From: Desulfovibrio sp.
GTDB lineage: Bacteria; Desulfobacterota; Desulfovibrionia; Desulfovibrionales; Desulfovibrionaceae
Assembly (NCBI GenBank): GCA_031288535.1
Contig: JAITRF010000057.1
Location: forward strand, 1-51,284
Length of the DNA: 51,284 nucleotides
Direction of reading: 5' to 3'
Shown here in pieces: positions 1 to 51,284 of the stretch. The notes below the pieces were generated by a model. The model worked only from the letters and a program-made list of their open reading frames with translations, was not told the DNA's origin and made no database searches. The first letter of the stretch is position 1. Every line of letters starts with the position of its first letter. Position numbers and translations under genes: made by a program.

Positions 1-103
1 GAAGCCGGGGTTCGTACAGGAAGTGCTGGAGGCCGGAAACGCGAAAGCCAGGGCCGAAGCCGTAAAAACCATGGAAGGGGTCAGGGATTTGATAGGGTTC
101 TGA
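1..103 (+). CDS. trpS: Tryptophanyl-tRNA synthetase, C-terminal end (partial)
   Basis: Only the last 33 codons are in the window, read from base 2 to the TGA at 101-103. The peptide begins KPGFVQEVLEAGNAKARAEA and ends VRDLIGF. Bacterial TrpS proteins end in the same way: a D/K-P-G-Y/F-V-x-E-V-L stretch, an A-R-A helix and a final E-V-R-x-x-M/I-G. TrpS charges tRNA-Trp in the cytoplasm. The catalytic HIGH and KMSKS motifs lie upstream of the window, so the call rests on the tail alone. Confidence 0.65.
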   Translation, partial: KPGFVQEVLEAGNAKARAEAVKTMEGVRDLIGF

Positions 104-151
104 TCTCATGACATTCTGCAAATACAAGACGCCGGAGCGTGTTACGCAGGA

Positions 152-241
152 CTGACGCATCTTATTGCGTCAGCCTGAGGCGATGCTTGCGCATCGCCCC
201 GAAGCCGCAGGCTTCGTAAGGAGCAAGGCGGCTTTGCCGCC
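152..241. repeat. Array of four consecutive hairpins
   Basis: Four short perfect stem-loops follow each other: CTGACGCA/TGCGTCAG (152-159 with 166-173), GGCGATGC/GCATCGCC (179-186 with 191-198), GAAGCC/GGCTTC (201-206 with 210-215) and GGCGGC/GCCGCC (227-232 with 236-241). They sit after the trpS end and resemble REP-type intergenic DNA. None is followed by a clear T run, so a terminator role is not shown. The word gcgtcagcct recurs at about 304. Confidence 0.6.
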
Positions 242-325
242 GCTGTGAATCTCAAAGACGTATATCATAATATTCTGAATTAACAATATAAAATTTTTAG
301 ATGCGTCAGCCTTGGCGTGTTACGT

Positions 326-435
326 TTGACTGTTAACATGTTCTGCAGGGATTTGCCTGCAAATCCCTGCCGCGGGATTGTCGCCAAGCGAACAGGCTTT
401 GCCGCCGAACGACAATCTCAAGCGTAAATGCTCTA
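326..435. repeat. Family A palindromic repeat, copy 1
   Basis: This copy carries the typical parts: a TTTGAC...AACATGT segment, the hairpin around cagggatttgcctg, and the paired arms GATTGTCG...CGACAATC that end in CTCAAGCGTAAATGCTCTA. The same parts recur near 1801, 24922, 25614, 27341, 30850, 35839, 37358, 44793 and 49356. It ends about 18 bp before the next start codon. Confidence 0.75.
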
Positions 436-453
436 ACCGGATGGAGGTTTCCC

Positions 454-1590
454 ATGTCCCGAACGGTTCCCGATGTTGTGGAACTGGCGCAACGACTGGT
501 GCGCCGCGACACGGTGGCGGGCAATGCGGAGCGCGATCTTTTGGAGGAAGCGGCGGACCTGTTGCGGGAAGCCGGTTTTTCCTGTTTGCTGGAGGGTTAT
601 GATCCTGCCTTTCCCCACAAGGCCAATCTCTACGCCCGCCTGTGTCCCGAAGCCCCGGGAGAATCGCTGTTCTTCGGCGGGCATGTGGACACGGTTTCCT
701 TCGGCGATGCCCTCTGGGACAGGGATCCGTTAAGCGGTCTTACGGAAGGGGGCCTGCTGCACGGGCGCGGCAGTTGCGATATGAAGGGCGGAGTCGCCGC
801 CGTGCTCTGCGCCGCCATGAATCTGGCCCCACGCCTGACGGGGCGGGACCTGGTGCTGCACCTGTATGGGAGCGAGGAGTTGGGCTGTCTGGGATCTTTT
901 TTCGCGGCGCGCCGCCATCGAGAGCATTTCGGCCGGCCAGGGGCGGCGATCATCGCCGAGCCGACCGGCAACCGGCCCCTGGCGGGACACAAGGGCGTAC
1001 TGTGGCTGACCCTGGAATGTGAAGGGAAGGCGGCGCACGGCGCCATGCCGGAAAAAGGGGACAACGCCCTGGCTAAACTGCTGCCCGCCGCCTGCCGTCT
1101 ACTCGCCGTACGCCCGGACGCCGCCCACCCCGTTCTGGGGGCAAGCACTCTGGCCCTTACCTCCCTGCATGCGGGACTGAACCACAATTCAATCCCGGAC
1201 CGGGCCGCGCTCACCTTGGACATGCGCACCGTGCCGGGACAGGATCATGCCTTCCTGCGGCAGGAGTTAGCGGCCCTGGCCGGAGAGGACGTCAGCCTGC
1301 GGACGGTGCTTGATGTGCCGCCGGTGTGGACGGACCCGAATATCCCCTGGTGCGCGTCCACTCGCCGTCTGCTGGCGGACTTTCTCGGTTCGGAACCGGA
1401 AGTGGCCGGGGCGCCCTATTTCACCGACGCCGCCGCGGCGCGTTCCGCCCTGCCCGGCCTGCCTCTGCTTATTCTCGGTCCCGGGGAGACTGCCGCGGCC
1501 CACACCACCAATGAATCCTGCCCCCTGGATCAGCTGCGCGCGGCCAGGGACATATACGAAGCCCTGATCCGCGCCTGGTACGCAATTTGA
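454..1590 (+). CDS. M20-family zinc metallopeptidase/deacylase (ArgE/DapE-like)
   Basis: The 378-residue protein has the M20 dinuclear zinc site: GGHVDTV (His77, Asp79), GRGSCDMKGG (Asp109), a GSEELG catalytic glutamate pair (141-142), AEPTG near 170 and a C-terminal AAAHTTNES histidine. Family members remove an acyl or aminoacyl group from N-acylated amino acids (ArgE, DapE, carboxypeptidase G2); the exact substrate cannot be read here. Length and the inserted dimerisation (lid) domain after KGVLWLTLECEGKAAHG are normal for the family. Start ATG follows ggaggtttccc. It lies just upstream of an amino acid ABC importer, so a role in releasing or salvaging imported amino acid derivatives is plausible but inferred. 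Confidence 0.85.
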   Translation: MSRTVPDVVELAQRLVRRDTVAGNAERDLLEEAADLLREAGFSCLLEGYDPAFPHKANLYARLCPEAPGESLFFGGHVDTVSFGDALWDRDPLSGLTEGGLLHGRGSCDMKGGVAAVLCAAMNLAPRLTGRDLVLHLYGSEELGCLGSFFAARRHREHFGRPGAAIIAEPTGNRPLAGHKGVLWLTLECEGKAAHGAMPEKGDNALAKLLPAACRLLAVRPDAAHPVLGASTLALTSLHAGLNHNSIPDRAALTLDMRTVPGQDHAFLRQELAALAGEDVSLRTVLDVPPVWTDPNIPWCASTRRLLADFLGSEPEVAGAPYFTDAAAARSALPGLPLLILGPGETAAAHTTNESCPLDQLRAARDIYEALIRAWYAI

Positions 1591-1800
1591 GAATATGCCG
1601 GAAAGTTACATAAATGTATTTTTTTGTTCTGCCTTTGGACGATATCGTATTTTCTTCCTTGCCCTCACCGCGAACCGCTTGTCAGGCGGGCCTCCTTGGT
1701 TTGGAACGATTTTTGCTGTTTCAGAGCGAGCCGGAAACCGGGTTTTTCGGCGACGCGATACTTGCATCTGTTACGACAGTGCAGATGTGACATCTCGCTT

Positions 1801-1928
1801 AGGGCATTTTACGCTTGAGATTGCCGCTTGACGGCGAAGCAAGTCCTCCTTGGCGACATCTCGCGGCAGGAATTTGCAGGCAAATTCCCGCAGAGCGGTT
1901 TACACATTTTCAATGTTAAACCTCTCGA
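1801..1928. repeat. Family A palindromic repeat, copy 2 (inverted)
   Basis: Relative to copy 1 this is reversed: it starts with TTTACGCTTGAGATTG, runs through CTTGACGGCGAAGCAAG and the AATTTGCAGGCAAATT hairpin, and ends in GAGCGGTTTACACATTTTCAATGTTAAA. It lies in a 666-bp gene-free stretch (1591-2256) that holds little but repeats; 1970-2072 resembles family D (CGCCGAAAAACGCTGTTTTCG...GCCTGCGGCGGCGC). Confidence 0.75.
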
Positions 1929-2072
1929 GTGCCAGATTGCAAAAATAACAAACATGTTTTTATGGTTATTTTTGCAGGATCGCCGCCGAAAAACGCTGTT
2001 TTCGACGGCTTGCGCGCCTGCGGCGGCGCAGAACCCTTCGGGTTTTGCAGTGTTTACTTTTGCAAGTAAGCA

Positions 2073-2213
2073 CTAGAGAATGTTAACTTTGAGATTATAC
2101 ACAGTTTATCTTCAGGCCGCGCCCGCTCCGGCGAGCAACCGCGCAAATAAATTGCGCTTGCGTCTTCGCGGCGGACGTCCGCCAGAGCAATTTCAAAGTG
2201 AAATTGCTCTAGT
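2073..2213. repeat. Family B repeat, copy 1
   Basis: A ~140-bp element running from AGAGAATGTTAACTTTGAGATTATAC to CAATTTCAAAGTGAAATTGCTCTAG. It is nearly identical to 43747-43887, 42 kb away, including the central block caggccgcgcccgctccggc and cgcgcaaataaattgcgctt. The right end is itself a palindrome, AGAGCAATTTCAAAGTGAAATTGCTCT. It stops about 40 bp before the livJ start. Confidence 0.8.
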
Positions 2214-2256
2214 TTCAAACGCTCCACACTGGCATTATATTGTAAAGGAGAACGCC

Positions 2257-3438
2257 ATGAATCCGTCCATCTTTCGCAAAAGCCTTCTCGTCTGTTGTTT
2301 TGCCCTGTTTCTTGCCTTCTCTGGAGCGGGGCTCCAGCCGGCGGAGGCGAAAACCACCGTCAAAGTCGGGTATATCGGACCGCTGACGGGCGGCAACAGT
2401 TCCATCGGCCTTGGCGCGCGCAACGCGGCGGAGCTGGCGATTATGGAGCGCAACAAAAACCCCGGGGGGGAATATGCCTTTGAACTCGTTTCTCTGGATG
2501 ACGAGTGCAAGCCCAACATCGGCGTGCAGTCGGCTACAAAGATGGCGGCGGACAAAAGCATCTTCGGGGCGGTCACCCACTACTGCTCCGCCGTTGCTCT
2601 GGGTACTGTGGACGTGTACCACCGTTTCGGCCTGCCGGTGATCATTTATGGGGCCGTGCATCCGGATATCACCTATGCTCACAACTATCCCGAGGTCCTG
2701 CGCATCATCGGCACCCTGATCAACCAGAATCAGGTCGCATCCAAGTTCATGCTCTCGCAAGGCTACAAGCGTTTTGCCGTGATCCACGACACCACTGACT
2801 ACGGCAAGTCGCACAAGGAATTTTTCACCAAGTACATTACCGAAGGCGGGGCGAAAGTTCTGGCCGAGTTCGGCGTAACGGCGGATCAGCAGGATTTCAC
2901 AGTGGAACTGACCAAAATCAAGTCCCTGAACCCCGAGGTGATCTGGTTTGCCGGTCTCTATCCCCAAGGGGTACGGATCCGCGCCCAGATGGAAAAACTT
3001 GGCATCAACGCCCAGTTCCAAGGCGTTTCCGGTCTCAAGTCCGACGCATTCATCACAGGCATTGGTCCGGAACTGGCGGAAGGCTGCCTGAGTTTTCTGG
3101 AAGGATCGCCCCTGGAAAAACTGCCAAAGGGCGAGGAATTCATGAAGGCCTACACGGCGCGCGACTTCAAGAACGCTCCGGACGCCATGGCGCCATTCTC
3201 CTATGTAGCCATGTCCCAGATCATGGACGCCGTGGAAAAGGTGGGACCGGACCGCAAAAAGATCGCCCAGACACTGCGGGCCATCAAGGGGGAAGACACC
3301 CTCATCGGCAAGGTCAGCTATGATGACCACGGGCAGAACAGCGAACCCTATGTTTCCAAATATGTGGTGCAGGACGGCAAATGGCTCGTCTGGGAAGACA
3401 GCGAATACGCCTCCGGCAAGCGCAACCTGAAAAAATAA
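2257..3438 (+). CDS. livJ: Periplasmic amino acid-binding protein of a Liv-type ABC importer
   Basis: A 393-residue secreted binding protein of the Leu/Ile/Val-binding (peripheral-ligand receptor) family. ATG at 2257 follows aaaggag. A signal peptide (basic MNPSIFRKS, hydrophobic core, PAEA cleavage site) precedes the mature start KTTVKVGYIGPLTGGNSSIG, the usual first strand of the family. Later hallmarks include DDECKPNIGVQSATK and a YGKSHKEFF segment. It captures the substrate in the periplasm and hands it to the LivHM channel encoded directly downstream. The ligand may be a branched-chain amino acid, but the family also binds amides, urea and aromatic acids. The symbol marks family membership rather than proven leucine specificity. 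Confidence 0.85.
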   Translation: MNPSIFRKSLLVCCFALFLAFSGAGLQPAEAKTTVKVGYIGPLTGGNSSIGLGARNAAELAIMERNKNPGGEYAFELVSLDDECKPNIGVQSATKMAADKSIFGAVTHYCSAVALGTVDVYHRFGLPVIIYGAVHPDITYAHNYPEVLRIIGTLINQNQVASKFMLSQGYKRFAVIHDTTDYGKSHKEFFTKYITEGGAKVLAEFGVTADQQDFTVELTKIKSLNPEVIWFAGLYPQGVRIRAQMEKLGINAQFQGVSGLKSDAFITGIGPELAEGCLSFLEGSPLEKLPKGEEFMKAYTARDFKNAPDAMAPFSYVAMSQIMDAVEKVGPDRKKIAQTLRAIKGEDTLIGKVSYDDHGQNSEPYVSKYVVQDGKWLVWEDSEYASGKRNLKK

Positions 3439-3499
3439 CCCGGATCGCGCCGCCCGGCGGTCGGGCGGCGCATTCGGACGAACCTGACCGGGTCTTTTT

Positions 3500-4417
3500 A
3501 TGGATCTGCTGCTGCAATACTGTATCAACGGCCTGATGCTGGGCATGATGTACGCCCTGGTGGCGGTAGGCTTTACCCTGTTTTTCGGGGTGCTGGACGT
3601 CATCGTCTTTTCCCACGGAGACACCGTAATGATCGGTTCTTTCGCCGGGCTGGCCACTTACTGGTGGCTGCACGCCTTCTACCCGGCTCTGGCGCTGGGC
3701 TGGGTCGCCCTGCTGGTGCTCATGGCCGCGGCGGTAACCGTAGCTTTCCTGGGCGTCATCGTGGCGGACACCATGATTGTGCCTCTGCGCAAGGGACCGG
3801 CCCTGAACACCCTGCTGGCCACCATGATGCTGGGCACCGTCCTGCGCGAATCCATCCGCCTGTTTTTCCCCGACGGCTCCAATCCCCAGACCTTTCCGGC
3901 CTTGCTGCCCGGCTGGAGTTGGAGCAGCGGCAACCTGACCCTGCGTTTTGACAATCTGGTTCTGTTTTGCGGCGGCGTTCTGATCATCTTCCTGATCCAC
4001 ATGATCATCAACCGCACGCGCTTGGGCATGGCCATCCGGGCGGTAGCCCAGGACGAGGAGGCCGCCCGGATCATGGGCGTCAATTACCGTTTCGTGGTGC
4101 TGGCCACCTTCGCCCTGGGGTCCGTCGTGGCCGCCTTCGCCGGGGTGATGAACGGCCTGTACTACAGCGAAATCAATTTCGGGGTGGGGCTCCTTTTAGG
4201 AGCCATCGGCTTCAGCTCGGCGGTCATCGGCGGTCTGGGCAACATCTACGGCGCCATCCTGGGCGGGTTCATCTTCGCCTTGCTGCAAACCTTGGGGGCG
4301 GTAGCCGTCCCTTTTGCAAGCGCCTACAAAGACGTTTTCGCCTTCGGGGCGGTCATCGTCCTGATGGCCTGGCGTCCCACGGGACTGATTGCGGAACTTT
4401 CCAGCCAGCGGGTATAA
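3500..4417 (+). CDS. livH: Liv-type ABC transporter permease, LivH subunit
   Basis: This 305-residue inner-membrane protein is highly hydrophobic and starts MDLLLQYCINGLMLGMMYAL, the LivH pattern of a first helix with G-L-x-x-G-x-x-Y-A-L. GMAIRAVAQDEEAARIMGV is the cytoplasmic coupling loop that contacts the ATPases, and GLGNIYGAILGG closes the channel domain. It pairs with LivM to form the translocation path. It begins 61 bp after livJ, and its stop almost touches the next gene's GTG start, so one transcript is likely. Confidence 0.9.
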   Translation: MDLLLQYCINGLMLGMMYALVAVGFTLFFGVLDVIVFSHGDTVMIGSFAGLATYWWLHAFYPALALGWVALLVLMAAAVTVAFLGVIVADTMIVPLRKGPALNTLLATMMLGTVLRESIRLFFPDGSNPQTFPALLPGWSWSSGNLTLRFDNLVLFCGGVLIIFLIHMIINRTRLGMAIRAVAQDEEAARIMGVNYRFVVLATFALGSVVAAFAGVMNGLYYSEINFGVGLLLGAIGFSSAVIGGLGNIYGAILGGFIFALLQTLGAVAVPFASAYKDVFAFGAVIVLMAWRPTGLIAELSSQRV

Positions 4418-4418
4418 T

Positions 4419-5576
4419 GTGAACCGTGTCGCCGTCTTTTTCTCCGGCCTTCCGGGCTGCATACTCCCGGCCTTGCTGTTGCTGGCCTGGAGCAGCTTCT
4501 TTCTGACCGCCGAAGATCAGATTTCCGTTTTCCTTTCCCTGATCTCCCTGGCCGCATGCGTCATCGTCGCCGTTCGAATGCGCTGGGGAAACGTCCTGCG
4601 GGACTCTATCGCCGCCCACGAGCGCCTGTGGGACGCCTGTCTCATAGCCATCATGCTGGCCCTGCTGGTCCTGTTCCGGGAAGACCACTACAGCCTGTTT
4701 CTTCTGGGCACCATCATGGCTTATGCAACGGCCGTGATGGGGCTGAACGTGCAACTGGGCTACGCCGGGGTTCTCAACTTCAGTTGCGCATCTTTCTTCG
4801 GCGTGGGCGGCTATACCGCCGCCATGCTCATGGCGGGTACGGGCCTGCCTCCTCTGCTGACGCTTCCACTGGGCGGAGCAATCGCCGCCCTGACCGGCTG
4901 CGTCCTCCTGCTGCCGGTCCTGCGCACTTCAGGCCACTACGCCGCCTTGGTAACCATGGCCTTTGCCCTGCTCTTTCGCGTCTTTCTGGATGTGAGCGAA
5001 TGGTTCGGCGGTCCCCAAGGCATTCCCGTCGCCCCTCTGACCATCGCCGGCCTTGACTTCTCCCGGGGCATCTCCTGGGGTGACACGGAATTTTCCTTTT
5101 ACCTGAAATACGATCTGCTGCTCCTGCTCGTCCTCTGTCTGGCTTACTCTCTCACGCGGCGTCTGGAGCGCTCCTGGATCGGCCTTGCTCTGGACGCCGT
5201 GCGATCGGACGAGGTGGCCTCGGCTTGCTTCGGCATCAACATCCAGCGCTGGAAGATCACCGCCTTCACTCTGGGCAACTTCCTCTCCGGTCTGGCCGGC
5301 GCCCTGTACGCCATGATGCTGGCTTACATCAGTCCGGCCAACTTCACCTTCGCCGACTCCCTGCTCTTCCTCTCCATCCTGCTCCTTGGGGGCATCGGCA
5401 ACATCCAGGGAGTTCTCGTCGCTACCGTCCTTGTGGTCATCATTCCGGAAAAATTTCAGGTCATCCAGGAATACCGCTATCTTATCTATTCAGCCCTTGT
5501 TCTTTTGATGATCGTCTTCCGCCCGGTTGGTTTGCTCCCGCGCAAACCTCGCGTCTATACGGGGAATCCGGCATGA
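4419..5576 (+). CDS. livM: Liv-type ABC transporter permease, LivM subunit
   Basis: Second permease half (385 residues from the GTG at 4419, 1 bp after the livH stop; a TTG at 4389 would overlap livH). The N-terminus has two extra membrane helices, then the conserved core: GLNVQLGYAGVLNFSCASFFGVGGY, the coupling loop ALDAVRSDEVASACFGIN (an A-x-R-x-x-E-x-A-A-x-x-x-G-I type signature) and LLGGIGNIQG near the end. GYAG and the C-terminal GxGxxxG are standard LivM features. Its TGA overlaps the livG ATG, so translation is coupled. Confidence 0.88.
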   Translation: MNRVAVFFSGLPGCILPALLLLAWSSFFLTAEDQISVFLSLISLAACVIVAVRMRWGNVLRDSIAAHERLWDACLIAIMLALLVLFREDHYSLFLLGTIMAYATAVMGLNVQLGYAGVLNFSCASFFGVGGYTAAMLMAGTGLPPLLTLPLGGAIAALTGCVLLLPVLRTSGHYAALVTMAFALLFRVFLDVSEWFGGPQGIPVAPLTIAGLDFSRGISWGDTEFSFYLKYDLLLLLVLCLAYSLTRRLERSWIGLALDAVRSDEVASACFGINIQRWKITAFTLGNFLSGLAGALYAMMLAYISPANFTFADSLLFLSILLLGGIGNIQGVLVATVLVVIIPEKFQVIQEYRYLIYSALVLLMIVFRPVGLLPRKPRVYTGNPA

Positions 5577-6352
5577 ACCCGCTTTTGGCCTGTACCGGGT
5601 TGAGCATGCGCTTCGGCGGACTTATCGCCTTGGACAACCTCGATCTGGAAGCGCGCGAAGGGGAAATTCTGGGGCTGGTCGGCCCCAACGGCTCGGGCAA
5701 GACCACGCTGTTTAACGTACTCACCGGCATTTACCGGCCCAGCGCGGGAACGATCACCTTTGCCGGTGAAAACATCATCGGCGGTACTCCCCAGGAAATC
5801 CACCGCCGGGGCATTGCCCGAACCTTCCAGCGCTCCCGTCTCTGTCTGGATCTGTCGGTGTTCGACAACATCATGATCGGCAACCACACGGCCCTGCGCC
5901 TGGATTTTTTTTACAATCTCCTGCACCGCCGCGCCTTTAGCCGGGACTACGAAATGTGGCGCGACAGGGCCGCCGAAATGTTGCAGGCCCTCAATCCGTC
6001 CCTTGTCTGCCGCATGTTCCGGCCCGTGGGCGATCTGAGCATGATTGACCGGCGCCGCGTGGAAATCTGCCGGGCTCTTGTCAGCCGTCCCCGTCTCCTC
6101 CTTCTGGACGAGCCCTCCGCCGGCATGACCCACGACGAAACACGCCAGCTTATGGACGAAATTACCGCCTCCCGCATGAGCGGAGGCAGCCTGACCGTGA
6201 TCCTCATCGAACACGAAATGGAGGTTATCCGCCGCAGCACCAGCCGTTGCGTGGTCCTGAACTTCGGACGCAAACTGTGCGAGGGCGACTACGCGCATGT
6301 TGTGGCCGATCCCCAGGTGCAGGAAGCCTACCTGGGAAAGGAACTGGAATGA
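5573..6352 (+). CDS. livG: Liv-type ABC transporter ATPase, LivG subunit
   Basis: A 259-residue ABC ATPase. ATG at 5573 overlaps the livM stop (ATGA). Visible motifs: Walker A GPNGSGKTT, a Q-loop in GIARTFQRSRL, Walker B LLLLDEPSAG and the H-loop ILIEHEM. The signature motif, usually LSYGQQR in LivG, reads LSMIDRRRVEICRAL here, so the canonical glycine and glutamine are absent. This is unusual because the other ATPase (livF) keeps a consensus signature (MSGGEQ), which suggests one of the two ATP sites is degenerate. It works as a heterodimer with LivF. Confidence 0.88.
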   Translation: MNPLLACTGLSMRFGGLIALDNLDLEAREGEILGLVGPNGSGKTTLFNVLTGIYRPSAGTITFAGENIIGGTPQEIHRRGIARTFQRSRLCLDLSVFDNIMIGNHTALRLDFFYNLLHRRAFSRDYEMWRDRAAEMLQALNPSLVCRMFRPVGDLSMIDRRRVEICRALVSRPRLLLLDEPSAGMTHDETRQLMDEITASRMSGGSLTVILIEHEMEVIRRSTSRCVVLNFGRKLCEGDYAHVVADPQVQEAYLGKELE

Positions 6353-7083
6353 CGGAATACAGCGGGACATTCCGCTTCAAACCTCTGTTCATCAACAGCA
6401 TCCATGTGGCTTACGGCAAGGCCAGCGTCCTCACTGACGTGAGCATGGATATCCTGCCCGGCCGCATCACCTGCCTGCTGGGGGCCAACGGGGCGGGCAA
6501 GAGCACCCTCATCCGGGCCGTGCTGGGTCTGACCCCGCCGCGCCGAGGTTCCATCACCTTTGACGGCATGGATATCACAGAAGCTCCGACGCACGCCGTC
6601 GTGGCCAAAGGCATCGCCTGCATCCCCGAAGGACGCCGCATCTTCCCCAAAATGAGCGTCCGTGAAAATCTGATCATGGGAGCCTTTCAGGAACGCTCCA
6701 GAGAACTGATCCAGGCCCGTCTGGAAAAGGTCTACGACCTTTTCCCCCGGCTGGCGGAACGCCGCGCCCAACTGGCCGGAACCATGTCCGGCGGCGAACA
6801 GGCCATGGTCTCCATTGGCCGGGGACTGATGTCCGCCCCTAAACTGCTCATCATCGACGAGCCCTCTCTCGGCCTTTCCCCCGCTCTGGTCAACGAAAAC
6901 TTCCGCCTCATCCGCAGAATCTGCGAAGAAGGAACCGCCGTTTTCCTTGTGGAACAAAATGTCCGCCAAACTTTGGCTATCGCCCACTACGGCTACGTCC
7001 TTGCCCAAGGTCGCGTCGTGGCCGGAGGCGCCCCCGCCGAATTGAAGGAAAACGAACAGATGCGCAAAGCCTATTTCGGCTGA
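6349..7083 (+). CDS. livF: Liv-type ABC transporter ATPase, LivF subunit
   Basis: A 244-residue ABC ATPase, last gene of the importer operon, with an ATGA overlap to livG. Walker A is GANGAGKST, the signature is TMSGGEQAMV, Walker B is LLIIDEPSLGL and the H-loop equivalent is VFLVEQNV. The phrase IPEGRRIFPKMSVRENL is the LivF hallmark. The N-terminus has a short extension (MTEYSGTFRFKPLF) before the first strand. Its 3' end overlaps the convergent oxidoreductase gene by 13 bp, and no terminator is visible between them. Confidence 0.9.
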   Translation: MTEYSGTFRFKPLFINSIHVAYGKASVLTDVSMDILPGRITCLLGANGAGKSTLIRAVLGLTPPRRGSITFDGMDITEAPTHAVVAKGIACIPEGRRIFPKMSVRENLIMGAFQERSRELIQARLEKVYDLFPRLAERRAQLAGTMSGGEQAMVSIGRGLMSAPKLLIIDEPSLGLSPALVNENFRLIRRICEEGTAVFLVEQNVRQTLAIAHYGYVLAQGRVVAGGAPAELKENEQMRKAYFG

Positions 7084-8198
7084 CCCGCCGCGCAATGGAT
7101 ATTGCCATGGATGCGGGCTTTTTTCGCGCAAATATTGCAGGAAACGCAAGCCAGCGCCGTCAACTCTCCCGCCTGCCAGCGGGCCGGGAAATCCGGCTCC
7201 CGGATGAAAGGACGGGAAAAGGACACGGCATCGGCAAGCCCCCGCTCCAGTACGCCTGAAACTCCAGCCGGGGAACGGAAGCCGCCCACCAGGATCAACG
7301 GGGTTCCGACCCTGGTCTTGTACAGTTCAGCCGCATCGCGGTAGTATCCCTCGTTGTCGCCCATGGGGGTCTTGCCCGCAGGGTAAGGAATGCGCGGGCC
7401 GAAACGCGAACCCCCGCTTATCTCGATGCCGTCGACCCCCGCCTCGTCCATCATGGAACAAACTTCCACGGCGTCCTCCAGTGTGATGCCGTCGGGAATA
7501 AAATCACTACAGTTGATCTTGACCAGCAAGGGGTAGTCCTCGCCCACGGCTCCGCGTACCGCCCGCAACGCCTCCAGGGGAAAGCGCGCCCGGTTGGCTA
7601 TACTTCCCCCGTACTCGTCCGTGCGCCTGTTCACATGCGGGCAAAGGAACTGGCTGAGCAGATAGCTGTGGGCGCAGTGCATCTGGACGGCGTCGAACCC
7701 CGCGTCTTTCGCCATGCCTGCGGCGGTGGCGAAAGCGCGGCACAGGGAAGCGATTTCAGCCTTGCCAAGTTCCGTTCCTCCCCCTACAACCCCTGTGGCT
7801 CCCAAGGCTTCTATGGAGTTCACGGCGCTCGGCCCCAACCGGGGCAGATCCGGGGGCGAGGCATCAGACAACAGTCCGCCATGATTGATCTGTAAGGCAA
7901 TCGGAGTGCTGTGCGCATGGGCCGTAGAGGCCAGGCGGGCGAGCCCCGGTCGACAGACTTCGCCCCAGGCTCCCATCTGCCGTCTGCTCGCCTGTCCGTC
8001 GCGGCATACGTAGGCGTGGCTGGTAATGATCAATCCGCAGCCGCCCTTTGCCAGACCCTCGACCAGACCGAGCAGGGTATCGGTGATCAGACCACCCTCC
8101 TCCGTGGCCATGCCTTCCCAGGTGGCGGAGCGCACCAGACGGTTTTTCAGAACCAGCTTCCCGAAGGACACCGGCGAAAAAATGATGGAAGCGTTCAT
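7071..8198 (-). CDS. NADH:flavin oxidoreductase, old yellow enzyme family
   Basis: A 375-residue FMN TIM-barrel protein. It begins IIFSPVSFGKLVLKNRLVRSA, the usual OYE first strand, and has the active-site segment DAVQMHCAHSYLLSQFLCPHVN (family H-x-A-H/N substrate-binding pair), LVKINCSD and the FMN phosphate site LVGGFRS. The C-terminus adds CVSCNICAKK and a further Cys, as in the iron-sulfur OYE relatives, but the FAD/NAD domain of 2,4-dienoyl-CoA reductase is missing. ATG follows aaaggag. It probably reduces an activated C=C bond; the substrate is unknown. It converges on livF. Confidence 0.85.
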   Translation of the reverse strand: MNASIIFSPVSFGKLVLKNRLVRSATWEGMATEEGGLITDTLLGLVEGLAKGGCGLIITSHAYVCRDGQASRRQMGAWGEVCRPGLARLASTAHAHSTPIALQINHGGLLSDASPPDLPRLGPSAVNSIEALGATGVVGGGTELGKAEIASLCRAFATAAGMAKDAGFDAVQMHCAHSYLLSQFLCPHVNRRTDEYGGSIANRARFPLEALRAVRGAVGEDYPLLVKINCSDFIPDGITLEDAVEVCSMMDEAGVDGIEISGGSRFGPRIPYPAGKTPMGDNEGYYRDAAELYKTRVGTPLILVGGFRSPAGVSGVLERGLADAVSFSRPFIREPDFPARWQAGELTALACVSCNICAKKARIHGNIHCAAGQPK

Positions 8199-8354
8199 CA
8201 GAAACTCCTTTATGGTCGGGAGGCACCCTGTCGCATCATTCCGGTTCCAGATGCGAATTATGAAAATTTATAGCTGGAACGCGAATTATGGGAGCACGGA
8301 TTTATTTTTGAGATGGCTTTGCCATCTGTATTCCCAATAGATATTTCAATGAGT

Positions 8355-8482
8355 TACTATCGAAGGGGGTTCGGGGGAAATCATTATCGTTGCTGTCGTC
8401 ATCCGTACAGCTCGAAGACTCGCCTACGGCTGACGCTCTCCCGGTGGGGTTTGAGGCTGCGCCCCAAATAATCAGCCCTTCC
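8355..8482. repeat. Family C repeat, copy 1
   Basis: The block ggggaaatcattatcgttgctgtcgtcatccgtac, followed by gctcgaagactcgcctacggctgacgctc and a gggtttgaggctgcgccccaa hairpin, is repeated nearly exactly at 33541-33668. It ends at the stop codon of the minus-strand regulator gene. Looser similarity continues to the left (8290-8330, gatttattt...ggctttgcc). Confidence 0.8.
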
Positions 8483-9826
8483 TCATATCTTGGCCGCCAA
8501 GGTTTTTCTCGTGATGCCCAGGCGACGTGCGGCTTCGCTTTTATTTCCCCCCGTGTCTTCCAAGGTATTTAAAACAACGATGCGCTCAATTTCTTCAAGC
8601 GTCATGTTGCGAAAATCGCTTTGCCGCGCGGATGCGCTGTCTTCCGCATCGGCAATGCCCGGAGGAAGCTCGCGCTCGCTTATGTATTCGCCGACCAGCA
8701 GCACAACCGCGCGTTCCACCGCGTTTTCCAACTCCCGAACGTTCCCCGGCCAGGAATATTTAATCAGTTTGTCCATTGCTCCGGGCGTGTATCCCTTTAC
8801 CTGTTTGTTGTTCTTTGCCGCGAAGACCCGCAAAAAATGCGCGGCAAGCAACGGGATGTCCTCCCTCCGCTCCCGCAACGCGGGCAGGGTGACGGATACC
8901 ACGTTGAGCCTGTAATACAAATCCTGCCTGAAACGTCCGGCCGCAACTTCCTGTTTAAGGTCGCGATTGGTTGCCGCAAGAATACGCACGTCCACCTTGA
9001 CGGTCCTGTCGCCTCCCACCTTCTGTATCTCGCGTTCCTGTATGGCGCGCAACAGCTTTACCTGCATGGTCAGGGGCATTTCTCCGATTTCGTCAAGAAA
9101 GATGCTTCCTTTGTCGGCGGCGAAAAACCGCCCGTCGCGCTGCTTTTCCGCCCCGGTGAACGCACCTTTTTCATGCCCGAAAAGCTCGGATTCCAGCAAG
9201 GTTTCCGTCAAAGCCGCGCAATTGACCGCCACATAGGGGCCCGCACGGCGGTTGCTGTTGGCGTGCAGCAGTTTTGCCGCCAGTTCCTTGCCGGTACCGG
9301 ATTCTCCGGCAATCAGCACGGTCGCTTCCGAGGGGGCGATGGTCAGCAGCATTTCCAGAAACTTCCGCATGGGGGCGCTGTTTCCGATCATGCCTCCGTG
9401 GTTGAAATCGGCGTGCAAAGCGCTACGCAGAGCGTTATTTTCCACACGCAGGGCGGCGTGATCCAAGGCGCGATCCAGGCTGATCCGCAGTCCGTCAAAA
9501 TCCAGAGGCTTGATCAGATAGTCGTACGCCCCGGCTTTCAGCGCGCCAACCGCTGTTTCAACATCCGAATAGGCGGTCATTATAAGGATGGGTATGGCCG
9601 GATTGTATGCCTTTACCTGTTTTAAGGCCTCAATCCCGCTCATCCCCCCCATGCGGACGTCCATCAGAAGCACGTCGAAGGACTGCTCCCTGCACAATTC
9701 CACCGCCGTTTCACCGTCCCCGGCGCCGGTCGCCTCGTAGCGCCATTCCGAGAGCAGCTTGATCAGCATATTGCGATGGTTTTTGTCGTCATCCACGACG
9801 AGGATCGTGATTTTCCCGTCAGCCAT
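8483..9826 (-). CDS. Sigma-54-dependent response regulator (ZraR/AtoC-like)
   Basis: A 447-residue NtrC-type regulator. Domains in order: receiver (1-120; acidic DDD at 12-14, phospho-acceptor Asp56 in LLMDVRM, KPL lysine near 107), AAA+ domain with Walker A GESGTGKE, the sigma-54 contact loop GAFTGA and Walker B IFLDEIGE, then a Fis-type HTH (GNKSEAARRLGITRKTLAAKI) at the extreme C-terminus. The kinase gene lies 12 bp upstream on the same strand. With zraP divergent and controlled by a sigma-54 promoter, it is most likely the activator of that promoter. It could also act on other envelope stress genes. Confidence 0.9.
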   Translation of the reverse strand: MADGKITILVVDDDKNHRNMLIKLLSEWRYEATGAGDGETAVELCREQSFDVLLMDVRMGGMSGIEALKQVKAYNPAIPILIMTAYSDVETAVGALKAGAYDYLIKPLDFDGLRISLDRALDHAALRVENNALRSALHADFNHGGMIGNSAPMRKFLEMLLTIAPSEATVLIAGESGTGKELAAKLLHANSNRRAGPYVAVNCAALTETLLESELFGHEKGAFTGAEKQRDGRFFAADKGSIFLDEIGEMPLTMQVKLLRAIQEREIQKVGGDRTVKVDVRILAATNRDLKQEVAAGRFRQDLYYRLNVVSVTLPALRERREDIPLLAAHFLRVFAAKNNKQVKGYTPGAMDKLIKYSWPGNVRELENAVERAVVLLVGEYISERELPPGIADAEDSASARQSDFRNMTLEEIERIVVLNTLEDTGGNKSEAARRLGITRKTLAAKI

Positions 9827-9838
9827 TTCTTTCCCGTA

Positions 9839-11602
9839 TCATTTCAAAGGGAGGTTAATTACGAACGCGCTTCCTTCACCCACCCGGCTTTTGACCGCAA
9901 TGCTTCCGCCGTGTCCTTCGACGATCTTGTGGACTATGGACAAACCAAGGCCTGTCCCGGATTTCCTTGTCGTAAAATAGGGAGTGAAGATAGAAGGCAG
10001 TATGTCGTCGGGAATACCGGCTCCTGTATCTTCTACGGTAATGATCAGGCGGTCTGTTTCCGCTGCCGTCTCAATGGCGATACGGAGTCTGCCTTCGTTT
10101 TCCATAGCCTGGACCGCGTTGAGGATGAGATTCAGCAGGGCCTGGGTGAGACGTTCCGCGTTGACGGGCGCGCGGTCCGCAAAATCGCCGCGCGCAAAGG
10201 TAACGGCAATGTTTTTGGCCTTCAGATCCGTATCCGCCAGACGCAAGGCGTCAGCAACAATCTTGTTGACGTCTTCAGGCGCAACTTTCATGGCACCGGG
10301 GCGGGCGAATTCCAATAATTCGGAAACCACGCGGTTCAGGCGGTCCGTTTCGACAATCATGGTTCGCGCGGCTTCTTCCTCCGGCCCTCCAGAGGGCATT
10401 CTGACTGCGATATAGGTGGCTATCCCTTTTATCGAGCTTAAGGGATTGCGTATTTCATGGGCGACGCCGGCGGCCAGGTTGCCGAGGGCGGTCAGGCGCT
10501 CATTGCGCTTCGCTTCTTCCTGAAGGCGTTTTACCTCCCCGATGTCACGCAATATGAAAAGGTTACCGAGAAAAATACCGTCATCATTACGTATCTGCGA
10601 TGCGCTCAGGCTGACGTGCCTGAATTTGTCCGGCGGCAGAACGATTTCCTTTTCAAAAACTTTTTCACTGCGGGAAAGGGCTGCTGCGAGGCCTTGCCAG
10701 TCCGGCCCGGGAACGGCCGCCAGCGGCGCGCCTATGGTCTTGTCCGCGTCGAGGCCGAGAATGTCCAGAGCAGCGGCGTTGATGATGTTCACAAAACCCG
10801 CGGAATCGCTGGTCAGGAGTCCGATCGGCAGGCCGGTTACGACCTCCGATGCCAGAGCTTGAGTATCTTTGAGCAGCCTGCGGGATTGTCGGTAACTATA
10901 AGCCCAGAACAGAGAAATAAAGCCCACGAGTCCAAGGGCGGCCGTCACGGCCGCCAGCAGCAGGCCGTTGCGGTAATCCGCGGCCAGCGCGTTCTCAAGG
11001 GGTTTACTGTCAAAACCAACGAAGGCAATGTTTTTCGCATCGTTTGAAGAGACGGCCTCTATCCGTCCCTTCCGCCCGGCCGGCGGTTTGCAACGGCCAT
11101 CGGCCTCGTCGCGGTGATGATGACGCCCAATCTGGAGGGGTGCGAAGCGGCGGTAAACTTCAAAAAGCGCGTTGCCCTCCATGTCCCGCAAACGCCAGGA
11201 GACCGCGCCGGAAATATCCCGCGGCATTTCCCCCGGGAAGTTTGCTCCGATTTGCTGTGGATCGCTGTGCGCAAGAATGATCCCATCGGCATCCACGACG
11301 GCCATAAAGACTATGCCCGACTGTTTTGCGGTTTCTTCCAGCAGGGCTTGCAGGAGGAAATGCGGTCCCTGCTCTCTGCCCATCCTGCTTCGGGGACCCG
11401 CCTCCAACGCCCAGATAAGGGCCTCGGCGCGGGCCGCGAGATTTTGCGTCAGGTATTCCTTGTCGCGCTGGGCGCTTCTGAAGGCCGGCAGGGCAACGGC
11501 AAGCCCCAGAATAAGCGCCGCTCCCACGATCAGCCAAGGAGAAATTCCGGAAAAAAACCCGCGCGGCGGGATGGAAGATTTTGCGGAAGAAAAAAAGCGC
11601 AT
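9839..11602 (-). CDS. Membrane sensor histidine kinase (ZraS-like)
   Basis: A 587-residue kinase. An N-terminal membrane helix (SPWLIVGAALILGLAVALPA), a periplasmic sensor (about 45-230), a second helix (GLLLAAVTAALGLVGFISLFW), a PAS domain, the H-box AAGVAHEIRNPLSSIKG, the N-box NLILNAVQAMENEG, and G-boxes DTGAGIPDD and GTGLGLSIV. The periplasmic part contains GRHHHRDEADGRC, a His/Asp/Glu/Cys-rich stretch that could bind metal. This is consistent with zinc or envelope sensing in the ZraS family but not proof. The RBS is weak (tgga). Co-transcribed with the regulator. Confidence 0.88.
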   Translation of the reverse strand: MRFFSSAKSSIPPRGFFSGISPWLIVGAALILGLAVALPAFRSAQRDKEYLTQNLAARAEALIWALEAGPRSRMGREQGPHFLLQALLEETAKQSGIVFMAVVDADGIILAHSDPQQIGANFPGEMPRDISGAVSWRLRDMEGNALFEVYRRFAPLQIGRHHHRDEADGRCKPPAGRKGRIEAVSSNDAKNIAFVGFDSKPLENALAADYRNGLLLAAVTAALGLVGFISLFWAYSYRQSRRLLKDTQALASEVVTGLPIGLLTSDSAGFVNIINAAALDILGLDADKTIGAPLAAVPGPDWQGLAAALSRSEKVFEKEIVLPPDKFRHVSLSASQIRNDDGIFLGNLFILRDIGEVKRLQEEAKRNERLTALGNLAAGVAHEIRNPLSSIKGIATYIAVRMPSGGPEEEAARTMIVETDRLNRVVSELLEFARPGAMKVAPEDVNKIVADALRLADTDLKAKNIAVTFARGDFADRAPVNAERLTQALLNLILNAVQAMENEGRLRIAIETAAETDRLIITVEDTGAGIPDDILPSIFTPYFTTRKSGTGLGLSIVHKIVEGHGGSIAVKSRVGEGSAFVINLPLK

Positions 11603-11656
11603 GGATGTTTCCAGGTTCTCTGTACGGACAGACCGATCCGGTCATGATTGGATACT

Positions 11657-11690
11657 TTCTACCCATTACTTTTGGAAAAGGCGAGTAGAA
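11657..11690 (+). promoter_or_regulatory. Candidate activator site upstream of zraP
   Basis: An inverted repeat TTCTAC (11657-11662) and GTAGAA (11685-11690) lies about 80-110 bp upstream of the sigma-54 promoter, the usual distance for an NtrC-type enhancer site. Assignment to the neighbouring regulator is inferred. Confidence 0.4.
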
Positions 11691-11768
11691 TTTTACCGGG
11701 GCAGGGGAACGGCCTGCTTCATCTAAAATTTTTCTTAACAATCCAACGCTGTTATAAATATAAATCTT

Positions 11769-11785
11769 GTGGCACGCTCTTTGCT
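11769..11785 (+). promoter_or_regulatory. Sigma-54 promoter of zraP
   Basis: The sequence TGGCACGCTCTTTGCT matches the -24/-12 consensus TGGCACG-N4-TTGCW at every conserved base, with GG (11771-11772) and GC (11783-11784) ten bases apart. Transcription should begin near 11796, giving a leader of about 27 nt before the ATG at 11823. Confidence 0.85.
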
Positions 11786-11822
11786 CATGCCCTCTGAGAA
11801 AAGCAAAAACACAGGAGAGATT

Positions 11823-12269
11823 ATGAACATTGCACAGCGTTTTTCAATCATAGCGGCGGTAATTCTGGCGACGGCGTTCGGGGCGGCCGGCGTTTCTTAC
11901 GCCCACGGCCGGCATGACGGCAGGGAGCCCGGCCGCTATGTCGAATACAACAATAAAATCGCCCCATTGCAACAGCAGCTTTATGCTAAACGAACCGAGC
12001 TTGATGCCTTCTTCTCTGACAAAGTTCCGCAAACCGATGCGAAAGTGCAGGGATTGATAAAAGAAATCGGAGAGCTGTATGCCAAAATATACGCCGTAAA
12101 TTCCGAGTACGGCCTGAAAGGCGATCCCGCGTGCCCCCCATCAGGTTATGGCTATCCCGATCACAGGGGTGGACCGGGTGGTTGTGGCGGCGGTCCGGGA
12201 TGGGGTCACGGCGGACCCGGTTCGGGCGGGCCGGGATGGGGCCGCGGTTATTGCGGCGGATGGAGGTGA
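11823..12269 (+). CDS. zraP: Periplasmic zinc-responsive chaperone-like protein (ZraP-like)
   Basis: A 148-residue exported protein. ATG at 11823 follows caggagagatt. Signal peptide about 1-27 (core IIAAVILATAFGAAGVSYA), then the histidine-rich HGRHDGRE. The helical segment NKIAPLQQQLYAKRTELDAF continues into the VQGLIKEIGELYAKIYAV hairpin typical of the ZraP/Spy-related heavy-metal resistance family. The tail (from about residue 105) is glycine/proline/tryptophan-rich with HGG, CGGG and YCGG, potential metal ligands. In enterobacteria ZraP binds zinc, chaperones periplasmic proteins and feeds back on ZraSR. Here it is divergent from the kinase/regulator pair and behind a sigma-54 promoter, the same arrangement. 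Confidence 0.85.
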   Translation: MNIAQRFSIIAAVILATAFGAAGVSYAHGRHDGREPGRYVEYNNKIAPLQQQLYAKRTELDAFFSDKVPQTDAKVQGLIKEIGELYAKIYAVNSEYGLKGDPACPPSGYGYPDHRGGPGGCGGGPGWGHGGPGSGGPGWGRGYCGGWR

Positions 12270-12325
12270 GAGGGCATATATGAGGCCGCAGGCAGGCAAA
12301 CCCCTCCTGCTCCTTGCAAAACCTA

Positions 12326-12349
12326 CGGCGCCTGCCCAAGCAGGCGCCG
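12326..12349. terminator. Bidirectional terminator between zraP and rne
   Basis: A perfect 10-bp stem CGGCGCCTGC/GCAGGCGCCG with a 4-base loop lies between the convergent 3' ends. On the minus strand it is followed by taggttttgc; the T run on the plus side is weak. Confidence 0.65.
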
Positions 12350-12363
12350 TTCCATCAAGTCTT

Positions 12364-14772
12364 TCAGGCGCTCGTCTGCGCGTTCCTGATCTTTATCTCG
12401 AGAGTTATGTCGAATTCCTTCTCCATTTCCGCAAGACGCTGCCGCTTGTTGTTCAACAGATGCAGGGCCAGCTCCTGGTCAGCCGCAAATTCCACGCTGT
12501 TTTCGGCCTTGCTTTGCGCGTTGCGCAAAAGGCGCAGGATGTCGCGCAAGGCATGCTGGCTTTGCCATTCCATGTTCCGGCGCAGACCCGAACCCTTGCA
12601 GCAGGGGCAGGGTTCCGTGCTGACGGAAATAGCTGAGGAACCCAGGCGCTGGCGCACTATTTCCAGAAGCCCGAAAGAGCTGATCCTGCCCACGTCATAG
12701 CGCGCACGGTCCACCTTCATGGCGTTGCGCAAGGTTTTTTCCACTTCGCGCCAGTGGTGTTTATCACGCATTTCAATGAAGTCGGCCACTATCTGGCCGC
12801 CTATGTCCCTGAGGCGCAGTTGCGACGGGATCATATGGGCGGCTTCCATGTTGGTGCGAAAGGCCAGGTCTTCAAAATTGTTTTTCCCGCCGCTGCGCCC
12901 GGAATTTATGTCGATGGCCGTCAGGGCTTCGGTGGGGTCTATGACCAGGCGGCCGCCCGAGGGAAGGGTTACTTCGCGCGAATGGATCTGATCGAGCTGA
13001 CGTTGGATGTTGAACCGTTCGAAAAGGCTTGTGCCGTTGTCTTTGTATACGCGCACCAGATTTTTACGCCTTGGGAACAGCGCTTCGGCCACCTCCGTGA
13101 CCGCGGCGGCCGTGACTTCGTCGTCGATGCGGATTTCTCCGATGCTCTCGTTCAGATAGTCACGGACGGCGCGGGCCGTCAGGTCCATTTCCTGATACAC
13201 CATGACGGGCGCTTTTTCCGTGGTGCCGCGGGTACGCACCTCTTTCCAGGTACGTTTCAAAAACTGCAAATCCCGCTGTAGGCTTGTTTTGCTTGCGCCC
13301 ATGCTCACCGTGCGCACTATAACCCCAAGGCCCGGACCGGGGTTCAAGCCTTCCAGGAGACCGCGCAAACGGGTGCGTTCGCCCTCATCCTCAACCTTGC
13401 GGGAAACGCCGATTTGCTCGCGCCCGGGAGTGAGAACCAAAAATCGCCCCGGCATGGAAAGATAGGTGGTGAGAAAAGCCCCTTTGCTGCCGGATGGTTC
13501 CTTTACAACCTGCACAAGCACTTCCTGTCCGGCCTTCAGCACTTTCTGGATGGCGGGATATTTCCTGCCTCTTCCAGCTTCATGCGGGGCGACATAATAC
13601 TCCGGATGGATTTCGTCGATTTGCAGAAAGCCGTTTTTTTGCGGCCCGTAGCTTACAAAGGCGGCCTGAAGATTCTGATCGACATTGCTTATCACGCCCT
13701 TGTATATGTTCCCCTTTGTCTTGGCCTGATGCAGCATCTCCACATAATATTCCTGCACCTGCCCATGTTCGGTTATGACCACCTCAACCTGTTCACCCGG
13801 CAACACGCTGACGAACATCTTGCGGCCGCCGGTTTTTTTGTCTCTGCCTCCTTCCGGCTCTGCCGAGGCCGTGCCGTCCGCATCGACCTCCGTAGCTGTT
13901 TCCGGAACCGGCAAGCCGTCTCCATCGCCGTCCGTTTGTGCGGCTGCCGCAGGTTCCGGAGTAGTTTCTTCGCTATCCGCGTCCGGGGGTACGCTTTCCT
14001 GAGCCGTGCCTTCTTCGCCGTTTTCAGGAGACGATCGGAGACTTTTTCTGCGGTTCCGACCACCCCGGCGTGAGCGTTTGCGTTTGCGCGCAACGCCTGT
14101 CAACGCTTCATCTTCTTTGGCAAGGGGCTGGTCTTGGATATCTGGCGTTTCTTCGACAACATGCGCATCGGCCGCGTTTTCAGGCGTAATTTCCGAAATT
14201 CCGGCGTGTTGCGCATTTTCGGAACTTGTAATTGTGGTCTGCTCTGCAGGCGCCGCAGTCCTGTCTTCGCCGGCAAACAACCCGTCCTGCACGGCTGAAG
14301 CCAGGGAATCCGGGCCTCCCACTATGTCCTCCGCGTTTTCCAGCAGGAGTGAGACCTCTGTTTTTTGCATCAGGGCTTCGTCAACAGGGGACGGCGTCTG
14401 CTCTGCATCCGGCGGCGGAGATTTTTTTCCGGCGCTTTTGCGCCCCCCTGATTCGGATTTGCCATTTGCCGCTACTTTTTTCCTGGCGCGCGCCGGCTTT
14501 TTCGCCGTCTTGGATTCTTCATCCGGAGATGAGGTATTTTCAGCCGGCATGTCCTCGGTCGCGCCTTGTTTTTTCGCCCCTGCGCCGCGTCCGGCGCGCT
14601 TTTTCTTCTCAAGGGATGGTTCCGGAGGATTGTCGTTTGCGGCGGCTTCGGGCGTTTTGCTTTTCTTGTTGCCGATGGCGGCCCGTTTGCGTTTGGGAGC
14701 CGGACGGCCGTCGTCGTCCGGCGGGGTGGAACTGTTGTCGTTGATAATTTCGTCTGTTACTGCATCGTTCAT
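12364..14772 (-). CDS. rng: Ribonuclease E/G with a long N-terminal disordered tail
   Basis: An 802-residue endoribonuclease of the RNase E/G family. The catalytic core starts near residue 319 (KMFVSVLPGEQVEVVI): S1 domain, RNase H-like/DNase I-like part with the two catalytic metal aspartates in DINSGR and DFIEM, and the zinc-link CPCCKGSG near the C-terminus. The first ~318 residues are low-complexity Ala/Pro/Glu/Lys, with an arginine-rich patch RKRKRSRRGGRNRRKS (229-244) likely to bind RNA. E. coli RNase E instead has its scaffold at the C-terminus. ATG at 14772 follows gagga; reading further upstream gives unconvincing protein. It processes rRNA and degrades mRNA. Confidence 0.88.
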   Translation of the reverse strand: MNDAVTDEIINDNSSTPPDDDGRPAPKRKRAAIGNKKSKTPEAAANDNPPEPSLEKKKRAGRGAGAKKQGATEDMPAENTSSPDEESKTAKKPARARKKVAANGKSESGGRKSAGKKSPPPDAEQTPSPVDEALMQKTEVSLLLENAEDIVGGPDSLASAVQDGLFAGEDRTAAPAEQTTITSSENAQHAGISEITPENAADAHVVEETPDIQDQPLAKEDEALTGVARKRKRSRRGGRNRRKSLRSSPENGEEGTAQESVPPDADSEETTPEPAAAAQTDGDGDGLPVPETATEVDADGTASAEPEGGRDKKTGGRKMFVSVLPGEQVEVVITEHGQVQEYYVEMLHQAKTKGNIYKGVISNVDQNLQAAFVSYGPQKNGFLQIDEIHPEYYVAPHEAGRGRKYPAIQKVLKAGQEVLVQVVKEPSGSKGAFLTTYLSMPGRFLVLTPGREQIGVSRKVEDEGERTRLRGLLEGLNPGPGLGVIVRTVSMGASKTSLQRDLQFLKRTWKEVRTRGTTEKAPVMVYQEMDLTARAVRDYLNESIGEIRIDDEVTAAAVTEVAEALFPRRKNLVRVYKDNGTSLFERFNIQRQLDQIHSREVTLPSGGRLVIDPTEALTAIDINSGRSGGKNNFEDLAFRTNMEAAHMIPSQLRLRDIGGQIVADFIEMRDKHHWREVEKTLRNAMKVDRARYDVGRISSFGLLEIVRQRLGSSAISVSTEPCPCCKGSGLRRNMEWQSQHALRDILRLLRNAQSKAENSVEFAADQELALHLLNNKRQRLAEMEKEFDITLEIKIRNAQTSA

Positions 14773-14988
14773 AGATTCCTCAAAAATTTGCGTATTCGGC
14801 GGATTGCGGTGCCGCGTGGCGGCGCCGGACAAAATCCGAGCCTTACTGAAACTCATCTCAAAATCGCCTGACAGTGATTTTGAACAAAATCGCTTGCCGA
14901 AAAACGCGGTTTCCGGCCCGCCCGGACGGCTTTTCGTCGCCGCTCCGCCCTGCATGGACGACGATAAAAGCCATATCGGCAAAAAACC

Positions 14989-15014
14989 TATAGATTTCCG
15001 CCTGGAAATCTATA
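14989..15014. other. Perfect 11-bp hairpin upstream of rne
   Basis: TATAGATTTCC (14989-14999) pairs with GGAAATCTATA (15004-15014) around a GCCT loop, about 220 bp upstream of the RNase start. Autoregulation of rne through a 5' UTR hairpin is known in enterobacteria; whether this hairpin is in the transcript is unknown. Confidence 0.45.
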
Positions 15015-15059
15015 ATCAGCCGCCAGACCGAGGTCGCAACGAAGTGGCGTAAGCCAATC

Positions 15060-15138
15060 GGAAGCCACGCGATCCAACCGGCGATCCTCCGTATTGAAAG
15101 ATTTACTTTTCAATGCCGGTATAGGTAAGACGGCTTCC
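15060..15138. ncRNA. Candidate structured RNA, three nested stems
   Basis: GGAAGCC (15060-15066) pairs with GGCTTCC (15132-15138), CCGGC (15078-15082) with GCCGG (15115-15119), and ATTGAAAG (15093-15100) with CTTTTCAAT (15106-15114, one bulge). A run containing GAAAAGCTTTTT follows at about 15160. No gene covers 14773-15483, and no known RNA family was recognised. The rest of this ~700-bp gap holds a family D-like segment (14860-14960) and the tmRNA promoter. Confidence 0.35.
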
Positions 15139-15387
15139 CTCATACGCATTGAAAAATAGAAAAGCTTTTTAGCGCGACGCAACGGCCACGCGGCTGATTG
15201 AGGTGGTCCCCATCAGGAAATCCGTAGCACTCCCCCCTCGAAACCCTGAACAGGCGCCGGGCGCAGAAAAAAGACGGCCACGGAAGAGCGCGAAAATAAT
15301 AATTGCGCAACTCTCGAAAATTTCTTGTGGATGAAAACCTTTTTTGAGGGAAATGGCAAGTTAATATATTGCTCCGTAAGATATTTG

Positions 15388-15415
15388 TTGCCATCCGATG
15401 AAAAAGAATTATAAT
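15388..15415 (+). promoter_or_regulatory. Likely sigma-70 promoter of ssrA
   Basis: TTGCCA (15388-15393) and TATAAT (15410-15415) are separated by 16 bp, in an AT-rich stretch. Transcription from about 15422 would give a ~60-nt leader to be removed by RNase P from pre-tmRNA. Confidence 0.6.
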
Positions 15416-15483
15416 CATCTCGTACACGAGAGTGCTCCGACTCTGGCAGGGCGCGGCACAGCGCCTGAGCGGAGTTTATGAAC

Positions 15484-15842
15484 GGGGGCGCACCGGTTTC
15501 GACGGGGATGCGGACATCGTCGATTGCGGGTCGAGGCGCCGCTGGCCTCGTAAAAAGCGGCAAAAAAAGTAATTGGCAACGATTACAAATACGCTTACGC
15601 GGCTTAATTAAGCCGCGCCGATGCAGAACGTCCGGGCCTGACGGACCTCTGTTTCGGACGATTCGTTCAGGCTGGTATCCGAAAACTGTTCACCGCTTAA
15701 GGATACAAGACGATCAGGCGGACTGGTCGCGGTATACCCCGGACAGGGGCAAAACCGCGATAAGAAATAATCCTGTCCTACACCCGTAGATATTGCGAAA
15801 GATGCTTCTCGGACGCGAGTTCGACTCTCGCCGCCTCCACCA
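15484..15842 (+). ncRNA. ssrA: Transfer-messenger RNA (tmRNA)
   Basis: The 359-nt gene rescues stalled ribosomes with SmpB. The 5' end GGGGGCG pairs with the 3' CGCCTCC followed by ACCA. The 3' tRNA-like part has a T-loop (GAGTTCGACTCTC). The 5' GGTTTCGACGGGGATG block is the usual conserved start. The tag reading frame (15575-15607) is ggc aac gat tac aaa tac gct tac gcg gct taa, encoding GNDYKYAYAA, so the tag with the tmRNA alanine is AGNDYKYAYAA; D. vulgaris has a similar YAYAA ending. A second stop (taa) overlaps shortly after. Confidence 0.97.
15829..15842 (+). repeat. Attachment-site-like direct repeat, left (tmRNA 3' end)
   Basis: The last 14 bases of ssrA, CGCCGCCTCCACCA, recur exactly at 16999-17012 in the same orientation. 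tmRNA 3' ends are classic integration targets, so the two copies probably bound a 1.2-kb islet. Confidence 0.6.
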
Positions 15843-15866
15843 ATTCATAGTTTAACAGAATCCAAG

Positions 15867-15909
15867 AAAGGCTAAAATCCATTGAAAATAAAGGATTTTG
15901 GCCTTTTTT
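15867..15909 (+). terminator. Rho-independent terminator after tmRNA
   Basis: AAAGGCTAAAATCC pairs with GGATTTTGGCCTTT (one G-T pair) and is followed by a run of T. It lies inside the islet, so the inserted DNA supplies the present tmRNA terminator. Confidence 0.85.
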
Positions 15910-15914
15910 GCATG

Positions 15915-16190
15915 TCATGTACCCCCGGCAAAGCCGGGGGCTTGTAATGTGTAATAGTCTAGTCTTTCATCTTTCCGAATCCATTGCGCCATCAATTCAG
16001 CGACTACTTCCCCCCTCAATCGTATCTCTCTTTCACGCTGTAATTCGATAAGCTTCAAATTATACTCATAATTAATAGAAGCCTTGAGCTTTTCAACAAC
16101 CCACCCTCTAAAAATAAACCCGCAAACTCCAAGTAAACCGGCTACCGAAACAGAGCCAATCACTGCGGCAATAAAGCTATCAAAGTTCAT
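15915..16190 (-). CDS. Small single-pass membrane protein of unknown function
   Basis: 91 residues from the ATG at 16190 (a TTG at 16211 would add 7). One N-terminal helix (FIAAVIGSVSVAGLLGVCGFIF) is followed by a charged, probably coiled-coil tail (EYNLKLIELQREREIRLRGEV). No family was recognised. It lies downstream of the toxin gene on the same strand within the putative tmRNA islet. Its base composition is more AT-rich than that of surrounding genes. Such helix-plus-coil proteins are common in small mobile islands, but a function is not claimed. Confidence 0.5.
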   Translation of the reverse strand: MNFDSFIAAVIGSVSVAGLLGVCGFIFRGWVVEKLKASINYEYNLKLIELQREREIRLRGEVVAELMAQWIRKDERLDYYTLQAPGFAGGT

Positions 16191-16221
16191 GTATAAAACC
16201 CCGCGCAACAAACAATTTTGG

Positions 16222-16527
16222 TTATTGTTCCGGAAACTGGCGGCTACCGTGCATCACGCGCAAAATATGCACCTTATTATCGTGCTCAGCGTAAATGAGC
16301 GCGTACGGCGTATCCTTGACGAGCCATTCCCTCGTGCCCGGCATTCTGCCCGGCTTGCCCGCGCCCGGAAGCGTGGCAAGGTGCTCTGGCGCTTTAAAGA
16401 TGCGCTTCACATATTCTTCCACGGCTTCAAAGGGCACGCCTTCGCCAAGCAGGTAATCAGATATGCCGTCCAGGTCTTCCCAGGCGCTTTCCGTCCATTT
16501 GATGGGCAAGGGCTTACGAGGCGACAT
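16222..16527 (-). CDS. RelE/ParE-family toxin
   Basis: 101 residues with the RelE/ParE fold pattern: WTESAWEDLDGISDYLL (first helices), GRMPGTREWLV (central strand with conserved G-x-R-E) and a YALIYAEHDNKVHILRVMHGSRQFP C-terminal hairpin. Family members either cut mRNA at the ribosome or inhibit gyrase; the type cannot be decided. The ATG at 16527 overlaps the antitoxin 3' end by 14 bp, the usual coupling for a type II toxin-antitoxin pair. Confidence 0.85.
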   Translation of the reverse strand: MSPRKPLPIKWTESAWEDLDGISDYLLGEGVPFEAVEEYVKRIFKAPEHLATLPGAGKPGRMPGTREWLVKDTPYALIYAEHDNKVHILRVMHGSRQFPEQ

Positions 16528-16759
16528 TGAAGCCCTTCGCCTTTAACCTCGTCGCCATTTCGTCATGGCTGATTACCCGACCGGCTTCCATGTCATCTAT
16601 TCCCTTCTGCACCTCGGCCAGATACCATGTTTCGCGTTCAAGGTATTGGGCAACGGCTTCCTTGATGATCCAGGCGCGGGGCCTGTCCATCTGCTCGGCC
16701 ATCTTGTCGAGTTGCTCTCGGATTTTCAGGTCGAACCGGACTGTGGTCACGGGCTGCAT
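16514..16759 (-). CDS. Ribbon-helix-helix antitoxin
   Basis: 81 residues. TTVRFDLKIREQLDKMAEQM is a ribbon strand plus helix of the CopG/RelB type, followed by RAWIIKEAVAQYL. The C-terminal part (GIDDMEAGRVISHDEMATRL) is the toxin-wrapping segment common to RHH antitoxins paired with ParE/RelE toxins. ATG at 16759 follows aaggag; longer upstream reading is not needed. It should bind its own promoter together with the toxin. First gene of the pair. Confidence 0.87.
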   Translation of the reverse strand: MQPVTTVRFDLKIREQLDKMAEQMDRPRAWIIKEAVAQYLERETWYLAEVQKGIDDMEAGRVISHDEMATRLKAKGFNVAS

Positions 16760-16998
16760 ATACGCTCCTTGCGTGTTCGCATGTATTCTTTTGTATGCTT
16801 GGAGAATATACCGTCTCAAGTGAAAGCGCAAGTCCCACTTTTCATTCTGGAGAAAATGACATATTGAGGAACCGAACTCGATTCCGTACCACTCGACCGA
16901 ACAGAAGAAATTTTCATTTGAGTATGAATTTGAGTAACTTTCTTAGATAAATTTTTTATCTTTATAATTATCAGTAGTTAAATATACTTTTAGGTGGA

Positions 16999-17012
16999 CG
17001 CCGCCTCCACCA
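16999..17012 (+). repeat. Attachment-site-like direct repeat, right
   Basis: An exact second copy of CGCCGCCTCCACCA, the tmRNA 3' end. The 165 bp to its left (16832-16998) are AT-rich and without a gene. No integrase gene lies between the repeats. Confidence 0.6.
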
Positions 17013-17035
17013 GAACATGTCACGAACTTGCCCGT

Positions 17036-17059
17036 GCTACCGAAAACCGCAACGGTAGC
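17036..17059 (+). terminator. Possible ancestral tmRNA terminator
   Basis: GCTACCG (17036-17042) pairs with CGGTAGC (17053-17059) and is followed by cctggctttt. It lies 24 bp beyond the right repeat, about where the original ssrA terminator would have been before the insertion. The T run is short. Confidence 0.4.
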
Positions 17060-17161
17060 CCTGGCTTTTGTTGCAGTTCAGACTTGATCTGGTGGGATGG
17101 TCCCGCCCGCAAAAAGTGGGTAGCATAGAGTATCGCAAAACTTATGCAAGGAGATCATCCC

Positions 17162-17230
17162 ATGAAGACAATTACCTGAACTACTACAGCTTATGGGATT
17201 GAAGACAAACGGATAAGCTGTAGTAGTTCA
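17162..17230 (+). other. Leader-like mini-ORF and 18-bp perfect inverted repeat
   Basis: After aaggag at about 17148, ATG at 17162 opens a five-codon frame (MKTIT, stop TGA 17177-17179). The stop is the first base group of a perfect 18-bp inverted repeat, TGAACTACTACAGCTTAT (17177-17194) with its complement at 17213-17230 and an 18-base loop. No T run follows. No gene is found on the plus strand downstream, so an attenuator has no visible target; it may be a remnant or an independent small RNA. Confidence 0.45.
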
Positions 17231-17269
17231 ATAATCATACCCAAACGGCTTCAACCTGCAAAGACAAGA

Positions 17270-17300
17270 TGGCCCCGTCCGCTTAAAACGAACGGGGCCA
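17270..17300. terminator. Terminator after the symporter operon
   Basis: TGGCCCCGT (17270-17278) pairs with ACGGGGCCA (17292-17300) just beyond the symporter stop codon on the minus strand. T-rich flanks are present on both sides (cttttg and tctttg), so it may serve both directions. Confidence 0.65.
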
Positions 17301-17329
17301 CTTTTGTTACTTTCCCCCGGCATACGGGA

Positions 17330-18847
17330 TTATTTGCTTGGCAGGGCGGCGCCCGCGGCGATTTCCTTGTCCCATATCCCGTGGAAAGCCCGAACGCGCT
17401 CAGCGGGGACTTTTTCGGTGAACAGGCTGATGAAGAAGGTCAGGACAATCTGCACCATCCAGCCCCAGCCGCCCACATGAATGCCGAAGGGGTGGCGCCA
17501 GACGAAATAGCAGAGCAGAATGGCGATAATCCCGCCGATCAGGCCAGCGTTGACTCCGGCCTTGGTGACGCCGGGAAGATATGTCACCCCGAGTATGGGG
17601 ATGAAAAGCAGCAGACCGAAACTGGTGGCCAGTGTGCCCAGCAAAACCAGATAGTCAAGAACAAGCGAACTGAACAGAACTGCCATGCAGACCAGCAGGA
17701 GCACCCCGACCCGGCCGATGAGGACCTGTTTCTTGGGGTGGGCGTCGGGGTTGATATAGCGTGTGTACACGTCGCGCGCCAGAATGGTGGACGTGTTGGC
17801 AAGATAGGCCGCCGCGGTGGAGTTCATGGCCGCAAGAATGCCGAGCGCGGTGATGACAAAGGGAATCGGCGACATGTGCCTGAAGATCAGTTCCAGAGAC
17901 AGGGCGTCGGTATTTTTTAATTCCGGCACTATGGAGCGCCCGCCTATGCCGACGCAGGTAGTGAATATATAGTACATGAGGCCCATGATGCCGATCATGA
18001 GGAAGAGCGCCTGAAACTTGAATATCTTCGGGCTTGATGCGGAAAACGACCACATGGTGAAGGAAGGCGAGGTATAGATGCCGAAGGTCGCAAAGGCTAT
18101 GGAGAAGATATACGGCCAACTCCAGCTACTGCCTATGTCAGGCAGGGTGATGTACTTGTCGCCCAGCCCCACAAACCCGGCCTTCCACTGGTAAAAAAAT
18201 CCCTGCTCGGGGGCCATGCCGATCACGACACCGGCTGCGGTAAAGGCCAGCAGAGCCGCTCCTATCATCAGAAGAAAACCTTGCAGGGTGTCGGTTATGG
18301 CCGCCGCTTTAAGTCCGCCAAGGAAAACGTAAAGAATGACCACAACGCCGAGAACCGCTCCGCCGGTTACGGCATCGATTCTGTTGCCGCTGAGGACATT
18401 GAACACATAACCCGCGCCGCGCAGTTGCAGGGCGATGTACGGTATTGAATACAAGCAGGCGATGATGATGACCAGGACGCGGATCAGTTCTCCGCCATAG
18501 TATGTGCCGAACATTTCACCCGGCGTGACAAATTCGAAACGCCGGCCGATGGCCCACTGTCGCCCGAAAATGCAGACCCCGATCAGTCCCATCAGAGGAA
18601 TGTGGGCGAAATGCGCGATATAAGGAAAGCCGTTCAGGTAGGTCATGCCCTGATGGCCCAAGATGAACCAGGCGCTGAACACTGTGGCCATCATAGCCAG
18701 ACTCAGCACCACCGGACCCAGACCACGGCCCGCCAGAAAGAAGTCGGCAGGCTTTTTGACGTCCACTTTGTAGGAGAGAACTCCTATCCCCGCGCAGCCT
18801 ACCCAATATATGGCGGTGACAATGATGAGAAGCCAGAAGGTATCCAT
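17330..18847 (-). CDS. Sodium:solute symporter (SSS family, PanF-like)
   Basis: A 505-residue inner-membrane protein with about 13 hydrophobic helices. Marks of the SSS family: an early GxxSYKV...PADFFLAGRGLGPVVL segment, GHQGMTYLNGFPYIAHF, and ALGILAAMNSTAAAYLANTSTILARDVYTRYINP, the conserved sodium-site region (S-T-A) of helix 8. Family members take up pantothenate, proline, acetate or other small carboxylates with Na+. Being last in an operon with a CoA-transferase and a hydroxyacyl-CoA dehydratase, it probably imports the organic acid they degrade. ATG at 18847 lies 2 bp after the preceding gene. Confidence 0.9.
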   Translation of the reverse strand: MDTFWLLIIVTAIYWVGCAGIGVLSYKVDVKKPADFFLAGRGLGPVVLSLAMMATVFSAWFILGHQGMTYLNGFPYIAHFAHIPLMGLIGVCIFGRQWAIGRRFEFVTPGEMFGTYYGGELIRVLVIIIACLYSIPYIALQLRGAGYVFNVLSGNRIDAVTGGAVLGVVVILYVFLGGLKAAAITDTLQGFLLMIGAALLAFTAAGVVIGMAPEQGFFYQWKAGFVGLGDKYITLPDIGSSWSWPYIFSIAFATFGIYTSPSFTMWSFSASSPKIFKFQALFLMIGIMGLMYYIFTTCVGIGGRSIVPELKNTDALSLELIFRHMSPIPFVITALGILAAMNSTAAAYLANTSTILARDVYTRYINPDAHPKKQVLIGRVGVLLLVCMAVLFSSLVLDYLVLLGTLATSFGLLLFIPILGVTYLPGVTKAGVNAGLIGGIIAILLCYFVWRHPFGIHVGGWGWMVQIVLTFFISLFTEKVPAERVRAFHGIWDKEIAAGAALPSK

Positions 18848-18849
18848 GC

Positions 18850-19113
18850 TTATTCTCCCTGCTTTTCATCTTGAATGGATTTTATATCCGTGGGCACATC
18901 ATGAAAATGCACACAGTAGGCCAGACAACAGGCAAGTCCGATCGCCAGCAGCCAGAAAACGAAAGACCACACGTACAGAGCAGGAAAATACCCGAAGAAT
19001 ACAGGTTGGCTGCCGACTTCAAGACCAGGACCCAGTGAGAAGAAAATCCACACGGCAAAGGCCCATAGCCACCACCTTTCTTTTTTGGGGACACCGGTGA
19101 TCATCATTGTCAT
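18850..19113 (-). CDS. Small membrane protein associated with SSS symporter
   Basis: 87 residues with two helices (WWLWAFAVWIFFSLGPGLEV and YVWSFVFWLLAIGLACCLAY) and charged ends. It starts right after aaggag and ends 2 bp before the symporter start, so the two are coupled. Small two-helix partners directly upstream of SSS symporters are known (YhdT with PanF, YjcH with ActP, DUF3311 proteins); this looks like that type, probably DUF3311-like, but the family was judged by eye. Likely an accessory subunit. Confidence 0.75.
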   Translation of the reverse strand: MTMMITGVPKKERWWLWAFAVWIFFSLGPGLEVGSQPVFFGYFPALYVWSFVFWLLAIGLACCLAYCVHFHDVPTDIKSIQDEKQGE

Positions 19114-19186
19114 AACTCCTTTTTTGCCTTTCAGCAGGTGTTCCGTCGCGCGTTAAACACAGACGGATGGTAGATTCTTAAGATTC

Positions 19187-20761
19187 TTACAGTTTTTGCA
19201 GAAATCCCTCCAGCAATCCCATGGGGTTGTCTGTAAAAATGCGCTCATCCATGACCTTTAACCGGGGGTGTACCTGCGGCCTGAATTCCATGTTTGCCAG
19301 GACGTCTTTCTCCAGGTCCACTCCAGGCGCGATTTCCGCCAGCACAAGGCCGGAAGGGCCTGGGGTGAACACCGCCCGCTCCGTCACAAAATACACCTCC
19401 AGGTTGTTTTCTCTGGCAAAGGCCGCAGAAAAGGTGACTTGGCCGACCTTTTTGATAAATTTTTTTACTTTGCCCTCCTGCTCAATGATCAATCTGCCCT
19501 CCCCGATCCGGCATTTAAGTCCGGAGGCCGTGAAGGTTCCGGTGAAGATGATTTTTTTCGAAGACTGGGTGATATTGATGAAACCGCCGGCTCCGGCCAC
19601 ACGCGGCCCGAACTTGCTGACGTTCAGGTTGCCCTGCTCGTCCACTTCCGCAAGTCCGAGAACGGTCATATCCAGGCCGCCTCCGTTGTAGAAGTCGAAC
19701 TGATCCGAATGGTTCATAAAGGATTCGGGATTTATGGTGGACCCGAAACGCAGGCCGCTTTGCGCGATGCCTCCGATAGCGCCGGATTCCACAGTACCGG
19801 TCAGATACTCCGTCAGTCCCTCTTCCGAGGCGATGGCCCCTACGCCTTCGGGGATGCCGATACCCAGGTTTATGACGGTGTCGGGCAGTAGTTCCAAGGC
19901 GGCGCGACGGCATATGACCTTTCTCTCGTCCAGGGGTATGGGTGAAATCGCGCTGACCGGTATACGGGCCTGGGCGCTCAGCCAAGGCTCGTACACGGTC
20001 GCCGCCGTCTGTTGATGCTCCTCCGGACTTTCGGCGACGACGATATAGTCCACCAACATGCCGGGCACAAAGACGTCTTTGGCCGGCAGGCTTCCCGCCG
20101 CGCACAGTGTCTCAACCTGGGCGATGACGATGCCGCCGCAAGCCTTGGCCGCCATGGCGGCCTGCAGGTGCTCAAGGCGCATGGCTTCTCTGCCCCAGGT
20201 GATGTTTCCCTTTTCATCTCCCAGCGTGCCCCTGATGATGGCGACATTGACGTGTTGCGGCTTGTACCAGAGGTATTCCTTGCCGCCTAACGATACGAGC
20301 TCGACAAGGTCCTCCGTGGTTATGGAGTTGAGTTTGCCGCCTTCGAGTCTCGGGTCGGCAAAAGTTTGCAGGCCAATGTGGGTGACCAGCCCCGGCTGTT
20401 TGCCGCCTATGGCCCGGATCAGGTGGATAACCGCCCCCTGCGGGAAGTTGTAAGCCTCCACCTTGTTTTCGATGATCAGGGCGGCCATGTCTTTTTGCAG
20501 ATTCAGGTGGCCGCCGATGATGCGTTTGATGAGTCCCGGCTTGCACCAGCGGTTGAGGCCGGTATTATTGGTAGGATTGGATTGCGAAGCCCCGAAGAGC
20601 AAGGTGACGTCTTTGGGCTCGCCGGTTTCCAGAAAGCGTTTTTCCACGGCTTTGGAAACGGCGTCCGCATGTCCTGCCAGCATGAAGCCGACTGTTGTGA
20701 CGGTATCACCGTTGTTGATGAGCCGCGCTGCCTGTTCCGCAGAAATATGCTTGCTTTTCAA
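19187..20761 (-). CDS. Propionate/acetate-type CoA-transferase (family I)
   Basis: 524 residues, a fusion of alpha and beta halves as in propionate CoA-transferase and YdiF. The N-terminal half has the glycine-rich IKRIIGGHLNL region. The C-terminal half carries NLGIGIPEGVGAIASEEG, and the catalytic glutamate in TVESGAIGG, which forms the glutamyl-CoA thioester. The start is TTG at 20761, with caggag six bases upstream; no better ATG is present before the fold begins at KHISAEQAARLI. Next to a 4-hydroxybutyryl-CoA dehydratase it would move CoA from acetyl-CoA (or similar) onto 4-hydroxybutyrate or a related acid. The acceptor is inferred from context. Confidence 0.85.
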   Translation of the reverse strand: MKSKHISAEQAARLINNGDTVTTVGFMLAGHADAVSKAVEKRFLETGEPKDVTLLFGASQSNPTNNTGLNRWCKPGLIKRIIGGHLNLQKDMAALIIENKVEAYNFPQGAVIHLIRAIGGKQPGLVTHIGLQTFADPRLEGGKLNSITTEDLVELVSLGGKEYLWYKPQHVNVAIIRGTLGDEKGNITWGREAMRLEHLQAAMAAKACGGIVIAQVETLCAAGSLPAKDVFVPGMLVDYIVVAESPEEHQQTAATVYEPWLSAQARIPVSAISPIPLDERKVICRRAALELLPDTVINLGIGIPEGVGAIASEEGLTEYLTGTVESGAIGGIAQSGLRFGSTINPESFMNHSDQFDFYNGGGLDMTVLGLAEVDEQGNLNVSKFGPRVAGAGGFINITQSSKKIIFTGTFTASGLKCRIGEGRLIIEQEGKVKKFIKKVGQVTFSAAFARENNLEVYFVTERAVFTPGPSGLVLAEIAPGVDLEKDVLANMEFRPQVHPRLKVMDERIFTDNPMGLLEGFLQKL

Positions 20762-20786
20762 AACCTGCTCCTGTGGTTTCAGTTAT

Positions 20787-20818
20787 GTTGCGCTGTTGCA
20801 TATGGCATTCAGCGCAAC
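20787..20818 (-). other. Hairpin inside the operon between dehydratase and CoA-transferase
   Basis: GTTGCGCTG (20787-20795) pairs perfectly with CAGCGCAAC (20810-20818). A second stem, ACCGGGCGA (20911-20919) with TCGCCCGGT (20939-20947), follows the dehydratase stop. The 196-bp gap holds no gene. No T run follows either, so these may protect or process the mRNA rather than end it. Confidence 0.4.
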
Positions 20819-20957
20819 GGCAGTACGCTACGAATGTTCAAAGCTTACGCGGTGTCTACGGCGTCCGGCGGAGAAGCAGCATACGTTGCGTCCGCTTGAT
20901 TTGGGGACAGACCGGGCGAAGCGAAATGGAGGGAGGCGTCGCCCGGTTCAGCCCGAG

Positions 20958-22424
20958 TTATTTCTTTTTGCCGGTATCGGGCAGGTTTTTGACGCCTGCG
21001 AGTGCGGCAGCTGCGATTTTTTTGGCCTGTATGTTGGCGAGGCGCGGATAGGTAATTTTCTGAGCCTGAGGGGAACCTGCGCCGTGCATGGCCTCGACGA
21101 GAGCGGTACCGCCGGTCATGTTTTCGACGAGTCTGACCATGCGCAGGCGGTCTTCTGTGGGGACGGACTGAACGCCGCGCAGGTATTTGTCGACGTATTT
21201 TCCGATTTCCGGGCTTTTGAGGTCTGATTCGGAAGGAGTGGTGGCGAGGATTCCGCCGCCTATATCCTGAGCGAGGCGGTCGATTTCATAGATGAGGCTG
21301 GTGACGTTGTGTTTTCCGACGTTTGCGAGCAGAGGGTCGACATAGTAGTTGCCTGCGGCGGTGGGACGTCCTTCGCTGGAGCAGGCGATGGAACAGCAGT
21401 AGAGTGTTTCGGTGAGGTGAACCATCTGGCTGATTTTTTCCTTGACGTGGGAGGCGTTTCCGTAGCCGCTCATGTCGGCCAGATTTGCGGCGGCGCCGAT
21501 GACGATGTCGGAGACGCCGCCTTTACATCCGCCATAGTTTTGGCGGTGATAGCTGGCGAAGCGTTCGACCAGCATGCCTGCGAACTGGTATTCGCCGCAC
21601 ATGAACACCTTGTCCCAGGGCACGAAGACGTCATCAAGGACGGTCAGGGCCTCTCCGCCGACGATGGCGAACTTGGCGTTGCCCTGGTCTATCTCGCCTT
21701 CTTCCTTGCGCCCGTCGTTGGTCTGTCGACCGAAGATATGGATGATGTTCGGGGCATCGACGGGGACGGCGCAGCAGACGGCATAATCTTTGTCGGCTTC
21801 GCCAAGGCCCATGGTGGGCATGAGGATCATCCAGTGGGAGTTGATCATGCCTGTCATGTGCATTTTTGCGCCGCGCACGGTAATGCCTTTGTCGTCCTGT
21901 TTGACGACGTGCAGGAACATGTCGGGGTCAGGCTGTTTGCTTGGTCCGAAATTGCGGTCGCCTTTGGGGTCGGTCATGGCGCCTGCGACCATCCAGTCGT
22001 TTTCCTGGACCTGGAGGATGAAATCTTTCAGTTTTTCGTGGGATTTTGTGCCGAGGGCCTTGTCCATTTCGAAGGTAGTACTGTAGAGGGCGTTCATGGC
22101 GTCGAAGCCGACGCAACGCTGATAACAGGAACCGGTTTTAAGGGAGATCATGCGGAGCATTTTGACTTTTTTTACGAGGTCTTCGACGCTATGGTGGATG
22201 TGAGTGAAGCGATTGATTTTTTTTCCGGTGAGGTGGGATTTGGTGGTCATGAGGTCTTCAGCGGCGGGGTCGTGAGCGAGGTCATAGGTCATGGCCGCGG
22301 CGTTGAAGTGGCCTGCCAGGTAGGGGTGCTCGGATAGGGTCTTGGGATCGAGCAGCTTGCCCTTCAAGTAGACTTTGATGTTTCTGTTACGCAGGCTTTC
22401 GATGTACTGCTTGCCGGTCATCAT
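20958..22424 (-). CDS. abfD: 4-hydroxybutyryl-CoA dehydratase / vinylacetyl-CoA isomerase
   Basis: A 488-residue FAD and [4Fe-4S] enzyme of the HpaB-related family that dehydrates 4-hydroxybutyryl-CoA to crotonyl-CoA through a ketyl radical. The Clostridium aminobutyricum cluster ligands Cys99, Cys103, His292 and Cys299 correspond, with an offset of one, to Cys100, Cys104 (GSCYQRCVGF), His293 and Cys300 (YHRQNYGGCKGG) here; Lys301 follows as expected. Non-dehydratase relatives such as 4-hydroxyphenylacetate hydroxylase lack these cysteines. Length matches the characterised enzymes. ATG at 22424 follows aggaggg. First gene of a minus-strand operon with CoA-transferase, small membrane protein and symporter. 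The enzyme is oxygen sensitive, fitting an anaerobe. Confidence 0.93.
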   Translation of the reverse strand: MMTGKQYIESLRNRNIKVYLKGKLLDPKTLSEHPYLAGHFNAAAMTYDLAHDPAAEDLMTTKSHLTGKKINRFTHIHHSVEDLVKKVKMLRMISLKTGSCYQRCVGFDAMNALYSTTFEMDKALGTKSHEKLKDFILQVQENDWMVAGAMTDPKGDRNFGPSKQPDPDMFLHVVKQDDKGITVRGAKMHMTGMINSHWMILMPTMGLGEADKDYAVCCAVPVDAPNIIHIFGRQTNDGRKEEGEIDQGNAKFAIVGGEALTVLDDVFVPWDKVFMCGEYQFAGMLVERFASYHRQNYGGCKGGVSDIVIGAAANLADMSGYGNASHVKEKISQMVHLTETLYCCSIACSSEGRPTAAGNYYVDPLLANVGKHNVTSLIYEIDRLAQDIGGGILATTPSESDLKSPEIGKYVDKYLRGVQSVPTEDRLRMVRLVENMTGGTALVEAMHGAGSPQAQKITYPRLANIQAKKIAAAALAGVKNLPDTGKKK

Positions 22425-22582
22425 GGAAATTCCCTCCTTGGGGTAAAGGCTGGGTTGACGTTAAACCGCTCTCACACTGTACCGGGAGCCGATTAAAAGC
22501 GGGACCGGTTCTGAAAAACCCGGCACGTCACCGGGGCGTGGCTATGCGCACAAAGCGCGGATTGCTGTTCGGAACTGTTAAG

Positions 22583-22598
22583 GCAAAAAGTGTTCCAA
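22583..22598 (-). promoter_or_regulatory. Candidate sigma-54 promoter of the abfD operon
   Basis: On the minus strand TTGGAACACTTTTTGC has the -24 GG (22596-22595) and -12 GC (22584-22583) ten bases apart. It differs from the TGGCACG-N4-TTGC consensus at two positions. It lies about 150 bp upstream of the abfD start and downstream of the activator gene. Confidence 0.5.
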
Positions 22599-22780
22599 GC
22601 GTTACGCGCCAAGCGCTACAGAAGACAGGAAGCGGCGGATGTGACCCCGTTGCCCGGAGAGGAAAAGAAAGGAGGGCGTAAAGACAAGCCAGAACGGCGG
22701 CGCGAGAAATTTTTCGGTATCTTTTATTACCGGCTCAAGATTGAGAAAATTTTTTCTCAAATAAAAACACGGGAGTGATT

Positions 22781-22819
22781 CGGTAATTTTTATTGCCGAT
22801 TGGTAATTAAAATTACCGG
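22781..22819. promoter_or_regulatory. Two tandem palindromes, candidate enhancer site
   Basis: CGGTAATTTTTATTGCCG (22781-22798) and GGTAATTAAAATTACC (22802-22817) are related palindromes with centres 20 bp apart, i.e. two helical turns on one face. They lie about 200 bp upstream of the candidate sigma-54 promoter, just past the activator gene's stop. A further perfect palindrome, TTGAGAAAATTTTTTCTCAA, is at 22741-22760. Binding by the adjacent regulator is inferred. Confidence 0.55.
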
Positions 22820-22835
22820 AGGATAGGGCGGGACA

Positions 22836-24506
22836 TCAGGCTTGGTCTACAGCGCTCTCGTCCACGTAGCGCCTGATTTTTTTCAGAACGGTCACATGGG
22901 TGACGTCAAGCGCCTTGGCTGCCTGACGGATGGAAGGATGGTTTTCCCGCACGCGTTTCCAGAAGGATCGCTCAAAGTTTTCTCTGGCTTGGGTATAGCT
23001 AATTCCGTTGTATTCATCAATGTTTCCGTCTTCAGGCACCTCTCGTCCCGAAGTGTGCAGAATTTCCATCGGCAGTTGGGAGGGAGCGATAACCGGATCG
23101 TCGCTTGTGATTACAAGCCGTTCAACCAGATGCTCCAGTTCCCTGACGTTCCCCGGCCAGGAATAGTTCAGGAAATATTTGAACAGGTCCTGGTGGAAGG
23201 TCTTTTTCTGTTTGTAGCGGCGGTTGTATTTTTCCAGAAAAAACTGCATCAGCGGCAGAATGTCCTCCTCGCGTTCGCGCAGGGGCGGAATGACGATGCA
23301 GAGCACTTTCAGGCGGTAAAGCAAATCGGCGCGGAAATCCTTGCTTCCAGACAACGCCTCGAGGCTGCGGTTGGTCGCGGCCAAAAGGCGCACGTCCACC
23401 TTGGTAGGCCGCTCGTCTCCTATTTTGTAGAATTCCTGGCTTTCCACAAAGCGCAAAAGTTTGGCCTGCAACTGGAGCGGCAGTTCCCCTATCTCGTCCA
23501 AAAGGGCGATGCCCTTGTTCGCCATTTCAAAAAGGCCGGTTTTACCCTGACGGCTGGCGCCGGTGAAGGCCCCGGCCTTGTAGCCGAACAACTCGGCTTC
23601 CAGCAGATGTTCGGGTATGGCGGCGCAGTTGATTTTCAAAAAGGGCTCTTTGGCTCGCGGGCTTTTGCGGTGTATGAAATCCGCCAGCACCTCCTTGCCG
23701 GTGCCTGTATCGCCCATCAGCAGCACCGGGGCGTCGGTCCTGGAAAAACGCAGGGCGTTGTTGCGGACTTCGCGCATGGCGACGCTGCGGAAAACCGCGC
23801 TCTCCTTTTCCTGGGCAAGGGCTTTGATCAGTTGCGAGTAGCGGTTCAGGCGCGCTTGCGATTTGGACAGCTTGATCCGCATGTTGTGAAGTTCGGTCGT
23901 GTCCCGGACATTGGTCACCACCCGGAATATATTTCCCTTCTCATCGTACAGGGGATTGGCCGTAATGTAGCTGTGTCTTTGCGAGCGGAGGAAGGTCTGA
24001 TCCAGCGAGGCCGGTTTGCCTGTCAGCAGCACCTGTTCCGTGGCGCTTTGGGAGAGCATGCCAAGGGCGACAAGTTCGGCCCCGGAGCGTCCGAGTATGT
24101 CTTCGCGTTTCAATCCGCTGATGCGTTCATAGTTTGCGTTCACCCTGTGATAGATGCCGTTTTCGTTGGCGACGACGATGCCGTCGCGCGAGGTTTCAAA
24201 AATTTCTTCCAGCTCCCGGCATTTTTTCTTCAGTTCGACGATGCACCGGTGCTCGATCTCCGTCGTCTGCCAGTGGTATATCGCCACTATGCCCCTGAAC
24301 GCCTTTTGCCGGATGCGCTCGATCTCCAGCGAGCCGCAGGCTACCCGCTCGCAACGCATCGAGTCTTCATTGCGGTTGACAAAATTCTCTATACTTTTCA
24401 GAATATCCGGCAGCTTGCCGTCTATATTCCGGTTATGCGACACGTGGATGAGTTTGCCTTGGCAGGTACATATCAAAAAGGCGCTTGCGGTGCTGGCGTT
24501 TTTCAT
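22836..24506 (-). CDS. PAS-containing sigma-54-dependent activator
   Basis: 556 residues from the ATG at 24506 (ggaggagca upstream; longer starts give no coherent protein). N-terminal region of about 110 residues with no known fold but three cysteines, then a PAS domain (LEEIFETSRDGIVVANENGI onward), a linker coil, an AAA+ domain with Walker A GDTGTGKE, the sigma-54 loop GAFTGA and Walker B ALLDEIGE, and a Fis-type HTH at the end (SIRQAAKALDVTHVTVLKKI). No receiver domain, so the signal is probably a ligand or redox cue sensed by PAS. It is transcribed toward abfD and probably activates that operon. Confidence 0.9.
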   Translation of the reverse strand: MKNASTASAFLICTCQGKLIHVSHNRNIDGKLPDILKSIENFVNRNEDSMRCERVACGSLEIERIRQKAFRGIVAIYHWQTTEIEHRCIVELKKKCRELEEIFETSRDGIVVANENGIYHRVNANYERISGLKREDILGRSGAELVALGMLSQSATEQVLLTGKPASLDQTFLRSQRHSYITANPLYDEKGNIFRVVTNVRDTTELHNMRIKLSKSQARLNRYSQLIKALAQEKESAVFRSVAMREVRNNALRFSRTDAPVLLMGDTGTGKEVLADFIHRKSPRAKEPFLKINCAAIPEHLLEAELFGYKAGAFTGASRQGKTGLFEMANKGIALLDEIGELPLQLQAKLLRFVESQEFYKIGDERPTKVDVRLLAATNRSLEALSGSKDFRADLLYRLKVLCIVIPPLREREEDILPLMQFFLEKYNRRYKQKKTFHQDLFKYFLNYSWPGNVRELEHLVERLVITSDDPVIAPSQLPMEILHTSGREVPEDGNIDEYNGISYTQARENFERSFWKRVRENHPSIRQAAKALDVTHVTVLKKIRRYVDESAVDQA

Positions 24507-24637
24507 TGCTGCTCCTCCAAGGCTTGAAGCTGTGCTGGGCAAAAGGCGGTTTTCAATCATAATACTGTAGCAGGCCCGCCGCCGGTGCGCAAGTGCGTCG
24601 CCATCGCCGGGGGCCTGCATCGGGGCGTTGCGGGACG

Positions 24638-24949
24638 ATGAACAAGACCATAGGCATCAAATACTGCGGGCATTGCCAACCTTTCATGCAGATGCCGGAA
24701 TTTGTGAAAAACCTTGAGGAGAAAGTCCCTGAGATCAGATTTGTACAGTGGGACAGCGGGGAGAATTTTTCCCGCCTGCTTTTGCTTTGCGCTTGCCCGG
24801 TGGCCTGCGTGCGTGAATCCGGCTTCGCAGGGCCGACAACGGTAATAAGCTGCAACTCGATTGATTTCATGGAATATGAAACGACGGACGCCCTGCTGGC
24901 TGCCGCCGCCGCGCTTCTGGAGCATGGTACGCTTGAGATTGTCGCTTGA
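24638..24949 (+). CDS. Small cysteine-rich protein, thioredoxin-like start, unknown function
   Basis: 103 residues from ATG 24638 (weak upstream RBS). It starts MNKTIGIKYCGHCQPFM, a strand followed by CxxC as in thioredoxin-like folds, then FVQWDSGENF, LLLLCACPVACV (three further cysteines) and a SCN motif. It lies divergent from the sigma-54 activator, 131 bp apart, so it may belong to the same regulon. The last residues (TLEIVA) and the stop codon are read from a family A repeat, so the native C-terminus may have been replaced. Function not recognised. Confidence 0.6.
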   Translation: MNKTIGIKYCGHCQPFMQMPEFVKNLEEKVPEIRFVQWDSGENFSRLLLLCACPVACVRESGFAGPTTVISCNSIDFMEYETTDALLAAAAALLEHGTLEIVA

Positions 24950-25046
24950 CGGCGAAGCAAGTTCGCCTCGCGATGATCTCGCTGCAAAGATTTGCAGGCA
25001 AATCCTTGCAGAGATGTTTATACATTTGCAATGTTAATCCGCTCTG
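24922..25046. repeat. Family A repeat, copy 3 (inverted)
   Basis: Same order as copy 2: TACGCTTGAGATTGTCGCTTG, ACGGCGAAGCAAGTTCGCC, the GATTTGCAGGCAAATC hairpin, and TTTATACATTTGCAATGTTAATCCGCTC. It overlaps the end of the preceding gene. Confidence 0.8.
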
Positions 25047-25169
25047 GTCTGAGGCCGGCACATCGCGCGTCCCGGCCGCGTTTCCCTCCTTTTGTCGATT
25101 TTCGCCTTGATCTTGCGTGGTAAAAGCTTATTGTAAAAGGCAGCGCACCGTCATCAGCACGAGGTATGC

Positions 25170-25526
25170 ATGACCACGTATCAAAAACGCAGACAATCCG
25201 ACGTCCTGCCGGAAGGCGCCCGCGAAGGCATGGCGGACATGGTCGGTCTTTTTTCCGGAACCCTGGGCTACGATCCGGAAATGCTCTATGTCGAATGCCA
25301 TGTGTGCGGTAAACCGGTTCTCTGGGAAGTGGGCAGGACTACCGCCCTGTTGCTGGCCGCAGGGGTTGACGCCGGCAAACTCGACGAGCGCTGCATGATC
25401 CTTTCCGAAGGCTGCCCGGCCTGCTCCCCGGACGAGCGGGACGGCTATACCCTGGCTGTAGTGCGCATCGCCGGGCTTACCCCCGAGGAGGCGGCCTATA
25501 TGTCGCTTCCGGGCGGGAACGCCTAA
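25170..25526 (+). CDS. Hypothetical protein with two CxxC motifs
   Basis: 118 residues. VECHVCGKPVLWEVG and GCPACSPDE give two CxxC pairs about 50 residues apart, a likely zinc or redox site. The middle (RTTALLLAAGVDAGKLDERCMIL) is probably helical, and the C-terminus (LAVVRIAGLTPEEAAYMSLP) contains no membrane segment. No family was recognised. It has a plausible RBS (cacgagg), codon use like neighbouring genes and no obvious operon partner. Confidence 0.65.
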   Translation: MTTYQKRRQSDVLPEGAREGMADMVGLFSGTLGYDPEMLYVECHVCGKPVLWEVGRTTALLLAAGVDAGKLDERCMILSEGCPACSPDERDGYTLAVVRIAGLTPEEAAYMSLPGGNA

Positions 25527-25613
25527 GAACCTGTCGGACTTTGAACACAGCATGTTCAATTTATTAATGCGTATAATTTTTATTGCATTTGTATACTCAA
25601 AAATATCAATATG

Positions 25614-25735
25614 CTAGAGCAGTTTAACTTTGAAAATTTGGACTGCTCTGCAAGGATTTGTTCACAAATCCTTGCCGCGAAATGCTTGCAGGCGAGCAAA
25701 GTTCGCCTGCAAGCGTTTCAAGCGTAAAATTCTCC
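25614..25735. repeat. Family A repeat, copy 4
   Basis: TAGAGCAGTTTAACTTTGAAAA, the AAGGATTTGTTCACAAATCCTT hairpin, then an alternative third stem GCTTGCAGGCGAGC...GCCTGCAAGC, ending CAAGCGTAAAATTCTCC. It fills much of the 395-bp gap 25527-25921, where otherwise only unremarkable AT-rich DNA is seen. Confidence 0.8.
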
Positions 25736-25921
25736 AGTACGCTGTAACATCTAATTCTTTACAAAAATATGCTTTGAACTCGAACGCAACTGCAGCGATT
25801 GCATACGAACAGTTTGTAAAGTTTTAGACGACACAGACTACTAGCCTGACATGGGTATCTCGCTCCGACAGTCGCCCAATGTATAAGGGCAAAACTGAAT
25901 TCTTCAAGGTCGACCAAACTT

Positions 25922-27343
25922 ATGGCCACACGCATTACAGTTATTGGCGCCGGTCCCGGCGGATACAACGCCGCTTTCGAAGCGGCCAGGGCAGGGGTGG
26001 AAGTGACGCTGGTAGAATTCGCCAGACTGGGAGGCACCTGCCTCAATACCGGATGCATTCCCACCAAAACTCTGAAAGCCTCCGCAGAAGTGCTGGAAAC
26101 CGTGCACCGCTCCAAAGAATTCGGCCTGTCCGGCTCCTGCGACGTCGAAGTCGACATGAACGCGGTTGTGGCCCGTAAACGTAAAGTCACCGATATCCTC
26201 ATCGGCGGCCTGGAAAAAACCTGCGCCAAGCTCAAAATCAACCTGATCTACGGCCGAGGCCAGGTGATCAACGCCGGACTGGTCAAAGTGACCAAACAGG
26301 ACGGCTCAGTGGAAGAAGTCAAAGGCGACAAGGTCATCATCGCCACCGGGTCCAGCACCCTGAACCTGCCTTCCCTGCCCGTGGACCACAGATACATCCT
26401 CAACAGCGACGACGCCCTCGAACTGGATCACGTACCCGCCAGCCTGATCATCGTGGGCGGCGGCATCGTGGGCACCGAACTCGCGTTCATCTACCACTCC
26501 TTCGGCAGCAACGTGACCGTGGTCGAAGGCCAGGCACGCATATTGCCCGTGCCTTCCATTGACGACGAGATGAGCAAGCTCATCCAGCGCGAAATGAAAA
26601 AGGCCAGGATCAATGTCGAACTGTGCCGCACCGTGAACTCCACCAAGGCGGAAGGCGGCAAGGTCAAAGCCGTCATGGGGTCCTCGCCCTTCCTGCCCCC
26701 TGAGGCCATCCCCGCTTCCGCCAAGGAAGAAACCACCATTGAAGCGGACGCCATCATCGTGGCCGTCGGACGCGTACCCAACACCGAAGGCCTCGGTCTG
26801 GCCGAAGCCGGCATCACTACCGACAAGCACGGCTACATTGAAGTCGACGACTTTCTTGAAACCAGCGTGCCCGGCATCTACGCCATCGGCGACGTGCTCG
26901 GTCCCTTCCGCATCATGCTGGCCCACATGGCCGCCGCCGAAGGCTTCGTGGCCGCCCGCAACTGCATGGGCGCCCGGGAAAAACCCAGGTACGACGTGGT
27001 GCCCTCGGGCATCTTCTGCACCCCCGAAATCGCCGATGTCGGCCTGACCGAAAACCAGGCCAGAGACAAGGGCTATGAGGTGGCGACCAGCCTCTTCCAG
27101 TTCCGCGAACTTGGCAAAGCCCAGGCTATGGGCGAACTGCCAGGCGTGTTCAAATTTATCGCCGATAAGAAGACCGGCAAGCTGCTGGGCGCCCACATCG
27201 CCGGAGCCCACGCCACCGATCTTATCGCCGAATTGGCGCTGGCCCTGGAAATGGGCGCGACCGTCAAGGATATCGCCCATACCATCCACGCCCACCCCAC
27301 TCTGGCGGAAGGCGTTTTTGAAGCCGCTCACATGATGCTCTAA
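25922..27343 (+). CDS. lpdA: Dihydrolipoyl dehydrogenase
   Basis: 473-residue FAD disulfide oxidoreductase (E3). Visible: N-terminal FAD site GAGPGGYNAAFEAA, redox disulfide LGGTCLNTGCIPTKT (Cys40, Cys45), NAD site IIVGGGIVGTELAFIYHSFGS, second FAD site YAIGDVLG and the catalytic His-Glu pair in HAHPTLAEG near 458-463. It reoxidises lipoamide in 2-oxoacid dehydrogenase or glycine cleavage complexes; none of those partners is in the window. ATG at 25922; the upstream caaggtc is a modest RBS. Its stop TAA lies at the border of a family A repeat. Confidence 0.93.
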   Translation: MATRITVIGAGPGGYNAAFEAARAGVEVTLVEFARLGGTCLNTGCIPTKTLKASAEVLETVHRSKEFGLSGSCDVEVDMNAVVARKRKVTDILIGGLEKTCAKLKINLIYGRGQVINAGLVKVTKQDGSVEEVKGDKVIIATGSSTLNLPSLPVDHRYILNSDDALELDHVPASLIIVGGGIVGTELAFIYHSFGSNVTVVEGQARILPVPSIDDEMSKLIQREMKKARINVELCRTVNSTKAEGGKVKAVMGSSPFLPPEAIPASAKEETTIEADAIIVAVGRVPNTEGLGLAEAGITTDKHGYIEVDDFLETSVPGIYAIGDVLGPFRIMLAHMAAAEGFVAARNCMGAREKPRYDVVPSGIFCTPEIADVGLTENQARDKGYEVATSLFQFRELGKAQAMGELPGVFKFIADKKTGKLLGAHIAGAHATDLIAELALALEMGATVKDIAHTIHAHPTLAEGVFEAAHMML

Positions 27344-27470
27344 AGCGGTTTGACATTGAAAATGTACAAACCGCTCCGCAGGGATTTGCCTGCGAATCCC
27401 TGCCGCGAGATTGTCGCAAGGCGAATTCGCCTCGCCGTCAAGCGACAATCTCAAGCGCAAAATGCTCTAA
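27341..27470. repeat. Family A repeat, copy 5 (most complete)
   Basis: Three stem-loops in a row: AGCGGTTT...AAACCGCT around TTGAAAATGTAC, AGGGATTTGC/GCGAATCCCT, and GAGATTGTCGC/GCGACAATCTC with an inner GGCGAA/TTCGCC. It ends in AAGCGCAAAATGCTCTA. It begins at the lpdA stop codon and ends where an IS5-like fragment starts. Confidence 0.85.
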
Positions 27471-27537
27471 AGAGCTGCGCATGTATCTTTTGCAGTGCTG
27501 GTTCAATTTGTCGGATGAGGGCATTGAGGATGCCATT
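27469..27537 (+). pseudogene. Transposase fragment (IS5-like)
   Basis: Translating 27469-27537 gives KELRMYLLQCWFNLSDEGIE and then DAI, which matches a conserved block of IS5-group transposases (R-M-Y-L-L-Q-x-W-F-N-L-S-D-x-x-x-E-D-A). After this the reading departs from the family. Only about 23 codons remain, with no terminal repeats seen, so it is a relic. Confidence 0.65.
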
Positions 27538-27551
27538 AAAACCACGCGGGT

Positions 27552-27953
27552 TTATTTCATCATGATAATGCGATCTACATCAATTTCCACGCTGTTCCAA
27601 TCTTTATCGACTTCTCCATGTATCTCGACAGTATCCTGAGGAGTTACTGTCTTACCTCCCCACTTGTCCTGGTCAATATCCACATGAATGTTGCCGGTCT
27701 CATCCCTGAATACATATTTATCCTTGCCAAGACGCTGTGTAATATTTCCGCGCAGAATCACATAACTGTCATCGCGCATGGCCATGGCCTGCCGGACAGT
27801 AACTGGGCTGATGCCTGGACCGGAAAAACCGCCGCCCGCAGCGGAAGGCGCTTCCTGAAAACCGCCTTGTGATGCCGCCATGGAAGCGTCGTGCAGAGAT
27901 GTCATTGCAAACAGCAACGCCAACAGAACAGAAAAGATAGTTCTTTTTTTCAT
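27552..27953 (-). CDS. Periplasmic OB-fold stress protein (YgiW/YdeI, BOF family)
   Basis: 133 residues from the ATG at 27953 (ggaggga upstream). A signal peptide (KKRTIFSVLLALLFAMTSLHDASMA) is followed by a glycine-rich spacer and the BOF domain: VTVRQAMAMRDDSYVILRG, ITQRLGKDKYVFRDETGNI, VDIDQDKWGG and VEIDVDRI. BOF proteins bind small ligands or metals in the periplasm and are linked to stress tolerance; the ligand is unknown. It stands alone, convergent to lpdA. Confidence 0.88.
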   Translation of the reverse strand: MKKRTIFSVLLALLFAMTSLHDASMAASQGGFQEAPSAAGGGFSGPGISPVTVRQAMAMRDDSYVILRGNITQRLGKDKYVFRDETGNIHVDIDQDKWGGKTVTPQDTVEIHGEVDKDWNSVEIDVDRIIMMK

Positions 27954-28074
27954 ATATCCCTCCATGCAGTACAGGTTATTACTAAATACAAAAAACAAGC
28001 CGAACAGTCAAGTCACTACGAAACACTTGACCGCGCATCTTCGCGCGTTTATAACTGCTCCCGTTTCGCCTCCG

Positions 28075-28232
28075 GTTATGGCGCCATATACCGCCTGAAA
28101 CTACGCATTCGCTTCGTTTCAAGAGTAAGACCGCACGGCGGAAACGCTATTTTTGCAATGCCCCCGCCTTCGGCGGCGCGCCTTGTGCCGCCCGGCGGCT
28201 GTACGTTGTTCTGCATACATTTTACGCGCCAC
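28075..28232. repeat. Family D repeat, copy 1
   Basis: Order: TGAAACTACGCATTCGCTTCGTTTCA, CACGGCGGAAACGCTATTTTTGC, CCTTCGGCGGCGC, CCCGGCGGCT and TTCTGCATACATTTTA. The reverse complement of 28780-28943 follows the same order, and 43560-43745 is a third copy. The first part is a palindrome, TGAAAC...GTTTCA. Confidence 0.75.
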
Positions 28233-28289
28233 AGCGTGCCGTTCGGATAAAAGCCGGGGCTCAGTTCGCGTAAAAACAAAGGAGCATCC

Positions 28290-28763
28290 ATGCTGCAACC
28301 CGGAATGACTTTCCCGGATTTTTCCCTGCCGGACCAAAACGGCATGCTGCGCAACCTTGCCGGCCTTGCCGGGCGTTGGGCGGCGGTTTATTTTTATCCT
28401 CGGGACAACACGAGCGGATGTTCTCTGGAGGCTAGAAATTTCGCGGCCCTGTTTTCCGTTTTCGGGGAACACGAGGCGGCGGTATTGGGCATAAGCGCGG
28501 ATTCCGTCAAAAGTCACTGCAATTTTGCCGCCAAGCTTTCCCTGCCCTTCTTTCTGCTCAGCGATGCGGAACACACGCTTCTGCAGGCCGCAGGGGTATG
28601 GAGCAGGAAAAAAATGGCCGGACGAGAGTACATGGGGATCGTGCGCACGACTTTCCTGCTGGACCCGGCGGGCATTGTGCGGGAAGTCTGGCCCAAAGTA
28701 AAAATTCCCGGCCACGCCGAGGCGGTTCTGGCCCGTCTGCGCGAGCTGCGCGCAAAAGCCTAG
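28290..28763 (+). CDS. bcp: Peroxiredoxin (Bcp/AhpC-TSA family)
   Basis: 157 residues, a cytosolic thiol peroxidase. FPDFSLPDQNG and the active site YFYPRDNTSGCSLEARNF (peroxidatic Cys about residue 48) place it with Bcp/PrxQ. The usual T-P-G-C-T reads T-S-G-C-S here, so the conserved proline before Gly-Cys is replaced by serine. A second cysteine is in VKSHCNFA rather than five residues after the first. TTFLLDPAGIVREVW closes the fold. ATG follows aaaggag. The gene stands alone between two inverted family D repeats. Confidence 0.85.
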   Translation: MLQPGMTFPDFSLPDQNGMLRNLAGLAGRWAAVYFYPRDNTSGCSLEARNFAALFSVFGEHEAAVLGISADSVKSHCNFAAKLSLPFFLLSDAEHTLLQAAGVWSRKKMAGREYMGIVRTTFLLDPAGIVREVWPKVKIPGHAEAVLARLRELRAKA

Positions 28764-28779
28764 CACGCTGCAACAACCA

Positions 28780-28943
28780 AATGTATGCGAAGCAGCTAAC
28801 CAGTCGCCTGGCGGCAAGCCCGGCACGCCGCCGCAGGCGGCGCGGGCACGGCAAAAGCAGCGTTTTTCGCCGTGTGATCCTGTCGCTTGAAACGAAGCGG
28901 ATGCGCAGTTTTAAGAGATACACGGCGTCAGGGCGTCCGCCGG
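28780..28943. repeat. Family D repeat, copy 2 (inverted)
   Basis: Inverted relative to copy 1: AATGTATGCGAAGC, GCCTGGCGGCAAG, GCCGCAGGCGGCGC, GCAAAAGCAGCGTTTTTCGCC and TTGAAACGAAGCGGATGCGCAG. Copies 1 and 2 bracket the peroxiredoxin gene. It ends just before the MFS start codon. Confidence 0.75.
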
Positions 28944-28950
28944 TGCGGAC

Positions 28951-30180
28951 ATGAGTCCGGAACCCCTGCTTCGGGCGCAGCATGCCGACATTGACTTCAA
29001 ACGCGAGGTTTTCCCTTTCGGCCGCCGCTCCTTTGTGGTGTATCTGGCCTTTCTGAACGCCTTTGTCCCTATTTCCACAGACCTTTATCTGCCCGCCCTG
29101 CCGCGGATGATGGAAGTTTTCCACTGTTCGCGCGCCCTGGCCGACCTCACTTTGAGCGCCTTCATGCTCTCCTTCGCCCTGACCATGCTTTTCTGGGGAG
29201 CCTCCAGCGACCGGCGCGGACGCAGGCCTGTTCTTCTGGCCGGTCTCGGGCTGTACGCCGCGGCTTCGCTTTTGTGCGCGGCCGCCCCCGACATTTACCT
29301 GCTCATAGCCGGACGCGTCTTGCAGGCGGCGGGCAGCGGCGCGGTTACATCCGTTTCCATGGCGGTGGTCAAGGACGTCTTCAGGGGAAAAGACATGGAA
29401 AGAGCCCTGGTGCTGATGCAGGTCATGACCATGCTCGCGCCCATGCTTGCGCCCACGCTTGGCGCCCTGCTCCTGCGCCTGACATCCTGGCGCGGGCTTT
29501 TCGTGATCCTGTTCCTGTGCGCGCTGCTGGGGCTTATCCCGCTGTTTTTCCTGCGGGAAACCCTGCGCGACCCCGCTTCCGGCAGGGCAATCCTCAAACG
29601 CATAGTGAAGGTATTGGGCAATCCGGGTCTGCGCAGGCTTTTGTTCCTTTTCTCCATTTCCGCCATGCCTTTCATGGCCTATCTGACCTCGTCGGCCTTC
29701 ATCTATATAAAATTCTACGGGCTTTCCGAGGAGAGCTTCAGCCTTTTTTTCGCCGCCAACGCCGGCGTAGCCATGCTCGGTCCCCTGCTTTACGTGCGTC
29801 TGTTCAGAAACTTCGGGCGGCGTTTCTTCCTCTCCCTGGTTTACCTGGTCATGGCCGCGAGCGGTATCACTCTTTTCTTTTTCGGAGACCGCGGCCCTTT
29901 CTATTTTATCTTCTTTTACCTGCCTCTCACCCTATTCGCCTCCTCAAGCCGCCCTTTAGGAACCATGCTGATGATGACGCAGCTTGACACGGACAACGGC
30001 ACGGTGGCGGCCCTGATCGGAAGCTGCGGCCTGTTTTGCGGCGGAATCTCCATGATTATCTGTTCCTTCGGTTTTGCCAATCCGGTCCTGCCAGTAGCCG
30101 GCATGGCCACCTTGGTCGGGTTTGCCTGCCTTGCCTTCTGGCTGGTGCTCGACAGCCGCAAACTGTACCGCGAACTCTGA
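28951..30180 (+). CDS. Major facilitator drug exporter (Bcr/CflA family)
   Basis: 409 residues, 12 predicted helices. After a ~25-residue cytoplasmic lead, LNAFVPISTDLYLPALPRMME is the family start (D-x-Y-L-P-A). The loop GASSDRRGRRPVLLAGLGLY is the MFS motif A, and VLQAAGSGAVTSVSMAVVKDVF is motif C-like. Members export bicyclomycin, chloramphenicol or metabolites with proton antiport; the substrate is unknown. The ATG overlaps the repeat region, without a strong RBS. Confidence 0.85.
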   Translation: MSPEPLLRAQHADIDFKREVFPFGRRSFVVYLAFLNAFVPISTDLYLPALPRMMEVFHCSRALADLTLSAFMLSFALTMLFWGASSDRRGRRPVLLAGLGLYAAASLLCAAAPDIYLLIAGRVLQAAGSGAVTSVSMAVVKDVFRGKDMERALVLMQVMTMLAPMLAPTLGALLLRLTSWRGLFVILFLCALLGLIPLFFLRETLRDPASGRAILKRIVKVLGNPGLRRLLFLFSISAMPFMAYLTSSAFIYIKFYGLSEESFSLFFAANAGVAMLGPLLYVRLFRNFGRRFFLSLVYLVMAASGITLFFFGDRGPFYFIFFYLPLTLFASSSRPLGTMLMMTQLDTDNGTVAALIGSCGLFCGGISMIICSFGFANPVLPVAGMATLVGFACLAFWLVLDSRKLYREL

Positions 30181-30309
30181 AGGCGCAGGTGACTTGGAAC
30201 CCGGAAAGCGATAGAAAAAACCCTACTCCGGCCGACTTTTCACGGGCCGGTGCTTCAGACACGAAAACGCCGCGGCCACAGGAATCGGCCCCGGCAAGGA
30301 GAAAAACTT

Positions 30310-30843
30310 ATGAGCGATTTTATGGACCTGTTCGGAAGACGGCAAAGCTGCCGCAAGTTTGCGGATAGACCCGTGGAGCATGAAAAGCTGGCACGTTGCA
30401 TTGAGGCCGCGTGCCTTAGTCCTTCCGGCTGCAATGCCCAACCCTGGAGTTTCGTGGTAGTGGAAAATCCACAGACTGTAGCAGAGGTAGCCGTTCACGC
30501 GCAGCAACTGAACTTCAACAAATTCCTTTCCAAGTCAAAAGCCTTTATCGTCGTGTTGGAAGAACACGCCGTCCTGGCGCCGGCGGTGCGCCGCATTCTG
30601 GACAGCCAGTATTTTGCCAAAGGGGACTTGGGCGCCGCGACCTTCGCCATTTGCCTCGCCGCTGAAGCCCAAGGGCTGGGGTCCTGCATCATCGGCATCT
30701 ATGATCGGGAAAAGATTGCCGAAATTCTGGGCATCCCGATCGAAAAGCAGTTCGGCGCGCTCATAGCCATCGGCTATCCGGCAAACCCCAAGGTACGGAA
30801 AAAAATACGCAAACCTCTGGAAGAGACAGCGCGCTATGCATAA
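30310..30843 (+). CDS. Nitroreductase-family FMN oxidoreductase
   Basis: 177 residues from ATG 30310 (caaggagaaaaactt upstream). DLFGRRQSCRKFADRPVEHEKL and CIEAACLSPSGCNAQPWSFVVV are the N-terminal FMN and dimer motifs of the family (S-x-R-x-F and S-P-S-x-x-N-x-Q-P-W). FAICLAAEAQGLGSCIIGIYDREKI and GYP at the end are also standard. These homodimers reduce nitro groups, quinones or enones with NAD(P)H; the physiological substrate is unclear. It follows the MFS gene by 129 bp, perhaps as a detoxification pair. Confidence 0.88.
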   Translation: MSDFMDLFGRRQSCRKFADRPVEHEKLARCIEAACLSPSGCNAQPWSFVVVENPQTVAEVAVHAQQLNFNKFLSKSKAFIVVLEEHAVLAPAVRRILDSQYFAKGDLGAATFAICLAAEAQGLGSCIIGIYDREKIAEILGIPIEKQFGALIAIGYPANPKVRKKIRKPLEETARYA

Positions 30844-30849
30844 AGCGCG

Positions 30850-30888
30850 TTAGAGCGGTTTATACATTTTAATGTTAAATCGTTCCAA
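30850..30888. repeat. Family A repeat, partial copy 6
   Basis: Only the first stem is present: TTAGAGCGGTTTATACATTT...AATGTTAAATCGTTCC, directly after the nitroreductase stop codon. Confidence 0.65.
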
Positions 30889-30896
30889 TCAGATTT

Positions 30897-30927
30897 CCGG
30901 ATACAAATTCTGAGGAGTTGTATCCGG
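30897..30927 (+). promoter_or_regulatory. Hairpin in the metN leader
   Basis: CCGGATACAA (30897-30906) pairs perfectly with TTGTATCCGG (30918-30927) around an 11-base loop containing gaggag. It lies 36 bp upstream of metN. It does not resemble a SAM or other known methionine riboswitch, and no T run follows; a terminator or protein site are alternatives. Confidence 0.45.
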
Positions 30928-30963
30928 CAATAAAGCCGGGACGCGCCTTGATACGGGGCAATA

Positions 30964-31977
30964 ATGATAGAAGTCCGGAACCTTGTGAAATTTTATCAAA
31001 GCGAGCCTGTTCTCCGGGATCTGTCCTTTTCCGTCGCACCCGGAGAAATTTTCGGCGTCGTCGGACAGTCCGGAGCCGGCAAGTCCACTCTGCTGCGCTG
31101 TTTCAACGGCCTGGAACCGTATCAGAGCGGCAGCGTGCAGGTAATGGGCAGGGAAGTGGCAAGGCTCCGCGATAAGGAACTCAAGGAACTGCGCCGCGAC
31201 ATGGGCATGATTTTTCAAAATTTTTGCCTCATGAACCGGAAAAACGTCTTTGAAAACGTGGCGTTCCCTCTGCGCGTATGGGAAAGTCATCCAGCCCTGC
31301 CAAAGCGCGTGCGCAGGTTCTTGGGCATCGGGGAGACGGCGGATGCGCGGACAAGGGCCAGGGTAATGGAGCTTCTTGAGCTTGTCGGCCTTGCCGACAA
31401 ACGTTTTGAGCGGGTGCAGAACCTCTCGGGCGGGCAGAAGCAGCGGGTTGGCATCGCCCGTGCCCTGGCACTGAACCCGAAGATACTGCTCTGCGATGAG
31501 GCGACATCGGCTCTCGATCCCGGAACTACCCTTGATATTCTCCAACTTCTTCAGGATATTAACGCTCACTTCAGATTGACGCTGGTGGTTGTCACCCACC
31601 AGATGGAGGTGGTCAAGCGCATCTGCCACAGGCTGCTGCTCCTGGACAAAGGCGCCGGCCTGCGCCTGGGCAGAACCGAAGACCTTTTTCTGTCGCCCGG
31701 AGGTATGGGGCGCTTCGCGGATGAGGAATACGCGCGTCTGCCCTCCGGCGTGAACATCCGTTTGCTTTTTCCACGTGAGATAGCGCGGCAAGCCGTGATC
31801 GCCGCCATGGCCAGGGATCTGGGCCTGAGTTTTCCCATTGTAGGCGGCAAGCTTGAGCATTATATTGACGATGTGCTTGGTTTTCTTATAATCAACGTGC
31901 CTGAAGAAAATCTGGATACGGTATACGGCTACCTACGGGAAAAGAACTTGCGCTGGGAGGCGCTTGACGATGCTTGA
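30964..31977 (+). CDS. metN: Methionine ABC importer ATPase
   Basis: 337 residues. Walker A GQSGAGKST, Q-loop MIFQNFCLM, signature NLSGGQKQRVGIARAL, Walker B ILLCDEATSALDP and H-loop VVVTHQMEV. The C-terminal ~90 residues form a NIL-type domain, the methionine-sensing domain that inhibits transport when the amino acid is plentiful. Its TGA overlaps the metI start by 8 bp. With metI and metQ it forms the complete MetNIQ importer for methionine. Confidence 0.92.
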   Translation: MIEVRNLVKFYQSEPVLRDLSFSVAPGEIFGVVGQSGAGKSTLLRCFNGLEPYQSGSVQVMGREVARLRDKELKELRRDMGMIFQNFCLMNRKNVFENVAFPLRVWESHPALPKRVRRFLGIGETADARTRARVMELLELVGLADKRFERVQNLSGGQKQRVGIARALALNPKILLCDEATSALDPGTTLDILQLLQDINAHFRLTLVVVTHQMEVVKRICHRLLLLDKGAGLRLGRTEDLFLSPGGMGRFADEEYARLPSGVNIRLLFPREIARQAVIAAMARDLGLSFPIVGGKLEHYIDDVLGFLIINVPEENLDTVYGYLREKNLRWEALDDA

Positions 31978-32605
31978 AGCTCTTCTCGGCGCTCTGAGTG
32001 AAACCCTGTACATGGTGTTTTTCGCGACGCTTTTTTCTTCCATCGGTGGCTTCGGCCTCGCGATTTTTCTGATCCTGACCGGCCCCCATGGCTTGAGGCC
32101 CCGGCCCGGCATATACGCGGCGCTGGATGCCGTGGTGAACCTGCTGCGATCTTTCCCCTTCATGATTCTGATGATCGCCCTCATTCCCTTTACCCGCACG
32201 GTTGCGGGCGTGGCCTACGGCAGCACGGCCGCCATCGTGCCTCTGACCGTCGCGGCCATCCCCTTCATGGCCCGGCTGGTCGAGGGGAGCCTGCTGGAGG
32301 TCGACCCTGGGGTTGTGGAAGCGGCCCGTTCCTTCGGCGCCTCGGACGGCCAGATCATCTTTCAGGTCATGGTCAGGGAGGCAATGCCATCCATTGTGCT
32401 GAACGTGGCCGTCCTGGCCATCGCTTTGCTGGGCTATTCGGCCATGGCCGGGGCGATCGGCGGAGGCGGCCTGGGAGCGCTGGCCTACAACGAGGGCTAC
32501 ATCCGCTTCAGGGCCGACATGATGCTCGGGGCCGTGGCTGTGCTGATCCTTGTGGTGCAGTGCATCCAGATCTGCGGCAACCGCATCTACAAAAAACTGC
32601 GATAA
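31970..32605 (+). CDS. metI: Methionine ABC importer permease
   Basis: 211 residues with five helices. It starts MLEALLGALSETLYMVFFATL and has the coupling motif LLEVDPGVVEAARSFGASDGQIIFQVMVREAMPSI (E-A-A-x-x-x-G) and SAMAGAIGGGGLG, all MetI-like. The ATG at 31970 lies inside the metN 3' end; a TTG six bases earlier is in frame but less likely. Confidence 0.92.
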   Translation: MLEALLGALSETLYMVFFATLFSSIGGFGLAIFLILTGPHGLRPRPGIYAALDAVVNLLRSFPFMILMIALIPFTRTVAGVAYGSTAAIVPLTVAAIPFMARLVEGSLLEVDPGVVEAARSFGASDGQIIFQVMVREAMPSIVLNVAVLAIALLGYSAMAGAIGGGGLGALAYNEGYIRFRADMMLGAVAVLILVVQCIQICGNRIYKKLR

Positions 32606-32650
32606 ACCCCTTTCACGACAAACACCTGCGTGCGGGTAAACGAGCTGATT

Positions 32651-33433
32651 ATGAAACAAGTTTTCCTTATCCTGATCCTCGCGGCCTACCTTGCCGGAAA
32701 CGCCGCCCTTGCCTTCGGCGCGAAACTGACGGTCGGCGTCACCCCCTTCCCGCACAAGGACATCATGCTCATAGTAAAGGACTTGCTGGTCAAGGACGGA
32801 GTAACTCTGGACATCAGGGAATTCTCCGACTACGTGCAGCCGAATCTGGCCTTGGCCGACAAGGCTTTGGACGCCAATTTCTTCCAGCACATTCCCTACC
32901 TTGAGAACATGGTCAAGGAAAAGGGCCTTAACTTGGCCTGGGTCGCCAAGGTGCACATCGAGCCTCTGGGACTTTATTCCCGAAAAATTAAAAAGCTGGA
33001 TGAATTGCAGAAAGGAAATTCCCTCGCCCTGCCCAATGACCCCACAAATGAAGCAAGGGCCTTGCGTCTTCTGGAAAAATACGCTCTGGTGACGGTAAAA
33101 CCCGGAGATTTGGTGACCGTGAGAGACATAAACGCAAACCCGCGCGGCCTGAAATTCGTCGAGGTGGAGGCGGCACAGTTGCCGAGAATCCTGCAAGACG
33201 TACAAGCCGCAGTAATCAATACCAATTTCGCGGCCGAAGCGGGACTGCTGCCGGCGCGCGACGCCATAATCATCGAAGACAAGGATTCTCCCTACGCCAA
33301 TGTGGTGGTGGTACGCGGGGAGGACGTGGAAACGCCAGCCGTCAAAGCCCTGATCCGGGCCGTGAATTCCCCGGAAGTCAAGGCGTACATTGAAAAAGAG
33401 CTTGTCCCCAAAGGCATCGTGCCGGCTTTCTGA
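32651..33433 (+). CDS. metQ: Methionine-binding protein of the MetNIQ importer
   Basis: 260 residues from ATG 32651 (an in-frame GTG at 32630 would add 7). Signal peptide MKQVFLILILAAYLAGNAALAFG, then LTVGVTPFPHKDIM, DYVQPNLALADKALDANFFQH (the NlpA/MetQ hallmark) and NDPTNEARALRLLEKYALV. MetQ is usually a lipoprotein, but there is no lipobox cysteine near the cleavage site, so this one may be soluble in the periplasm. Ligand is probably methionine; oligopeptide or other amino acid binding cannot be excluded. Confidence 0.9.
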   Translation: MKQVFLILILAAYLAGNAALAFGAKLTVGVTPFPHKDIMLIVKDLLVKDGVTLDIREFSDYVQPNLALADKALDANFFQHIPYLENMVKEKGLNLAWVAKVHIEPLGLYSRKIKKLDELQKGNSLALPNDPTNEARALRLLEKYALVTVKPGDLVTVRDINANPRGLKFVEVEAAQLPRILQDVQAAVINTNFAAEAGLLPARDAIIIEDKDSPYANVVVVRGEDVETPAVKALIRAVNSPEVKAYIEKELVPKGIVPAF

Positions 33434-33540
33434 TTTAGGGAAACGCTGATTTATTTCCTTGAGGCGGCTTTGCCCCTCAAACTCCCCCAGCAAGGGAATA
33501 CTTTCCCTGTACCCTGAATAGTTATCCCAACGTGTTACAA

Positions 33541-33668
33541 ATGAGAGGGCCCGGGGGAAATCATTATCGTTGCTGTCGTCATCCGTACGGCTCGAAGATT
33601 CGCCTACGGCTGGCGCTCCCCTGGCGGGGTTTGGGGCGAAGCCCCAATCAATCAACGCTTCCCTAAAC
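33541..33668. repeat. Family C repeat, copy 2
   Basis: Near-identical to 8355-8482 over ggggaaatcattatcgttgctgtcgtcatccgtacggctcg. Similarity also extends left (33450-33475). The 380-bp gap 33434-33813 otherwise shows only the rpsT leader. Confidence 0.8.
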
Positions 33669-33813
33669 CGCTTTGATTGTGACGGCTTCCGATCCGGGTT
33701 GACGCCGACGCGGGAAAATCATAAAAATTCTTCCGGCCGCGCGTACGGACAGGCCAACCGCGCCGGTGAGACAATTTTTCGGTGAAAACAATTATTCAGA
33801 TGGAGGAATTTCC

Positions 33814-34083
33814 TTGGCAAACCACAAATCGGCGCTCAAACGCCATAAACAGAGCCTGAAAAGGGCGCAGCGCAACCGCGCCAACCGCACCCGCGTTAAA
33901 AACGCGGTCAAGGCCGTGCGCCTCGCCGTTCTGGAAAAAGACCCGCAGGCAGCTGATGCCGCTTTTGTCCGCGCTACTTCAATTCTGGACAAATCCGCCG
34001 GCAAGGGAGCAATCCATCGCCGCACCGCCGCCAGAAAAATTTCCCGGCTGGCCAAGGCCGTGAAAGGCATTGTTCAAGATTAA
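33814..34083 (+). CDS. rpsT: Ribosomal protein S20, UUG start
   Basis: 89 residues. The N-terminus [20 protein letters not shown] and [15 protein letters not shown] near the C-terminus are typical S20. The protein must start at Met-Ala-Asn, and the only matching codon is TTG at 33814, with tggagga seven bases upstream. E. coli rpsT also uses UUG, through which S20 controls its own translation. S20 binds 16S rRNA in the small subunit and is also called the ornithine decarboxylase antizyme-like basic protein. Confidence 0.95.
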
Positions 34084-34152
34084 AATTTTTTGGGGTTGCG
34101 CCGGCAGACAGGAGTGTCCGCCCGCCAGGGCGCGGAATAATCGGTGATTCCA

Positions 34153-34299
34153 TTTTCAGGTGCAAATCGCTGATTTGTACCTGAAAACGGAACGTCACAC
34201 CAAAATGCCGCGCCGAAAGACAAAGTATTTTGAGCGGCAAGGCAAAGCTGCGCTTTTGCCGTAGCCGCCAAAGCAAAATTGCAGGACGTAATTTTGCTT
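34153..34299 (+). other. Two long hairpins in the rpsT downstream gap
   Basis: TTTTCAGGTGCAAATC (34153-34168) pairs with GATTTGTACCTGAAAA (34172-34187) over 16 bp with one G-T pair and a 3-base loop. AAGCAAAATT (34271-34280) pairs perfectly with AATTTTGCTT (34290-34299). The gap 34084-34469 has no gene. A U-rich end is lacking after the first, so RNA processing or a small RNA are alternatives to termination. Confidence 0.4.
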
Positions 34300-34469
34300 C
34301 GGAAGATAGTACGTTCAACCCGCGGAATTTTGCTTTTCATATTTGTCCGGTCTCGTGATGTTACAGCGTTTCCATTATTTTGTTTTTCGCTCATTCATCG
34401 CTTGTATTTGATCGCAATTACCGCATATTTTGTACAGGCGGCGCAAGCGCCGCCGAGGAGTTATGTCTT

Positions 34470-35825
34470 ATGCACCGTTATCAGAATTTTGAAGAAATTT
34501 TCAGTGCCCTCTATGTGGACTTCGACAATATATACACGCGGTTGTCAGAGCAGGATCCTGCCTTGGCCAGAACTTTCGCCACCAACCCGCAACGCTGGGT
34601 GCGCTGGCTGGAAGGCCACGCCCTGCGCATGATGTACGGCGACGGGGTGCGGCGGCGCATCCTGAAACGCTGCTGTTACCTCAACCCGATCCGCTATCAC
34701 GAATTCCGCCCCTATTTCATACGCTCGGCTTTCCAGGTGGTGGACTGCCCTCCTCTGACCAATTACGGGAAAACCAGCGCCGACATCCACCTGGTGATGG
34801 ATTGCATGGACGCCCTCGCCCATGCCACGCGTTTTGATGAAATAATCATCCTCTCTGGAGACGCGGATTTCACCCCCCTGCTCCTGCGCATACAGGAACA
34901 CGCGCGACGCAGCCTGGTGCTGAGCGTCGGCTATACTTCCCCCGCCTACGCCGCCGCTTGTTCCTGGCGCATACGCGAGGACTGGTTCTTGTCCCAGGCC
35001 CTTGAGGACCAAAGGGAAGACGCGGAGCGCGACGAACGCGACGCGGTAAAAACCGAGGGACACCACGAGGAGCGGAGCGTCCCGAAAGCCGCGCCTAGAG
35101 ACGCGGAGGCGCCGCATCAGGCGGAACGCCCTGACAAGCTGCCCGGCCTTGTACTCCCCGCCCATAAACGCGCCCGCCTTGTTGAGACAATCCGTCAGAT
35201 AGTGGCTGAATCAGCCGTGCCGGTACCTTTGCCGTCAATAGTACAGATTTTGCATCGGGAGCAGGAAATACCGTCAAATTGGTACGGCGCGGGGACGTTG
35301 CGCGATCTGTTGAAGGCCCTTGACTTGGGAACCCTGGCTTTCGTTCAGGCCGGCCCCGGTTTTGTCATGGACCCGGAACGCCATGAACGACCGGATGTGG
35401 ACAAGCTGCGCGACGAATTCCGCCAGAAACACCCCCAACTTTACGAACTGGCGCTCAAAGCGCACCGTCTGACGGACATACCCATGTTGAGTCCCGAACA
35501 ATACGCGGAGCTCTTCACCATGCTGTCCGAGGAAGTGCGGGTCAACAAATTTTCCCGTACCGGCACGGTCCGCAATATCGAGGATCGTTGCGAGGACGAG
35601 GGGGTGCCGGTCAATGCGGCGCAAATTGCCTTCATCGTGGAGGCGGTTATCCGCGGGGGAGCCAATCTTGCCGGAACAGGCGCCGGCGGGCAGGAGACGA
35701 GCCTGGAGCAGATGCGCGCGGCTTACGCCGCAAGCGCCGTTGAACTGTGCAGGCTCGCACAGTTGGAGATTGGCGAGAGGGAACGCGAACTGATCGAAAG
35801 CTGGTTCAAACCGTCAGCGGTCTGA
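34470..35825 (+). CDS. NYN-domain putative RNase with OST-HTH/LOTUS domain
   Basis: 451 residues from ATG 34470 (gaggag 11 bases upstream). The N-terminal NYN (PIN-like, LabA-type) domain has the acidic active-site motifs LYVDFDNIYTRL, KTSADIHLVMDCMD and IILSGDADFTPLL. After an acidic linker (about 180-230), residues about 230-310 read like an OST-HTH/LOTUS winged helix (VETIRQIVAESAVPVPLPSI, WYGAGTLRDLLKALDLG), a fold that binds RNA, including G-quadruplexes. A third helical domain of ~140 residues follows. The combination suggests RNA decay or processing. It is between rpsT and ackA, apparently alone. Confidence 0.85.
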   Translation: MHRYQNFEEIFSALYVDFDNIYTRLSEQDPALARTFATNPQRWVRWLEGHALRMMYGDGVRRRILKRCCYLNPIRYHEFRPYFIRSAFQVVDCPPLTNYGKTSADIHLVMDCMDALAHATRFDEIIILSGDADFTPLLLRIQEHARRSLVLSVGYTSPAYAAACSWRIREDWFLSQALEDQREDAERDERDAVKTEGHHEERSVPKAAPRDAEAPHQAERPDKLPGLVLPAHKRARLVETIRQIVAESAVPVPLPSIVQILHREQEIPSNWYGAGTLRDLLKALDLGTLAFVQAGPGFVMDPERHERPDVDKLRDEFRQKHPQLYELALKAHRLTDIPMLSPEQYAELFTMLSEEVRVNKFSRTGTVRNIEDRCEDEGVPVNAAQIAFIVEAVIRGGANLAGTGAGGQETSLEQMRAAYAASAVELCRLAQLEIGERERELIESWFKPSAV

Positions 35826-35838
35826 TCCGGATTCCAGG

Positions 35839-35990
35839 GCATTGTTTACGCTTGAGATGCTTGCAGGCGGGCGAGGCTCGCCTGCAAGCATCTCAAGCAA
35901 GGATTTTCGCGGCAAATCCCTGCCGCGAGATTGTCGAGAGGCGAACTTGCTTCGCCGTTTAGCGACAAACTCAAGCGTAAAACGCTCCAA
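35839..35990. repeat. Family A repeat, copy 7 (composite)
   Basis: It joins two variants: TTTACGCTTGAGATGCTTGCAGGC...GCCTGCAAGCATCTCAAG, then GGATTTTCGCGGCAAATCC, GAGATTGTCGAGAGGCGAA and CGACAAACTCAAGCGTAAAACGCTCC. It separates the convergent ends of the NYN gene and ackA. Confidence 0.75.
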
Positions 35991-36020
35991 ATGTAACACG
36001 CCCTGAAAACCGGCCTGTTT

Positions 36021-37238
36021 TCAAGCGTTCAGACCATTGAGCACGCGCACCGTTGATTTGGCTATGGCCAGTTCCTCATTGGTCGGGATGACCATTACCC
36101 TGACCGCGCTTTTGCCGTCGCTTATGACGCGCGCTTGCCCGGAACGGGCCGCGTTGGCGAGAGGATCCAGGATAATGCCCAGTCCCTCCATGTCCGCGCA
36201 GACCATTTCCCGCACTTCACTGTCGTTTTCACCTATCCCGGCCGTAAACACCAGGGCGTCCGTCTTCCCCAGAACCGCGCAGTACGAGCCGATGTACTTC
36301 TTTATGCTGTAGCAGAACATGTCCAGGGCCAGTCTGGCTTTCTCGTCGCCCTTGCCGGATGCGGAGTGGATGTCGCGCATGTCGTTGAGCCCGCAAATGC
36401 CTTTCAAACCGCTGCGACGGTTCAGGGTATCGTCTATTTTTTCAATGCTCATGCCTGTCTGCCTGGCAAGGTAGAACAGGATCGCGGGATCTATGTCGCC
36501 GCAACGCGAGCCCATGATCACCCCGGCCAGAGGGGTCAGACCCATGCTGGTATCAATGCATTTCCCCCGTTTTACGGCGCTGATGGAACAGCCGTTGCCC
36601 AGATGGCAGGTAATTACATTGACCTCTTCCTCTTTCCTGCCAAGCAGTTCGGCCGCCCTGGCCGCCACAAAGGCGTGCGAGGTGCCGTGAAACCCGTAAC
36701 GGCGCACGCGCAATTTTTCGTAGAACTCCAGCGGCAGGGCGTACATAAAGGCCCTGGGCGGCATGGAGGCGTGAAATTCCGTATCGAACACCGCAACCGA
36801 CGGGCAATGCGGCAGAAGTTTCATGATTACACGTATGCCCTGGATCGAGGGCGGATTGTGCAAAGGCGCAAGCGGAGACAACCTTTGAATTACTTCAAGC
36901 ACATCTTCAGTTATAAGTGTGGATTGCGTAAACTCCTCCCCTCCCTGCACGGTTCGGTGTCCGCAGCCGCTTATCTCGGAAAGGTCCTTGATCGCTCCCA
37001 ACACCGGGTCCGTCAGCAGGGCCATCACCCTGGTCATGCCCGCCGTATGATCCGGAAAAGGATTTTCTTCATTTGTTTTCCGCTCAATATCCGTGCCCGG
37101 GTCCTTTTTGTGGGTCAGGCTGCCGGTTTTTTCGCCGATGCGCTCCACGAGCCCGGAACACAGGACTTTCTCATAGTCCATATCTATGAGCTGATACTTG
37201 AATGAAGAACTGCCGCAATTGACAACCAGGATTTTCAT
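36021..37238 (-). CDS. ackA: Acetate kinase
   Basis: 405 residues of the ASKHA fold. NCGSSSFKYQL is the first phosphate motif; FDTEFHASMPPRAFMYALP, RRYGFHGTSHAFVA, HLGNGCSISAVKRGKCIDTSMGLTPLAGVIMGSRCGDIDPAI and FTAGIGEND are all conserved. The motif normally G-H-R-x-V-H-G-G-E reads GHRTVQGGE (Arg95 kept, His to Gln at 98), and FDTAFH reads FDTEFH. It interconverts acetyl phosphate and acetate with ATP; the substitutions could shift acyl preference. No pta lies beside it. Confidence 0.93.
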   Translation of the reverse strand: MKILVVNCGSSSFKYQLIDMDYEKVLCSGLVERIGEKTGSLTHKKDPGTDIERKTNEENPFPDHTAGMTRVMALLTDPVLGAIKDLSEISGCGHRTVQGGEEFTQSTLITEDVLEVIQRLSPLAPLHNPPSIQGIRVIMKLLPHCPSVAVFDTEFHASMPPRAFMYALPLEFYEKLRVRRYGFHGTSHAFVAARAAELLGRKEEEVNVITCHLGNGCSISAVKRGKCIDTSMGLTPLAGVIMGSRCGDIDPAILFYLARQTGMSIEKIDDTLNRRSGLKGICGLNDMRDIHSASGKGDEKARLALDMFCYSIKKYIGSYCAVLGKTDALVFTAGIGENDSEVREMVCADMEGLGIILDPLANAARSGQARVISDGKSAVRVMVIPTNEELAIAKSTVRVLNGLNA

Positions 37239-37357
37239 AAGAATCCGCCTTTGTTTTCAGTATCGGCGTGGAAAGAAAAGCGCGCCTCATCGGAAAGCCG
37301 CATATAGCAAACGGCTCTGCAAAAATCAATCGAATTGCGGCGATCCCGGCGCAACCC

Positions 37358-37424
37358 GAGCGGTTTGACTTTGAAAATGTCGAACCGCTCCGCGGCGATT
37401 TGCCGTGCAAATCCCCGCCGCGGG
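37358..37424. repeat. Family A repeat, partial copy 8
   Basis: GAGCGGTTTGACTTTGAAAATGTCGAACCGCTC (first stem, perfect ends) plus the GATTTGCCGTGCAAATC hairpin. It lies just upstream of the Fur-like box. Confidence 0.75.
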
Positions 37425-37475
37425 CGTCAAGTTTTTTGCGCTGATAAATCGAAAGAAAGCCATATATCAGGAAAA

Positions 37476-37498
37476 AATGATATTGACATTCATTTTCA
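37476..37498 (+). promoter_or_regulatory. Fur-like box and promoter of the ATPase-Feo cluster
   Basis: TTGACATTCATTTTCA (37483-37498) matches the deltaproteobacterial/general Fur motif TTGAAAATNATTTTCA closely, and AATGATATTGACATTCATT (37476-37494) is an imperfect palindrome around it. The TTGACA is also a perfect -35 hexamer, so a bound repressor would block the promoter. It is about 105 bp upstream of the first gene. Confidence 0.6.
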
Positions 37499-37601
37499 CC
37501 TTTGTTACTGATATTTTTAAAAGCGAAGCGCCGCCATTTACCGGACGCGGCGCGGGAATAAAAAGTTTGCCGGGATGGGGATGCAACTAGGGAGGACAGG
37601 T

Positions 37602-37853
37602 ATGCCTATTGGAATTACCTGGAAGTACGGGATTGCCGCCGGGGCCGGCGTTGCCGTTGGTCTTCTCGGCGTTGTGCTGCTTTCCCGAGGCTCCGTGAAT
37701 CCGAAGAAATCCTGCGCAGCGCTCTCAAGCCGATGCGTGGATATCAAGGATCGGGCAGCCGCCACGGTGGAAACCGCCAAGGAAAACAGTGGCTGCATCG
37801 CGGCGAAGGCCAGGCGTGAACCGGTACGCAAGGGACAGGCGCAAGGATCATGA
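37602..37853 (+). CDS. Small glycine-zipper membrane protein (PacL/FezA-like position)
   Basis: 83 residues from ATG 37602 (ggaggacaggt upstream). One helix, YGIAAGAGVAVGLLGVVLLSRG, with a glycine-zipper pattern, then a Cys-containing, Lys/Ala-rich cytosolic tail (three cysteines) that may bind metal. Its TGA overlaps the ATPase ATG, so the two are made together. Small membrane scaffold proteins upstream of P1B-type ATPases include mycobacterial PacL1 (with CtpC) and FezA (with FezB in ferrosome operons); resemblance is in size, topology and context, not proven by alignment. Confidence 0.7.
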   Translation: MPIGITWKYGIAAGAGVAVGLLGVVLLSRGSVNPKKSCAALSSRCVDIKDRAAATVETAKENSGCIAAKARREPVRKGQAQGS

Positions 37854-40054
37854 GCGGGCAACTCAAGCGTGAACGTACGGGAGCGACCGTTGCCGCCGCA
37901 GAAAGCGCCTCCGGTCTGATGGATCGCTATTTCGTCGCCCACGACATTCCCGGCCGGTTGCGTCTGCGCCTGATTCACGGGGTCCGTCGCCCGGGAGCCG
38001 ATGAGGAGGCAGCTCTGGCCAAAGAGCTTTCCCGCATTTTTCCGGGCGCGGGGATTGCCTTCTCGCCCCGCACGGGAAGCGTGCTGGTCAGCTCTGAAAA
38101 CCGCCGCCCGGAAGAAAATCGGAAACAGCCGGGCGAAAAGAGCGGAAAAGTGCCGGCGGCGGGGCGGGAGCTTCCAGGGGGCGTGAAGCCCGGTGCGTCC
38201 GGCGCCTCCCAACAGACGCCGCGCAACCCGATACCTGGCAAACTGCGCAGTTTTTTTTATCCCCGTCCACTTGTCTTCCTAATCGCCGCCCTGCGGTCCG
38301 TGCGCTATCTCTTCCGGGCGCTCAAGGCCCTCCTGCGAAGCAGGCTGGATCTGGACGTGCTGGACGGCTCGGCCTTGGCTGTCTGCTTTCTGCAGCGGGA
38401 TTTCCGGATGCTCTCCTCCATGGTCTTCTTCTTCGACCTGGGAGAATACCTGACGGACTGGACGCGCAAAAAATCGCGGATGAGCCTTGAAGAAAGTCTG
38501 GCCCTGCACATTGACCATGTGTGGGTGCGCAAGGAAGGGGGAGAAGAGATGATTCCCTTCTCCCAGATATGCGTGGGCGATGAGATCGTCGTGCGCGCGG
38601 GGTCCGCCATGCCGGTGGACGGAACGATCATCTCCGGCAAGGGAATGGTCAACCAGGCTTCTCTGACGGGAGAAAGCCTGCCCGTCCCCCGCGGCCCCGG
38701 CGCAAGCGTTTACGCCGGGACGGCGCTGGAAATGGGCGAAGTTGTGGTCAAGGCGGTAAAGACGGGAGGCGGCACGCGCCTGCATTCCATCCTGCGGGCC
38801 ATCGAAGGATCGGAAAATCTCAAGTCGGCTTTGCAACACCGCTATGAGGTCATGGCGGATGCCATAGTGCCTTTCAACTTTCTCCTGAGCGCCCTGACTT
38901 ATGCCGTCACGCGCAGCTTCCGGCGCGCGGGATCGGTGCTGCTGGTGGACTACTCCTGCGCCATCCGCCTGGCTGCGCCCCTGGTCATGTCTACCGCCAT
39001 GCGGGAAGCCGCCAACAACAGGTTGCTGATCAAAGGCGGCAAGTTTGTCGAGGAAATCGCCCACGCCGATACGGTGGTTTTTGACAAGACAGGCACGCTG
39101 ACCATGGCCCGCCCGGCGGTGGTGGACGTCGTTCCCTTCGGCGGAAGGGACCGCAAACTCATTCTGCGCCTTGGGGCCTGCCTTGAGGAACATTTCGTCC
39201 ATCCGGTCGGACAGGCGGTGGTTCGCGCGGCGGAAGAAGAAAATTTACAGCACAGGGAAGAACACACCAAGGTGGAATTGATCGTCGCACACGGCATCCT
39301 CTCCTCCTGGCAGGGCAAGAAGATTCGCATCGGCAGCGCCCACTTCGTTCTTGAACATTTGGAGCGCGAACACCGCGCCGGGCAGAAGCCGCCACTGGAC
39401 GAGGAACAACTGGCCCTTATCCGGAGGGAAACCGCGAAGGGCAGGAGCCTGTTGTACTTGAGCATGGACAATGAGTTGGCCGGCATCATCCTCATTGAGG
39501 ACGAACTGCGCAGTGACGCTGCGCAGGCCGTGCAGGCCCTGCGCGACGACGGCATCTCCCGGGTCGTCATGCTTACGGGAGATGAGGAAAAAACGGCGGC
39601 CGGCATCGCGGTCCAGGCAGGCATCCAGGAATACGAGGCCAGAATGCTCCCTGAGGACAAGGCCGCTTATATCCGCCGTCTGAGGGAGCAAGGCTGCATC
39701 GTCGCCATGGTGGGGGACGGCGTAAACGATTCCCTGGCGCTTTCCGTGGCCCATGTGGGCGTCGCTATGGCGGACGGGACGGACGTTGCCCGGGAAGTGG
39801 CGGATATTGTGCTGACCAGCGGGGATTTACACGACATTTTGTTGGCTCGAAGTATCTCGCGTGAGGCGCTGACCAGAATCCGCAGCGGCCTTCACATCTC
39901 CCTGTTCTGCAACAGCCTGTTTTTGGCCGGAGGGCTGTTGGGAGTGCTGAGTCCGGGACTATCGGCCTTTCTGCACAACGCCCTGACCTCGGGCATAGCT
40001 TTGTCCGGGATACGCCCCTTTGCGGCGGTCGCGCGGCCTGGTGGCGACTCATGA
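37850..40054 (+). CDS. P1B-type metal-transporting ATPase (FezB-like)
   Basis: 734 residues. An N-terminal HMA-like domain without CxxC has IPGRLRLRL (35-40), then a variable linker, membrane helices, the actuator loop TGES (273-276), the ion-binding helix VDYSCAIRLAAP (YSC at 368-370 in place of the copper-type CPC), the phosphorylation site DKTGTLT (412-418), HPVGQAV and VGDGVNDSLAL. The non-CPC site separates it from Cu and Zn exporters and groups it with P1B ATPases of CtpC and FezB type. With the small upstream protein and downstream HMA protein, and FeoAB next door, iron is the most likely ion; manganese or others remain possible. Confidence 0.9.
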   Translation: MSGQLKRERTGATVAAAESASGLMDRYFVAHDIPGRLRLRLIHGVRRPGADEEAALAKELSRIFPGAGIAFSPRTGSVLVSSENRRPEENRKQPGEKSGKVPAAGRELPGGVKPGASGASQQTPRNPIPGKLRSFFYPRPLVFLIAALRSVRYLFRALKALLRSRLDLDVLDGSALAVCFLQRDFRMLSSMVFFFDLGEYLTDWTRKKSRMSLEESLALHIDHVWVRKEGGEEMIPFSQICVGDEIVVRAGSAMPVDGTIISGKGMVNQASLTGESLPVPRGPGASVYAGTALEMGEVVVKAVKTGGGTRLHSILRAIEGSENLKSALQHRYEVMADAIVPFNFLLSALTYAVTRSFRRAGSVLLVDYSCAIRLAAPLVMSTAMREAANNRLLIKGGKFVEEIAHADTVVFDKTGTLTMARPAVVDVVPFGGRDRKLILRLGACLEEHFVHPVGQAVVRAAEEENLQHREEHTKVELIVAHGILSSWQGKKIRIGSAHFVLEHLEREHRAGQKPPLDEEQLALIRRETAKGRSLLYLSMDNELAGIILIEDELRSDAAQAVQALRDDGISRVVMLTGDEEKTAAGIAVQAGIQEYEARMLPEDKAAYIRRLREQGCIVAMVGDGVNDSLALSVAHVGVAMADGTDVAREVADIVLTSGDLHDILLARSISREALTRIRSGLHISLFCNSLFLAGGLLGVLSPGLSAFLHNALTSGIALSGIRPFAAVARPGGDS

Positions 40055-40299
40055 AGAAAGATGGACCTGTGATCACAAGTTTCATTGACGGACGAGTGCG
40101 CATTCGGGCCAAGGCGTTGAAACATGCGGAAACCATGGCCATGGCGAAAAAGTTTGCGCAAACCAGGCAGGGTGTTCTGAAGGTCGAAGGCAACGTCGGA
40201 ACCGGAAGTCTCCTTGTGCATTATGACCCCGCTGTCATTACGCGGGAAACACTGATCAGGACCGCGGAACTTCTGGAAGCGCAGTTCGCGGACGCATAG
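40051..40299 (+). CDS. Small HMA-like protein with GRVRIR motif
   Basis: 82 residues, ATG overlapping the ATPase stop (ATGA). ITSFIDGRVRIRAKALKH, VLKVEGNVGTGSLLVHYDP and IRTAELLEAQF give a ferredoxin-like HMA fold (strand, helix, strand, strand, helix). The CxxC of ordinary metallochaperones is missing. The basic GRVRIR parallels GRLRLR at the N-terminus of the ATPase, so the two may share a function such as ion or membrane targeting. Likely a partner of the ATPase. Confidence 0.8.
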   Translation: MKKDGPVITSFIDGRVRIRAKALKHAETMAMAKKFAQTRQGVLKVEGNVGTGSLLVHYDPAVITRETLIRTAELLEAQFADA

Positions 40300-40424
40300 C
40301 GCGGATGGCGGGAGAAGATTGCGACGCGCCGCCTTGCCGGCCGACGCGCAAACTCCTTCCCTGCCGCAGCGGCATGGCGCATCGTGCCGTTCGACTACAA
40401 TCGGCAGGGAAAAAGGGGATAGCT

Positions 40425-40628
40425 GTGGAAAATATCATTGTCGGTGCAATTGTTCTCGCCGCGGCCGCCTATGCTGTCTACCGTCTTTTCGTACGTCGCG
40501 ACTGCGGCTGCGGCAGAGGGAGCGCTTGCGAAGGCGGCGTAAAACAGAACGGTCAATCCGGATCCGGAGGCTGCTGCTGCCTTTCGCCTGAGAACGACGG
40601 TTCCGGAGACGGTTCCAACCGTAGCTGA
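40425..40628 (+). CDS. FeoB-associated Cys-rich membrane protein
   Basis: 67 residues from GTG 40425 (aggggatagct upstream). One N-terminal helix (IIVGAIVLAAAAYAVYRLFV) followed by RRDCGCGRGSACEGG and GGCCCLSP, a cysteine-rich cytosolic tail. Such proteins are commonly encoded next to feoB (the FeoB-associated Cys-rich membrane protein family) and may relay or sense iron. It ends 31 bp before feoA. Confidence 0.8.
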   Translation: MENIIVGAIVLAAAAYAVYRLFVRRDCGCGRGSACEGGVKQNGQSGSGGCCCLSPENDGSGDGSNRS

Positions 40629-40659
40629 ACGCGAAAAGTAATTTTTCAGGGAGCTGAGC

Positions 40660-40893
40660 ATGATGGAACAGATGTCGTTACGCAGATTGGATGAAGGACA
40701 GGCGGCTGTCATATCTACAATTACCGCCGAAGGCGAAATGGGCCGGCGGATACGCGACATGGGGCTGGTGCCGGGAGTTTCGGTGCAGGTTGTGGGGCGC
40801 GCCCCGCTTCGAGACCCGGTCGCCCTGCGCCTTTTGGGTTTTACCCTCACCCTGCGCAACAGCGAAGCGGATTTTATCAAAGTGACCCAGTAA
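40660..40893 (+). CDS. feoA: Ferrous iron transport protein A
   Basis: 77 residues with the SH3-like FeoA fold: LRRLDEGQAAVISTI, MGRRIRDMGLVPGVSVQVV, DPVALRLLGFTLTLRNSEAD. Cytosolic accessory that supports FeoB. RBS cagggagctgagc. The gene is in the order Cys-rich protein, feoA, feoB. Confidence 0.93.
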   Translation: MMEQMSLRRLDEGQAAVISTITAEGEMGRRIRDMGLVPGVSVQVVGRAPLRDPVALRLLGFTLTLRNSEADFIKVTQ

Positions 40894-41007
40894 ATCCCGG
40901 AAAATATCCGCTCTCATTCCGGGCGGCGGCGATAAAACAAGAGATCGCCTTTTTGTCGACATTTCAGCCCAAACGGCGGGAAAAACTGCCGTAAACGGGG
41001 AAAACGT

Positions 41008-43557
41008 ATGCCAGCCGCACAAAATACCATTGCCATCGCAGGGAATCCAAATTCGGGCAAAACCACCGCCTTCAACCGCTATACGGGTTCGCGCCAGCAT
41101 GTGGGCAACTACCCCGGAATTACAGTGGAGAAAAAAGCGGGCACTGCCCATGTGGACGGCAAGACCGTCACTCTGGTGGATTTACCGGGAACCTATTCCC
41201 TTACAGCCTATTCCCTGGAAGAGGTCGTGGCGCGCAAAGTGCTGGCCGAGGAACGGCCGGGCGCCGTTCTCGACGTTATCAACGCCTCCGTTCTCGAACG
41301 CAACCTGTATCTGACCCTGCAAATGCTGGAAATGGGAATCCCCGTGGTTCTGGCCCTGAACATGATGGACGAGGCACGGGATCAGGGCATTATTATTGAT
41401 GAAAAGCGGCTGGAAGAGCTTATCGGGATCAAGGCCGTACCCACAGTCGCCCGTACCGGCGAAGGTCTGCCCAAGGCGCTTGCCGAAACGCTCAAGCTGG
41501 CGGAGGAGAAAAAAGGCCGCACCGCTCCCCTGGAAATTTCCTACGGACCGGAAATTGATGCGACCCTGAAGGAAATGACGCCCCTCGTCGAGGAGGCCGA
41601 ACTCCTGACGCACAAATATCCCTCCCGCTGGGTGGCCTTGAAATACCTCGAACGCGACGAAGACATCATCAGCCAGGGCCGCGTCGCTTCAGCAACGACC
41701 AGCGCCGCCTTGGAAAAAATCACCGCCAGGCTGTCCGATCACATCAAAACCACCCTGCATTCCTATCCGGAGGCCCTGATCGCCGATTACCGGTACGGGT
41801 ACATCTCGTCCCTTCTTCGCCAGGGGGTGCTCAAAGGCGTTGACGAAATGAAAAATCGCATCGCCTATTCGGACAAAATGGACAAGGTGCTTACCCACCG
41901 CATTCTGGGTCCCGTGATCATGATCGGCGTTCTTTACGCCATGTATTATCTGACCATTGAAATAGGCGATTACCCCCTTGGCTGGGTGGAAAACTTTTTT
42001 GAATGGCTGGATGGTGCTGTGGGAGCCACTCTGCCGGACGGACTGCTCAAATCCATGATCACCTCCGGCGTGATCGGCGGAGTCGGCGGCGTGCTTGGCT
42101 TTGTCCCCCTGATCGTCATCATGTTCATGCTCATCGCCTTCATGGAGGACTCGGGATACATGGCGAGGGTCGCGTATATGTGGGACAGGATCTTCCGCTT
42201 TTTCGGCCTGCATGGCGCGTCCATCATGCCCTTCATCATTTCCGGCGGCATCGCCGGCGGGTGCGCCGTGCCCGGCGTCATGGCCACGCGCACCCTGCGC
42301 AGCCCCAGAGAGCGTCTGGCTACCATCCTGACGGCCCCTTTCATGGCCTGCGGGGCCAAGATGCCGGTATTTCTGCTTTTTGTGGGCATATTTTTTGAAG
42401 AAGACAAGGCCCTGATCATGCTCCTGCTTTCCCTGACAGGTTGGGCAGTCGCCCTGCTGGTGGCGCGCCTGCTTCGTTCCACGCTGATCCGGGGGGCGTC
42501 CACGCCTTTTGTCATGGAACTGCCTCCCTACCGTCTGCCGACCCTCTCCGGCATGCTTATTCACACCTGGGAACGAGCCTGGCAGTATATAAAAAAGGCG
42601 GGCACCATCATCCTGGCCATCTCCATCCTGCTGTGGGCGGCCATGTCCTTCCCCTCACTGCCCGATGACGTGTCCGCGGGCTTTGCCGAAAAAAAGGCCT
42701 CCATTGAAGGGGAGCTTTCCGCCTTCCCTCACAGGAAGCTCTCGGACGAAATTGCCGGGATGGAGGAGGAACTGGACGGTCTTGGCGCTAATGATCCCAA
42801 GGCGGCGGAACTTCGAGCCAGGATTGACGAACTCACGGCGCAACGCGACGCCCTCCCCGCAGGGAAGCTCCAGGTGGAAATCGATGAGCTTACCGCGCAG
42901 AAGGATGCGTTGCCGAAAGATCCTGCGGCTGACAAACTGCGCGAGCAGGTGGCGAAGCTTTCCGAATCCCTTGAATGGCTGAAGCCGGAAGACGCCGGGG
43001 CCAAGGCCATGCAACGGCAACTGGACGAATTGAGCGAAGCCCTGGAAAAGACCCCTTCCGGCGCCATTGAGGCCGTCATCGGCCTGAAACAAAAGGAAAG
43101 GGATGCGCTGCCGGAAATCCGGCTTGAGGCGAAGATTACGGAAATAGAGAACGAAAAGGCCGCTCAGGCCCTGAGTCACTCCCTTGCGGGCAGGGTGGGC
43201 GCCGCCCTGGAAAGGATCACGGCGCCGGCCGGTTTTGACTGGCGGACCAACATCGCCCTTGTGGGCGGCATAGCCGCAAAAGAAGTGGTCATATCCACTC
43301 TGGGCACGGCCTATTCGCTCGGAGAAATCGGCGATGACGAGCATTCCCTGGCTGACCGCATCCGGGCGGACAGCCACTGGACCAAGGCCAATGCCGTCGC
43401 CCTGCTCCTGTTCACCCTTCTGTATTCTCCCTGCTTCGTCACCCTGGTTGTCATCAAGCAGGAATCAGGCTCATGGAAGTGGCTTTTCTTCAGTCTCGTC
43501 TTCAACCTCGCCCTTGCCTACAGCGTTGCCGTTGCCGCCTATCAGACGCTGGCCTAA
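41008..43557 (+). CDS. feoB: Ferrous iron transporter B, enlarged by a coiled-coil insert
   Basis: 849 residues, longer than the usual 700-770. The N-terminal G domain has GNPNSGKTTAF (G1), DLPGTYSLTAYS (G3) and LNMMDEA (G4). The membrane core has GGVLGFVPLIVIMFMLIAFMEDSGYMARVA with the Gate motifs, SGGIAGGCAVPGVMATRT and NIALVGGIAAKEVVIS. Between the helix ending LLWAAMSFPSLP and SLAGRVGAALERITAPAGFDW lies an extra ~160 residues (about 562-724) rich in Glu, Lys, Leu and Ala. It has a repeated DELTAQ[R/K]DALP unit, and is probably a cytosolic or periplasmic coiled coil. Imports Fe2+. Two extra membrane segments at the end. Probably Fur controlled with the upstream genes. Confidence 0.95.
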   Translation: MPAAQNTIAIAGNPNSGKTTAFNRYTGSRQHVGNYPGITVEKKAGTAHVDGKTVTLVDLPGTYSLTAYSLEEVVARKVLAEERPGAVLDVINASVLERNLYLTLQMLEMGIPVVLALNMMDEARDQGIIIDEKRLEELIGIKAVPTVARTGEGLPKALAETLKLAEEKKGRTAPLEISYGPEIDATLKEMTPLVEEAELLTHKYPSRWVALKYLERDEDIISQGRVASATTSAALEKITARLSDHIKTTLHSYPEALIADYRYGYISSLLRQGVLKGVDEMKNRIAYSDKMDKVLTHRILGPVIMIGVLYAMYYLTIEIGDYPLGWVENFFEWLDGAVGATLPDGLLKSMITSGVIGGVGGVLGFVPLIVIMFMLIAFMEDSGYMARVAYMWDRIFRFFGLHGASIMPFIISGGIAGGCAVPGVMATRTLRSPRERLATILTAPFMACGAKMPVFLLFVGIFFEEDKALIMLLLSLTGWAVALLVARLLRSTLIRGASTPFVMELPPYRLPTLSGMLIHTWERAWQYIKKAGTIILAISILLWAAMSFPSLPDDVSAGFAEKKASIEGELSAFPHRKLSDEIAGMEEELDGLGANDPKAAELRARIDELTAQRDALPAGKLQVEIDELTAQKDALPKDPAADKLREQVAKLSESLEWLKPEDAGAKAMQRQLDELSEALEKTPSGAIEAVIGLKQKERDALPEIRLEAKITEIENEKAAQALSHSLAGRVGAALERITAPAGFDWRTNIALVGGIAAKEVVISTLGTAYSLGEIGDDEHSLADRIRADSHWTKANAVALLLFTLLYSPCFVTLVVIKQESGSWKWLFFSLVFNLALAYSVAVAAYQTLA

Positions 43558-43559
43558 GC

Positions 43560-43745
43560 GTGTTGTGGAAGCGATCTTATAATGTGTCACTTAAAACTGT
43601 GCATTCGCTTCGTTTTAAGTGACAAGATCGCTTCGCCGGAAAGCGTGGTTTCCGGCTTGCTCCGGCGGCTTCGCCGCCGCGCCGAGCTTATCCGCCCGGC
43701 GGCTAGTACGCTGTTCGATGTATGTTTTTATTAGTGTCACAGCGT
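43560..43745. repeat. Family D repeat, copy 3
   Basis: CACTTAAAACTGTGCATTCGCTTCGTTTTAAGTG is a palindromic start, then AAGATCGCTTCGCCGGAAAGCGTGG, CGGCGGCTTCGCCGCCG, CCCGGCGGCTAG and TTCGATGTATGTTTTTA. It follows the feoB stop and runs into family B copy 2. Confidence 0.75.
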
Positions 43746-43746
43746 A

Positions 43747-43887
43747 CTAGTGCACTTTAACTTTGAGATTATATACGGTTTATTTTCAGGCCGCGCCCGC
43801 TCCGGCGCTTAACCGCGCAAATAAATTGCGCTTGCGCCTGCGCGGTGGGCGTCCGCCAGAGCCATTTCAAAGTGAAATTGCTCTATA
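43747..43887. repeat. Family B repeat, copy 2
   Basis: Near-identical to 2073-2213, including ACTTTGAGATTATA, caggccgcgcccgctccggc and ATTTCAAAGTGAAAT. Here also a family D-like segment precedes it, so the D-B pair may be one composite element. Confidence 0.8.
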
Positions 43888-44036
43888 ATTGCTGCCGGTC
43901 CCCGGTTTTTCGGAACTGTCTTTTTCGAAACTTTACAAACCATCGGATTGTGCATAGGCTATTGCTGTCGGCCAAATCATCCGGCAACGACACATGCGTA
44001 TAGTCCGTCAAAATCCATCGCAAACCTGGAGGCCTT

Positions 44037-44795
44037 ATGAAACTTCTGACTTTGTTCCTTGCCATGTCTTTGGCCCTTGCGGGCTGCACGGTTACCAGCA
44101 CTCAGGGCGCGCTTGACGCCGCGGGCGACGCCTACAAGGCCGCAGCCCTGACTGATGAGGAGGCCAGCCAGCTTGCCAAGGAACTCTCCGCGGCCATGGA
44201 TGCCAAAAATCAGCGGAGTATCGCCAAACCCGGCAGCAAATATGACAAACGCCTCCAGTCCATTGTCGCTCCTGTGCGCAATGAGGGCGGCAAACAGCTC
44301 AATTTCAAAGTCTACATGACCCAGCAGGTCAACGCCTTCGCCATGGCTGACGGATCGATCCGCGTGTTCTCCGGACTGATGGACCTCATGGACGACAATG
44401 AGCTCCTATTCGTGATCGGACATGAGATCGGGCATGTGGTCGACGGAGACAGCGCCGATCAATTGCGTATGGCATATGCCACTTCAGCGGCGCGCAAGGG
44501 CGTGGCGTCCACGTCGGCCAAGGGCGGCGGAGCGGCCGATGCCGCCGTCCGCAGTCTGGCGCGCTCCGAACTGGGTGCATTGGCTGAACAGGTCATCAAC
44601 GCCCAGTTCTCTCAATCACAGGAATCCGATGCCGACAAATACGGCCTGGACATCCTGAAAAAACTGAACAAGGACACGGGCACGTCCGTATCCGCCCTGC
44701 AGAAACTGGCCAAGCTCGGCGGAGGCAAAGGCAGCATCCTGTCCTCGCATCCCGACCCCGCCGACCGGGCAGAGAAAATGGAACGGCTGCGCTAG
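44037..44795 (+). CDS. M48-family lipoprotein metalloprotease
   Basis: 252 residues. Lipoprotein signal LFLAMSLALAGC, then a helical lead, IRVFSGLMDLMDDNELLFVIGHEIGHVV (zinc motif HEIGH) and QSQESDADKYGLDIL (the third ligand ESDADKYG). SSHPDPADRAEKM is the conserved end (S-x-H-P-x-x-x-x-R). It resembles LoiP/YcaL-type envelope proteases that remove damaged outer-membrane proteins. A glycine/alanine-rich insert (about 150-165) lies between the zinc motifs. Tail to tail with cusA. Confidence 0.9.
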   Translation: MKLLTLFLAMSLALAGCTVTSTQGALDAAGDAYKAAALTDEEASQLAKELSAAMDAKNQRSIAKPGSKYDKRLQSIVAPVRNEGGKQLNFKVYMTQQVNAFAMADGSIRVFSGLMDLMDDNELLFVIGHEIGHVVDGDSADQLRMAYATSAARKGVASTSAKGGGAADAAVRSLARSELGALAEQVINAQFSQSQESDADKYGLDILKKLNKDTGTSVSALQKLAKLGGGKGSILSSHPDPADRAEKMERLR

Positions 44796-44861
44796 AGCAG
44801 TTTACGCTTGATTGTCGCTTAACGGCGAAGCAATTCGCCTGGCGACAATCAAGCATAGTGT
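44793..44861. repeat. Family A repeat, partial copy 9
   Basis: TAGAGCAGTTTACGCTTGATTGTCGC, TAACGGCGAAGCAATTCGCC and GGCGACAATCAAGC. Its first three bases are the stop codon of the M48 protease. Confidence 0.75.
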
Positions 44862-44874
44862 TCCCCGGCGGCTT

Positions 44875-47800
44875 TCAACGCCGGGAGAGTTCGCGGGAAA
44901 GCAACAGCTTGTAAGCCGCCGGCACAATGAACATGGAGAGCGCGGCCGCGCTCACCATCCCGCCGAACATGGGCGCGGCTATCCTGGTCATTATCTCCGA
45001 CCCCGTCCCGGCCCGCCAGAATATGGGCAGAAGCCCGGCGACGGTGGTGATCACCGTCATGGCCTTGGGCCGAACCCGCAGAACGGCTCCCTCATAAATG
45101 GCATCGTCTACTTTGGCACGCAACGCGGCCGGATCCGCGCCGGCAAGCTTCTCCCCGGTCCCCTCTTCCGGCAGGACGCCGTGCTCCCGCGCCGAATTCT
45201 TGAGGTAGATCAGCATGATCACCCCGAACTCCGCGGCCAGTCCGGCCAAAGCGATAAAACCCACCCCCGCGGCCACGGAAATCGCATAGCCCTGCAAATA
45301 CATGAACCAGATGCCGCCGATCAGCGAAAAAGGCAGACAGCCCATGATCAGCAGGGTTTCCTTTACGTTTCTGAATTCCAGGTAAAGCATGATGAAGATG
45401 ACTGCGAGAGTGGCCGGCACCATAAGGCGCAAGCGCGCCGCGGCCCGCTCCAGCATTTCGTACTGGCCGGTGAAAGCGATGCTTATGCCGGGAGGCAGGC
45501 TCAACTCCGCGCGGATGGACCTGGACAGGTCGCCGACTATGGACAAAGTGTCGCGCCCGCGCGCGTCAATATAGACCCAACTCGCCGGGCGGGCGTTTTC
45601 GCTCTTGATCATCGAGGGTCCGGGGAGCATCCGGATGTCCGCCACGTCCTCAAGCGTGATCTGCCGCCCGTCCGGGGCAAGGATGGGCAGGGTTTTAAGC
45701 GCGGCCGTACTTTCACGGTATACCCATGGATAACGCAGAGTTATCGGATAACGCGCCACCCCTTCCACCGTCTCCCCTATTACTTCCCCGCCTACGGCCG
45801 AGGATACGAAAAGCTGGACGTCCGCCACTCTCATGCCGTAACGGGCGGCTTTATCCCGGCGGACGGAGACGTCAAGGTAGCGGCCTCCGGACAAGGTCTC
45901 AGCCAGGGCCGAAGAAACGCCTGGCACTTTCTCCGCCAGTTTCTGCACGGCCAGGGCCGTCTCGTCGATTTTGGCCGCCTCGGTCCCGGAAACCCTGATG
46001 CCGATGGGGCTCTTCACTCCGGTGGAAACCATGTCGATGCGGCTGCGGATCGGCGGAGCCCAGAGGTTGGCCAGCCCCGGCAGACGCACGGTCTCGTCCA
46101 GGGCCTCGATTATCCCGTCTATGGTCATGCCGTCCCGCCATTCGCTTTCCGGCTTCAGGCGGATGGTCGTCTCCATCATCTCCACGGGAGCGGTGTCCGT
46201 GGCCGTTTCCGCACGGCCCGCCTTGCCGAACACCCGTTCCACCTCCGGAACGGTTTTGATCAGCCTGTCGGTTATCTGCAGCACCCGTCCCATTTCCTCC
46301 ACGGAAATTCCCGGCAGGGTGGAAGGCATGTACAAAAGGTCCCCTTCGTCCATGCGCGGCAGAAACTCCCCTCCCAACCGCGCCAAAGGCCAGAAGGAAG
46401 AGCAGAACAGGAGCAGGGCCAAAAGCAGCGCCGACTTCGGATGCCCCAGCACGGCCCGGATTACCGGGGAATAGGCGCGGATGAGAAAACGGTTGATCAC
46501 GTTCCCGTCTTCGGAAGGAATCCTGCCCCGCACCCAGAGATCGGCCAGCACCGGAATCACGACCACGGACAAAATCGCCGCGCCGCCCATGGCATAGAGC
46601 TTGGTCAGGGCCAGAGGACGAAAAAGCCTGCCTTCCTCACCCTGCAAGGCGAAAACGGGAATGAAGGACAAGGTGATCACCAAAAGACTCATGAACAGGG
46701 CCGGGCCGACCTCTCCCGCCGCCCGGATCACCAACTCCCGCCGCTCCTTCCCCTCCGGCCTGACGCCGTGGGTTTTCTCCCATTGCTCAAGCTTGCGGTG
46801 GGTGTTCTCCACGATGACCACGGAGGCGTCCACCATAGCCCCCACGGCTATGGCTATGCCTCCCAGGGACATAATGTTGGCGCTCACTCCCTGGTAGTAC
46901 ATGATGATAAAGGAGATAAACAGGGCCAGAGGCAGGGAGAAGACAGCGACCAGGGCCGATCTCAGATGCAGGAGAAAAACCGCGCAGACGACGGCAACCA
47001 CTATGAATTCCTCAAGCAGATTCCGGCTCAGGTTGTCCACAGCCCGGTCGATGAGAGCGGAACGGTCGTAGACGGATACTATTTCCACCCCTTCCGGCAG
47101 GCTGGGGCGCAGGGACTCCAGCTTTTCCCGGACCGCGCTTATGGCGGTGCGGGCGTTTTTTCCGGAGCGGATCAGCACAATGCCTCCGGCCACCTCCCCT
47201 TCCCCGTCCAACTCGACAACTCCGCGCCGCATTTCCGGCCCCAGGGTGATGTTCGCCACGTCCCGCAGATAGACGGGGGTCCCGCGCGGCGAAGTTTTGA
47301 GCAGGATATTGCGAAAATCCTCCAGGCCTTGCAGATAACCACCCGCCCGGACCATGTACTCGGATTCGGCCTGCTCGACGAGCGAACCTCCGGCCTCCTG
47401 GTTTGAAGCGCGCACCGCGCTCATGACCTCCTCAAGCTGAATACCGTAGCGGGTCAGCTTCACCGGATCCGCGACTATCCGGTATTCCTTGACCGCTCCG
47501 CCCACGGAGGCGACCTCGGCGATGTCCGGGAGAGAAGACAGTTCAAACTTCAAGAGCCAGTCCTGGATGGAGCGCAAATCCGCAAGATCGTGCCGCCCGC
47601 TCCGATCCACAAGGGCATATTCAAAAATCCAGCCTATGCCGGTGGCGTCAGGACCCAAAGACGGAGCAACCCCGGCAGGAAGCCTTCCCTGCACCTGACT
47701 CAGATATTCCAGAACCCGGCTGCGCGCCCAGTACAGGTCCACCCCGTCCTCGAAAATTATATAGACATAGGAATCCCCGAACATGGAGAACCCGCGCACG

Positions 47801-48042
47801 GTCTTGGCCCCGGGCACGGAAAGCATGGCCGTGGTCAACGGATAGGTGATCTGGTTCTCGACCAGTTGCGGCGCCTTGCCGGGAAAGGAAGTCCGTATGA
47901 TTACCTGGGTGTCCGACAAATCCGGCAGGGCGTCCACCGGGGTGTTGCGTATCGCCCAGACGCCCCAGACGCTTAAAAGAGCGGCGCAAACAAACACAAA
48001 AAAACGGCCTTCCACGCATGCTCTTATCAGACGGGCAATCAT
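44875..48042 (-). CDS. cusA: Copper/silver efflux RND pump (HME family)
   Basis: 1055 residues with the RND layout of 12 helices and two large periplasmic loops. [35 protein letters not shown] is the CusA-type start, and [22 protein letters not shown] is the heavy-metal RND motif in helix 4. [16 protein letters not shown] and [17 protein letters not shown] are also family marks. It exports Cu(I)/Ag(I) from periplasm and cytosol through CusC. Its ATG overlaps the cusB stop by one base (TAATG). A GC hairpin CCCGGCG/CGCCGGG spans the stop codon. Confidence 0.93.
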
Positions 48043-49295
48043 TATCCGCCTCCGGCGGCAGGCCCGTCATCCCGGCGCATCCGGTCCAGCGCCCCGCGCA
48101 AATTCGCTTCGGAATCAACCAGGAAAAGCCCGCGCATGACAATTTCTTCACCCTCGCCAAGCCCGGATTCCACGGCGGTCATATCGCCGGACTCGCCGCG
48201 AATCCGGATGCGGCGCGGCGCAAAGCCGCCGTCTTCGGTACGGACGATCACCCTCTGCTCGTCTCCCAGGTCTATGACCGCGAAAGTGGGAATAAGCAGA
48301 CTTTCCTCGTCCGAACCGCGCAAGCGTATGGCGGCCGTCATGCCCGGCCGCAGCAGCCCTTCGGAGTTATCCAGGCTTATGCGCAAAGGAACGGTGCGCG
48401 TTTCCATGTCCGCCCTGGGCAGCAGGGTGAAGGAATCGGCGTAAAAGACCCGACCCGGATAAGCCGGAACGGATATTCTTATCCTCCCCCGTCCGACCAT
48501 GGGCAGATACCGCTCCGGGACATCGGCCATGATCCAGATCGGGTTCGTTCCCTGGATGGTGGCGATAGTCATGTCCTTGCCGACGTTCATGCCCGGGTAT
48601 ACGTCAAAGGAAGTAATCACCCCGTCAATGGGGGAAAGCAGGCTCATCCGGGTCTGGACCGTCCCGTCCGCATCCACGGCTTTCAGCATCTCCTCCGGCA
48701 TGCCGGAAAGCCGCAGCCGCTCCCGCACTCCCTGTATTATGCGGACGTCTGCCTTCTGACTTTTCAGAAGCAGGTATTCGCTCTGGTCCGAAGCCCACCC
48801 CGGAACGGTGATGTCAGCCAGTTCCTGTCCGGCCCGCACCACGTCTCCCACCGCCAGGAAGTAATGCTTTTCCACAAACCCCTCGGCCCTCGGCTGAACC
48901 TTGGCCAGCCGATAGTCGTTGAACTCGATGTTGGCCGGTATCTCCTTGTTGAAAGACAAACGCCCGCGCTCCACCCTGACCGTGCTCACGGCGAGGTTCT
49001 CCGTCTGCGCCGGGTCGATGCGGATGCCCGCCCCTTCTCCGGCCTCGGCGTAACGGGGTATAAGCTGCATGTCCATGAAGGGCGATTTGCCCGGCTTGTC
49101 AAAATGGGTGGCGGGATACATGGGGTCATACCAGTAGAGAACCTTGCGTTCGCCTGTTTCTTCGGCAGAGGCGCGCTCCGCTCCGGCAAGCGCCCGCCCG
49201 TCCGCCTCCGGTTTACCGGCGCGGGGCAGGAAATAGCCGGCGGCAAAGGCCGCGCCCGCCAGGACCGCAAGGCCGAATATTCTTTTTACAGACAT
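48042..49295 (-). CDS. cusB: Copper/silver efflux membrane fusion protein
   Basis: 417 residues from ATG 49295 (gagagct upstream). An N-terminal anchor ([19 protein letters not shown]), then [33 protein letters not shown], the metal-binding N-terminal domain seen in Cus-type fusion proteins (Met residues included). The hairpin and lipoyl parts follow ([37 protein letters not shown]), then beta-barrel repeats. Bridges CusA and CusC and receives copper from CusF. Confidence 0.92.
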
Positions 49296-49355
49296 AATTA
49301 GCTCTCTTTGTAATATTTTTCCGCCAAATCCGCCGGGTATCCCATTTCCGGACAT

Positions 49356-49414
49356 AAGGATTTGCGAACAAATCCTTGCCGAGCAGTCCAATTTTTCAAA
49401 GTTGAACTGCTCTA
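49356..49414. repeat. Family A repeat, partial copy 10 (inside cus operon)
   Basis: AAGGATTTGCGAACAAATCCTT and GAGCAGTCCAATTTTTCAAAGTTGAACTGCTC. The terminal CTA is the complement of the cusF stop TAG. The element sits in the cusF-cusB gap (49296-49411) without visibly ending the operon. Confidence 0.75.
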
Positions 49415-49780
49415 ACGCGTCTTTTCAACGTCCACGACGACGTAGTCCCCACCAGCCGCGCGAAAATCAAAGCGCACCGCCTGACCCTTGGCAAGCCCTT
49501 CAAGCAGATCGGGCGATTCCACGGCAAATCCCATGCTCATGGCCGGCCATTTCAGTTCCGGCACGGGGGCGTGCCGGATGGTCACCCTGCCCGCCTCCGG
49601 CTCTACGGCCTCGATAACCCCTGTGGCCGTATAGACCTTGCCGGACTCCGCCCGCCCCGCCGTATGGCTGCCCTGGCCCGCGCCGTGCCCGGAGTGATCG
49701 TGGCTTGCGGCCGGAGCGTTTCCGGGGAAAGCGGCGACAATAAAAAGAAGGGTCAGGATTGAAAGAAGCTGTCTGTTCAT
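49412..49780 (-). CDS. cusF: Periplasmic copper chaperone CusF-like
   Basis: 122 residues. Signal peptide (LSILTLLFIVAAFPGNAPAA), a His-rich segment HDHSGHGAGQGSH, then an OB-fold domain with TATGVIEAVEPEAGRVTIRHAPVPELKWPAMSMGF and YVVVDVEK. The W-P-A-M-S-M (Trp, two Met) with the preceding His is the Cu(I)/Ag(I) site of CusF. Delivers metal to CusB. The stop TAG belongs to a family A repeat. Confidence 0.93.
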   Translation of the reverse strand: MNRQLLSILTLLFIVAAFPGNAPAASHDHSGHGAGQGSHTAGRAESGKVYTATGVIEAVEPEAGRVTIRHAPVPELKWPAMSMGFAVESPDLLEGLAKGQAVRFDFRAAGGDYVVVDVEKTR

Positions 49781-49857
49781 TTTTTCCTCGTCAGGGTTGT
49801 AGTGTTGTTTGCTCCACGTTTGTTTTTAGAACATCGGCGGCATCGGATCATGCGGCC

Positions 49858-51267
49858 TCAGCCGCGCGTCCCCCCGCCCAAGGCTTTGTAAAGCCTTATC
49901 TCGTTAAGCAACTGGTCCCGCCTTATGCCCAGCAGGTCCTGTTCCGCCTGGTAGAGGCCGCGCTGCGCGTCCAGCACCTCAAGGTAGCTGACGGCGCCGT
50001 TGACGTAGCGGTTCATCGCCAGGTTGAGCACCGTGCGTTGCGAGGCCAGATAGCGTTCCTGGGCCTTGTACTGCCGGGAGTATGACGCCCTGCTCCGCAA
50101 GGCGTCCGCCGCTTCGGTAAATGCGGTCTGCACCGCCTTTTCGTAGCGGGCTACGGAACTTTCCCTGCGGACCTCGGCCAAATCCAGCCCGGCCATCAGG
50201 CTTCCGCCGGAAAAAATCGGCAGGGTGACGCGGGGAAGGAAAAACCAGGCGGCGTTGGGGCCCGCGATCAGCCTGTTCAGTTCCTCGCTCATATAGCCAA
50301 GGTTGCCGGTCAGGTTTATGGAAGGGAAAAAGGCGGCCCGGGCCGCGCCGATGTCGGCGTTCGCCTCAAGCAGCGCGTGCTCGGCTTCCTGCACGTCCGG
50401 ACGCTCAAGCAGGACGGCGGAAGGCATGTCAGAAGGCAGAGCGGCCAGGGCCTGCCCGCGTAAGGGAACGGGGACGGGCAGTTCATGGGCGGCAAAGCTG
50501 CCGATCAGCAGACGCAGGGCGTTGCCGGCCTGAATGACCTGTCTTTCCCGCTCCGCAACCGCCGCCGAGGCGAACTCCACCATGCTGCGCGCCTGCTCGA
50601 GATCGAGCAGGGACGACTGGCCGGATTGCACGCGCTTCTCGACAAAGGCATAGGATTTGCGCCAACTGGCAAGATTGTCGCGGGCCAACTGCAACTGTTC
50701 CACAGCCAATCGCTCGTTCAGGTAACTCTCCGCCACCTGGGCAATCAGGCTTATGCGCACGGTCTTTTCCGCCTCCACCGTGGCCAGATAGGACTGCAAG
50801 GCCGCTTCGGACATATTTTTCACGCGCCCGAAGAAATCCAGTTCAAAGGACGGCATCAGGCCCACTTCCAGTACCTCCGCATGCCTGCCCTCCACCTGTC
50901 CGGAATATTCGCCCGTCCCCGCAGCCTCAAGCCGGGGAAAACGCTCGGCCCTCCGAATTGCGTAACGCGCCCTCGCCTCCTCAACGGCCAGTACGGCCAG
51001 ACGCGCGTCCCGGTTATGGCGCAGGCTTAAGGCTATCAGTTCCCTCAGGCGCGCATCCCGAAAAAATTCGCTCCAACCCAAACGCGCGGCGATGGCGGCA
51101 TTTTTCTGATCCCCTTGCGGCGCATTCTCCGTTTCTCCTCCGGTTCCGGCGCTTATACGGTCTGGGACCGGGGCTTCCGGACGCGTGTAGGCCGGAGCCA
51201 AGGAGCAGGCGGGGAAAAACGCCGTCAGGAGGCAAAAAATGACCGGCACTAAGGAAATGTTTCGCAT
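49858..51267 (-). CDS. cusC: Outer-membrane efflux protein of the Cus system
   Basis: 469 residues. Lipoprotein signal LLTAFFPAC, then SLAPAYTRPEAPVPDR (P-x-Y-x-R-P-x-x-P-x-P), the NodT/RND outer-membrane factor start. Two repeated OEP blocks: ARLGWSEFFRDARLRELIALSLRHNRDARLA and FFPSINLTGNLGYMSEELNRL, with GGSLMAGLDLAEV later. Forms the trimeric exit duct with CusA and CusB. First gene of cusCFBA; the start (ATG at 51267) is near the window edge. Confidence 0.9.
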   Translation of the reverse strand: MRNISLVPVIFCLLTAFFPACSLAPAYTRPEAPVPDRISAGTGGETENAPQGDQKNAAIAARLGWSEFFRDARLRELIALSLRHNRDARLAVLAVEEARARYAIRRAERFPRLEAAGTGEYSGQVEGRHAEVLEVGLMPSFELDFFGRVKNMSEAALQSYLATVEAEKTVRISLIAQVAESYLNERLAVEQLQLARDNLASWRKSYAFVEKRVQSGQSSLLDLEQARSMVEFASAAVAERERQVIQAGNALRLLIGSFAAHELPVPVPLRGQALAALPSDMPSAVLLERPDVQEAEHALLEANADIGAARAAFFPSINLTGNLGYMSEELNRLIAGPNAAWFFLPRVTLPIFSGGSLMAGLDLAEVRRESSVARYEKAVQTAFTEAADALRSRASYSRQYKAQERYLASQRTVLNLAMNRYVNGAVSYLEVLDAQRGLYQAEQDLLGIRRDQLLNEIRLYKALGGGTRG

Positions 51268-51284
51268 AACCGCCCGTAGATATA

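Follow-up and report, generated by a model that had tools for sequence, protein, structure and literature searches.

AbfD, the 4-hydroxybutyryl-CoA dehydratase, is a textbook radical dehydratase. In the abfD/abfT pathway of Clostridium aminobutyricum, C. kluyveri, and C. homopropionicum, CoA is transferred to the acid and the ester then undergoes radical dehydration to crotonyl-CoA. C. homopropionicum carries both abfD and abfT and grows on 4-hydroxybutyrate (PMC4591306). Since sigma-54 control of the COG2368 protein class has already been predicted in Clostridia (PMC12316311), such control of AbfD-class genes is not new in itself. A comparable arrangement is present in the Fusobacteriaceae, where Cetobacterium somerae and Fusobacterium vincentii group an upstream activator with dehydratase, CoA-transferase, and transporter genes in a single run.

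Here we describe a locus of Desulfovibrio sp. in which the module is real and its plan is ordinary, but the parts are variants. As in the abfD/abfT pathway, CoA transfer would be followed by radical dehydration to crotonyl-CoA, and the dehydratase keeps all AbfD ligands and catalytic residues. However, the transferase belongs to another family, the dehydratase carries a deletion and falls outside the characterized clade, and the operon has its own symporter and sigma-54 circuit. The Fusobacteriaceae loci differ in that their transferases are AbfT-like and their transporters are of other types; the Cetobacterium AbfD is undeleted, and an annotated 4-hydroxybutyrate dehydrogenase is also found there. 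Among open-licence papers, we found none on a 4-hydroxybutyrate-type route in Desulfovibrio or on the small four-cysteine protein described below.

Results

The window, by which we mean the entire 51,284-nucleotide stretch that was analyzed, corresponds to contig C131; the genome to which it belongs totals 2.83 Mb across 153 contigs. The closest relatives of the source genome are Desulfovibrionaceae metagenome genomes, whose isolate codes suggest a termite-gut origin. Genes on the genome's own contigs were called with a codon-usage caller; in high-GC loci, simply taking the longest ORF led to wrong frames. On the minus strand of the window, an operon at 17330–22424 encodes, in order of transcription, a dehydratase (22424–20958, 488 aa), a CoA-transferase (20761–19187, 524 aa), a small membrane-type protein (19113–18850, 87 aa), and a Na+/solute symporter (18847–17330, 505 aa). 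The intergenic gaps are 196, 73, and 2 bases and the reading frames are intact. A 556-aa activator is encoded upstream on the same strand (24506–22836), and all five genes lie where a preliminary description of this DNA, made from the sequence alone, had placed them. A small cysteine protein of 103 aa, encoded at 24638–24949 on the plus strand and divergent from the activator, was absent from that description.

The dehydratase matches C. aminobutyricum AbfD (PDB 1U8V) over its full length (phmmer, E = 2.8e-169), followed by the Nitrosopumilus maritimus enzyme 4HBD (PDB 6VJR, E = 9.1e-160), and 1U8V is the top match both by sequence and, with a TM score of 0.87 to the structure model, by fold. 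The full set of [4Fe-4S] ligands claimed earlier is indeed present, with C100, C104, H293, and C300 corresponding to C99, C103, H292, and C299 of 1U8V. Likewise, E258, Y297, K301, and E444 correspond to E257, Y296, K300, and E455 of 1U8V, the established catalytic residues.

The segment next to the last of these residues is altered. The VGYRTE of 1U8V, which ends in Glu455, is reduced to V----E in the window dehydratase, a loss of four residues; an intact VGYxTE is absent there and the segment is shortened in 20/20 rows of what we call the deletion group, which also has a second group-wide mark, Ser295 to Asn. In a tree made with a quick method and with the deletion columns kept in the alignment, both solved enzymes (1U8V and 6VJR) belong to an undeleted group of 17 rows (SH-aLRT 99), and all 20 deletion rows, including the window dehydratase, fall outside it. 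The deletion requires two changes on this tree and may have had a single origin. Its carriers include Papillibacter, Eubacterium callanderi, Oscillibacter, Desulfallas, Desulfotruncus, Peptococcaceae, and some deltaproteobacterial genomes. A plasmid search returned only relatives below 60%. The monomer model, in which pLDDT is below 50 at residues 439–462, leaves the deletion unexplained; loss of four residues beside Glu455 could alter the substrate.

With no match to 3GK7 or PF13336, the CoA-transferase does not belong with AbfT. Its best match, over its full length, is YdiF (PDB 2AHU, E = 1e-124), and it scores 431 bits against the NCBIfam FadX model, below the cut-off of 750. The protein is a fused, two-domain family I enzyme of the YdiF/FadX/propionate CoA-transferase kind, with the Glu of the ESG-IGG signature in a VESGAIGG motif, where Glu325 is the probable catalytic residue. 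To our knowledge, no member of this family has a proven physiological use of 4-hydroxybutyrate. Relatives occur in a Papillibacter locus (50%, also YdiF kind) and on contig C135 of the same genome (62%), where the gene accompanies an MFS transporter and a degenerate HpaB-family protein.

The symporter assignment made previously holds (Pfam SSF, PF00474, E = 2.8e-24). Together with the 87-aa protein, for which neither Pfam nor NCBIfam has a family, the symporter recurs as a pair in related loci (L029/L042, L043, and L051), and we therefore regard the small protein as its partner. In the Peptococcaceae locus L051, the symporter is 66% identical to that of the window, the small membrane protein is at 49–51%, and the dehydratase, of the deletion group, is at 66%; this locus also encodes a genuine AbfT (E = 4.7e-147 to 3GK7), a thiolase, and a 3-hydroxybutyryl-CoA dehydrogenase (HBD). 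The deletion-form dehydratase also adjoins thiolase, HBD, and enoyl-CoA hydratase genes in three further loci (L052, L062, and L064).

The preliminary description gave the operon a PAS/AAA+ activator and a sigma-54 circuit of its own, and both are borne out at the level of sequence. The activator, which starts at 24506 behind GGAGGAG, has PAS, sigma-54 AAA+, and Fis-type HTH domains (PF08448, PF00158, PF25601, and PF18024) and a GAFTGA motif. It is not PrdR, the proline reductase activator, as it reaches 363 bits against an NCBIfam cut-off of 795. The gap of about 410 bp between activator and dehydratase contains three candidate activator palindromes of the form GGTAATN4ATTACC, at 22716–22731 (two mismatches), 22782–22797 (one mismatch), and 22802–22817 (exact), and a candidate minus-strand -24/-12 promoter, TGGAACACTTTTTGCC, at 22582–22597. 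The palindrome has four matches in the whole window versus 0.8 expected. Matches to the -24/-12 pattern number 23 in the window versus 27.6 expected and are not significant on their own, so the promoter is credible only because of where it lies and because relatives have counterparts of it. Palindromes, including a counterpart of the first copy, and promoter recur in two such relatives (L042 and L043), and in this comparison the promoter and the nearest palindrome are 134–146 bp apart. The genome encodes one RpoN. The GAFTGA-bearing AAA+ domain, the HTH, the candidate upstream sites and promoter, and RpoN together make up a predicted sigma-54 circuit. A classical AbfD gene elsewhere in the genome, on contig C84, has a consensus sigma-54 promoter too, TGGCACCGACTTTGCA.

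The genome contains four HpaB-family genes: the window dehydratase, the degenerate gene on C135, and two classical AbfDs. On contig C84, a classical AbfD is accompanied by the start of a gene for a CoA-acylating succinate-semialdehyde dehydrogenase. C84 shares an exact 117 bp end with contig C51, where the dehydrogenase gene is completed and succinyl-CoA synthetase, a sigma-54 regulator, and AbfT are also encoded (unscanned genes on these two contigs were named by eye). A second AbfT-kind gene is on C44. Contig C96 encodes the further AbfD, a four-cysteine protein, and an enoyl-CoA hydratase, and C91 encodes HBD (456 bits, cut-off 408) and a thiolase. The beta-oxidation enzymes that had been presumed to lie elsewhere are thus present, and crotonyl-CoA can go to acetyl-CoA by way of them. 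Of the crotonase, HBD, and 4-hydroxybutyrate dehydrogenase named earlier as targets for a genome search, the first two are accounted for; an iron-type alcohol dehydrogenase on C137, for which no NCBIfam model reaches its cut-off, is tentatively the third. Because the classical pathway is also encoded, the window operon does not create the 4-hydroxybutyrate pathway; it is an extra import-and-activation module, an addition to this metabolism rather than its source. The view that such a pathway is unusual for Desulfovibrionaceae was roughly right, with matches to the window dehydratase in 10/119 sampled genomes and 4/44 genera.

The protein encoded at 24638–24949 has about 100 aa and two cysteine motifs (CGxC and CxxxC), and C10, G11, C13, C53, and C57 are invariant over 18 relatives. 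Among the 119 Desulfovibrionaceae genomes, it is present in nine, all within the ten that match the dehydratase; the tenth, of the same genus (G095), has dehydratase fragments only. Across the Desulfobacterota, 66/395 genomes encode it and all 66 have an AbfD-family gene, which is found in 138/395. A high-scoring AbfD occurs in 74 genomes, and 64 of the 66 belong to this set (Fisher p = 2.7e-60, without correction for kinship). Out of 72 four-cysteine genes, 53 are no more than 3 kb away from such an AbfD, all but one of these (52/53) on the AbfD strand. The gene also adjoins AbfD in Bacillota, Pseudomonadota, and Fusobacteriota, and in F. vincentii it lies inside a sigma-54/AbfD/AbfT-like/permease run. 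It does not accompany every AbfD relative, since no copy turned up in E. callanderi, either Oscillibacter genome, Dethiobacter, Syntrophus, Jordarchaeum, or one Syntrophomonadaceae genome.

No Pfam or NCBIfam family covers this protein, and a fold search of its model (pLDDT 85) against the PDB gave nothing under E = 0.001. It resembles the Rdx proteins (SelW/SelT/SelH) in its length and in an N-terminal beta strand followed by CxxC, but has a second motif, CxxxC, and no significant PDB fold match; Rdx/SelW-like models score far below their cut-offs (13.8 versus 22.6 bits in Pfam and 15 versus 34.2 in NCBIfam, E 0.02–0.2).

Discussion

What is the operon for? We consider it probable, though well short of settled, that it is an inducible module that imports and activates a short hydroxy acid, of which 4-hydroxybutyrate is the likeliest. 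Starting from the genes, residues, candidate regulatory sites, and downstream enzymes read from the sequence, we infer substrate, CoA donor, inducer, site binding, and flux as follows. Sensing the acid or a linked signal, the PAS activator would bind the three palindromes and, together with RpoN, open the -24/-12 promoter. Na+-coupled import by the symporter would bring the acid into the cell, where the YdiF-kind transferase would put CoA on it, with acetyl-CoA as the probable donor; the [4Fe-4S]/FAD dehydratase would then form crotonyl-CoA by removing water in a radical reaction.

This reading is favored by the complete set of Fe-S ligands and catalytic residues, by the neighbors of the deletion form in L052, L062, and L064 together with HBD, thiolase, and hydratase in the organism's own genome, by the YdiF-kind transferase of the Papillibacter locus, by the recurrence in Fusobacteriaceae of a sigma-54 activator with AbfD, CoA-transferase, and transporter, and by the recurrence of promoter and palindromes in relatives of a genome that encodes RpoN. 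It is weakened by the placement of both solved 4-hydroxybutyryl-CoA dehydratases in the other clade and the loss next to Glu455, by a transferase that is not AbfT, and by the classical set already in the genome, alongside which a further set acting on 4-hydroxybutyrate would be partly redundant. The earlier proposal, in which a dedicated sigma-54 activator governs uptake of the acid, its activation with CoA, and a dehydration that would proceed through a radical, is supported as a scheme, albeit with a transferase of another kind and a dehydratase outside the characterized clade. Because of these two departures and the four missing residues, the identity of the substrate rests on gene neighborhood; 4-hydroxybutyrate is the best guess since, in L051, the deletion-form dehydratase and the symporter stand beside a genuine AbfT as well as thiolase and HBD.

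It is also possible, if distinctly less likely, that the module serves a different acid, such as vinylacetate or a substituted or longer 4-hydroxy acid, with the enzyme acting as an isomerase or as a dehydratase with a reshaped pocket. The group-wide deletion and Ser295Asn, the position outside the characterized clade, and the two classical AbfDs would all fit such a role, as would varied neighborhoods that include an acyl-CoA ligase and SDR in Desulfotruncus and a 2-oxoacid oxidoreductase and aminotransferase beside the deletion form in Eubacterium and Oscillibacter (all named by eye). However, the company kept in L051, L052, L062, and L064 points to C4 chemistry ending in acetoacetyl-CoA. 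It is improbable that the operon works in the synthetic direction, or that it is an island acquired horizontally and now decaying without a function: although distribution in the family is patchy and G095 retains only fragments, here the frames are intact, promoter, palindromes, and gene order recur in two relatives, and a symporter and activator fit catabolism. Automatic annotation would name the enzyme an aromatic hydroxylase, since Pfam calls both domains HpaB and relatives stand in public records as "4-hydroxyphenylacetate 3-hydroxylase." This misreading, to which we give almost no credence, is refuted by sequence, as NCBIfam HpaB models score far under their cut-offs (151.8 versus 480 and 75 versus 885) and the AbfD ligands are present; the primacy of 1U8V in sequence and fold and the CoA-transferase in the operon also oppose it.

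Judging from its cysteines and gene company, the four-cysteine protein may help to assemble or repair the cluster or to supply electrons. AbfD expressed in E. coli in the absence of this protein is active, which argues against a strict need. A more speculative idea, which we hold only tentatively, is that the four-cysteine protein is a dedicated, undescribed partner of AbfD-type dehydratases that inserts the cluster, repairs it, or carries out one-electron reactivation, and that the deletion group is a second functional class with its own substrate. The protein makes the question of how AbfD is assembled and maintained directly testable.

We found two solved AbfD enzymes, both from one clade, and the window dehydratase marks a second group, recognizable by a clean signature in the sequence next to the active site. 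This deletion-group enzyme, like its cysteine companion, merits specialist attention, and the operon is ready for expression. For the 4-hydroxybutyrate module that we favor, the consequence would be to add to the sulfate reducers a C4 hydroxy-acid route that is seldom credited to Desulfovibrionaceae.

Two modules that parallel the window operon include HpaB-family proteins, so named after Pfam's term for both domains of the window dehydratase. One, on contig C135 of the source genome (L007, 1187-5734), consists of an MFS transporter, a YdiF-kind CoA-transferase that matches the window CoA-transferase at 62%, and an HpaB-family protein without the His, Tyr, Lys and Glu residues of 4-hydroxybutyryl-CoA dehydratase (AbfD). 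The other (L034, 2728-9443, on contig C100 of genome G107) combines a sigma-54 regulator, a transferase resembling 4-hydroxybutyrate CoA-transferase (AbfT), a divergent HpaB-family protein and a permease.

By sequence, source-genome contigs C84 (L005) and C51 (L080) form one region, joined through 117 identical bases common to their ends, and its genes read as fumarate reductase, fumarase, AbfD, succinate-semialdehyde dehydrogenase, SucCD, a sigma-54 regulator and AbfT.

The small four-cysteine protein of the window (24638-24949, + strand) has a family member at locus L006 (4314-4574). The family, which has no name in Pfam or NCBIfam, follows AbfD in occurrence.

In G095, of the same genus, the dehydratase was found only as fragments, ~90% identical to the window enzyme, on contigs C200 (L031) and C105 (L066), and is likely a decayed or broken copy. 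Elsewhere, a B12-binding mutase-like protein adjoins dehydratases sharing the window enzyme's four-residue deletion, in Eubacterium callanderi (L045, 6079-16493) and at the start of L064. Genes near the E. callanderi dehydratase also read as a 2-oxoacid oxidoreductase, an aminotransferase and glutamate dehydrogenase, and its neighbours hint at an amino-acid route.
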